A stretch of 36,211 bases of DNA, taken from positions 1-36,211 of the forward strand of contig FZLR01000025.1 in assembly GCA_900197615.1 (NCBI GenBank). The letters run 5' to 3'. This DNA comes from Rhodospirillaceae bacterium Spongia-Bin9. Its GTDB lineage: Bacteria; Pseudomonadota; Alphaproteobacteria; Bin65. Position numbers and translations under genes: made by a program. Positions 1 through 36,211 of the stretch are shown here, one piece after another; positions within the stretch are counted from its first letter, which is position 1, and every line of letters begins with the position of its first letter. The notes under the pieces are model-generated. The model was not told the DNA's origin, did no database searches, and saw only the letters and a program-made list of their open reading frames with translations.

Positions 1-442
1 ACGCAGGACCGGCCGCTGCCGGCGGCGGGCTGCCGAGCCGGAGTTCGGCCGGTGTCCAGCGGTCGCGGCGGCGGGCGCGGCGGCTTGCGGCAGTTTCCAA
101 CCCGTAGGAGGTTGCAGCGCCGGACCGTGCGTGGTGGGCAGTGGCGCGCAGGTTGAGGGTTGCGAAGCCGCCCGCCTCTTCCTCGGCAAAGGCGCCGATA
201 TAGACTCCGCAGGATTTGCAGACGAGGAACTCCGCCGTGCGCAGGCCGAAACGGTAGCGGACGAGCCGTTCCGGATCGGTGACGAATACCTTGGCCCGGC
301 CCAGCGGGTCCGAGACGCAGCGTGCGGCGTGGGCACGGCAGAACGAGCAATCGCACTCGCGCGGCCGGATCGTTTCCCAGCTCAAGGCCGTCTTGAGTTC
401 GAAGCCGAGGTTGCCGCAATGACACCGACCGTCGATTCGCAT
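1..442 (-). CDS. GFA-family (CENP-V/GFA domain) zinc protein, 3' end outside window
   Basis: An open frame starts at ATG 442 and runs off the left edge with no stop, giving 147 residues. GGAG lies about 8 bases before the ATG on the minus strand. Seen: RCHCG (Cys7, Cys9), CDCSFC (Cys30, 32, 35) and CKSCG (Cys75, 78). This is the cysteine layout of the GFA/CENP-V fold, which binds zinc. The family was named for glutathione-dependent formaldehyde activation, but most members have no proven reaction, so the substrate is unknown. Family members are usually 120-150 residues, so nearly all of the domain is here. The end is rich in Arg, Ala and Pro and is probably a tail. The gene is convergent with nothing visible and lies 97 bp downstream of the histidine kinase on the same strand. 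Confidence 0.82.
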   Translation of the reverse strand, partial: MRIDGRCHCGNLGFELKTALSWETIRPRECDCSFCRAHAARCVSDPLGRAKVFVTDPERLVRYRFGLRTAEFLVCKSCGVYIGAFAEEEAGGFATLNLRATAHHARSGAATSYGLETAASRRARRRDRWTPAELRLGSPPPAAAGPA

Positions 443-539
443 TGCACTGCTCCGTTGTTGCCGGTCCCGCGAGCGGGTAATTCCGCCCGGAGGATCGCTG
501 AAGCCGAGCCGACGGCGGACCGTGCCCGGAAAGCCGTGC

Positions 540-1877
540 CTAGACCGGAAACCGCATCACCGCGCGCAGACCGCCCATCGGCGATTCGGTCAGAATTATC
601 TCGCCGCCATGGCCGCGCAGAATATCCCGCGCGATCGTCAATCCCAGTCCGGCCCCGCCGGCATCCCGGTTGCGCGCGTCGTCGAGCCGGTGAAAGGGCT
701 TGAGGGCGTTGTCGCGTTCGTTTTCGGGAATTCCGGGGCCGTTATCGTCCACGACGACCAGGATCAGCCCGGCGCGGCGGCTGGCGCGCACCTTGATTTC
801 GCTGGCGAAGCGCACGGCATTGCCGACGATGTTGGTCAGGGCGCGCTTGAAACCGTTCGGCCGGACGGTGGCCTTCAGGCTGGACGGCAGCGCCAGTTCG
901 ATGCGGGCGCCGTCGTCCTGCGCCTTCGCAACGACGTCGCGCACCAACAGGTTGAGGTTTGCCTCCACGGCCTGCTCCAGCCCCTCGCCGCGGGCGAAAG
1001 CGAGATATTCCTCCACCATCCGCTCCATTTCGTCGACATCGCGCCGGAGCGCCTCGGTTTCGGGGCTGTCCCGCTCCAGGGCGAGTCCGAGCTTCAGGCG
1101 GGTTATCGGCGTGCGCAGATCGTGCGACACGCCGGCCAGCATTTCCGTGCGCTGGTCGATCTGGCGCCGTATCCTTTCGCGCATGATCAAGAACGCGGTC
1201 GCCGCCTGGCGGACCTCGGTGGCGCCCCAGGGTTTGAAATCGGGCACATCCCGTCCCTTGCCGAACTGGTCCGCAGCCGCCGCCAGTTCCCTGATCGGCC
1301 GCACCTGGTTCAGCATGAACAACCCGCCGATGAAGAGCAGGATGACGGCGGCGCCGATCGACCAGGCCACATAGAGTTCGGTCGTGATCGGCCGGATTTT
1401 CTTCTTCGTCGCGACGATGTCCAGCGCGCCGCCGGGCGCAGTCACCCGGATTCGGATGTGCCGGTCGTCGTGGTCGCCGTCGATGACGAATTCTTCTGCG
1501 AGAATTCTGTCGAACTGGCGTAGCACCTCGCGTCCGACCTGGCCGCCCATGTTCCGACTTTCCAAGCGGTCCAGGGTCTGCCCCTTGCGGAAGGTCACAC
1601 GCATACCCTGCCCGGACCGCAGCGCGGACAGAATCCAAGCCCGGTCCTTTGCCTCCGGGAAATACCGCATGTGGTTGACGGTCAACTGAATGTTATGGGC
1701 CAGATTCTGCGCCATCCGGCGTGTCACATTCTGAACGTGACGGTCGTAGAAGAACCAGAGCGAGATGAGTTGAACCGCGACGATCGGCAGACCGAGGATC
1801 AGCAGGGAACGGCCGAGCAGGCTTCGCGGCAGGAAGCGGCGCAACGGCGACAGGGACCGGTCGTCGGATAGCGGCAT
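540..1877 (-). CDS. EnvZ-type sensor histidine kinase
   Basis: 445 residues. Membrane segments are at about 23-45 and 167-190, bracketing a periplasmic sensor region of about 120 residues. A HAMP-like linker follows to about 240. The phosphorylated His252 lies in the H-box VSHDLRTP. The ATPase domain has the N-box around NIVGNAVRF (349-357), the G1 box DDNGPGIP (about 377-384), and a G2 box GGAGLGLTIARDI (about 408). These are all the parts needed for autophosphorylation. It lies 18 bp downstream of the response regulator gene on the same strand and is almost certainly its partner. GGAGGAG lies before the ATG. The periplasmic signal cannot be read from the sequence. Order and motifs resemble EnvZ/RstB-like kinases. 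Confidence 0.93.
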   Translation of the reverse strand: MPLSDDRSLSPLRRFLPRSLLGRSLLILGLPIVAVQLISLWFFYDRHVQNVTRRMAQNLAHNIQLTVNHMRYFPEAKDRAWILSALRSGQGMRVTFRKGQTLDRLESRNMGGQVGREVLRQFDRILAEEFVIDGDHDDRHIRIRVTAPGGALDIVATKKKIRPITTELYVAWSIGAAVILLFIGGLFMLNQVRPIRELAAAADQFGKGRDVPDFKPWGATEVRQAATAFLIMRERIRRQIDQRTEMLAGVSHDLRTPITRLKLGLALERDSPETEALRRDVDEMERMVEEYLAFARGEGLEQAVEANLNLLVRDVVAKAQDDGARIELALPSSLKATVRPNGFKRALTNIVGNAVRFASEIKVRASRRAGLILVVVDDNGPGIPENERDNALKPFHRLDDARNRDAGGAGLGLTIARDILRGHGGEIILTESPMGGLRAVMRFPV

Positions 1878-1895
1878 CTCGGTTCCGCTCCTCCG

Positions 1896-2582
1896 TCAGT
1901 CCGGCACCAGGGCGTAGCCCTTGCCGCGGACCGTTTGCAGATAGCGCGGGTCCCTGGGATTCGGCTCTACCTTGCGGCGCAGCCGGGTAATCAGGACGTC
2001 GATCGCCCGCGCGCTGCCTTCCAGTTCGCCTTCTTCGGTCAGGGTGTCCCGCCCGACCGGCTCCCCTGCACGCACGGCCAGAACCTTCAGCACCCGCGCC
2101 TCAGTCTCGGTCAGCCGGACCCGCGCGCCGGCGCGCGTCAGTTCGAGCCGGCGCATGTCGAACAGGCACGGCCCGAAGGACAGCGCGCTCCGGACATTTG
2201 CGGAATCCGTCCGCTGGCGCCGCAGCGCCGTTTTGATGCGCAGCAGAAGCTCCCGCGGCTCGAAGGGTTTGGGCAGATAGTCGTCGGCGCCGCGCTCCAA
2301 CCCGGCGATCCGGTCGTCCGCCTCGCCCATCGCGCTCAGCATGAGGATCGGCACCGACGACGTGCGGCGCAGGCCCTCGGTAAGCGACAGCCCCGATTCG
2401 CCCGGCATCATCACATCGACGATCAGCAGATCGAAGGTGAAGGATTCGAGCTTTCGCCGCGCCTCTCCAGCATCGGCCGCCACATCGACCAGAAAGCCGT
2501 TGTCTGCGAGGAAGCGCCGCAGCAGGTCGCGCAGGCGCTTGTCGTCGTCCACGACCAGAATATGGGCGCCGCTGTCTTCCAT
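1896..2582 (-). CDS. OmpR-family response regulator
   Basis: 228 residues. The receiver domain (about 6-120) has the acidic pair Asp12/Asp13, phospho-acceptor Asp56 in LLIVDVMMP, and the Lys in YLPKPFEP. The switch Thr position is Ser (LSAMGE), which is common. The C-terminal winged helix (about 130-228) carries the OmpR signature [20 protein letters not shown] and GKGYALVPD. It is the first gene of a two-gene operon with the kinase at 540-1877 and is divergent from ilvE across about 320 bp. The targets are unknown; autoregulation from the shared intergenic region is plausible but not shown. Confidence 0.94.
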
Positions 2583-2736
2583 TGCCGTTGCCCGTTTATC
2601 CTCGCCGGCGGACTACCGGCGAGTGCCGGTGCCCGCAACCCCGGCCGGGAGCAGACGGGAGCCCCGGTCGGCCCGGCGGCCGGTCGCACAGAAAAAGGGG
2701 GTGCCGCCCTGGCTGCCACGGCGTTGCATGAACGGT

Positions 2737-2781
2737 ATGACATCGGTCATCGTTGACTCATTTCCCTAACAATGTTACCCA
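2737..2781 (+). promoter_or_regulatory. candidate ilvE promoter with upstream inverted repeat
   Basis: TTGACT (2753-2758) is followed after exactly 17 bases by TACCCA (2776-2781), about 120 bp before the ilvE start. Directly upstream is the inverted repeat ATGAC-ATCG-GTCAT (2737-2750). The same -35/-10 form (TTGACC, 17, TACCGT) precedes leuA. The match to a sigma-70 -35 box is good; the -10 box is weak, as is often so in high-GC alphaproteobacteria. The inverted repeat could be an operator. This is inference from pattern only. Confidence 0.4.
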
Positions 2782-2902
2782 GCGCGCCCATTTGTTGAAA
2801 TAATCTAACCCGAATCGTCGGGAAAGGCCATGGGCCGCAGCAGGAGCCGTTCCGCTGCCGCCGGGCCGGCACGGCGACGGGCAATCCCGGGAGTTGCGAC
2901 GA

Positions 2903-3814
2903 ATGTCCATGCCGCCGTTTCACGACCGCGACGGTCGGATCTGGCTCAATGGCGAGCTGATCCCCTGGCGCGATGCCAATGTGCATGTTCTGACCCACGG
3001 TCTGCACTATGCCAGTTCCGTGTTCGAGGGCGAACGCGTCTATGGCGGCGAGATTTTCAAACTGACCGAGCATACCGAAAGGCTGCACCATTCCGCCAGA
3101 CGGCTGGATTTCGAAATACCCTGGTCGGTGGCGGAAATCGACGAAGCCTGCCGGCAGGTCGTCGCGAACCAGGGGATCGTCGACGGCTATGTCCGCCCCG
3201 TCGCCTGGCGCGGTTCCGAGATGATGGGCGTTTCGGCCCAGCAGACCAAGGTGAACCTCGCCATCGCAGCCTGGGAATGGCCGGCCTATTTCACGCCGGA
3301 AGCACGCCTTCAGGGCATCCGCATGACAGTGGCCGAATACCGCCGTCCGGACCCGGCGACGGCGCCGACCGACAGCAAGGCCGCCGGCCTGTACATGATC
3401 TGCACCCTGTCGAAGCACGCCGCCGAAGCCGCCGGCTATAACGACGCGCTGATGCTCGACTGGCGCGGGCAGGTCGCCGAGGCGACGGGCGCCAACATTT
3501 TCCTGGTCCAGAAGGGCGTGCTGCACACGCCGGTCCCCGACTGCTTCCTGGACGGCATCACGCGCCGGACGGTGATGGACCTGGCGCGTCGGCGCGGCTA
3601 CGAGATCGTCGAGCGCGCGATCGTGCCGGAGGAATTCGCGCACACCGACGAAGTGTTCCTGACCGGCACCGCCGTGGAAGTAACGCCGGTGCGCGAGATC
3701 GACGATTACCGCTTCAATGTCGGCGAGATCACCCGCACGCTGGTGGCCGACTACGACGCGCTGGTCAACCGGAGCAGCGACAAGGCCGCATCGGCCCGGG
3801 CGAGCGCGGCCTGA
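2903..3814 (+). CDS. ilvE: Branched-chain amino acid aminotransferase (class IV PLP)
   Basis: Moves an amino group between glutamate and the 2-oxoacids of Leu, Ile and Val (EC 2.6.1.42), cytosolic, PLP-dependent. Seen: THGLHYASSVFEGERVY near the N-terminus, RLHHSARRL, the PLP-binding Lys in TDSKAAGLY (Lys159 from this start), and the C-terminal DEVFLTGTAVEVTPVREID. The ATG at 2903 is chosen because GGGAG (2889-2893) lies 9 bases upstream. An in-frame TTG at 2894 would add three residues and has no site of its own. The length of 303 residues is normal. It is convergent with the DUF3179 gene, with stops 3 bp apart. D-amino-acid aminotransferase is a related fold, but the sequence fits IlvE better. 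Confidence 0.93.
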   Translation: MSMPPFHDRDGRIWLNGELIPWRDANVHVLTHGLHYASSVFEGERVYGGEIFKLTEHTERLHHSARRLDFEIPWSVAEIDEACRQVVANQGIVDGYVRPVAWRGSEMMGVSAQQTKVNLAIAAWEWPAYFTPEARLQGIRMTVAEYRRPDPATAPTDSKAAGLYMICTLSKHAAEAAGYNDALMLDWRGQVAEATGANIFLVQKGVLHTPVPDCFLDGITRRTVMDLARRRGYEIVERAIVPEEFAHTDEVFLTGTAVEVTPVREIDDYRFNVGEITRTLVADYDALVNRSSDKAASARASAA

Positions 3815-3817
3815 GTC

Positions 3818-4861
3818 CTATTCCGTAGCCGCAAGGCTGTGGATTTTCCCGTCCGGGTGGAAGGCATGGAAGGCGAAGGCGAAGGAGACGTCGTGCACGG
3901 CGTCCTGCCATTGGCCGCGCGCGCCCTTGCGCTGCACGACGACGTTGCCGATATCGCGCCCCTCCGCGATCACGGCGCTGTCGAGGGCTGAGGCCTGCCC
4001 CTTCTCCCAGGTAATGACGTAGGCGCCGGCAGTCACCCTGCCCTTCTCCCGCAGCAGGCTGAAGGTCCAGGCCTGTTCGCCGATCACGACGACGCGCTCC
4101 AGCGGCGGCACGCCGGGCGGCAGGCTGCCGACATCGAAGTAGGGGCGGCTGCGGCTGTCGTAGCGGTAATAGGGATTCCGGCCGTATTGCCTGATCCCCT
4201 CTCGGCTCGGGACCTGGACCTTGCCGCCGGGGTAGCGGCCGGCATAGCGCTCGAAGCTCTCGACCCTCATCGGCAGCCGTTTGAGCTTCCGGCCGGCCAG
4301 CTCGCCGACGATTCCCAGGCCCAGGAATTGCTGCCACCAGGTTTCGGTCTGACGGTCGTACATGACGAGGTCGGAATGGCGCAGCTTGCCGGTCGTGCCG
4401 AAGTCGAGAACCCGCTCGCCCAGCCGGCGGTCGAACACCACCGCAGAATTACACAAGGGGCAGTAGGTGACCGAGACCGGCATCCCGCCGACCGTATCGT
4501 TGACGATTTCGTGCCACATCAGGATGCGCAGCGGGTAGGCCCGGGCATCGTCGCCAACGACGACGGACACAACAGGTTCCCGCCCCGCCAGGCCTTTCAT
4601 GGCGGCCTGACCGACCGTAGTGAATTCCGGCTTGTCGATCGACGGGATGCCATCCTTGGGCGGGCCGCCGGAGCGGATCGAGGACAGATCGACCCGGACA
4701 TTCGAGAAATCGGTCTTCGGCCATTCCGATTTCCAGGACGAAGGCGCGTCTGCCACGGCGCTCTCGTCGATCGGAACGAAAGCGCTGGCGAGGACGAAAA
4801 TCGCAACGAGCAGTAACGGCCGGCGGCCCGAACCGGGAGAAGGGGGGCGAAGGCGGATCAT
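3818..4861 (-). CDS. DUF3179 domain protein, exported
   Basis: 347 residues. A signal peptide or membrane anchor is at about 12-36 (RRPLLLVAIFVLASAFVP). The DUF3179 core follows, with DDARAYPLRILMWHEIVND, SVTYCPLCNSAVVFDRR and GTTGKLRHSDLVMYDRQTE. The two Cys of CPLC are the family hallmark. The ATG at 4861 is preferred over the longer frame to 4960, since it has GGAG 8 bases upstream and puts the export signal at the N-terminus. The family has no established reaction; the conserved Cys and His residues suggest metal or redox binding, but that is inference. It stands alone between ilvE and mtgA. Confidence 0.85.
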   Translation of the reverse strand: MIRLRPPSPGSGRRPLLLVAIFVLASAFVPIDESAVADAPSSWKSEWPKTDFSNVRVDLSSIRSGGPPKDGIPSIDKPEFTTVGQAAMKGLAGREPVVSVVVGDDARAYPLRILMWHEIVNDTVGGMPVSVTYCPLCNSAVVFDRRLGERVLDFGTTGKLRHSDLVMYDRQTETWWQQFLGLGIVGELAGRKLKRLPMRVESFERYAGRYPGGKVQVPSREGIRQYGRNPYYRYDSRSRPYFDVGSLPPGVPPLERVVVIGEQAWTFSLLREKGRVTAGAYVITWEKGQASALDSAVIAEGRDIGNVVVQRKGARGQWQDAVHDVSFAFAFHAFHPDGKIHSLAATE

Positions 4862-5165
4862 GGCGAAATCTCCGTCCGGCGCTGTCCTGCGGTTCGCGGC
4901 GCCGGCTCCCTGCAACCGTTCAATAGTCCCGGGCGGCCCGGCCGATCCACCGTCGCTCACAGCTTGGTGAGACTGCCGGCCGCGGAGACGCTGGCGCGGC
5001 GGCGGACAACCGGCATCGCCATTTCGGTGATGACTCCTCGTGCCGCGCCGCGATAATGCCGGCCATGGGTGAAACAGGATATCCGCTCCCGATCCCGCAC
5101 CGCGACCCCGGCGGATGCAGGAACGGATTCGAGGACGGGCGCGCCCGGCATAGGGAAACCGCCTG
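4862..5165. other. intergenic, no gene recognised
   Basis: About 300 bp between the divergent DUF3179 and mtgA genes. A 64-codon minus-strand frame (4957-5151) exists but has no family resemblance and no clear ribosome site. No promoter or repeat stands out. It probably holds the promoters of both flanking genes. Confidence 0.5.
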
Positions 5166-5864
5166 ATGTTGCGGATCGCCGGCGCGATATTGCTGGCCGC
5201 TGCGGTTGCCGCGCTTGTCTTCGGCCTGTCGGCCGCGGTCTCGGTTATTGTGCACCGGGCAGTCCCGCCGACCCATACGCCGCTGATGGTCCTGCGGGCG
5301 GTTCAGCGCCGCGACGCCTATCCGGCCCGCTGGCGATGGCGCCCGCTCGACCGGATTTCGCCGCATCTCGTGCGCGCCGCCATCGCCGCGGAGGACAGCC
5401 GGTTCTGCAGCCACAGGGGCTTCGACTGGCAGGCGATCCGCGAGGTGCTGAAGACCCTGGAGGAGACCGGCGGGATCCGCCGCGGCGCCAGCACGATTTC
5501 GATGCAGACCGCCAAGAACGTCTATCTGACCCCGCACCGCTCCTTCGTCCGAAAGGGGCTGGAGGCCGGCTTTACGGTGCTCATCGAGGCGTTCTGGGGC
5601 AAGCGGCGGATATTGGAGACCTATCTCAACGTCGCCGAATGGGGGCCGGGTATTTATGGCGCCGAAGCGGCCGCCCGCGCCTGGTTCCGCCGCAGCGCCG
5701 GCCGCCTGACGCCCCCGCAGGCCGCATTGCTTGCCAGCACGCTGCCGGGACCCCTGCGCTGGCGGCCGGACCGGCCGAACCGACGGATCGCGCGCAAGGC
5801 GCGCATCGTCCGCGAACGGATGCGTCTGGTCAAACCGGGGAAGGACAGGGCGTGCAGGGCCTGA
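5166..5864 (+). CDS. mtgA: Monofunctional biosynthetic peptidoglycan transglycosylase
   Basis: 232 residues, glycosyltransferase family 51. It polymerises lipid II into glycan strands at the outer face of the inner membrane. Seen: an N-terminal membrane anchor (about 3-30), catalytic Glu76 in IAAEDSRFCSHRGFDW, the RRGASTISMQTAKNVYL block, and the second conserved Glu region RRILETYLNVAEWGPGIYG, then AALLASTLPGP. There is no transpeptidase domain, so it is MtgA rather than a bifunctional penicillin-binding protein. The stop lies 24 bp from the stop of the convergent lytic transglycosylase. The C-terminus is short and basic. Confidence 0.95.
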   Translation: MLRIAGAILLAAAVAALVFGLSAAVSVIVHRAVPPTHTPLMVLRAVQRRDAYPARWRWRPLDRISPHLVRAAIAAEDSRFCSHRGFDWQAIREVLKTLEETGGIRRGASTISMQTAKNVYLTPHRSFVRKGLEAGFTVLIEAFWGKRRILETYLNVAEWGPGIYGAEAAARAWFRRSAGRLTPPQAALLASTLPGPLRWRPDRPNRRIARKARIVRERMRLVKPGKDRACRA

Positions 5865-5888
5865 GCGCAACGCCCGGGCGCCGGCCCC

Positions 5889-6983
5889 CTATCGCGCGCG
5901 TCGGCCGGCCGGCGCCGCGCGAAAGGCAGGATCGTCCGGAACCATACCGGAAATGCGCGACTGCAGGGAGATGCGCGCGCGCTGGTGGCGGTTCAGCCGG
6001 GACAGGAAATCTTCGGGCTGGCCGCCTCTGCCCGGCCTGCCGGCCCGCCCGGACCGGCCGCTCGCGAGGACCAGTTCGCTGCCGATCTCGTAGGCCACAG
6101 GCTGCCGGACCGCCGCTTGGGCGAGCGGGCCTGAAAATCGGGCTTTGGGAATCTGCGCGCATGCCGCAACAATCGAATCCCTGGCGAACAGCGCAGCGAA
6201 ACTTTCCCGCGGCCGATGCGGGTGCCTGGCAAAATAGCGCATCGATTCGTCGAACACGGCGACGAACAGATCGATGTAGACCGCATGACCCAGCGGATAG
6301 TTGCGCAGCTTCCAGCGGTTTTTCCGACCGTTCTGCCGGTACAGGCCGCCGGCGTTATAAGCCGCCGCCACCTTCGGCGGATCGAAGCCGGTCAGGCGGT
6401 ATTGCCGATGCAGATAGAGACCGATCATGCGGATATTGTTGGCCGGATTCTCCAGCCAGGCCCGGTCGATCGACTCGTCTTTCAACATATAGCGCGCTGT
6501 GCTGATCAGGATCGCGCCGAGCCCGACGGAAATCCGGTCCGGCGTCTCGCGATCGTCGATATAGCCGCGATATGTCTGGAAGGCGCGCGGATCGAGCGCC
6601 GATTCGTTGACGATGATCGCCAGGAACAGCTCGACCGGGACGCGGTATCTGCGGGCGGCGGCACGGATCAGCGTGCCGTATTTCCGCCACGCCCGCGGCA
6701 CGGATTTCAGCCGGTAATGTTCGCGCGGATGGACGCGGACGGGGCCGCGGCCGGTCAGGATGCCGTCGGCGGTCAGGCGCCAGGGGACGCTGTTGCGGAA
6801 GGATTGCCAGTGGGTAAGGCGGCCGATCTCGATCCGCCGGCCGTTCCAGTTACTGGCGGCAGGAGAGCCAGGCATGGCCGGACGGCAGTGCCGGTCGACC
6901 GAAGCAGCGAGGACGGGCGGCGCAAAGGATGCAATGCACACTGCTGCGCCCGCCATGAAAGGCAATAATCGAAACAAAGCCAA
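5889..6983 (-). CDS. SLT-type lytic transglycosylase, exported
   Basis: Cleaves peptidoglycan strands in the periplasm, judged by family. Seen: a signal peptide ending in FAPPVLA, then a lysozyme-like core with the likely catalytic Glu in LAIIVNESALDP, GLGAILISTARYML, NPANNIRMIGLYL and VAAAYNAGG. The start is uncertain. ATG 6956 gives a signal peptide with no basic residue; TTG at 6983 (or 6977) adds an Arg and gives MALFRLLPFMAG, a better export signal, with GGAG about 13 bases upstream. The C-terminal 80 residues, rich in Arg and Gly, have no known domain. The reading frame stays open upstream to 8213, but that part lies over the TAXI receptor and is not coding. Confidence 0.82.
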   Translation of the reverse strand: MALFRLLPFMAGAAVCIASFAPPVLAASVDRHCRPAMPGSPAASNWNGRRIEIGRLTHWQSFRNSVPWRLTADGILTGRGPVRVHPREHYRLKSVPRAWRKYGTLIRAAARRYRVPVELFLAIIVNESALDPRAFQTYRGYIDDRETPDRISVGLGAILISTARYMLKDESIDRAWLENPANNIRMIGLYLHRQYRLTGFDPPKVAAAYNAGGLYRQNGRKNRWKLRNYPLGHAVYIDLFVAVFDESMRYFARHPHRPRESFAALFARDSIVAACAQIPKARFSGPLAQAAVRQPVAYEIGSELVLASGRSGRAGRPGRGGQPEDFLSRLNRHQRARISLQSRISGMVPDDPAFRAAPAGRRAR

Positions 6984-7232
6984 ACAACCGTAACTTCTCC
7001 AAAGCGCCCGCCTAGCTTGTCCCGCCCGGTCGAACCGGCGGAACCTAGTGCAGTTGCCTGAAAAATTGAACCCGGAATCTTCGCGCACGCCGATTGGTCG
7101 CGATATTCGGCAAGAGGGTGCAAAAAGGCGAGCGGCGCGATTGCCATTGGCGAAGTCCCGCCATGGCGATATTCTGCCCGTAGTGCGTGTCGGCCTCAGG
7201 ATGAGCGACGCCCAGGATCGAGGAAAAGAATT

Positions 7233-8216
7233 ATGCGGATAGTGACATCGGTGCACCTCGCCGGACTGCGATATACGGCCTGGAGCCTCGTCGGCGTCGG
7301 TGCAATCGCGCTCGCTGGGCCGGCCCAGGCGCAGAGCGTCGGTATCGGCACGACCAAGGGCGGCGCAACGGCGCAGGTTACGGCGGCCATCGCCAAGGTC
7401 GTCTCGGCCCATGCCGGCCTGCAGATGCGTCCGCAGCCTTATGCCAACACCTCGCAATACATCCCGGTCGTCAACACCGGAAAACTGGAATTCGCCGCGT
7501 CGAACATCTTTCAGCTCACATTCGCCATCAGGGGCACCGGTATGTCGGAGGGTCGGCCCAACCCGAACCTGCGGATGGTCGCGACCCTGATGCCCTTCCG
7601 TGTTGCTTATTTCGTGAGCGAGAAGTCCGGCATCAAGTCTTTTTCCGATCTCAAGGGCAAACGTCTGCCCGGCTTCAAGAAGCGGGCGCTGGGCGCCTAT
7701 CTGATGCTCGGCACGGCGGCCAATCTCAATGTCCGTACCGCCGGCTGGAATTTCGTACAGGTGCCGAATTTCCCGCGCATGTGGGACGGTTTCAAGCGGG
7801 GCACCCTGGATGCGGCCATCGCCGCCGTCGGCTCCAAACCGACTAGGGACATGAAAGCGGCCCAGGGTGCGCTGCGCATCCTGCAAATCAACGACGACCG
7901 GGATTCCGTTGCGCGGATGCGCCGGCATCTGCCGCAATCCTACGTCATTTCGATGAAGACCAATCCGAAGCTGCCCGGCGTGAACCGGGACGTGAAGATC
8001 ATGGCCTTCGACTACACGCTGTGGGCGCATAAGGATGTGAAGGCCGACATCGTCTACCGCATCGCCAGGTCGATGCACGACCGGGCCGCCGACCTGCGCG
8101 CGGCCGCCCCGCTGTGGCGCAGCTTCAAGGAGGCCGGCATGGCGAAGAATGTCGGCATCGAATATCATCCCGGTGCGATCCGATTCTACCGCGAGAAGGA
8201 TATGTGGCGGCAATAG
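7233..8216 (+). CDS. TAXI-family TRAP transporter solute-binding protein
   Basis: 327 residues. The signal peptide is cleaved after about AQAQ (33-34). The mature part begins SVGIGTTKGGATAQVTAAIA, the usual TAXI opening, with RMVATLMPFRVAYFVSEKSGIKSFSDLKGKRLP and the later AIAAVGSKPT. It is a periplasmic receptor that delivers a ligand to the fused TRAP permease 49 bp downstream. TAXI receptors bind small organic acids or amino acids; this ligand is unknown. GAGGAAAA lies 6-10 bases before the ATG. Receptor and permease form one operon. Confidence 0.9.
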   Translation: MRIVTSVHLAGLRYTAWSLVGVGAIALAGPAQAQSVGIGTTKGGATAQVTAAIAKVVSAHAGLQMRPQPYANTSQYIPVVNTGKLEFAASNIFQLTFAIRGTGMSEGRPNPNLRMVATLMPFRVAYFVSEKSGIKSFSDLKGKRLPGFKKRALGAYLMLGTAANLNVRTAGWNFVQVPNFPRMWDGFKRGTLDAAIAAVGSKPTRDMKAAQGALRILQINDDRDSVARMRRHLPQSYVISMKTNPKLPGVNRDVKIMAFDYTLWAHKDVKADIVYRIARSMHDRAADLRAAAPLWRSFKEAGMAKNVGIEYHPGAIRFYREKDMWRQ

Positions 8217-8265
8217 GGGCCTGACGTCCCGCCTCCCGGAATAGCCCGCACCAATTGACCGGGAG

Positions 8266-10218
8266 ATGCGCCCCGGCGGCGAAGTTCCGTCGTCGGACGA
8301 TTCCGCCGGCGCCGTATTGCAGGACGCCCCGGCAACCCGGTATGTCTGCGCTTTCCTGGCCGCCCTGATTACGGCGCTCGCCGTCGCCTGGGCGGCCGAC
8401 CTGCCGCGCGTAGCCGGCCTGTCGTCGCTCTATACCGAACAGATGATCGCCGTTGTTCTCGGCGCCGCCAATGCGCTTGTCTTCCTGCGCCGGCCATTCC
8501 GCCGGGGCCGTGCCCGGCGGGCAGCGCCTGTGGCAGACAGGGCGATCGCCCTCGCCAGCCTCGCCGCCGGCCTGTGGCTCGCTGTCCGCTTTCCGGTGCT
8601 CACCGAAGACGCCTTCTACCATCCCGACGAAGTTCTGGTTATCGGGCTGGTGCTGGTGCCGCTGACCGTCGAAGCCCTGCGCCGCGCCACAGGCCTGAGC
8701 CTACTGCTCGTGGTGGCGGTGTTCATCCTTTACGGCCTGTACGGCGATTTTTTCGACGGCAAGCTCCAGGCCCGCACCATGACGGCCGCCGAGATGGTCC
8801 GCTATGTCGGACTCGATTCGACCGCGATGCTGGGCCGTCCGATCGTCATCGGCGTGACCATCGTCACCGTTTTCGTGCTGCTCGGACGGTTGCTGCTGCT
8901 GTCCGGCGGTTCGGACTTTTTCACCGATATCGCGGCGGCGCTGATGGGGCGCAGCCGCGGCGGCTCGGCCAAGATCGCCGTGACGGCCTCGGCCATGTTC
9001 GGCTCGATCTCGGGCAGCGCCGTGTCCAACGTCGCGTCGACCGGAGTTATCACCATTCCGCTGATGCAGCGCGGCGGCTACAGCGCGCGCGCCGCCGGCG
9101 CCATCGAGGCGGTGGCGTCGACCGGCGGACAGCTCACGCCGCCGATCATGGGGGCGGCGGCCTTCCTGATGGCCGAATTCCTACAGATGCCGTACCAGGA
9201 CATCGTGCTGGCGGCGATTATCCCGGCGCTGCTTTTCTACATTGCCCTGTTCGTCCACACCGACCTTGAGGCCGCGCGCACCGGCGTGACCGCGCTGGAG
9301 CCGGATCGGATACCCGCAGCACGCAAGGTGCTGGCCGGCGGCTGGTTCCTGATCGTGCCGTTCGCCGTGCTGATCGTCGTGCTGTTCAGCCTGAACCAGC
9401 CGGCGGAAACCGCGGCGCTGGCGGCCTGCGCCAGCCTGGCCGCCATCGCGCTTTTCGTCGGCTACGGCGCCCGCAGGCTGACGCCCGTTGCGGTGCTGAG
9501 CGCCCTGCGCGACACCGGCTACGCCGTTGTCGACATCGTCGTCATCACCGCCGCCGCCGGCATCATCATCGGCATCCTGGACCGCTCGGGCCTGAGCTTC
9601 GGCCTCGGGTTCGTGCTCGTCCAGTTCGGCGAGAACAGCCTGTTCCTGCTGCTCCTGCTGACCGCCGGCGTGTCGATTCTGCTCGGCATGGGCATGCCGA
9701 CGACCGGCGTCTATTTCCTGCTCGCCGCGCTCGCCGCGCCGCCGCTCATCAAATTGGGCGTCGAGCCGATCGCCGCGCACATGTATGTGCTGTATTTCGG
9801 CATGCTCTCGATGATCACGCCGCCGGTTGCGATCGCCGCCTTCACCGCGGCCAACCTGTCCGGCGCCGGGCCGATGGCGACCGCGGTGAGCGCGGTCCGG
9901 TTCGGCTGGCCGGCCTATGTTGTGCCGTTCCTGTTCGTGCTGTCGCCGACCCTGCTGATGCAGGGCGACGCGTCGGCGATCCTGCTGGCGGCAGGAACCG
10001 CCGCCGTCGGCGTCGCTGCGGTCACGGCCGCGCTCGCCGGCTATGCCCTGAAACCCCTCCTTCCCGCCGCGCGTCTCCTCATCGGCCTCGCCGGCCTCGG
10101 CCTGCTGCTGCCGCCGGAAGCCTTTGCCGACGCCGCCTGGATCAACCTGGCCGGCGGCGCGCTGCTGGCTGTCGGCCTCGCGGCCTCGGTCGTACCGCGC
10201 CGACCCGGCCCGGGCTGA
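8266..10218 (+). CDS. Fused TRAP transporter permease (4TM/12TM, DctQM type)
   Basis: 650 residues, almost wholly hydrophobic. The N-terminal third holds about four or five membrane segments, equivalent to the small DctQ subunit. From about residue 190 the DctM part begins, with GSISGSAVSNVASTGVITIP, the STGGQLTPPIMGAAAFLMAE block, and the repeat GMGMPTTGVYFLLAALAAP with MLSMITPPVAIAAFTAANL. These paired re-entrant motifs mark the sodium-coupled transport core. It works with the TAXI receptor 49 bp upstream. The ATG is directly preceded by GGGAG with no spacing, so the true start could differ slightly. Confidence 0.93.
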   Translation: MRPGGEVPSSDDSAGAVLQDAPATRYVCAFLAALITALAVAWAADLPRVAGLSSLYTEQMIAVVLGAANALVFLRRPFRRGRARRAAPVADRAIALASLAAGLWLAVRFPVLTEDAFYHPDEVLVIGLVLVPLTVEALRRATGLSLLLVVAVFILYGLYGDFFDGKLQARTMTAAEMVRYVGLDSTAMLGRPIVIGVTIVTVFVLLGRLLLLSGGSDFFTDIAAALMGRSRGGSAKIAVTASAMFGSISGSAVSNVASTGVITIPLMQRGGYSARAAGAIEAVASTGGQLTPPIMGAAAFLMAEFLQMPYQDIVLAAIIPALLFYIALFVHTDLEAARTGVTALEPDRIPAARKVLAGGWFLIVPFAVLIVVLFSLNQPAETAALAACASLAAIALFVGYGARRLTPVAVLSALRDTGYAVVDIVVITAAAGIIIGILDRSGLSFGLGFVLVQFGENSLFLLLLLTAGVSILLGMGMPTTGVYFLLAALAAPPLIKLGVEPIAAHMYVLYFGMLSMITPPVAIAAFTAANLSGAGPMATAVSAVRFGWPAYVVPFLFVLSPTLLMQGDASAILLAAGTAAVGVAAVTAALAGYALKPLLPAARLLIGLAGLGLLLPPEAFADAAWINLAGGALLAVGLAASVVPRRPGPG

Positions 10219-10297
10219 TTGCCGGCGCCGATCCCTTTGAGTCGCCGTCCCGCCGTCGGGACTGCCCTCTTTCGGTACCGTTCGGAGCGTCCTGAAC

Positions 10298-10326
10298 TTG
10301 ACGGCGCGGAATTCCGGTATCAGTAT
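10298..10326 (+). promoter_or_regulatory. candidate parDE promoter
   Basis: TTGACG (10298-10303), 17 bases, then CAGTAT (10321-10326), 34 bp before the parD ATG. Just downstream, TGACAT and CGACAT occur 10 bases apart (10328-10342). Such repeats are typical of sites where a ribbon-helix-helix antitoxin represses its own operon. This is pattern only. Confidence 0.35.
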
Positions 10327-10359
10327 CTGACATTAACCGACATACATTCGGGGGACCGG

Positions 10360-10599
10360 ATGCCGAATGTGCATCTTACAAAACAGATGGAATCCTACGT
10401 TCGGGGCCAGATCGGGTCCGGCGCCTACGCCAATCTGAGCGAGGTCGTGCGTGCCGGAATCCGGTTGCTGATGGAACGCGACGGCGCGCGCCAGTACTAT
10501 GCGCTGAAAGCGGACCTGGAAGAGGCGGTGCGCGAGGCCGAGACCGGCGGTTTCAGCGAGTTCGACCCCATCGCCTACGAGCCGGACGCGGGAAGATAG
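10360..10599 (+). CDS. parD: ParD-like ribbon-helix-helix antitoxin
   Basis: 79 residues starting at the ATG at 10360 after GGGGGA (10350-10355). The longer frame to 10219 covers the promoter and is not used. The N-terminal part (MPNVHLTKQMESYVRGQIGS, then AYANLSEVVRAGIRLLMER) is the RHH DNA-binding fold. The C-terminal part (LEEAVREAETGGFSEFDP) is the acidic segment that wraps the toxin. It neutralises ParE and, by family, represses the operon. The toxin gene begins 10 bp downstream. Confidence 0.9.
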   Translation: MPNVHLTKQMESYVRGQIGSGAYANLSEVVRAGIRLLMERDGARQYYALKADLEEAVREAETGGFSEFDPIAYEPDAGR

Positions 10600-10609
10600 C
10601 CGGGACAGG

Positions 10610-10927
10610 ATGACGATCGGGCTGTCCCGCCGGGCGCGGCAGTATCTGGACGAAATTCGCCGTTACACGATCGATACCTGGGGCCGAGGCCAGTGGTTGA
10701 ACTACTATCGGGGCCTGGCGCTAACTTTCGTGCGCATCGCGGCCGATCCGGATGGCGGACGCGACCGAAGCCTGTTTGCGGCAGGCCTGCGCTCGGTGGA
10801 TTACAAACGGCACGTCATTTTCTATGCGCGCATAGCCGCTGCCGGCGATGAACCGGTGATCCTGCGGATCGTTCATCAGCGCCGCAACATGCCGGCTTTG
10901 ACCTACTACGAGGATATCGGCGGCTGA
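10610..10927 (+). CDS. parE: ParE-like toxin (RelE/ParE superfamily)
   Basis: 105 residues. LSRRARQYLDEIRRYTIDTWG is the ParE N-terminal helix pair. RIAADPDGGRDRSLFAAGLRSVDYKRHVIFYARI and the C-terminal VILRIVHQRRNMPALTYYE fit the sheet and basic C-terminal strand. Known ParE proteins poison DNA gyrase; that activity here is inferred from family. Second gene of the operon with ParD, ribosome site GGGACAGG. It is complete, with no sign of decay. Confidence 0.9.
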   Translation: MTIGLSRRARQYLDEIRRYTIDTWGRGQWLNYYRGLALTFVRIAADPDGGRDRSLFAAGLRSVDYKRHVIFYARIAAAGDEPVILRIVHQRRNMPALTYYEDIGG

Positions 10928-10949
10928 ACGCTGCGCACGGGAACGGCAG

Positions 10950-12389
10950 CTATACCGCCGGCAGGTCGACGCCTTCGGCGGCCAGCATCCCGCGCAGGTC
11001 ATCGACCAGTCGCGCCAGGCCCGCCTCGGTCGGCGATTCGCAGCGCAGCGACAGCGCTGCCTGGGTGTTCGACGCGCGGAGCAGCCACCAGCCGTCCTCG
11101 GTCCGTGCGCGGACGCCGTCGATGGTCACGAATTCGGTGCCCGCCGCTTCCAGCCGCGCGCGCACCGCGTCGACGATGGCGAATTTCCGCGCCTCATCGA
11201 CGTCGATACGGATTTCCGGCGTGTTGAACGCGGCCGGCAGGCCAGCGCGAAAGGCCGAGAGCGGCGCCGGGTCTCCCGCCACGATCCGCAGCAGCCGCAC
11301 CGCGGCGTAGAGCGCATCGTCGAAGCCGTAATAGCGGTCCCGGAAGAACAGGTGCCCGCTCATCTCGCCGGCCATCGGCGCGCCGGTCTCCTGCATCCGG
11401 CTTTTGATCGGGGAATGGCCGGTGCGGTGCATTTCCGGCTTGCCACCAAGCCGCATGACCTCGTCGAAGAACACCTGACTGGCCTTGACGTCGGCGATCA
11501 GCCGGGCGCCGGGCTGCTGCCGGAGCAGGTCGGCGGCGAAATAGACCATCGTCTGGTCGGCCCACAAGATCGCGCCGCTGTCGTCGACAACGCCGATGCG
11601 GTCGCCGTCGCCGTCGAAGGCGATCCCGACATCGGCGCCGTGCTGCGCGATGGCCGCCTGCAGATCGGCCAGGTTAGCCGCGACAGTCGGGTCAGGGTGG
11701 TGATTCGGAAAGCCGCCGTCGATTTCCGCGAACAGCAGACGGTGCGTGCCGGCAAGCCGGCCGGTCAGCCGGGCCGCGATCTCGCCGGCAGCGCCGTTAC
11801 CGCAATCCCACACAACGGTGAGCGGCGACAGATCGGCATCGTCCAGTTCGGCAATCAGGCGGTCGGTATAGGCGTCCGCGATATCGATGGCGCCGGTTTC
11901 GCCCGGCGCAGCGGTCGCGTCGAAGCCCGCCGCCGCGCGCCGGCCCAGTTCGCGGATCTCGGCGCCGAACACCGGCCGGCCGCCGCCGCAGCCCGGCCCG
12001 AAGGCCATCTTGAAGCCGTTGTGATCGCCGGGATTGTGCGATCCGGTGACCATGACCCCGGCATCCGCGCTGCGGTCGTGGACCGCGAAATTCAGCATCG
12101 GCGTGGGGCCGCGCCCGACCGCGACGACATTCCGGCCGCTCGCCGCCAACCCGTCGATCAGGGCGTCGCGCAGGTCCGGCGAACTGTGCCGGCCGTCCCA
12201 GCCGACGCACACCGTCGACCCGCCTTCCCGGCCGACCAGTGCGCCGAAGGCGGCGCCCAGGGCCCGCGCATCGGCCGGGAACAGCGTCCGGCCGACAATC
12301 CCGCGCACATCGTATTCGCGCAGGATATCCGGATGGAAGGAATGGCCGGGAAGCCGGCGGCCCGATCCGGTTATTTCGGAGCCGGTCAT
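10950..12389 (-). CDS. Phosphomannomutase/phosphoglucomutase
   Basis: 479 residues, alpha-D-phosphohexomutase family. It moves the phosphate between C1 and C6 of mannose or glucose, supplying sugar nucleotides for envelope polysaccharides. Seen in order: REYDVRGIVGRTL, the active-site phosphoserine loop VMVTGSHNPGDHNGFKM, the metal site AFDGDGDRIGVVD, the sugar loop GEMSGHLFF, and the phosphate-binding RASNTQAALSLRCES. All catalytic parts are present. This resembles the AlgC/ManB dual-specificity group more than glucosamine mutase. No clear ribosome site precedes the ATG. The tRNA-Arg gene lies 41 bp upstream on the same strand. Confidence 0.92.
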   Translation of the reverse strand: MTGSEITGSGRRLPGHSFHPDILREYDVRGIVGRTLFPADARALGAAFGALVGREGGSTVCVGWDGRHSSPDLRDALIDGLAASGRNVVAVGRGPTPMLNFAVHDRSADAGVMVTGSHNPGDHNGFKMAFGPGCGGGRPVFGAEIRELGRRAAAGFDATAAPGETGAIDIADAYTDRLIAELDDADLSPLTVVWDCGNGAAGEIAARLTGRLAGTHRLLFAEIDGGFPNHHPDPTVAANLADLQAAIAQHGADVGIAFDGDGDRIGVVDDSGAILWADQTMVYFAADLLRQQPGARLIADVKASQVFFDEVMRLGGKPEMHRTGHSPIKSRMQETGAPMAGEMSGHLFFRDRYYGFDDALYAAVRLLRIVAGDPAPLSAFRAGLPAAFNTPEIRIDVDEARKFAIVDAVRARLEAAGTEFVTIDGVRARTEDGWWLLRASNTQAALSLRCESPTEAGLARLVDDLRGMLAAEGVDLPAV

Positions 12390-12430
12390 GGAAGGTTCGG
12401 TCTGGCTGGCATCGGGGATGTAACGCGGTT

Positions 12431-12507
12431 TGGCGACCCCGGCAGGACTCGAACCTGCGACACCAGGATTAGGAATCCTGTGCTCTATCCTGCTGAGCTA
12501 CGGGGCC
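12431..12507 (-). tRNA. tRNA-Arg (anticodon CCT)
   Basis: 77 bases including an encoded CCA. On the minus strand the acceptor GGCCCCG pairs with CGGGGTC (one G-T pair), and position 8 begins TAGCTC. The anticodon stem CAGGA/TCCTG closes loop TTCCTAA, with anticodon CCT. The T arm holds GGTTCGAGTCC. It reads the rare Arg codon AGG. Confidence 0.96.
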
Positions 12508-12598
12508 GTCCCGAGGCGGTATCTTGGCGGCGGAGCGGGAACTGTCAACAAAGGCCGGAGCCTGCAGGGCGCCCGCGCCGGCCCTCGCAACGGCGAGG

Positions 12599-12982
12599 CT
12601 ACCGGGCGCCGGCCCGGCCGGCCGTCTCGAGCAGCGTCGGTTGGGCCGGGGCTTTGGCCTTGCCGCCGCGGCGGATGCAGCGGCCTTCGAAATCGGCGCC
12701 GTTCTCGATCGACAGGGTCTCGTATTCGACATCGCCATCGACCTGCGCCGACCGGCAGAGGGTCACGGTCCGCCCCGCGATCCCGCCGGTCAACTTGCCG
12801 TGGACCATGACCTCATCCGCCTTGACCTTGCCTTCGACATGGCCGCCCGGGCCGACCGTCAGCTTCCGGACCGCCACGTCGCCCTGGACTTCGCCCTCGA
12901 CCAGCAGATCGCCTTCGGAGGCGATGTTGCCTTCGACCCTCAACCCTTCGCCGACCAGCGACGCTTCGGCCATCTGAGACAT
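12599..12982 (-). CDS. Bactofilin (polymer-forming cytoskeletal protein)
   Basis: 127 residues. A central run of repeated beta strands (about 8-105) has the bactofilin rhythm: GLRVEGNIASEGDLLVEGEVQGDV, GGHVEGKVKADEVMVHGKLTGG and SAQVDGDVEYETLSIENGADFEG. Bactofilins form filaments without nucleotide and often place peptidoglycan enzymes or appendages. There is no membrane segment, and the C-terminal tail is short and rich in Ala and Pro. It sits alone between two tRNA genes on the same strand. GAGGAACGAA precedes the start; Met4 is an alternative. Confidence 0.92.
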   Translation of the reverse strand: MSQMAEASLVGEGLRVEGNIASEGDLLVEGEVQGDVAVRKLTVGPGGHVEGKVKADEVMVHGKLTGGIAGRTVTLCRSAQVDGDVEYETLSIENGADFEGRCIRRGGKAKAPAQPTLLETAGRAGAR

Positions 12983-13109
12983 AATTTCGTTCCTCCGTCC
13001 CTATCGGTTCGTTCGTCCGGCCGATCCGCATCCTCGCCCCGTTCCTTGGGACCGGGAGACCGGTACCGGCGCAGCATTGCCAACGGTTGCTTCCGCTGTT
13101 CTGCACTCA

Positions 13110-13196
13110 TGGTGCCCCCAGGGAGACTCGAACTCCCACGCCGTTGCCGGCAACAGATTTTGAGTCTGCCGCGTCTACCGATTCCGCCACAGGGGC
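13110..13196 (-). tRNA. tRNA-Leu (anticodon CAA)
   Basis: 87 bases including CCA, a class II tRNA. Minus-strand acceptor GCCCCTG pairs with TGGGGGC. The D arm reads TGGCGGAATCGGTAGACGC. The anticodon stem GCAGA/TCTGT closes loop CTCAAAA, with anticodon CAA. A long variable arm with paired TGCCGG/GGCG follows, then the T arm GGGAGTTCGAGTCTCCC. It reads UUG. Confidence 0.96.
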
Positions 13197-13409
13197 CGGG
13201 CAGCCCGCCGGCCGGGACCGAAGGCCGGTCGCCTCGATCGCCGGCGCGGCGCGCCGGGCGGAAAACATAGCGGCGCCTGTGCCGTTTGCAAGGTGCGACC
13301 GTGTCCGCCCCGCGCGTTCTTCCCTGCTGGGCGGATGCCGGCCAAAAATTGCTGGAACGGTCCGGCCCGGCGACGCATTCTGCGTGCCGGTCAACGGAGG
13401 GAGCGACAG

Positions 13410-14609
13410 ATGCCGGGCGTATTGGACGGAATTCGGGTGCTGGACTTCGGCCGTTACATCGCGGGCCCCTATGTCGGCGCCCTGCTGGCGGATTTCGGCG
13501 CCGATGTCATCCGGGTGGAGAAACGCGGCGGCAGCGAGGACCGCTTCGTGCTGCCGCTGTCGACAGACGCCGACGGGCAGCCCGGCGACGGCGCCCTGTT
13601 CCTGCAGATGAACCGGAACAAGCGGTCGATCGCCCTCGACCCGATGAAGCAGGAGGGCCGCGCGGCGCTCGACCGGCTGGCTGCCACGGCCGATGTCGTC
13701 GTCGCCAACCTGCCGCCCCAGACGATGGCGCGCATGGGCCTGGACTACGACAGCCTTTGCAAGGTCAAGCCGGATATCGTCCTTGCTAACCTGTCCTCCT
13801 ATGGCAAACACGGCCCCTGGGCGACCCGGCCGGGCTTCGACAGCGTCGGCCAGGCGATGTGCGGCTCGGCCTATCTGACCGGCGAGCCGGGCCGGCCCTG
13901 GCGCGCCCAGATCGCCTTCGTCGATTTCGGCACCGCCCTGCACGCCGCCTTCGGCGTCGCCATGGCGTTGATCGAGCGGCAGCGCTCCGGCCGCGGGCAG
14001 GAGGTCGTCGGCGCCCTGCTGGCGACCGCCACCGCCTTCAACGCGCCCCTGCTGACGGAGCAATCCGTCCTGGCGCCGGACCGCGGGCCGATCGGCAACC
14101 GCGCTTTCAATTCCGGCCCGACCGACCTGTTCCAGACGAAAGACGGTTACATCGTGGTCCATGTCGTCGGCAATCCGCTGTTCAAGCGGTGGGCCGACCT
14201 GCTGGGCGAGCCGGAGTGGCTGGAGGACGAACGCTTTGCCACCGACGACGCGCGCGGCGACAACGGCGCGGTCCTTTCGGAGCGCATGGCGCCCTGGTGC
14301 GCTGCGCGGACCCGCGACGAGGCGCTGGAGGCGCTGGCTGCGGCGCATATCCCGGCCGGCCCGGTGCTCAAGCCCCAGGAGGCGCTGGACCATCCGCAGG
14401 TCCGGGCGCTCGGCCTGCTCCATCCGGTGGCGCTGCCCGGCGCCGATTGTCCGGCCATGGTGGCGCAGGCCCCGGTCTGGCTGAGCGAGACCCCGGCCCT
14501 GCCTCCCACCGGGCAGGCCGAAATCGGCCAGCATACCGACGAGGTGCTCGCGTCCGTCGGCTACAGCGGCGAAGACCTGGCGGCGCTGCGCGACGCGGGC
14601 GCGATCTAG
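13410..14609 (+). CDS. Class III (CaiB/BaiF) CoA-transferase
   Basis: 399 residues from ATG 13410, which follows GGAGGGAG. It transfers CoA between acyl-CoA and a free carboxylate. Seen: the N-terminal GIRVLDFGRYIAGPYVGALLADFGADVIRVEK, MNRNKRSIALD, LSSYGKHGPWATRPGFDSVGQAM, and likely catalytic Asp172 in AFVDFGTALHAAFGVAMAL, where the family forms a mixed anhydride. The C-terminal half has the usual DGYIVVHVVGNPLFKRWADLLG and the IPAGPVLKPQEALDHPQV. The substrate is unknown. It is convergent with the LysR gene (stops 22 bp apart). It shares a plan with the transferase at 17046 but is clearly a separate, diverged copy. Confidence 0.92.
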   Translation: MPGVLDGIRVLDFGRYIAGPYVGALLADFGADVIRVEKRGGSEDRFVLPLSTDADGQPGDGALFLQMNRNKRSIALDPMKQEGRAALDRLAATADVVVANLPPQTMARMGLDYDSLCKVKPDIVLANLSSYGKHGPWATRPGFDSVGQAMCGSAYLTGEPGRPWRAQIAFVDFGTALHAAFGVAMALIERQRSGRGQEVVGALLATATAFNAPLLTEQSVLAPDRGPIGNRAFNSGPTDLFQTKDGYIVVHVVGNPLFKRWADLLGEPEWLEDERFATDDARGDNGAVLSERMAPWCAARTRDEALEALAAAHIPAGPVLKPQEALDHPQVRALGLLHPVALPGADCPAMVAQAPVWLSETPALPPTGQAEIGQHTDEVLASVGYSGEDLAALRDAGAI

Positions 14610-14630
14610 CGCTGGCGCGCCAAACGCCTG

Positions 14631-15536
14631 TCACATCCGGCCGGCGTCGCCGGCGACCGACAGAATCGGGTCGGCCGCGAGTTCCCGCACCAGGAAATCT
14701 ATGACCGCCCGCATCTTCGCCGCGCCGCGGGTGTGGGGATGAACCAGTAGCCACACGTCGAGAACGGTCTCGAACAGGCCGGGCAGCAAACGCTGCGGTT
14801 TCCGTTCGGGCGACGCCATGTAGTGGGGCAATATACCGATGCCCAGGCCGGCCTCGACGGCCGCTGCAACGCCGAGCATGCTGTTGCAGGCCAGGGCCTC
14901 CGAATTCGCGACGTCTCCGAGCCACTCAGTCATCCGCGTATCGACCAGCCGGCCGGCCGGCCCGATGACGGCGTGGCGGCTCAAATCCTCCAAGGCGAGC
15001 GGCGTACCGTGCCGCTGCAGATATTGGGCCGTGGCATACAGGCCGAACTTCGCGCGTCCGACCTTGCGCGCCAGAAGAACATCGTCGTCGCCCGGCCGGT
15101 CGAAACGGAGCGCAAGGTCGGCCTCGCCCCTGGCGATATCGGCGATTGCCGCGGCCGAGTGAACTTCTATTCGGATTCCGGGATGCAGGCGCCTCAACCG
15201 GGACAGCCGCGGAATGAGCCAGAAGATGGCCATGCTTTCCGGGGTGGAAATGGACACGGTGCCGACGAACCTGGTGTCCTGACCCTTGATCCGCAGGTCG
15301 ATGTCGCGGACGTTCGAATCCAGGCGCCGGGCGAGATCGAGGATCGCCTCGCCGGCCGGCGTAGGGGAGTAGCCCCGCGGATGACGCTCGAACAGCCGCA
15401 CGTCCAGCCGCTCCTCCAGGGATGCGATGCGCCTGCCGACCGTCGGCTGGCTGGCGCGCAACCGCTTTGCCGCTGCTGACAGGCTGCCCGCCTCGGCGAC
15501 GGCGAGGAAGTAGCGGTAATCGTCCCAGTCGGTCAT
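14631..15536 (-). CDS. LysR-type transcriptional regulator
   Basis: 301 residues from ATG 15536. The helix-turn-helix (about 8-65) reads YRYFLAVAEAGSLSAAAKRLRASQPTVGRRIASLEERLDVRLFER. The effector-binding part follows, ending in a GLGIGILPHYMA segment typical of the family. A GTG at 15558-15560 would add eight residues, but it lies inside an 18-bp inverted repeat that looks like its operator, so the ATG is preferred. Its ribosome site is weak. It faces away from dctP and toward the CoA-transferase. It may control either or both CoA-transferase/TRAP blocks; the inducer would be a carboxylate or acyl-CoA. That is inference. Confidence 0.91.
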   Translation of the reverse strand: MTDWDDYRYFLAVAEAGSLSAAAKRLRASQPTVGRRIASLEERLDVRLFERHPRGYSPTPAGEAILDLARRLDSNVRDIDLRIKGQDTRFVGTVSISTPESMAIFWLIPRLSRLRRLHPGIRIEVHSAAAIADIARGEADLALRFDRPGDDDVLLARKVGRAKFGLYATAQYLQRHGTPLALEDLSRHAVIGPAGRLVDTRMTEWLGDVANSEALACNSMLGVAAAVEAGLGIGILPHYMASPERKPQRLLPGLFETVLDVWLLVHPHTRGAAKMRAVIDFLVRELAADPILSVAGDAGRM

Positions 15537-15552
15537 CCCAAGGACACCACAG

Positions 15553-15570
15553 TTATTCACGCATGAATAA
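15553..15570. promoter_or_regulatory. inverted repeat, probable LysR operator
   Basis: TTATTCA-CGCA-TGAATAA: two perfect 7-base arms around 4 bases, 16 bp before the LysR ATG, in a short AT-rich stretch. The ATTCA...TGAAT core matches the T-N11-A pattern of LysR-type sites. It probably serves autoregulation and could also act on dctP 290 bp away. Confidence 0.6.
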
Positions 15571-15860
15571 CGCTTAAACGAAATTATGCAATTTTTTGCA
15601 GTCCGACCGCAGATTATCCTTTCCGGAGCACCGTTCCTGCACAGCGCGCTCTCCTTGGCAGGTCTTCAAGCAAAGGCCGGGTGCAAGTCAAATCGAGGGC
15701 CGCCCAGGAGAAGAATGAGCCGCATCGACGCTCGAAGGGTGGGTCGGGCTTTGGGCCAATAGCCGGTGCCGGCGAGGGTACCGGTTCTGCGAACGCTTGA
15801 GGGAATTGGCGCCGATCGGCACGTCGAAGTTATCCGCAAGAGCAAACCGGGAGGAAAATC
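15571..15860. other. intergenic between LysR gene and dctP
   Basis: About 290 bp. The left end is AT-rich with a run of six T (15592-15597); the rest is ordinary GC-rich sequence. A 15-codon frame near 15718 has no support. GGGAGGAAAA lies just before the dctP ATG. No clear sigma-70 promoter was found. Confidence 0.5.
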
Positions 15861-16829
15861 ATGAAGTTCACCAAACTGACGTGTGTCGCCCTGGCCGCGG
15901 TTGGGGGTTTGGCGGCGGCGCCCGCATCGATGGCCGCGGAACGCGTGCTGAACGGCGCCAGCTCTTTCCCGGTCGGCCACATCTTCTCGGTCAAGTTCGA
16001 GAAATTTGTGAAGATCGTCAACGAGCGGGGCAAGGGCCTGCTGAAGATCGACTACAAGGGCGGCGCGCCGGCCATCGGCAGCCCGTTCACGCTCGGCGCC
16101 AAGGTCCAGCAGGGGGCGTTCGACATCGCCACGATCACGGGCCCGTACTACGCGAGCGTGGTGCCGGAGGCGCAGGCCCTCCAGCTGGCGGAAATCCCGA
16201 TCCAGGAGCAACGCAAGAACGGCGCCTTCGACTATGTGAACAAGGTGCATATGGCCAAGGGCATCTACTATCTCGGCCGGACCTTCAACACGGTGTTTCA
16301 CGTCTACCTGAAAAATCCGATCGAGAGGCCGCAGCTGAAAGGCCTGCACCTCCGGATCGCGCCCCACCATCGCGACTTCATCACCTCGCTCGGCGCCACG
16401 GCCCAGCGATCCAACCTGGCGGAAATCTACACCTACATGGAGAACGGGACCATCGACGGCTTTGCCTGGCCGGCCCAGGGCTTCCTGCCCGACTGGTACA
16501 AGGTGACGAAATACCGTGTCGATCCCAGCTTCTACACCCCCGCCATGCACGTTCTGCTCAACCTCAAGACCTGGAAATCGCTTTCCGGAAAGCAGAAGAA
16601 GCTGCTGAACGATCTCATCGTCGAGTTCGAGGCCACAAACGCCCAGGAGCAGCGCGCGGGCGACGCCGCGGCCTGGAAAAAGATGGCCGACAAAGGCGTG
16701 AAGGTAATCGAGTTCAAGGGCGCAGACCGCGATAAATGGCTGACCACCGCCAAAGTCGCTGCCTGGAAAGGCATCGCCAAGCGCAGCCCGAAACACGGGC
16801 CCGCCCTGAGGAAACTGCTCGCCAAGTGA
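15861..16829 (+). CDS. dctP: DctP-type TRAP solute-binding protein
   Basis: 322 residues. The signal peptide is cleaved near ASMAAER (about 26). The mature protein has the family layout: NGASSFPVGHIFSVKFEKFVKIVNERGKG, then GAFDIATITGPYYA, and the ligand-site Arg in GLHLRIAPHHRDFITSLGA with TYMENGTIDGFAWP. Domain closure on an organic carboxylate is anchored by that Arg in known DctP proteins. GGGAGGAAAA lies before the ATG. It heads the order dctP, CoA-transferase, dctQ, dctM. The ligand is unknown; the neighbouring transferase points to a carboxylate that is then activated with CoA. Confidence 0.92.
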   Translation: MKFTKLTCVALAAVGGLAAAPASMAAERVLNGASSFPVGHIFSVKFEKFVKIVNERGKGLLKIDYKGGAPAIGSPFTLGAKVQQGAFDIATITGPYYASVVPEAQALQLAEIPIQEQRKNGAFDYVNKVHMAKGIYYLGRTFNTVFHVYLKNPIERPQLKGLHLRIAPHHRDFITSLGATAQRSNLAEIYTYMENGTIDGFAWPAQGFLPDWYKVTKYRVDPSFYTPAMHVLLNLKTWKSLSGKQKKLLNDLIVEFEATNAQEQRAGDAAAWKKMADKGVKVIEFKGADRDKWLTTAKVAAWKGIAKRSPKHGPALRKLLAK

Positions 16830-16852
16830 CGAAGCAGTTTGGCCCTGGCTGA

Positions 16853-16880
16853 GTCGCGGCCGCCGTGCGGCGGTCGCGAC
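16853..16880 (+). terminator. strong hairpin after dctP (no T-run)
   Basis: Arms 16853-16864 and 16869-16880 pair over 12 positions (one G-U) around loop GTGC. No T-run follows, so it is not a standard intrinsic terminator. A hairpin here often protects or partly ends the receptor message so that the receptor is made in excess over the membrane subunits. Confidence 0.55.
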
Positions 16881-17045
16881 CGCCGGGCCCGGGCACATCG
16901 GATTTAGCTGCCATCGTCCCAGGGGGATGGCTCGAACCGGCATGTGCCGGAGGCTGAAGCCAAACGATCGGTTCGGCCGCAAACCGGATGTGAGCGCCAG
17001 CCTCCCTTGAGCGCCGAATGGGGCGACAGCGCAGATTCCAACAGG

Positions 17046-18260
17046 ATGACAGAAAAAATGGCGGGACCCCTCCATGACGTTCGCGTCCTCGACCTCACGA
17101 CCATGGTGGCGGGCCCGGTCGCGACCATGATGCTGGCGGACCAGGGCGCGGAGGTCATCAAGATCGAATCGCCCCGCGGCGATCTCATGCGGAACTTCGG
17201 CAGCATCAACAACGGGATGTCGGCCTCGTTCCTGTCGTGCAATCGCAACAAGCGGGGGTTGGCCCTCGACATCAAGACGCCTGACGGCATCGCCGTCCTC
17301 AAGACGCTGGTCGCGACCGCCGACGTCCTGGTCCAGAACTTCCGCCCCGGCGCGATCGAACGAATGGGCCTGGGCGAAGATGTCGTTCGCGCCATTCGGC
17401 CCGACATTATCTATGCTTCGATCAGCGGCTTCGGCGAGAGCGGACCCTACGTTCATCAGCGGGTCTACGATCCGGTGATTCAGGCGTTGTGCGGACTGGC
17501 GGATATCCAAACGGATTACGCGACCGGCCAGCCCCGCATGGTGCGGACGATCGTGCCGGACAAGACGACGGCGGTCACCGCGGCCCAGGCCATCACGGCG
17601 GCGTTGTTCGCGCGGGAACGCACCGGCGAGGGGCAGCATATCCGCATCGCCATGCTCGATACGATGATCGCCTACCTCTGGCCGGAGGCCATCTCCAGCC
17701 TGTCTTTCGTCGGCAAGGAGCTCGATCCGGCAAGAGGCCAGATGGGCCTCGACCTCATTTTCAAGACCCAGGACGGATACATCACCGCGGGCGCGCTGTC
17801 GGATGCGGAATGGTCCGGCATGTGCGCGGCGCTCGACCGCGCGGACCTGCTGGAAGACGAGCGCTTCAAGACCGCCAAGTCGCGCGCCGAACACGGGGCC
17901 GAGCGGCGGCAGATCGTGAGCGCCGAAATCGGGAAGTGGCAGACGCGGGAAATCCTCGAGCGGCTCGACCGCGAGGAAGTTCCCTGCGCGCCGGTCCTGA
18001 CCCGGTGGCAACTGCTCGACGACGAACAGGTCAACGCGAACGAAATCATCGAGGTCCACCGGGACGGAACGCTGGGCGAGGTGCGGCAGCCCCGGCCGGC
18101 CGCGCGCTTCGACCGCACGCCCGCGGAGATACGCGCGCTTGCGCCCTATCTCGGCGGCGACAACGCCGCGATCCTCGGGGAAATCGGCTATTCGGAAACC
18201 GAAATCGCGCGATTGGGTGAGAGCGGCGTTCTGGCCGGTCGCGAGCCGGAGCCGAAGTGA
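17046..18260 (+). CDS. Class III (CaiB/BaiF) CoA-transferase within TRAP operon
   Basis: 404 residues from ATG 17046; ATG 17058 (MAGPLHDVRVLDL) is an equal choice with AGGA upstream. Seen: VRVLDLTTMVAGPVATMMLADQGAEVIKIE, CNRNKRGLALDIKTPDG, FRPGAIERMGLG, ISGFGESGPYV, and the likely catalytic Asp in TIVPDKTTAVTAAQAITAAL. The C-terminal half has DGYITAGALSDAEWSGM and EVPCAPVLTRWQLLDDEQV. It lies between dctP and dctQ on one strand, so it is probably co-expressed with the transporter and loads CoA on the imported acid. The specific acid cannot be read. Confidence 0.91.
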   Translation: MTEKMAGPLHDVRVLDLTTMVAGPVATMMLADQGAEVIKIESPRGDLMRNFGSINNGMSASFLSCNRNKRGLALDIKTPDGIAVLKTLVATADVLVQNFRPGAIERMGLGEDVVRAIRPDIIYASISGFGESGPYVHQRVYDPVIQALCGLADIQTDYATGQPRMVRTIVPDKTTAVTAAQAITAALFARERTGEGQHIRIAMLDTMIAYLWPEAISSLSFVGKELDPARGQMGLDLIFKTQDGYITAGALSDAEWSGMCAALDRADLLEDERFKTAKSRAEHGAERRQIVSAEIGKWQTREILERLDREEVPCAPVLTRWQLLDDEQVNANEIIEVHRDGTLGEVRQPRPAARFDRTPAEIRALAPYLGGDNAAILGEIGYSETEIARLGESGVLAGREPEPK

Positions 18261-18364
18261 GACGCGCCGCGCCAAACCGGTGCCCGGCCGCGCTGCCGCC
18301 CGGCCTGCGTGCGCGGCCGGCTTTCTTGCGCCGTCACGCTGCCTTGAGCTAGCGTCCGCCCACC

Positions 18365-18910
18365 ATGACTGGTTCGATACGGCGGGCGAAGGCGGTTTTC
18401 GGCGCGGGTTACAGCGGTCTGCTCGCGGGTATCGGCTATCTGGTTGCGGCCTCGATCTGCACCATGGCGGTCCTGATTACCGTCGACGTCGGCCTCCGGG
18501 CATTTCGCATCGGCAACCTGCCCTGGCTTAACGAGGTCGCCGAATACGCACTCTATGTCGGCACGTTTCTCGCCGCGCCCTGGGCGCTCCGCCTCGGCGC
18601 GCATGTCCGTATCGACATTATCGTCGACGGCCTGCCCGAACGGGCATCGCGGCGTCTGGAGCAGTTCGTCGACGCTCTGGGCGGCGGCGTCTCGGCGGTC
18701 CTGTTTTATTTCGGATGCGTCGGCACGCTCCAGGCCTACGAATTCGGGCACATGCAATTCAAGACGATCACCCTGCCCAACTGGCCGCTCCTGAGCGTCT
18801 TCGCCATCGCCATGCTGCTCCTCACGATCGAGTTCGCGCTCAGGTTTGCCCGCGCTTTCCAATCGGACGCAGCGCGCGGCGAAGATTACTCCCTGACAAG
18901 CGGGATGTGA
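18365..18910 (+). CDS. dctQ: TRAP transporter small permease subunit
   Basis: 181 residues, four membrane segments (about 20-42, 60-78, 100-125, 138-160). The WLNEVAEYALYVGTFLAAPWALRLGAHVRID block is the DctQ hallmark. It forms the small subunit with DctM 3 bp downstream and serves the DctP receptor. No good ribosome site precedes the ATG. It starts 104 bp after the CoA-transferase stop. Confidence 0.9.
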   Translation: MTGSIRRAKAVFGAGYSGLLAGIGYLVAASICTMAVLITVDVGLRAFRIGNLPWLNEVAEYALYVGTFLAAPWALRLGAHVRIDIIVDGLPERASRRLEQFVDALGGGVSAVLFYFGCVGTLQAYEFGHMQFKTITLPNWPLLSVFAIAMLLLTIEFALRFARAFQSDAARGEDYSLTSGM

Positions 18911-18913
18911 GTC

Positions 18914-20227
18914 ATGGCATGGCCCGTGGCGATGGCGTTGATGCTGGGCATCGTCTGCTTTGCGATGGCGCCCGGATTGCCGGTCGCCTTTGCCTTCCTG
19001 CTCGCCAATATCGTCGGCGCCTTCGCCTTTCTCGGCGGTTCTGCCAGCCTCTCCACGTTCGCGGCCGAGTGCATGCAGGCGATCGGGCGGTTCTCCCTGA
19101 CACCCATCCCCCTGTTCATCCTGATGGGCGAGATCCTGTTTCAGAGCGGGGTGGCGCTGAACGCGATCGCCGCGGTCGACCGGCTGATCGCGCGGGTGCC
19201 CGGACGGCTGTCGATCGTTACGATATTCGGCGGCACCCTGTTTTCCACGCTGTCGGGATCGACGATCGCCAATACGGCGTTGCTCGGAAACGTTCTGCTG
19301 CCCCAGATGGTGGAGCGGGGTTACGCGCCGAAATTCGCCATGGGGCCGATCATGGCGACCGGCGGAATCGCCATGCTGATACCGCCGTCGGCGCTGGCCG
19401 TTCTGCTGGCGAGCCTCGCTGAGCAACCGATTGCGGCACTGCTGATCGCCGGGATCGTTCCCGGCATTATGATGGCCATTCTCTTTGTCGGATATGTGGT
19501 CGTACGCAGTACGGTAAGTCCGCATCTGGCGCCGTCTTACGACCCTTCGGAGCAGGAATCGGGATCCCGGTGGCGGCCGTTCCTCGTGCAGGTGGTCCCG
19601 CTGCTGTCGATTTTCGCGGTTGTTGTCGGCAGCATCTTCGCCGGCATCGCTTCGCCGACGGAATCGGCCGCTCTGGGATGCGTGGCATCGACGATCGCCT
19701 GCGCTGCCTATCGCTCGCTGTCCTGGCGGAAGATGGTCAAGGCGGCCGTCGAGACTGCCAAGATCACCACCATGATCCTGTTCATCATCGCCGGGTCGCT
19801 CACCTTTTCGCAGGTACTTGCCGTTTCGGGTGCGACGACGGGGCTGATCGAGGCGATGCAGGGCCTCGACCTGGAAGCGCTGACAGTCGTGATCGTGATG
19901 CTCCTGATCTTGCTGTTCCTCGGCGCCTTCATGGACCAGGTGAGCATGCTGCTCCTGACCCTGCCCTTCTTCATTCCGCTGGCGATGCAGCAGGGCGTCG
20001 AGATGCTCTGGTTCATGGTGCTGATCCTGCTGGTCATGGAGATTTCGCTCCTGACCCCGCCATTCGGCCTCCTGTTGTTCGTGATGAAAGGCGTCGCCCC
20101 GATGCGGGTCACCCTCATCCAGGTGTATGCCGCCGCCGTTCCGTTCGTTGTGCTGGAGCTTGCCGTCCTTGCCCTGATCGTCCTGGTCCCTAGCGTCGCA
20201 ACCTGGCTGCCGAAGCTGATCGAATGA
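18914..20227 (+). CDS. dctM: TRAP transporter large permease subunit
   Basis: 437 residues, about twelve membrane segments. Seen: FSLTPIPLFILMGEILFQSG, GTLFSTLSGSTIANTALLGN, GGIAMLIPPSALAVLLASLAEQP, and near the end FLGAFMDQVSMLLLTLPFFIPLA and LTPPFGLLLFVMKGVAP. These are the two scoop motifs of sodium-coupled DctM. The start lies 3 bp past the dctQ stop, so the two are translated together. A complete gene of normal length. Confidence 0.93.
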   Translation: MAWPVAMALMLGIVCFAMAPGLPVAFAFLLANIVGAFAFLGGSASLSTFAAECMQAIGRFSLTPIPLFILMGEILFQSGVALNAIAAVDRLIARVPGRLSIVTIFGGTLFSTLSGSTIANTALLGNVLLPQMVERGYAPKFAMGPIMATGGIAMLIPPSALAVLLASLAEQPIAALLIAGIVPGIMMAILFVGYVVVRSTVSPHLAPSYDPSEQESGSRWRPFLVQVVPLLSIFAVVVGSIFAGIASPTESAALGCVASTIACAAYRSLSWRKMVKAAVETAKITTMILFIIAGSLTFSQVLAVSGATTGLIEAMQGLDLEALTVVIVMLLILLFLGAFMDQVSMLLLTLPFFIPLAMQQGVEMLWFMVLILLVMEISLLTPPFGLLLFVMKGVAPMRVTLIQVYAAAVPFVVLELAVLALIVLVPSVATWLPKLIE

Positions 20228-20280
20228 GCCGGGTATCCGGGCGGGTGGCGGGCACACCCTGTGCTGCGGCGGGTTGCAGC

Positions 20281-20309
20281 TTGACCGGCGACAAGTCCAC
20301 CGCTACCGT
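20281..20309 (+). promoter_or_regulatory. candidate leuA operon promoter
   Basis: TTGACC (20281-20286), exactly 17 bases, then TACCGT (20304-20309). Transcription would begin near 20316, so the leader-peptide ATG at 20320 would lie within a few bases of the RNA 5' end. The form matches the ilvE candidate promoter. Confidence 0.5.
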
Positions 20310-20319
20310 CCGCCCCGAT

Positions 20320-20376
20320 ATGCACATGCCGCACGCCATTATCGGTCTGCTTCTGCTTAGCCACCCGGCGTCCTAG
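20320..20376 (+). CDS. leuA leader peptide with Ile and Leu codons
   Basis: An 18-residue frame, MHMPHAIIGLLLLSHPAS, ends about 200 bp before leuA. Two Ile codons and four Leu codons in a row (CTG CTT CTG CTT) are what an attenuation leader for branched-chain synthesis uses to sense charged tRNA. There is no ribosome site, and the candidate promoter puts the RNA start about 4 bases away, so the message is probably leaderless. Leaderless attenuator peptides are known for trpL in rhizobia. A perfect inverted repeat overlaps its stop codon. The gene is short and the call rests on codon content and position. Confidence 0.72.
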   Translation: MHMPHAIIGLLLLSHPAS

Positions 20377-20467
20377 GACGCCGGGCCAAGGGCGCGCGAC
20401 CGCCGCCCGCCGCATGTGACATCCCCGATCCGGAAGCCCTTCAGGCCAGAGAGCCTGAGGCAGGATC
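20364..20467 (+). promoter_or_regulatory. leuA leader RNA hairpins (attenuator candidate)
   Basis: Hairpin 1: 10-base perfect arms 20364-20373 and 20376-20385 centred on the leader stop codon. Hairpin 2: CTTCAGGC (20439-20446) with GCCTGAGG (20453-20460), extended by GATCC (20426-20430) with GGATC (20463-20467). A smaller GGGCG/CGCCC stem lies between. No T-run follows any stem up to leuA, so termination would not be standard intrinsic; Rho or translational control is possible. Confidence 0.5.
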
Positions 20468-20496
20468 CCCCAAGAGGACAATCGGACAAACGGTAG

Positions 20497-22272
<1,776 letters not shown>

Positions 22273-22278
22273 GGGACG

Positions 22279-22388
22279 CCCCTCGATACGCCCCCTGCGG
22301 AGGCTATTCGGGATGTGGGTGCTGGAAGGCTGACATTCTCACCCCCCCTCATCCTGAGTAGCGGCCGCAGGCCGCTTATCGAAGGACA
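22279..22388. repeat. inverted pair of alphaproteobacterial intergenic repeats
   Basis: Copy A (22279-22319) and copy B (22346-22388) are inverted relative to each other. Copy B has the familiar pattern CCTCATCCTGAGTAGC, inner palindrome GCGGCCGCAGGCCGC, TATCGAAGGA; the reverse of copy A reads CATCCCGAATAGCCTCCG and ends GTATCGAG. Such elements are scattered between genes in many alphaproteobacteria. The pair can fold into a long hairpin and may serve as the 3' end of leuA RNA. Confidence 0.7.
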
Positions 22389-22437
22389 AGGCGCCTCGGA
22401 GAATGGTTCCACTAGCGTCGTCCGATGCCCCCTTCCT

Positions 22438-22545
22438 TCACCCGTACTTCAGGCCGAGCTGGTTGAGGCGCTCTTCGAACCAGGCGCCGGTGTGGTCGAT
22501 GCGGGTGTCGCGCGCTTCCCGGAGCGCGGCTATGCCGCCGGCGAT
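22438..22545 (-). pseudogene. possible C-terminal remnant of a small gene
   Basis: In a different frame from higA, minus strand 22545 to stop at 22438 reads [20 protein letters not shown] then ERLNQLGLKYG. Codon use has strong GC at third positions and the end looks like a real protein terminus, but the 5' part is replaced by higA. No family can be named. It may also be chance. Confidence 0.25.
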
Positions 22546-22820
22546 AACCGCTCGACCTTGATCCGGTCGGCTTTCTTCATTGCCTGAGCCAGTTCGTAGG
22601 CCGATTGAAGCCGGTACCAGGTTTCCGCGCCGCCCCCGAAAGCCTTGTCGAGGCGGATCGCCATCTCGGGCGAAATCCCCGAACGGCAATTGACAATATC
22701 CGAAAGCTGCTTGCGGCTGACGCCGAGCCTGTGCGCCGCCTCGGTAACGCTGAGCCCCAACGGCTCAAGACAATCGTGACGTACGGACAGGCCCGGATGG
22801 GGCGGATTCTTCATTGGCAC
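22530..22820 (-). CDS. higA: HigA-like antitoxin (XRE helix-turn-helix)
   Basis: 96 residues. The helix-turn-helix (about 22-60) reads [43 protein letters not shown], then the family [13 protein letters not shown]. It neutralises HigB and represses the operon by family. The GTG at 22820 is chosen as start, since AGGAGG lies exactly 8 bases upstream; the ATG at 22814 is two codons later. It lies 12 bp after the toxin gene, the usual toxin-first HigBA order. Confidence 0.92.
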
Positions 22821-22832
22821 GGCTCGATCCTC

Positions 22833-23111
22833 CTAGTGGTAATCGACCAGATCCACATCCCTGACGTCCCGTCCATCGAAGCGGAAGACGACGCGCCAGT
22901 TACCGGACACACTGACTGCCCAATAGCCCGCCAGATCGCCTTTCAACGGGTGCAATCCGAAACCCGGCAGGTTCATGTCTCCCGGCTCAGCCGCTTCGTC
23001 GAGACGGGCAAGAACCCGCTCGGCCTTGGCAATCAACCTCGGGGAAACCCGCCTGCGGTCTCCCTTCTCGAACAAACGCTCAAGGCCTTTGTGGCGAAAG
23101 CTGAGAATCAC
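22833..23111 (-). CDS. higB: HigB-like toxin (RelE superfamily)
   Basis: 92 residues. LSFRHKGLERLFEKGDRRRV, the MNLPGFGLHPLKGDLAGYWAVSVSGNWRVVFRFDG core and VDLVDYH at the end match the short HigB/plasmid killer family. Known members cut mRNA on the ribosome; that activity is inferred. It starts with GTG at 23111 and has no ribosome site; the promoter within the inverted repeat upstream would start RNA at about this codon, so the message may be leaderless. First gene of higBA. Confidence 0.9.
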   Translation of the reverse strand: MILSFRHKGLERLFEKGDRRRVSPRLIAKAERVLARLDEAAEPGDMNLPGFGLHPLKGDLAGYWAVSVSGNWRVVFRFDGRDVRDVDLVDYH

Positions 23112-23116
23112 GAGCC

Positions 23117-23150
23117 GATTTGTAACCTATCACCGCGCAGGTTACAAATC
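23117..23150 (-). promoter_or_regulatory. higBA operator-promoter (12-bp inverted repeat)
   Basis: GATTTGTAACCT (23117-23128) and AGGTTACAAATC (23139-23150) are perfect inverted arms, 10 bases apart. Within them on the minus strand lie TTGTAA (23147-23142) and TACAAA (23124-23119), exactly 17 bases apart, a good promoter. A HigA dimer on the arms would cover both boxes. Confidence 0.75.
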
Positions 23151-23285
23151 GAAAGGATCGTCTGCGCGGCGCGTTCCCGCCCGGCGACGGGCGGCTTCCG
23201 CCTCCCGGCCTTTCGTGGTTTAACCGCCTTGCCGCCGGCACCGGATTCTGCCGGAGGGTTCCGTCCGTCGGAAAGGGTACGGGGC

Positions 23286-24128
23286 ATGCCGCAGGGTACA
23301 GCGGAAAGGATCGAAAAGGCCGGCGACCTGATGGCCGGCCGGCGCGGGCTGGTCATGGGCGTGGCGAACGAGCGCTCGCTGGCCTGGGGCATCGCGCGCG
23401 CCGCGGCGGCCCAGGGGGCGGAGATCGCCTTCACCTACCAGGATATCGAGGCGATCGCGCGCCGCGCGATCCCGCTGTGCGAGAGCACCGGCTCTCCCAT
23501 CGTCATGCCCGCCGACGTCACCCGGCCGGACATGATGGACGCGCTGTTCGACCGGATCGGCAGCCTGTGGGGCGGGCTCGATTTCGTCGTCCATTCCCTG
23601 GCCTTCTCCGACCGGAACGAACTTGCCGGCCGTTATATCGACACCAGCCGGGACAATTTCCTCCAGACTCTGGAGATCAGCGCCTTTTCCTTCACCGACC
23701 TGGCGCGGCGGGCCGAGCCGCTGATGAAAACCGACGCGGACGGGGGCGGCGATGGGGGCGGCGCGCTGCTGACACTCACTTTCGACGGCTCGAACCGGGT
23801 CTTCCGCTCCTACAATGTCATGGGAGTCGCCAAGGCGGCGCTGGAGGCCAGCGTGCGCTACCTCGCCAACGACCTGGGCGCGGCCGGCATCCGGGTGAAC
23901 GCGCTCTCCGCCGGGCCGATGCGCACGCTCGCCGGCGCCGGCGTCGGCGATGCGCGCTATCTCTACCAGTGGGTCGAGCGCAACGCTGCGCTCCGCCGCA
24001 ACCCGACGCTCGACGAGGTCGGCAACACCGGCCTCTACCTGATCTCGCCGCTCAGCGCCGGGGTCAGCGGCGAGGTCCACCATGTCGATTGCGGCTACAA
24101 CGTCATCGGCATGGGTGTGGTGGACTGA
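23286..24128 (+). CDS. fabI: Enoyl-ACP reductase, FabI type (variant)
   Basis: 280 residues, short-chain dehydrogenase fold. It reduces enoyl-ACP in fatty acid synthesis with NADH, by family. Seen: GRRGLVMGVANERSLAWGIA with the FabI nucleotide loop, ADVTRPDMMDALF, FVVHSLAF, catalytic Tyr176 and Lys183 in SYNVMGVAKAALEASVRYLA, and SAGPMRTLAGAGVGD. Two oddities: the first conserved Tyr of FabI (Tyr146 in E. coli) is Phe166, and a glycine-rich insert (ADGGGDGGGA, 151-160) precedes it. The ATG at 23286 is used; Met16 (MAGRRGLVMG) would fit the family start as well. Probably an extra FabI-like copy; a main copy may lie elsewhere. Confidence 0.85.
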   Translation: MPQGTAERIEKAGDLMAGRRGLVMGVANERSLAWGIARAAAAQGAEIAFTYQDIEAIARRAIPLCESTGSPIVMPADVTRPDMMDALFDRIGSLWGGLDFVVHSLAFSDRNELAGRYIDTSRDNFLQTLEISAFSFTDLARRAEPLMKTDADGGGDGGGALLTLTFDGSNRVFRSYNVMGVAKAALEASVRYLANDLGAAGIRVNALSAGPMRTLAGAGVGDARYLYQWVERNAALRRNPTLDEVGNTGLYLISPLSAGVSGEVHHVDCGYNVIGMGVVD

Positions 24129-24152
24129 GGGCGGGTTTGGGGAGGGCCGACC

Positions 24153-24584
24153 GTGAGCCTCGATACGACGTTCCTGCGGCGCTGCATAGAAACTCTGGAA
24201 CGCGCTCTGAACGAAATGGGAGAGCAGCGCGGGACCGGGCCTGACGACTTTCTCCACGACGTGTACCGCGCCGCCTGCGTCAAGGAATTCGAACTGATCC
24301 TTGAACAGAGCGGCAAGCTGCTGCGCAAGCGCCTCGCCGCTTTCTTCGCCAGCAACCGGCAGGCCGACCGGCTTGTCTTCAAGGATCTGTTCCGCCATGC
24401 CGCGAAACACGGGCTGATCGAAGCCGAAGCGGCCGAGCGCTGGCTTCGCTATCGCGACAACCGGAACGACACCTCGCACAATTGTGGCGAGGATTTCGCC
24501 GAGGAGACCCTGAAGCTGTTGCCGGCCTTCGTTGCCGATGCGAAGGCCCTGGCCGACACGATCGAGGCAGCGGGCGATGGCTGA
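24153..24584 (+). CDS. HEPN-domain toxin (HI0074/HepT-like)
   Basis: 143 residues, all helical. The C-terminal half carries the HEPN RNase motif R-x4-H: Arg104 and His109 in NRNDTSHNC. In typical members the motif is R-x4-H-x-Y, and that Tyr is modified by the partner nucleotidyltransferase. Here the position is Cys111. The rest (FEFTFELAWK-like KEFELILEQSGKLL) fits the nucleotidyltransferase substrate-binding family. GTG at 24153 follows GGGGAGGG. The stop overlaps the MNT start by 8 bp. RNase toxicity is inferred from family. Confidence 0.85.
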   Translation: MSLDTTFLRRCIETLERALNEMGEQRGTGPDDFLHDVYRAACVKEFELILEQSGKLLRKRLAAFFASNRQADRLVFKDLFRHAAKHGLIEAEAAERWLRYRDNRNDTSHNCGEDFAEETLKLLPAFVADAKALADTIEAAGDG

Positions 24585-24921
24585 CCGCCTCCATCTCCAG
24601 CCGAAACATCGCGAGTTACTGGAAACGCTGTTGCGGGAGCATCTGCCCGACGTCGAGGTCTGGGCCTACGGAAGCCGCGTGAGCGGGAAGAGCCACGACG
24701 GCAGCGATCTCGACCTTGTATTGCGCGGACCGGGCCTGAAGGAGATTCCGCTCGACAAGTTGGGAGATTTCGAGGAGGCGGTGAGGGAGTCGACCGTCCC
24801 TTTCCTGGTCGAGGCCCGCGATTGGGCGCGTCTACCCGAGCGCTTTCATGGCGAAATCGAATGCAATCATGCGGTGTTGATCGAAAGAGCTCTGCTCCCC
24901 TCGCGCACGGGAGTTGCCTGA
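24577..24921 (+). CDS. MNT-type nucleotidyltransferase antitoxin (MntA-like)
   Basis: 114 residues from ATG 24577, inside the end of the HEPN gene. The minimal nucleotidyltransferase signature GS-x10-D-x-D is complete: Gly32-Ser33, then Asp44 and Asp46 in YGSRVSGKSHDGSDLDLVL. A further acidic residue in VEARDWARLP is the likely third metal ligand. Known partners add AMP units to the HEPN toxin and so block it. The 8-bp overlap implies coupled translation. Its stop lies 30 bp from the convergent mcd stop. Confidence 0.87.
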   Translation: MADRLHLQPKHRELLETLLREHLPDVEVWAYGSRVSGKSHDGSDLDLVLRGPGLKEIPLDKLGDFEEAVRESTVPFLVEARDWARLPERFHGEIECNHAVLIERALLPSRTGVA

Positions 24922-24951
24922 CGGCCCCAAATCGACCGCCGGATATCCGCC

Positions 24952-26634
24952 CTAATTCCGCCGCTCGATCAGGCCCCGGGCGATGATGTGGGCCTGGATT
25001 TCGGCGGCGCCTTCGAAAATGTTGAGAATCCGGGCGTCGCACAGCACGCGGCTGATCTCGTATTCCTGGGCGTAGCCGTTGCCGCCATGGACCTGCAACG
25101 CGTTGTCGGCATTCGCCCAGGCGACCCGGGCAGCGAGCAGCTTGGCCATGCCGGCCTCGATATCGCAGCGTCGGTCGCTGTCCTTCTCGCGCGCAGCGAA
25201 CCAGGTGAGTTGGCGCACCATCATCGTTTCGACCGCCATCCAGGCGATCTTGCCGGCGACCCGCGGAAATTCGTAGATCGGCTTGCCGAACTGCATACGC
25301 TCCCGGCCGTAGGCGAGACCGAGCTCCATGGCATTCCGGGCGACGCCGACGGCGCGCGCCGCGGTCTGGATGCGCGCGCTCTCGAAGGTCGCCATGAGTT
25401 GCTTGAAGCCCTCGCCTTCGACCTGGCCGAGCAGGCAATCGGCCGGCACCTCGAAGCCGTCGAAGCCGATCTCGTATTCCTTCATGCCGCGGTAGCCGAG
25501 GACGTGGATCTCCCCGCCCGACATTCCGGGCGCCGGGAAGGGCTCGGCGTCGGTGCCGCGCGGCTTGGGCGCGATGAACATGGAAAGCCCGCGATAGCCC
25601 GCCCGGTCCGGATCGGTGCGCGCCAGCAGGGTCATCATGTCGGTGCGCGCCGCGTGGGTGATCCAGGTCTTGTTGCCGGTCACCCGGTAGACGTCGCCGT
25701 CGCGGATTGCGCGGGTGCGCAGGCTGGCAAGGTCGGAGCCGGTGTTGGGCTCGGTGAACACGGCGGTCGGCAGCACCGCGCCGGAGGCGATCCTGGCCAG
25801 CCATGCGTCGCGCTGGGCCGGCGTGCCGGCCAGCCGGATCAGTTCGCCGGCAATCTCCGAGCGCGTGCCCAGCGAGCCGACGCCGATATAGCCGCGCGAC
25901 AGCTCCTCGGTGACGATGCACATGGCGACCTTGCCGAGGCCGAGGCCGCCGAATTCCTCGGGAATCGTCAGGCCGAAGACGCCGAGTTCGGCCAGGTCGT
26001 TCACTACGTCCATCGGGATCAGCACATCCTCGACATGCCAGCCATGGGCATGAGGCGCGATCTTCTCGTCGGTGAAGCGGCGGAACTGGTCGCGGATCAT
26101 GACCAGCATCTCGTCGTCCAGCCCATCGTCGCCGAAGCTGCTTTCCGCGATCAGCGCAGCCAGGCCCATCCGGGCGGCGTCGCTGTTGCCGCCGGCGATC
26201 AACGCCCGCACCGCCGGTGTCCCATATGCTGCCACCGCCGCTTCCGGCACGCCCATGTCCGCCGGGCGCAGCACCTCGCCCTGGCTGATCGCTATGCCGC
26301 CCTGCAACTGGGCGAGATACTCGCCGAACCCGGCCTGGAGGATGAGCCGCTCGGCCTCGCCGAGCCGGCCCGCAGCCTCGAGCCGTTCGGCCCAGGACAG
26401 CGTCTGTTCGAGCGCCGCGACATAGGTGTTGAACCAGGCCAGGCCATGGGCGGCGAACTGCTCCCGCTCCAGCAGCGCCGGATCGACCTTGCCCGAAGGC
26501 GCAACCAGTCCGGCGACCGCCCGGCGCGCCGAGTCCCTCAGCCCTTCGGCCGCCTTGAGCGCCTCGCGGCACAACGCCAGCGGATCGGCAAGCAGGCCGC
26601 TATCGGCGGCGGCAGGGCGGATCGTCTCGTTCAT
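24952..26634 (-). CDS. mcd: Methylsuccinyl-CoA dehydrogenase (acyl-CoA dehydrogenase family)
   Basis: 560 residues. Oxidises methylsuccinyl-CoA to mesaconyl-CoA in the ethylmalonyl-CoA pathway, FAD-dependent. The N-terminal extension of about 140 residues (LEREQFAAHGLAWFNTYVAALEQTL, GEYLAQLQGGIAISQGE) is special to Mcd and absent from ordinary acyl-CoA dehydrogenases. The core has AVFTEPNTGSDLASLRTRA, TGNKTWITHAA, YGRERMQFGKPI, QVHGGNGYAQEYEISRVLCD and ILNIFEGAAEIQ. Met at 26634 is preferred to the frame start at 26742, which would overlap the capA-like stop and adds an unlike segment. ecm and ccr are nearby, supporting the name. Confidence 0.9.
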   Translation of the reverse strand: MNETIRPAAADSGLLADPLALCREALKAAEGLRDSARRAVAGLVAPSGKVDPALLEREQFAAHGLAWFNTYVAALEQTLSWAERLEAAGRLGEAERLILQAGFGEYLAQLQGGIAISQGEVLRPADMGVPEAAVAAYGTPAVRALIAGGNSDAARMGLAALIAESSFGDDGLDDEMLVMIRDQFRRFTDEKIAPHAHGWHVEDVLIPMDVVNDLAELGVFGLTIPEEFGGLGLGKVAMCIVTEELSRGYIGVGSLGTRSEIAGELIRLAGTPAQRDAWLARIASGAVLPTAVFTEPNTGSDLASLRTRAIRDGDVYRVTGNKTWITHAARTDMMTLLARTDPDRAGYRGLSMFIAPKPRGTDAEPFPAPGMSGGEIHVLGYRGMKEYEIGFDGFEVPADCLLGQVEGEGFKQLMATFESARIQTAARAVGVARNAMELGLAYGRERMQFGKPIYEFPRVAGKIAWMAVETMMVRQLTWFAAREKDSDRRCDIEAGMAKLLAARVAWANADNALQVHGGNGYAQEYEISRVLCDARILNIFEGAAEIQAHIIARGLIERRN

Positions 26635-26679
26635 CTCGCACCGAATTCGATTACGGCGCGGCGGGCGGGCCGGCGCAGC

Positions 26680-26703
26680 CTCAATATTCTTCTCAATATT
26701 CTT
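26680..26703. repeat. 12-bp tandem duplication at a stop codon
   Basis: CTCAATATTCTT occurs twice in direct succession (26680-26691 and 26692-26703). On the minus strand it encodes the last codons Glu-Glu-Tyr-stop of the CapA-like gene and then the same codons again after the stop. This looks like a recent slippage event. Confidence 0.85.
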
Positions 26704-28006
26704 CCGGCAGTCGGCCCTGTCGATGGCCAGGACCGCAGTCATTTTGCCGCCAGTAGTCCGCGCTCGCCGGCATCCGGTTGCCGGCCGGCAGATGCCCGTT
26801 CAGATGATCGAGATGGCGCCGCGCTTCCGGCCCGGCCCGGTCGATTGCCTCGACCTGCATCCGGCCGTCCTCGTTGCGCACCCAGATCGGGATCCAGCCG
26901 AAGGCGGCGAGGCGCAGCCTGCCCCGCGATTCGGGCTTCGGATCGGGCGTCAGGCCGAGCAGCAGGATTATCGAGCTGCGCCGCGCCAGGCTGATCTGGT
27001 TGGAGACGAAATTGCCGAGCGAATAGGCGATCAGCCCTTCGCGCCCGTCCTTCGCGACATGTTTCTCGACCGGCTGCATGACATGCGGGTGGGTGCCGAT
27101 CACGGCGGTGGCGCCCGCTTCGATCGCGTCGCCGGCAAGCGCCCGCTGCCGCGACTCCGGTTCGTGCTCGTATTCCGCGCCCCAGTGCGGCGCGAACATC
27201 ACGGCGTCGATATCGTCCCGATCGGCAAGCGCGCCGATAATGCCGAGTATCCGCGCCTTGTCGCGATAGCAGTGCAGCACCTGGCCGTGCCGGTCCGGCA
27301 GGCCGTTGGTGCCGTAAGTGCAGCCCAGCCACGCGATCCGCCGGATCGTGCCGCCCTTCGCGGTTTCGGCGACCGTGTACCAGGGTTGCCCGTCCTCGCC
27401 CCGTTTGCGCGTGCCGGTGAAGCGCAGGTCCGCGGCCCGGATCGCATCGATCGTCCGGTCGGCGCCGATGGCGTAGCGGTCCAGCGCATGGTTGTTGGCG
27501 GTCAGCAGGACATCGAACCCCGCCCCTTTCAGCGCGTCCAGCACCGACGGGTGGTAATTGAACATCGGATAGCCGCTGTAGACCCAATCGTCCCACAGCG
27601 TCGCCGGCGGGGCGGTCGCGCGCCCGGTCTTGGTGATCCCGGCCGCCGCCGGGCCCTCCAGATTGGCGAAGGCGATATCGGCGCCCCGGATCAGGTCGGC
27701 GACCGGATGGAACAGGCTGGCGAATCCGTCCGGCCGCGACATGGCGAACTTCTGGACTGCATCGTGCAGCAGCACATCGCCGACCGCCGCGACGGCGATG
27801 AGGTCCGAGGTTGCGGCCGTGCCCTGGAAGGAAATCATGTCGTCCGCGCCACGGGCCGGGCAATTCTGCGGCATCGCCGATTGCGCCGCCGCGGGGCCGG
27901 ACCCGCCCCCGGAAAGGGCGGCGGCCAGCAGGGCGGCGGCAACGAGCGAACGGCGGCTGACATGGCGTGCGCCATCGTGCGCGCGCCTCCGGAAGAGCGC
28001 AACCAT
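26693..28006 (-). CDS. CapA-family metallophosphatase-like protein, exported
   Basis: 437 residues from ATG 28006. The twin-arginine-like signal HVSRRSLVAAALLAAALSGG suggests Tat export. The core has metallophosphatase-type blocks: VAAVGDVLLHDAV, IAFANLEGPA, LLTANNHALDRYAIG, MFAPHWGAEYEHEP and VIGTHPHVMQPVE, then YSLGNFVSNQ. These Asp, Asn and His residues would hold two metals. The family is named for poly-gamma-glutamate synthesis, but no such operon is here, so the substrate is open. The longer frame to 28150 overlaps the divergent transglycosylase and is not used. Ends 59 bp before mcd on the same strand. Confidence 0.88.
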   Translation of the reverse strand: MVALFRRRAHDGARHVSRRSLVAAALLAAALSGGGSGPAAAQSAMPQNCPARGADDMISFQGTAATSDLIAVAAVGDVLLHDAVQKFAMSRPDGFASLFHPVADLIRGADIAFANLEGPAAAGITKTGRATAPPATLWDDWVYSGYPMFNYHPSVLDALKGAGFDVLLTANNHALDRYAIGADRTIDAIRAADLRFTGTRKRGEDGQPWYTVAETAKGGTIRRIAWLGCTYGTNGLPDRHGQVLHCYRDKARILGIIGALADRDDIDAVMFAPHWGAEYEHEPESRQRALAGDAIEAGATAVIGTHPHVMQPVEKHVAKDGREGLIAYSLGNFVSNQISLARRSSIILLLGLTPDPKPESRGRLRLAAFGWIPIWVRNEDGRMQVEAIDRAGPEARRHLDHLNGHLPAGNRMPASADYWRQNDCGPGHRQGRLPEEY

Positions 28007-28148
28007 GATCGATTCTTTAGCGGACAAACGGGCCGGCCCGCAACGGCGGATGTCGGAAGCGTCCGCCGAGTCGGGGCGCAGCGAAGTCTGGACCGCCGGT
28101 GCCCCGGTCATGCTATGAGCGGGCAAATCGTCCGGAAGGCTCGCCCCC

Positions 28149-29336
28149 ATGCGTCATGTCCCGACGGCGGCGCTCGTTGCCGCCCTCTGTATTGCCCTAC
28201 CCGCGCCCGGCCACGCCGCAGGCTTTCCGGCCTGCGTCGATGGCCTGAAGCGGGCTGCCGGCAAGGCCGGCATCCGGCAGTCGGTAGTGCGCAAGGCGCT
28301 CGACATCGCGGAGCCGGACGCGCGGGTCCTGCGCCTGTCGAAGGTGCAGCCGGAAAGCCGCATCGCGATCTGGGATTACCTGGCCTTCGTCGTCGACAAT
28401 CAGCGCGTCCGCGAGGGCAAGGCGGCGATGCGCCGGCACAAGGCCGCGCTGCGCCGGGCGGAGAAGCGCTACGGCGTCAGCCGCCATGTCATCGCGGCGA
28501 TCTGGGGCGTCGAGACCGACTACGGCAAGACGGCGGGCAGGAACTTCCTGCCCCACGCCTTGGCGACGCTGACCTGCCGCGGCGGGCGGCGGGCGAAATT
28601 CTGGCGCCGCGAACTGCTGGCGGCGCTGCGCATCGTCGATGCCGGCGACCTGCCGCTCGGCAAGCTCTACGGCTCCTGGGCCGGCGCTTTCGGCCAGACC
28701 CAGTTCATGCCTTCGACCTACCGGCGCCTCGCGGTCGATTTCGACGGCGACGGCCGCAAGGACCTGGTGAGTTCCGTGCCCGATGCGCTCGGCTCCGCCG
28801 CCAACTATCTGCGCCGCGCCGGCTGGCGCACCGGGCGACCGCGCATCGTCGAGGTGCGGGTTCCCGACGGCTACCGTGGGCCGGAGGGGCGGAAACGCAA
28901 GGCGGCGCTGTCCAAGTGGGCGGCGCGGGGCCTCAAGCGGATGGACGGGCGGCGCCTCAAGGGCAAGCTGCGCGCCGGGCTGCTGCGCCCGGCCGGCGCG
29001 GACGGCCCGGCCTTCCTGACCTTCCGCAATTTCGACGCGCTGTACGCGTACAACCACGCCGAATCGTACGCCCTGGCGGTAGCGCATCTGGCGGACCGGC
29101 TGACCGGCCGCGGCCGATTCCGTGCCGCCTGGCCGACCAACGATCCCGGCCTGTCGCGCAGGGAGCGCAAGTGGCTCCAGGAACTGCTGATCGTCGAGGG
29201 TTACGATCCCGGCGCGCCGGACGGCAAGATCGGCCCGAAGAGCCGCGCCGCCATCCGCGAAGCAGAAAAGAACCTCGGCCTCCCCGTCACCGGCCGCGCC
29301 GCCCGCCGGATCTACCGGGCGCTGGGTGGGAAGTAG
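28149..29336 (+). CDS. MltB-type lytic murein transglycosylase with peptidoglycan-binding domain
   Basis: 395 residues. Signal peptide to about 24 (PAPGHAAG). The SLT_2 catalytic domain has Glu122 in AIWGVETDYGKTAG, FLPHALATLTC, GSWAGAFGQTQFMPSTYRRLAVD, DALGSAANYL and the C-terminal TFRNFDALYAYNHAESYALAV. A peptidoglycan-binding helical domain (about 335-395, ELLIVEGYDPGAPDGKIGPKSRAAI) completes it. It cuts glycan strands in the periplasm. It is divergent from the CapA-like gene, with 142 bp between starts. Third peptidoglycan enzyme in this window. Confidence 0.94.
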   Translation: MRHVPTAALVAALCIALPAPGHAAGFPACVDGLKRAAGKAGIRQSVVRKALDIAEPDARVLRLSKVQPESRIAIWDYLAFVVDNQRVREGKAAMRRHKAALRRAEKRYGVSRHVIAAIWGVETDYGKTAGRNFLPHALATLTCRGGRRAKFWRRELLAALRIVDAGDLPLGKLYGSWAGAFGQTQFMPSTYRRLAVDFDGDGRKDLVSSVPDALGSAANYLRRAGWRTGRPRIVEVRVPDGYRGPEGRKRKAALSKWAARGLKRMDGRRLKGKLRAGLLRPAGADGPAFLTFRNFDALYAYNHAESYALAVAHLADRLTGRGRFRAAWPTNDPGLSRRERKWLQELLIVEGYDPGAPDGKIGPKSRAAIREAEKNLGLPVTGRAARRIYRALGGK

Positions 29337-29395
29337 CGGCGGGTGCGGTTCGGCACTTCGATACACAACGGCCTGCCAGATACTGCCGGATCGTT

Positions 29396-29533
29396 CTTCC
29401 CCCCGCTTCAGCGGGGGAAGTCCCTGAGCGCAGCGAAGGGGATGGGGCTGTCGCGCCGGGATGTACCGAACCGGCCCCCTCGACAGGCTCAGGGCAGGCT
29501 CTGGACCCCGGCTCGCCCTTCGGTTGGCCGGGG
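29396..29533. repeat. cluster of intergenic palindromic repeats
   Basis: Three structures after the transglycosylase. A hairpin, CTTCCCCCCGC (29396-29406) with GCGGGGGAAG (29411-29420). An inverted pair, CCCTGAGCGCAGCGAAGGGG (29422-29441) against CCCCTCGACAGGCTCAGGG (29477-29495). A hairpin, CCCCGGC (29506-29512) with GCCGGGG (29527-29533), followed by TGACA. These are familiar alphaproteobacterial element types. A 74-codon frame over them (29461-29685) is not a gene. Confidence 0.65.
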
Positions 29534-29618
29534 TGACAATTGGCTTTTTCTTGAAATCGCTCGGCTTGACTTCGAAGGAAATAACCGGCGCATCCGAGAC
29601 AAACCGGAGCAACCCCGC

Positions 29619-30089
29619 CTACGTCACCGGCACCCAGATCGAGGCCTCGCCGGTCAGCGTCGCCGGGTCGAAGCGCTCGTCGTAAACTTCCAAATCGTAC
29701 CAGGCGCGCAGGCAGGACCGGTTTTCCTGCGCCCACGCGCCGTAGATGAAATCGTAGGCGCGGCGGAATTCCGCGCCGATGTCGCCCCCGGCGAGCGGGA
29801 AGGCGAAGACGGCGAACCGCCCGCCTTCCAGCGTCTTGCCGAACAACCCGTCCGACAGATCGCCGATTTCGCTGACCTCCACGGCCGGCGCGTAGATCAG
29901 TTCGCCGGCCGCCATATCCACCACTTCGTTGAGGCCGTAGGTGTGGCAGCCGATCCGGTTCGGAATGCGCTCCACGAACGGCCGGAACCGCCGCCAAACC
30001 GCCGGCCCGTCAAGCCCCTCGCTCTTCCGGAACGGCTGCGCAAGACCGACGATACGGATGTCGCCGCGTGTGGTGAAGGTGGGGTGCAT
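29619..30089 (-). CDS. GyrI-like/effector-binding domain protein
   Basis: 156 residues from ATG 30089 (AAGAG about 10 bases upstream). It has the layout of the small-molecule-binding domain of AraC/GyrI-type proteins: RGDIRIVGLAQPF, WRRFRPFVERIPNRIG, YAPAVEVSEIGDL, GRFAVFAFPLAGGDIGAEF, FIYGAWAQENRSCL and the final DERFDPATLTGEASIWVPV. There is no DNA-binding part. Free-standing domains of this kind bind hydrophobic small molecules or, as GyrI/SbmC, protect gyrase. The role here is unknown. The frame to 30200 adds an unlike segment and is rejected. Confidence 0.82.
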   Translation of the reverse strand: MHPTFTTRGDIRIVGLAQPFRKSEGLDGPAVWRRFRPFVERIPNRIGCHTYGLNEVVDMAAGELIYAPAVEVSEIGDLSDGLFGKTLEGGRFAVFAFPLAGGDIGAEFRRAYDFIYGAWAQENRSCLRAWYDLEVYDERFDPATLTGEASIWVPVT

Positions 30090-30139
30090 GAATTGGCACT
30101 CTTGGAGGGCGATGGCTGAACCAACGGCCCGTTTGATTG

Positions 30140-30952
30140 CTATAGGAATGAGACAAACCCAAGACCTATGGCCAGAACTACACCAGCACACCAATACCAA
30201 AAAGGATTCCTGTTGTAGTGTTCGTGCAGCGCCGAGGTCCAGCGTGGTTTCGGTTGATCAAATTCACCGCGTTCAAATCTCGAGAGGCCGGTGATGTGAC
30301 CGCCGGTAACAACATCAGCGAATTCTGCCAGTTGGACGGCAAGGGCATCTTTGAGGACGGCCTCCATTGCCGTAACGTCGATCTCTCCCCGTTTAGCGGC
30401 AGAGTCGGCTTTATCGATGGCGGCGTAATACGATCCCTTGTCTTCGGCGATAACCTCAGGGATCGTCTTGGTACCAGGGAGCCGCAGGCCGAGCCTGATG
30501 CAAAGGACCAGATACGAGATGGCTCTGGAAGTACGGCCGTTGCCGTCCTCGAAGGGGTGAATCCAGTTTAGCCGCCACATCAGGTATGCGGCCAAGTGCC
30601 AACCGTCACGCTCCCAGTTATTATTCACATATTCGCACATGTCCTCAACAAAACCATGAACGTCTTGGGGAGGTGGCGGAACGTGATTACTGTGCGTAAT
30701 GCTCATCGGGCCCGGCCGATAGGTGCCGGGCAACTCAGACAGCCCTTCGATCGCGAGCCGGTTCAATCTCGAAACAAGCGAAGGCTTCAGAATGTATTCC
30801 GAATTGGTGTCTAGTTGCTGATCAATGGTGTCTATGACGAATTTTGTTTGTCGAAGACCATTTTCAGCTTCAATTCTGGCAATTTCATCCGGATCGGTGA
30901 CAAGTTCCTTTCGTTCCGGCTTGCTTTTTCGCTGCTCCGGATTTGCAGTCAT
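30140..30952 (-). CDS. Fic-domain AMP-transferase with C-terminal membrane anchor
   Basis: 270 residues. The Fic core motif HPFEDGNGRTSR (132-143) is canonical, with catalytic His132; upstream is LAAYLMWRLNWI and downstream GTKTIPEVIAEDKGSYYAAIDKAD, the flap. Family members transfer AMP from ATP to a target protein. A single hydrophobic segment (about 247-270, WYWCAGVVLAIGLGFVSFL) closes the protein and should fix it to the membrane. The N-terminal helices show no clear inhibitory S/T-x3-E-G/N motif. Lower GC and AT-rich third positions differ from neighbours, a sign of transfer. The antitoxin gene lies 3 bp upstream. Confidence 0.9.
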   Translation of the reverse strand: MTANPEQRKSKPERKELVTDPDEIARIEAENGLRQTKFVIDTIDQQLDTNSEYILKPSLVSRLNRLAIEGLSELPGTYRPGPMSITHSNHVPPPPQDVHGFVEDMCEYVNNNWERDGWHLAAYLMWRLNWIHPFEDGNGRTSRAISYLVLCIRLGLRLPGTKTIPEVIAEDKGSYYAAIDKADSAAKRGEIDVTAMEAVLKDALAVQLAEFADVVTGGHITGLSRFERGEFDQPKPRWTSALHEHYNRNPFWYWCAGVVLAIGLGFVSFL

Positions 30953-30955
30953 TTT

Positions 30956-31135
30956 TTAGTATTCGCCACTGTCTTTGAGCTTCTTAGCGGCATTCGCAAT
31001 AGTATCTTTGGTAATTCTACTATTTTCTATATGTGTATTCCCGTAGGCGAAGCTTTCTCTTTGCTTCTCGGTGTCTTGACGCGTCATCCGGACAGACTTT
31101 GCTGCTTCGACCAATGCTTTCAATTTCTCGTCCAT
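30956..31135 (-). CDS. small Fic antitoxin (class I type), 59 residues
   Basis: ATG 31135 to TAA 30956, then 3 bases, then the Fic ATG. AAAGGCG lies 7 bases before the start. The protein is helical and charged; its middle reads RESFAYGNTHIENSRITKD. The segment GNTHIEN resembles the inhibitory (S/T)x3E(G/N) helix of Fic antitoxins such as VbhA and FicA, with Glu37-Asn38 as the likely blocking pair, though the S/T position is Asn33. Its AT-rich codons match the Fic gene. By family the Glu would sit in the ATP site of Fic and keep it silent. The name is inferred from position, size and motif. Confidence 0.8.
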   Translation of the reverse strand: MDEKLKALVEAAKSVRMTRQDTEKQRESFAYGNTHIENSRITKDTIANAAKKLKDSGEY

Positions 31136-31168
31136 TGCTACGCCTTTCGCACATGCGTTCGGGCACTC

Positions 31169-31198
31169 AATATATGCACCCGGGGTTCAGTTTGTCCA
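31169..31198 (-). promoter_or_regulatory. candidate promoter of the Fic operon
   Basis: On the minus strand TGGACA (31198-31193), 18 bases, TATATT (31174-31169), about 34 bp before the antitoxin ATG. The -10 box is close to consensus and lies in one of the few AT-rich spots here. Confidence 0.5.
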
Positions 31199-31256
31199 TG
31201 ACGATGGACTCTGCCCCGCCACGCCCTCTTCTCGCCGGATCAGGGCGACGGCGTTA

Positions 31257-31493
31257 TCATCCGCCGGAGGGAGCGCCCGACCGCCCCCATCCGACAGCAT
31301 CGCCGACATCGGCTTCGGACAGGCCGGAGCCGGCGAGCTTTGCGCGCACGGCGTCGGCGCGGTTGGCGGGCGCCGGCGTCAGCACGATGCGGCCGTTCTC
31401 CGCGGTCACGTCGAAATAGTCGGCCGGGCCGACGGCGGCGAGCGCGGCCTTCGGCAGGGTCAGCCGGTTTCCGGCGGTCAGTCTGGCGCGCAT
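31257..31493 (-). CDS. AbrB/MazE-type antitoxin, apparently orphan
   Basis: 78 residues. The N-terminal swapped-hairpin DNA-binding fold reads MRARLTAGNRLTLPKAALAAVG, then YFDVTAENGRIVLTP. The C-terminal KLAGSGLSEADVGDAVGWGR matches antitoxins that usually pair with a PIN-domain toxin. AGGAG lies 6-7 bases before the ATG. Its TGA overlaps an ATG (31260), the normal start of a coupled toxin, but that frame stops after six codons. No toxin is left; the Fic operon begins at once. Probably a module broken by insertion or decay. Confidence 0.85.
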   Translation of the reverse strand: MRARLTAGNRLTLPKAALAAVGPADYFDVTAENGRIVLTPAPANRADAVRAKLAGSGLSEADVGDAVGWGRSGAPSGG

Positions 31494-31814
31494 GGCGGTC
31501 TCCTGAGGCGCATTTCGATGAAGGAATTATCGCTGCCCGAGGCTTGGCAGGACAAATCCCGATTTCCCGCACGGCAAACGGCTTTCGGAATATAGAATTC
31601 CCGACCGTCATATCGACCGCAGCGGCCTGAATGGCCGCGAAGGGGAGATATCCTTTCCGTGCGGAGCAAAGACCGGGGATCGGCGCGGAAAGATTTTTCC
31701 GCTTCGCCACGGACGCCTGTCCGGGGCTGCGGTCGAAATGACGTCTGGGGGCAATTCGGCAAGGAAATACGTTGCAGGAGCCTCACGCTGACCGAGTGGG
31801 AATCGGCCGCCCCC
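31494..31814. repeat. degenerate intergenic repeat elements
   Basis: About 320 bp without a gene. 31644-31752 holds a degenerate element of the kind GTCATTTCGACCG...GGAGAAATCTTT (read on the minus strand), with inverted parts such as GAGATATCCTTTCCG and CGGAAAGATTTTTCCG (31649-31703). The CGGAAAGATTTTTCCG hairpin could end RNA from either side. Confidence 0.5.
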
Positions 31815-33857
31815 TCACGCCGCCTCCCGCGTCCCGCGCTCCACGATTTCGACGATCTCGCCCACGATTGCGGTCAGGTCGAAGTTCTTGGGGGTGTAGA
31901 CGGCGGCGACGCCGGCGTTCTTCAGCGCCTCGGCGTCGGCCGGCGGGATGATGCCGCCGGCGACAACCGGCACGTCGCCCAGCCCTCCGGCGGCCAGCCG
32001 CTCGACGACTTCGCCGACCAGCGCGACATGGCTGCCCGACAGGATCGACAGGCCGACGATGTGGACGTCCTCCTGCAACGCCGCGTTGGCGATCTGCGCC
32101 GGGGTCAGGCGGATGCCCTCGTAGACCACCTCGATGCCGCAGTCCCGCGCCTTGACGGCGATCTGCTCGGCGCCGTTGGAATGGCCGTCCAGCCCCGGCT
32201 TGCCGACCAGCATCTTGAGCCGCCGGCCGAGCCGCTGCGACAGGGCCTCGACCCGCCCGCGCACCGCTTCGAGCGCGGCGATGCCGTCGTCCGAAGCCGG
32301 CCGGACCGCCGGGGCCGCGCCGACGCCGGTGGGCGCCCGGTAGAGGCCGAAGATGCCGCGCAGCGCCTCGCCCCATTCGCCGGTCGTGACCCCGGCATGG
32401 GCGCAGGCGATTGACGGCGCCATGACGTTGCCGCCGTCGCGCACGGTACGCTCCAGTCCGGCGATTGCAGCCCGCGCCCCGGCTTCGTCGCGCGCCTCGC
32501 GCCATTCCGCCAGGCTGGCGATCTGTGCCGCCTCGGCCGCCGGGTCGACGGCGAGGAAGCCGCCGTCCCCGCCGCCCTCCCCGTCATCGCCGGTGAGCGG
32601 CGAGGGCGCACTCTCGGTCCAGCGGTTGACGCCGACCACGGTCTGCTCGCCGGCCTCGATCGCCGCGACCCGCTGCGCGTTCGACGCCACGAGCCGCTGC
32701 TTCATATAGCCGGACTCGACGGCAGCCACCGCACCGCCCATGGCCTCGATCCGCGCCAGTTCCGCCGATGCCTCGTCTTTCAGTTCCGCAACCTTCGCCG
32801 CGATTTCGGTCGAGCCCTCGAAGATATCGCCGTATTCCAGCAGGTCGGTCTCGTAGGCCAGGATCTGCTGCAGGCGCAGCGACCATTGCTGGTCCCACGG
32901 CCGGGGCAGGCCGAGCGCCTCGTTCCAGGCCGGCAATTGCACCGCCCGCGCCCGCGCCCCTTTCGACAGGGTGACGGCCAATGCCTCGAGCAGGATGCGG
33001 TAGACATTGTTCTCCGGCTGCTGCTCGGTCAGGCCGAGGGAATTGACCTGCACGCCGTAGCGGAAGCGGCGCAGCTTCGGATCGTCGACGCCGTAGCGGC
33101 TTTCGCAGATTTCGTCCCACAGCTCGGTGAAGGCGCGCATCTTGCAGATTTCGGCGATGAAGCGCAGGCCGGCGTTGACGAAGAAGCTGATCCGCCCGAC
33201 CGCGGCGGGGAAATCCGCCGCCGGCACGATGCCGCGCACCCGGTCGAGCACCGCGACGGCGGTGGCGAGCGCATAGGCGAGCTCCTGCACCGGCGTCGCT
33301 CCGGCCTCCTGCAAATGGTAGCTGCAGACGTTGATCGGGTTCCACTTCGGCGCCTCGCGGCAGGCGAAGGCGATTGTGTCCGCGGTCAGCCGCATCGAGG
33401 GCTCGGGCGGGAAGATGTAGGTGCCGCGGGAGAGATATTCCTTGACGATATCGTTCTGGGTCGTGCCGGTCAGTTCGGCGCGCTTCGCCCCCTGCCGCTC
33501 GGCCGCCGCGATATAGAGCGCGAGCAGCCAGGGCGCGGTGGCGTTGATCGTCATCGACGTGTTCATCCGGGCGAGCGGGATGTCGCGGAACAGGGTCTCC
33601 ATGTCGCCGAGATGCGAGACCGGCACGCCGACCTTGCCGACCTCGCCGCGCGCCAGCGGATGATCGGCGTCGTAGCCGGTCTGGGTCGGCAGGTCGAAGG
33701 CGACCGACAGGCCGGTCTGCCCCTTGGCCAGGTTGGTGCGGTACAGGTCGTTGGACGCCGCAGCCGAGGAATGGCCCGAATAGGTCCGCATAATCCACGG
33801 ACGGTCCCTTTGGGGGCGGTCTTCTTTTGAGCGATCTTCCGGGGGTCGGTCGTTCAT
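31815..33857 (-). CDS. ecm: Ethylmalonyl-CoA mutase (adenosylcobalamin-dependent)
   Basis: 680 residues. Rearranges (2R)-ethylmalonyl-CoA to methylsuccinyl-CoA. The catalytic barrel has [71 protein letters not shown] and [13 protein letters not shown]. The C-terminal B12 domain has [18 protein letters not shown] with base-off His, and [13 protein letters not shown]. The block [21 protein letters not shown] separates Ecm from methylmalonyl-CoA mutase, which has QTSGWSLTEQ there. Met 33857 is chosen; MRTYSGHSS at 33791 is the latest possible start. A Gly/Asp-rich linker ([10 protein letters not shown]) joins the domains. Divergent from ccr. Confidence 0.94.
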
Positions 33858-34119
33858 GGGCTGCATCCGGCGGGAGGGCTTTCGCCGCACTGCATCAAGA
33901 ATGCGCCGGCGCAAGCGGCGGGCGCAAGCGGCGAAACGGCCGATTTCGCACATATATTACACGGGACGCAAGGTCACGAAACATTGACCAAATTTTATAG
34001 CTTCATGCGCAACTTTATGTCTTTTGCATTGCAACATAAGGCCGGCCGGCGTATGACTCCCGCCCCGGCGCGCGGCCAGGTCGACTTTTCCGGAGCCGCA
34101 GTTACCAGGAGACAGAGCC
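33858..34119. promoter_or_regulatory. divergent ecm/ccr control region
   Basis: 262 bp, with an AT-rich block 33951-34035. It holds TTGACC (33984-33989), the inverted repeat TTGC-ATT-GCAA (34024-34034), and AATTTTATAGC. TTTGCA-type half-sites are known for short-chain acyl-CoA regulators (PccR/RamB group), so this may be such an operator; that is inference. AGGAGACAG precedes ccr. Confidence 0.5.
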
Positions 34120-35427
34120 ATGAGCGGAGCCTCCCCCGTGATCGAACTGGCCGAGCACCAGGAACCGTCCGACCCGCTGCTGCGCGGCGAGAAGAAGGAC
34201 CTCTACGAGGTCGGCGAAATCCCGCCGCTCGGCCATGTGCCGAAATCCATGTACGCCTGGGCGATCCGGCGCGAACGCCACGGCGAGCCGGAGAGCGCGA
34301 TGCAGGTCGAAGTCGTCGACATGCCGGAGCTGGACAGCCGCGATGTGCTGGTCTTCGTGATGGCCGCCGGCGTCAACTACAACGGCATCTGGGCCTCCCT
34401 CGGCACGCCGGTTTCGCCCTTCGACATCCACAAGGCGCCGTTCCACATCGCCGGCTCCGACGCCAGCGGCATCGTCTGGGCGGTCGGCGAGAAGGTGCGC
34501 AACTGGAAAGTCGGCGACGAGGTCGTGATCCACTGCAACCAGGACGACGGCGACGACGAGGAATGCAACGGCGGCGACCCGATGTTCTCGACCACCCAGC
34601 GCATCTGGGGCTACGAGACGCCGGACGGCTCCTTCGCCCAGTTCACCCGGGTTCAGGCCCAGCAGCTCATGCACCGGCCGAAGCACCTGACCTGGGAGGA
34701 GAGCGCCTGCTACACGCTCACGCTCGCCACGACCTGGCGGATGCTGTTCGGCCACCGCCCGCACATCCTCCGGCCAGGCCACAACGTGCTGGTCTGGGGT
34801 TCCTCCGGCGGCCTCGGCTCGATGGCCGTGCAGCTTTGCGCCGCGACCGGGGCCAACGCCATCGGCGTGATTTCGGAGGAGGACAAGCGCGATTTCGTCA
34901 TGTCGCTGGGCGCCAGGGGCGTCATCAACCGCAAGGAGTTCGATTGCTGGGGCCAGCTCCCCGAGGTCGGCACCGACGAATACCGCGCCTGGTTCGGCGA
35001 GGTGCGCAAGTTCGGCAAGGCGATCTGGGACATCACCGGCAAGGGGAACAACGTCGATTTCGTCTTCGAGCATCCGGGCGAGGCGACCTTCCCGGTCTCG
35101 ACCTTCGTGGTCAAGCGCGGCGGCATGGTCGTCTTCTGCGCCGGCACCACGGGCTACAACATCACCTTCGACGCGCGCTATGTCTGGATGCACCAGAAGC
35201 GCATCCAGGGCAGCCATTTCGCCCATCTCATGCAGGCGTCCCAGGCCAACAAGCTGGTGATCGAGCGGCGCATCGACCCGTGCATGTCCGAGGTCTTCGC
35301 GTGGGAGGACATCCCCGAAGCCCACATGAAAATGCGCCGCAACGAGCACAAGCCCGGCAACATGGCCGTGCTGGTCAGCAGCAAACGCCCCGGCCTGCGC
35401 ACGATCGAGGACACGATCGAGGAATAG
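34120..35427 (+). CDS. ccr: Crotonyl-CoA carboxylase/reductase
   Basis: 435 residues, medium-chain dehydrogenase family. Reductively carboxylates crotonyl-CoA to (2S)-ethylmalonyl-CoA with NADPH and CO2, the key step of the ethylmalonyl-CoA pathway. Seen: MAAGVNYNGIWASLGTPVS, FHIAGSDASGIVWAVG, IWGYETPDGSFAQF, LTLATTWRMLFGH, the nucleotide loop WGSSGGLGSMAVQL, GVINRKEFDCWGQLP, FEHPGEATFPVSTFVVKRGG and QKRIQGSHFAHLMQA. The Asn in NYN and the His in GSHFAH match CO2-binding residues known in the family. AGGAG lies 8 bases before the ATG. Length is normal. Confidence 0.96.
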   Translation: MSGASPVIELAEHQEPSDPLLRGEKKDLYEVGEIPPLGHVPKSMYAWAIRRERHGEPESAMQVEVVDMPELDSRDVLVFVMAAGVNYNGIWASLGTPVSPFDIHKAPFHIAGSDASGIVWAVGEKVRNWKVGDEVVIHCNQDDGDDEECNGGDPMFSTTQRIWGYETPDGSFAQFTRVQAQQLMHRPKHLTWEESACYTLTLATTWRMLFGHRPHILRPGHNVLVWGSSGGLGSMAVQLCAATGANAIGVISEEDKRDFVMSLGARGVINRKEFDCWGQLPEVGTDEYRAWFGEVRKFGKAIWDITGKGNNVDFVFEHPGEATFPVSTFVVKRGGMVVFCAGTTGYNITFDARYVWMHQKRIQGSHFAHLMQASQANKLVIERRIDPCMSEVFAWEDIPEAHMKMRRNEHKPGNMAVLVSSKRPGLRTIEDTIEE

Positions 35428-35776
35428 GAGGCTGCGGGCGCTTCCGGTTCGGCCGGAGCGGCGCGGCAGAGAGCGTATTTTGCTTGACTTCCCGGGTAAA
35501 GAACATTACATGAACAACATGAATGCCGCAAGCGATATTCCGGCGCTCGATATCCGGGCAGGCGGTGCGGCTTCGGACGGAGAGACCGGCGTGCAAAAAA
35601 AACACTATATATAGAACGGTCTGTCTTAGCGAATTGCGGCAAGAATGGGGCAGCGACGGAGGGCGAACGGCGAGGCTGGGCGCCGAATCATGACAAATCA
35701 TGACATTTCATGACACATCCCGCTGTGGCATGGTTTCGGCCCGCCGTTCCGCGAAACCCGATCCGGCCGATCCGCC
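35428..35776. promoter_or_regulatory. ccr to acyl-CoA dehydrogenase spacer with CATGA repeats
   Basis: 349 bp. TTGACT (35484-35489), 17 bases, TACATG (35507-35512) is a candidate promoter. Two ACATGAA copies lie at 35508-35514 and 35517-35523. Three exact TCATGACA copies lie at 35688-35695, 35698-35705 and 35708-35715, each 10 bp apart. A 34-codon frame (35510-35614) ends after a run of eight A (35595-35602) and TATATATAG; no family fits it. Confidence 0.6.
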
Positions 35777-36211
35777 ATGAACCTAGCGACGCCCCCGAAT
35801 CCGGCCCCGACCGCCGGCCCGGCCTCCCCCGACCCTGCCGGAGCCGTGGCCGCCGCCGCAGGCACGCCGCTGGCGCCGGACTGCCAAGGGCTGAATTTCT
35901 TCGAGATCGACGCCAGCCTGCAGGAGCTGCTGCCGCTCTATTTGCCGGACGACCTGCGCACGCACATGCTGCCGCACTATCGGCGGCTCGGCGAAATCGC
36001 CGGCGGGCGGCTCGACGAACTGGCCCGCATCGCCGACCGGCACGGCCCGGTCCTGCATCCGCGCGATGCCTTCGGGCGCGACGAGGAATGGATCGAGTTC
36101 CACCCGGCCTACCGGGAGATGGAGCGGATCGGCTTCGGCGAATTCGGCATTCACGCCATGTCGCGCCGGCCCGGCGTCCTCGGCTGGGACGGCCCACCGG
36201 CAACCGCGAAA
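35777..36211 (+). CDS. Acyl-CoA dehydrogenase-like protein, 5' part only
   Basis: 145 residues from ATG 35777 to the window edge, still open. After a Pro/Ala-rich start (1-33), the sequence reads LNFFEIDASLQELLPLYLPD, then HMLPHYRRLGEIAGGRLDELARIADRHGPVLHPRDAFGRD and WIEFHPAYREMERIGFGEFG. This is the N-terminal helical part of AidB-like acyl-CoA dehydrogenases. Such a gene often follows ccr in alphaproteobacteria. The FAD site and catalytic base lie beyond the window, so substrate and activity cannot be judged. No strong ribosome site is seen. Confidence 0.75.
   Translation, partial: MNLATPPNPAPTAGPASPDPAGAVAAAAGTPLAPDCQGLNFFEIDASLQELLPLYLPDDLRTHMLPHYRRLGEIAGGRLDELARIADRHGPVLHPRDAFGRDEEWIEFHPAYREMERIGFGEFGIHAMSRRPGVLGWDGPPATAK

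What the first reader, a model, noticed from the sequence alone, without database searches (positions are those of the whole stretch)
30140..31198. Membrane-anchored Fic toxin with an easily missed 59-residue antitoxin
A short gene at 30956-31135 lies 3 bp before a canonical Fic gene. It has a Glu-Asn pair in a helix like class I Fic antitoxins, but with Asn where Ser/Thr is usual. The Fic protein ends in a single membrane segment, which most known bacterial Fic toxin-antitoxin pairs do not have. The block has lower GC and its own promoter. A membrane-tethered AMP-transferase with a soluble inhibitor could act on an envelope or ribosome-export target.
Basis: partly seen in the sequence, partly recalled or inferred. 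Interest (0 to 1): 0.72.

Follow-up and report, generated by a model that had tools for sequence, protein, structure and literature searches.

The report
Fic toxin with split-off inhibitor gene
A small overlooked gene beside an enzyme that tags proteins with AMP looks like that enzyme's own safety catch split off as a separate gene, making a probable toxin-antitoxin pair whose toxin also carries a membrane tail.

Summary
Confirmed: a 59-codon gene (30956-31135, -) lies 3 bp before a Fic gene (30140-30952, -) with an intact HPFEDGNGRTSR loop and a hydrophobic C-terminal tail. The small frame is conserved: relatives lie directly upstream of Fic relatives in 24 of 26 credible alphaproteobacterial loci and 23 of 25 viral-contig loci; two more pairs lie in the same genome. 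No credible Pfam, NCBIfam, PHROGs or PADLOC match. The profile of Glu37-bearing members matches the N-terminal inhibitory segment of single-chain (class II) Fic proteins (0 of 300 shuffles as good). A fused AlphaFold model aligns end to end with human FICD (Z 26, rmsd 2.4 A). So Glu37-Asn38 is probably the inhibitory pair, with Asn33 where Ser/Thr is usual. I read it as a split class II Fic acting as a toxin-antitoxin pair. Only 22 of 56 family members carry this Glu motif; a derived clade lacks it. The tail was found in one other member. Same-genus relatives have an AbrB-PIN pair at this site. Neutralisation, AMPylation and membrane location are untested. New variant of a known kind.

The parts
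30956..31135 (-). 59-codon antitoxin gene (split class II-type Fic inhibitor); three helices predicted
   Evidence: Conserved upstream of Fic in relatives; AlphaFold pLDDT about 90-98 in this part
31022..31039 (-). Inhibition motif N33-T-H-I-E37-N38 (class II form: [S/T]xxxE[G/N])
   Evidence: Register from alignment and profile comparison; motif in 22 of 56 family members
30140..30952 (-). Fic (AMP-transferase) toxin gene, 270 codons
   Evidence: PF02661 E 7.6e-18; PADLOC SoFic model E 5.4e-20 over part of the model
30524..30559 (-). Catalytic loop HPFEDGNGRTSR (His132, Arg140, Arg143)
   Evidence: Direct reading; His132, Arg140 and Arg143 invariant in the nine Fic proteins of A2
30143..30202 (-). 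C-terminal hydrophobic tail, residues 251-270, probable single membrane anchor
   Evidence: Hydropathy 1.85; hydrophobic tail also in the 61% identical relative L063/L041; low-confidence helix in the model
31169..31198 (-). Sigma-70-like promoter TGGACA-18-TATATT
   Evidence: Consensus scan, 10 of 12; not evidence of function
30090..31244 (.). Low-GC segment that four same-genus relatives lack; a PIN toxin gene stands in its place there
   Evidence: blastn edges against L162-L165 (the edge near 30090 from L162, L163 and L165 only), gene reading, GC

Best explanation
A two-gene Fic toxin-antitoxin module. The downstream gene makes a Fic enzyme with a complete AMPylation site; the 59-residue protein made just before it is the N-terminal inhibitory segment of a class II Fic protein carried on its own gene. 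It probably docks where that segment sits in single-chain Fics such as FICD, so that Glu37 reaches the second arginine of the Fic loop (Arg143) and keeps ATP in an unproductive pose; when the small protein is lost, the enzyme would AMPylate a cellular target and stop growth. Shown here: the conserved gene pair, the sequence match to the class II inhibitory segment, the predicted fold of the fused pair, the intact catalytic loop, and the tail shared with one relative. Inferred: inhibition, AMPylation, growth arrest, possible reversal of AMPylation by the complex (as for Fic-1-AntF), and anchoring of the toxin in the inner membrane by its tail.
For: Pairing: of the 26 credible antitoxin loci (L033-L058) of the class scan, 24 have a Fic relative directly downstream (19 with HPFxxGNGR; 5 with a variant loop, decayed, with stops, or cut by the contig end); 2 have none. 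Conversely, all 18 of 385 genomes with a Fic match at E <= 1e-30 also have a small-gene match. Of 25 close viral-contig loci, 23 have the small gene; 1 is cut by the contig end and 1 has a truncated Fic and no small gene. Homology: hhalign of the 14 Glu-bearing antitoxins of A4 against 24 class II Fics scores 26.7 (P 6.7e-4) at the inhibitory segment; best of 300 column shuffles 21.2. Structure: model of the in-frame read-through fusion (mean pLDDT 87, pTM 0.82), built without any class II row, aligns from residue 1 to 276 with FICD 194-433 (Z 26.0, rmsd 2.4 A, 231 residues). The Glu motif follows the Fic tree: all 16 Fic proteins outside the B+C clade have a Glu-bearing partner, and none of the 31 partners seen inside it has the motif. 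Decay: Fic matching in two pieces, decayed or with stops beside an open small gene in L160 (Rhizobium sp. Kim5), L040 and L042. Mechanism of the homologues: PMC5033356 and PMC3667792 (passages), PMC13327609 (passages and Discussion).
Against: No function was tested. The strict signature [S/T]xxxE[G/N] is broken at its first position (Asn33). hhalign probability is only 27% despite the shuffle result. 34 of 56 relatives lack the Glu motif, so Glu-based inhibition cannot be the rule for the whole family. Whether intact Fic genes with a decayed small gene also occur was looked at only through the 18 genomes and the 25 viral loci.
Confidence: 0.77

Rival explanations
1. Classical class I FicTA pair: the small protein is a diverged VbhA/YhfG-type antitoxin and has nothing special to do with class II proteins.
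For: Same gene order (small inhibitor first), same kind of inhibitory motif; in published structures class I and class II proteins bind and block ATP in related ways (PMC3667792, passages). In L183, a VbhA-family member, Asn also stands at the Ser/Thr position.
Against: None of 39 members matches PF18495 VbhA at E <= 1; a VbhA scan of 190 genomes does not hit the window genome although it holds three of these small genes. Profile comparison with two VbhA-like proteins and with YhfG gives nothing above shuffles (15 and 64 of 100 shuffles as good), though those targets were only 2 and 1 sequences.
Confidence: 0.15
2. A non-toxic regulatory AMPylator: the pair modifies a membrane-proximal housekeeping protein reversibly, and the small protein is a permanent regulatory subunit (a two-chain FICD), not an antitoxin.
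For: The fused model matches FICD end to end; [quoted passage not shown] the tail would place it at the membrane.
Against: Presence on plasmids predicted conjugative (11 of 11) and on viral contigs, patchy distribution (30 of 385 genomes), and decayed Fic beside an open small gene fit a mobile toxin-antitoxin module better.
Confidence: 0.15
3. The hydrophobic tail is incidental: an extension without membrane function.
For: Seen in only 2 of 53 Fic proteins looked at; low model confidence.
Against: The 61% identical relative keeps a hydrophobic tail at the same place, with LHE..Y...P.W.W..G......SF in common by eye.
Confidence: 0.2

Closest known systems
Class II Fic proteins (human FICD, SoFic)
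   Same: Order inhibitory segment then Fic domain; the fused model aligns over 231 residues with FICD 194-433; Glu37-Asn38 aligns with the inhibitory Glu-Gly; Fic loop with both arginines. By sequence the Fic protein alone is nearer to FICD (E 3.7e-9) than to VbhT (E 0.017).
   Different: Here the inhibitory segment is a separate gene product; Asn replaces Ser/Thr in the motif; 4 residues fewer before the motif.
Class I FicTA (VbhT-VbhA, EcFicT-EcFicA/YhfG, Fic-1-AntF)
   Same: Two genes, small inhibitor first, Fic toxin second.
   Different: No detectable similarity of the small protein to VbhA or YhfG (AntF not compared); C-terminal hydrophobic tail on the toxin.
EcSofic-AS1
   Same: Fic enzyme with a small neutralising protein (PMC12249575, abstract and two sections read).
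   Different: AS1 is 47 residues, encoded downstream, and acts on a Fic that keeps its own inhibitory helix; its mechanism is unknown. Sequences were not compared here.

Membership tests
Fic/FIDO domain, catalytically canonical | HPFx[D/E]GNGRxxR loop in a PF02661 domain | tested here: met
   HPFEDGNGRTSR; E 7.6e-18, 65.6 bits against a cut-off of 24
Class I FicTA | Inhibitory segment on a separate small protein encoded next to Fic | tested here: met
   Adjacent conserved frame matching the class II inhibitory segment
Class I FicTA | Inhibitory Glu followed by Gly/Asn | tested here: met
   E37-N38 in register with class II Glu-Gly; met by the window protein and 21 others of 56; the other 34 lack it
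Class I FicTA | Ser/Thr at the first position of [S/T]xxxE[G/N] | tested here: not met
   Asn33 in the window protein and in the 21 others with the Glu motif
Class I FicTA | Salt bridge of the Glu to the second Arg of the Fic loop | not testable with these tools
   Coordinates of the model were not returned; end-to-end alignment with FICD is indirect support only
VbhA antitoxin family (PF18495) | Match to the family profile | tested here: not met
   0 of 39 members at E <= 1
Class II Fic | Inhibitory segment in the same polypeptide as the Fic domain | tested here: not met
   TAA between the frames
Class II Fic | Fold of the inhibitory segment plus Fic domain | tested here: met
   Fused model vs FICD Z 26.0, rmsd 2.4 A, model 1-276
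Type II toxin-antitoxin | Toxicity of one protein and neutralisation by the other | not testable with these tools
   No experiment
Tail-anchored membrane protein | Single hydrophobic segment at the extreme C-terminus | tested here: met
   Residues 251-270, hydropathy 1.85; relative 2.14; location in the cell not tested

The most novel reading that the evidence does not exclude
An uncatalogued antitoxin family created by splitting the inhibitory segment off a class II Fic protein, whose window-type members restrain and perhaps reverse AMPylation through the Glu, while a derived clade (subfamilies B and C, also present in this genome) lost the Glu motif and restrains its Fic by a Glu-independent mechanism; in the window lineage the pair has in addition moved to the membrane by a C-terminal anchor.
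Probability: 0.35. Interest if true: 0.66.

Novelty: new variant of a known kind. Interest (0 to 1): 0.52.

Why it matters
Fic regulation is sorted by whether the inhibitor is a separate protein (class I) or part of the chain (class II); the mLife 2026 paper (PMC13327609) says that class I is thought to come from class II and points to gene fission. This family looks like such a fission with the kinship still readable in sequence and predicted fold. It occurs on plasmids, viral contigs and chromosomes of Alphaproteobacteria and is missing from the four family libraries searched. Its Glu-less branch would be a natural test of whether Fic inhibition needs the glutamate, and the tail-bearing branch offers a membrane-bound Fic toxin-antitoxin pair.

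Tried and rejected
Chance open frame: rejected by conservation beside Fic in independent genomes. Reading S28-F-A-Y-G32-N33 as the inhibition motif (SxxxGN, Gly for Glu): S28 is kept in 56 of 56 and SxxxG in 54 of 56, but the profile comparison puts the class II motif at N33-x3-E37-N38, so I did not adopt it; it remains the most conserved feature and is unexplained. VbhA/YhfG membership: see membership test. Pfam CCD48 hit to Fic (E 0.25) and the PDB lipoprotein hit to the small-protein profile (E 0.0044 for the whole chain, 0.85 and 120 for its two stretches) dismissed as chance; best library E-values for the small proteins were 0.019 Pfam, 0.0054 PHROGs, 0.016 NCBIfam, 0.019 PADLOC, each in one to a few members. 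PADLOC: the window Fic matches SoFic (E 5.4e-20, model 91-244 of 361) and the candidate-defence model PDC-S04 PDLC04839 nearly full length (E 5e-10, 15-202 of 205); this is a lead towards phage defence that I did not follow, not evidence of it.

Subfamily A was first defined by the Glu motif itself (pattern), so '22 have it' is a count, not a conservation test; the independent test is the Fic tree. The 56 small proteins are the 39 rows of A4 plus 17 others; L058 (partial, no Fic found) and copies of a sequence already taken (L033, L037, L057, L100) were left out.

First searches that gave little: genome-contig scan with the single sequence (2 distant hits), viral contigs with the single sequence (none), phages (2 weak). 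Alignments A5, A6, A8 and A9 were not used for folding (class II rows present, or rows misplaced by MAFFT); L101 (subfamily C) was prepared but not folded for that reason. A tail search in the family of G074 held only 2 genomes and added nothing. The phylum scan hit 10 of 398 genomes (one of them, G075 at E 8e-4, probably chance), all in the same class; the output does not show how many genomes of other classes were searched, so absence outside Alphaproteobacteria is not claimed. Promoter region of window and L063: no convincing shared element. VIA-align lists VbhT and EcFicT only from model residue 71-76 on; their antitoxins are separate chains, so this says nothing about docking.

Papers, what was seen: PMC5033356, PMC3667792, PMC13327609, PMC2686095, PMC5675462 passages found by terms, PMC13327609 Discussion in full, PMC12249575 abstract, section 2.1 and Discussion. 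Paper searches made; none of the listings named this small-gene family or a tail-anchored Fic toxin-antitoxin pair. Subscription papers (for instance the 2012 paper that set up the three classes, recalled, and its supplement) are not held, so an earlier listing of these genes cannot be excluded.

Full report
Observation. The window carries, on the minus strand, a 59-codon gene (31135-30956), three bases, and a 270-codon Fic gene (30952-30140). The three bases make one codon, so both frames are in register and separated only by TAA-AAA. The Fic domain scores E 7.6e-18 to PF02661 and has HPFEDGNGRTSR (His132, Arg140, Arg143). GC is 43-46% over the small gene and 49-58% over Fic, against mostly 65-77% in the flanks with dips to 58-59%. 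A promoter-like TGGACA-18-TATATT ends 33 bases before the small gene's ATG. The Fic protein ends in 20 mostly hydrophobic residues (251-270).

Is the small gene real? Yes. The same genome holds two further pairs: contig C171 (small protein 38% identical, E 4.1e-5; Fic 39%) and contig C228 (Fic 37%; its small gene found by reading and later by profile). tblastn against plasmids finds it in 11 records, all Rhizobium or Sinorhizobium, at 44-46% identity. In the two records with intact Fic that I read, it lies directly before the Fic relative, with the Fic start overlapping its stop; in the annotation it is 'hypothetical protein'. In Rhizobium sp. Kim5 the small gene is intact while the Fic match falls in two pieces. 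A profile of nine small proteins (A1) hits 30 of 385 alphaproteobacterial genomes at E <= 0.01 (34 places). Thirty loci, one per genome, were fetched. Four (L059-L062, E 0.0013-0.0081) lie in long other frames without Fic and I treat them as chance. Of the other 26, 24 have a Fic relative directly downstream: 19 with HPFxxGNGR, and L038, L040, L042, L044, L054 with a variant loop, decayed, with stops, or cut by the contig end. L056 and L058 have none. The converse also holds: the 18 genomes with a Fic match at E <= 1e-30 are all among the 30. In viral contigs, 25 loci with Fic at E <= 6e-25 (L080-L104) gave a small gene by pattern in 20 and, on reading, diverged ones in L094, L098 and L100, so 23 of 25. 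L089 is cut by the contig end; L104 has a truncated Fic and no small gene.

Known family? No member of a 39-row alignment (A4) has a credible match in Pfam, PHROGs, NCBIfam or PADLOC (best E 0.0054), nor the profile in PDB sequences. PF18495 (VbhA) does not hit the window genome, which has three of these genes, and is over its cut-off in 1 of 190 genomes.

What is it? When class II Fic proteins from viral contigs were put in one alignment with the window pair (A5), MAFFT placed FAYGNTHIENSRIT of the small protein on YTYESNRIEGNTLT, the inhibitory segment of class II proteins. I tested this with hhalign: 14 Glu-bearing small proteins against 24 class II Fics score 26.7 (P 6.7e-4, probability 27%) at template 48-90, with a 4-residue insertion in the class II side before the motif. 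None of 300 column shuffles reached it (best 21.2). The 25 other small proteins score 16.8 at the same place; best of 300 shuffles 16.6, a narrow margin. Reversed alignments gave 12.2 and 11.8 elsewhere. Against two VbhA-like proteins and YhfG there was no signal, with the caveat that these targets are shallow.

Structure. The in-frame read-through of small gene plus Fic (TAA taken as Gln) was folded with 29 rows from viral-contig loci (8 small-protein rows, 21 Fic rows) and no class II row (A7). Result: mean pLDDT 87, pTM 0.82; small-protein helices 3-12, 19-35, 43-56 in blocks of pLDDT 90-98; tail helix 311-330 at about 55. VIA-align matches model residues 1-276 with FICD 194-433: Z 26.0, rmsd 2.4 A, 231 residues, 21% identity. 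FICD's inhibitory Glu is E234 (PMC13327609). Counting from 194 with the 4-residue insertion, Glu37 falls on 234; this is arithmetic, not a measured contact, because coordinates were not returned. A Glu-less subfamily B pair (L085, read through in the same way, A10; its alignment included the window fusion and four other fusions) gives mean pLDDT 92, pTM 0.90 and the same end-to-end match (for example FICD 4u04_B Z 25.2, rmsd 2.4 A, model 11-284). So the docking is predicted to be kept although the Glu motif is gone; because the window fusion was among its rows, this second model is not fully independent of the first.

Three subfamilies. A (window, Rhizobium): N33-x3-E37-N38, 22 of the 56 small proteins collected. 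B (C171, Methylosinus) and C (C228, many viral contigs): one residue shorter in this loop in the alignment, and the motif is absent from all 34. A was picked by the motif, so I checked it against a tree of the Fic cores (74: 26 class II, 16 A, 14 B, 18 C). Class II and the two-gene set separate (100/99); B and C join as one group (99/100); B and C are each one group; A is not resolved as one group (34% of bootstrap trees). Thus all 16 Fics outside the B+C clade have a Glu-bearing partner and none of the 31 partners seen inside it (L089's is cut off) has the motif. If class II is the outgroup, the Glu was lost once in the ancestor of B and C. The window and G074 form a pair (100/99). Class I proteins of the VbhT kind were not in the tree. 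The Ser four residues before Gly32 is in 56 of 56 and SxxxG in 54 of 56; this strongest feature of the family has no explanation yet. C-type Fics carry HPFINGNGR, Asn instead of Asp/Glu.

The tail. Of 28 Fic proteins measured, the window's included, two have a C-terminal hydrophobic stretch (window 1.85, L041/G074 2.14; the other 26 at most 1.25). Of 25 viral-contig Fics none shows one (11 measurable, at most 0.58; 14 end too early). The G074 protein is 61% identical over residues 5-267 and keeps LHE..Y...P.W.W..G......SF (read by eye). The tail probably anchors the toxin with its catalytic part in the cytoplasm; location was not tested.

The locus. In four same-genus genomes (L162-L165) the gene next to the methylmalonyl-CoA mutase relative (31815-33953; PF01642) is a 78-106 residue AbrB-like frame followed by a gene of the PIN kind (146-156 residues; PF13470 E 6.9e-19 tested in L162 only). 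The window keeps the AbrB-like frame (31257-31493; no Pfam match at E <= 0.001, so the name rests on resemblance). After ATG and five further codons of what would be the PIN gene a stop follows (31260-31240), and blastn similarity resumes only at 30084-30088 (L162, L163, L165). The Fic pair thus occupies the place of the PIN toxin. L166 (G004) is arranged differently; L167 and L168 were only blasted. The G074 contig also has the pair next to the end of the same mutase gene (81% over 102 bp).

Mechanism. [quoted passage not shown] In Fic-1-AntF the same Glu also makes the complex a deAMPylase (PMC13327609). I therefore expect inhibition through Glu37-Arg143 and possibly deAMPylation by the complex. 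The target is unknown; nothing here points to an envelope or ribosome-export target.

Verdict. A new variant of the Fic toxin-antitoxin kind: a class II inhibitor carried as a separate gene, in a family missing from the four libraries searched, with a rare membrane-tail variant in the window. It works like class I FicTA; I do not file it as a plain member, because the motif's Ser/Thr is absent and no kinship to VbhA or YhfG was found.

Noticed in passing
window 31240-31493: Orphan AbrB-like antitoxin frame with only the first codons of its PIN partner left; same-genus relatives L162-L165 have the complete AbrB-PIN pair, so one toxin gene appears replaced by another toxin-antitoxin pair.
   Followed up: partly
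L019 (C171) 2226-3076 and L020 (C228) 1548-2388: The same genome has two more pairs of this family, of the Glu-less subfamilies B and C, among 10 Fic matches in all.
   Followed up: partly
Fic genes of L020, L031, L032, L048 and L088-L104: Subfamily C Fic proteins carry HPFINGNGR, Asn instead of the usual Asp/Glu, together with absence of the antitoxin Glu; the chemistry may differ.
   Followed up: no
family-wide; in the window residues Ser28 and Gly32 of the small protein: Ser28 is in 56 of 56 and SxxxG in 54 of 56 small proteins, more conserved than the inhibitory Glu; no role is known.
   Followed up: no
L063/L041 (G074 contig C453): The only other tail-bearing pair found sits beside the end of the same methylmalonyl-CoA mutase gene although the genome is from another family.
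   Followed up: partly
L027 5001-10177: On the Rhizobium phaseoli plasmid pRetR611c the pair lies near an annotated dCTP deaminase and an S8 peptidase; dCTP deaminases are known from phage defence (recalled), and the window Fic matches a PADLOC candidate-defence model, so a defence link may be worth a look.
   Followed up: no
L160 (Rhizobium sp. Kim5 plasmid) 811-1644: Fic relative matches in two pieces while the small gene is intact and bears the same protein accession as in R. phaseoli.
   Followed up: partly
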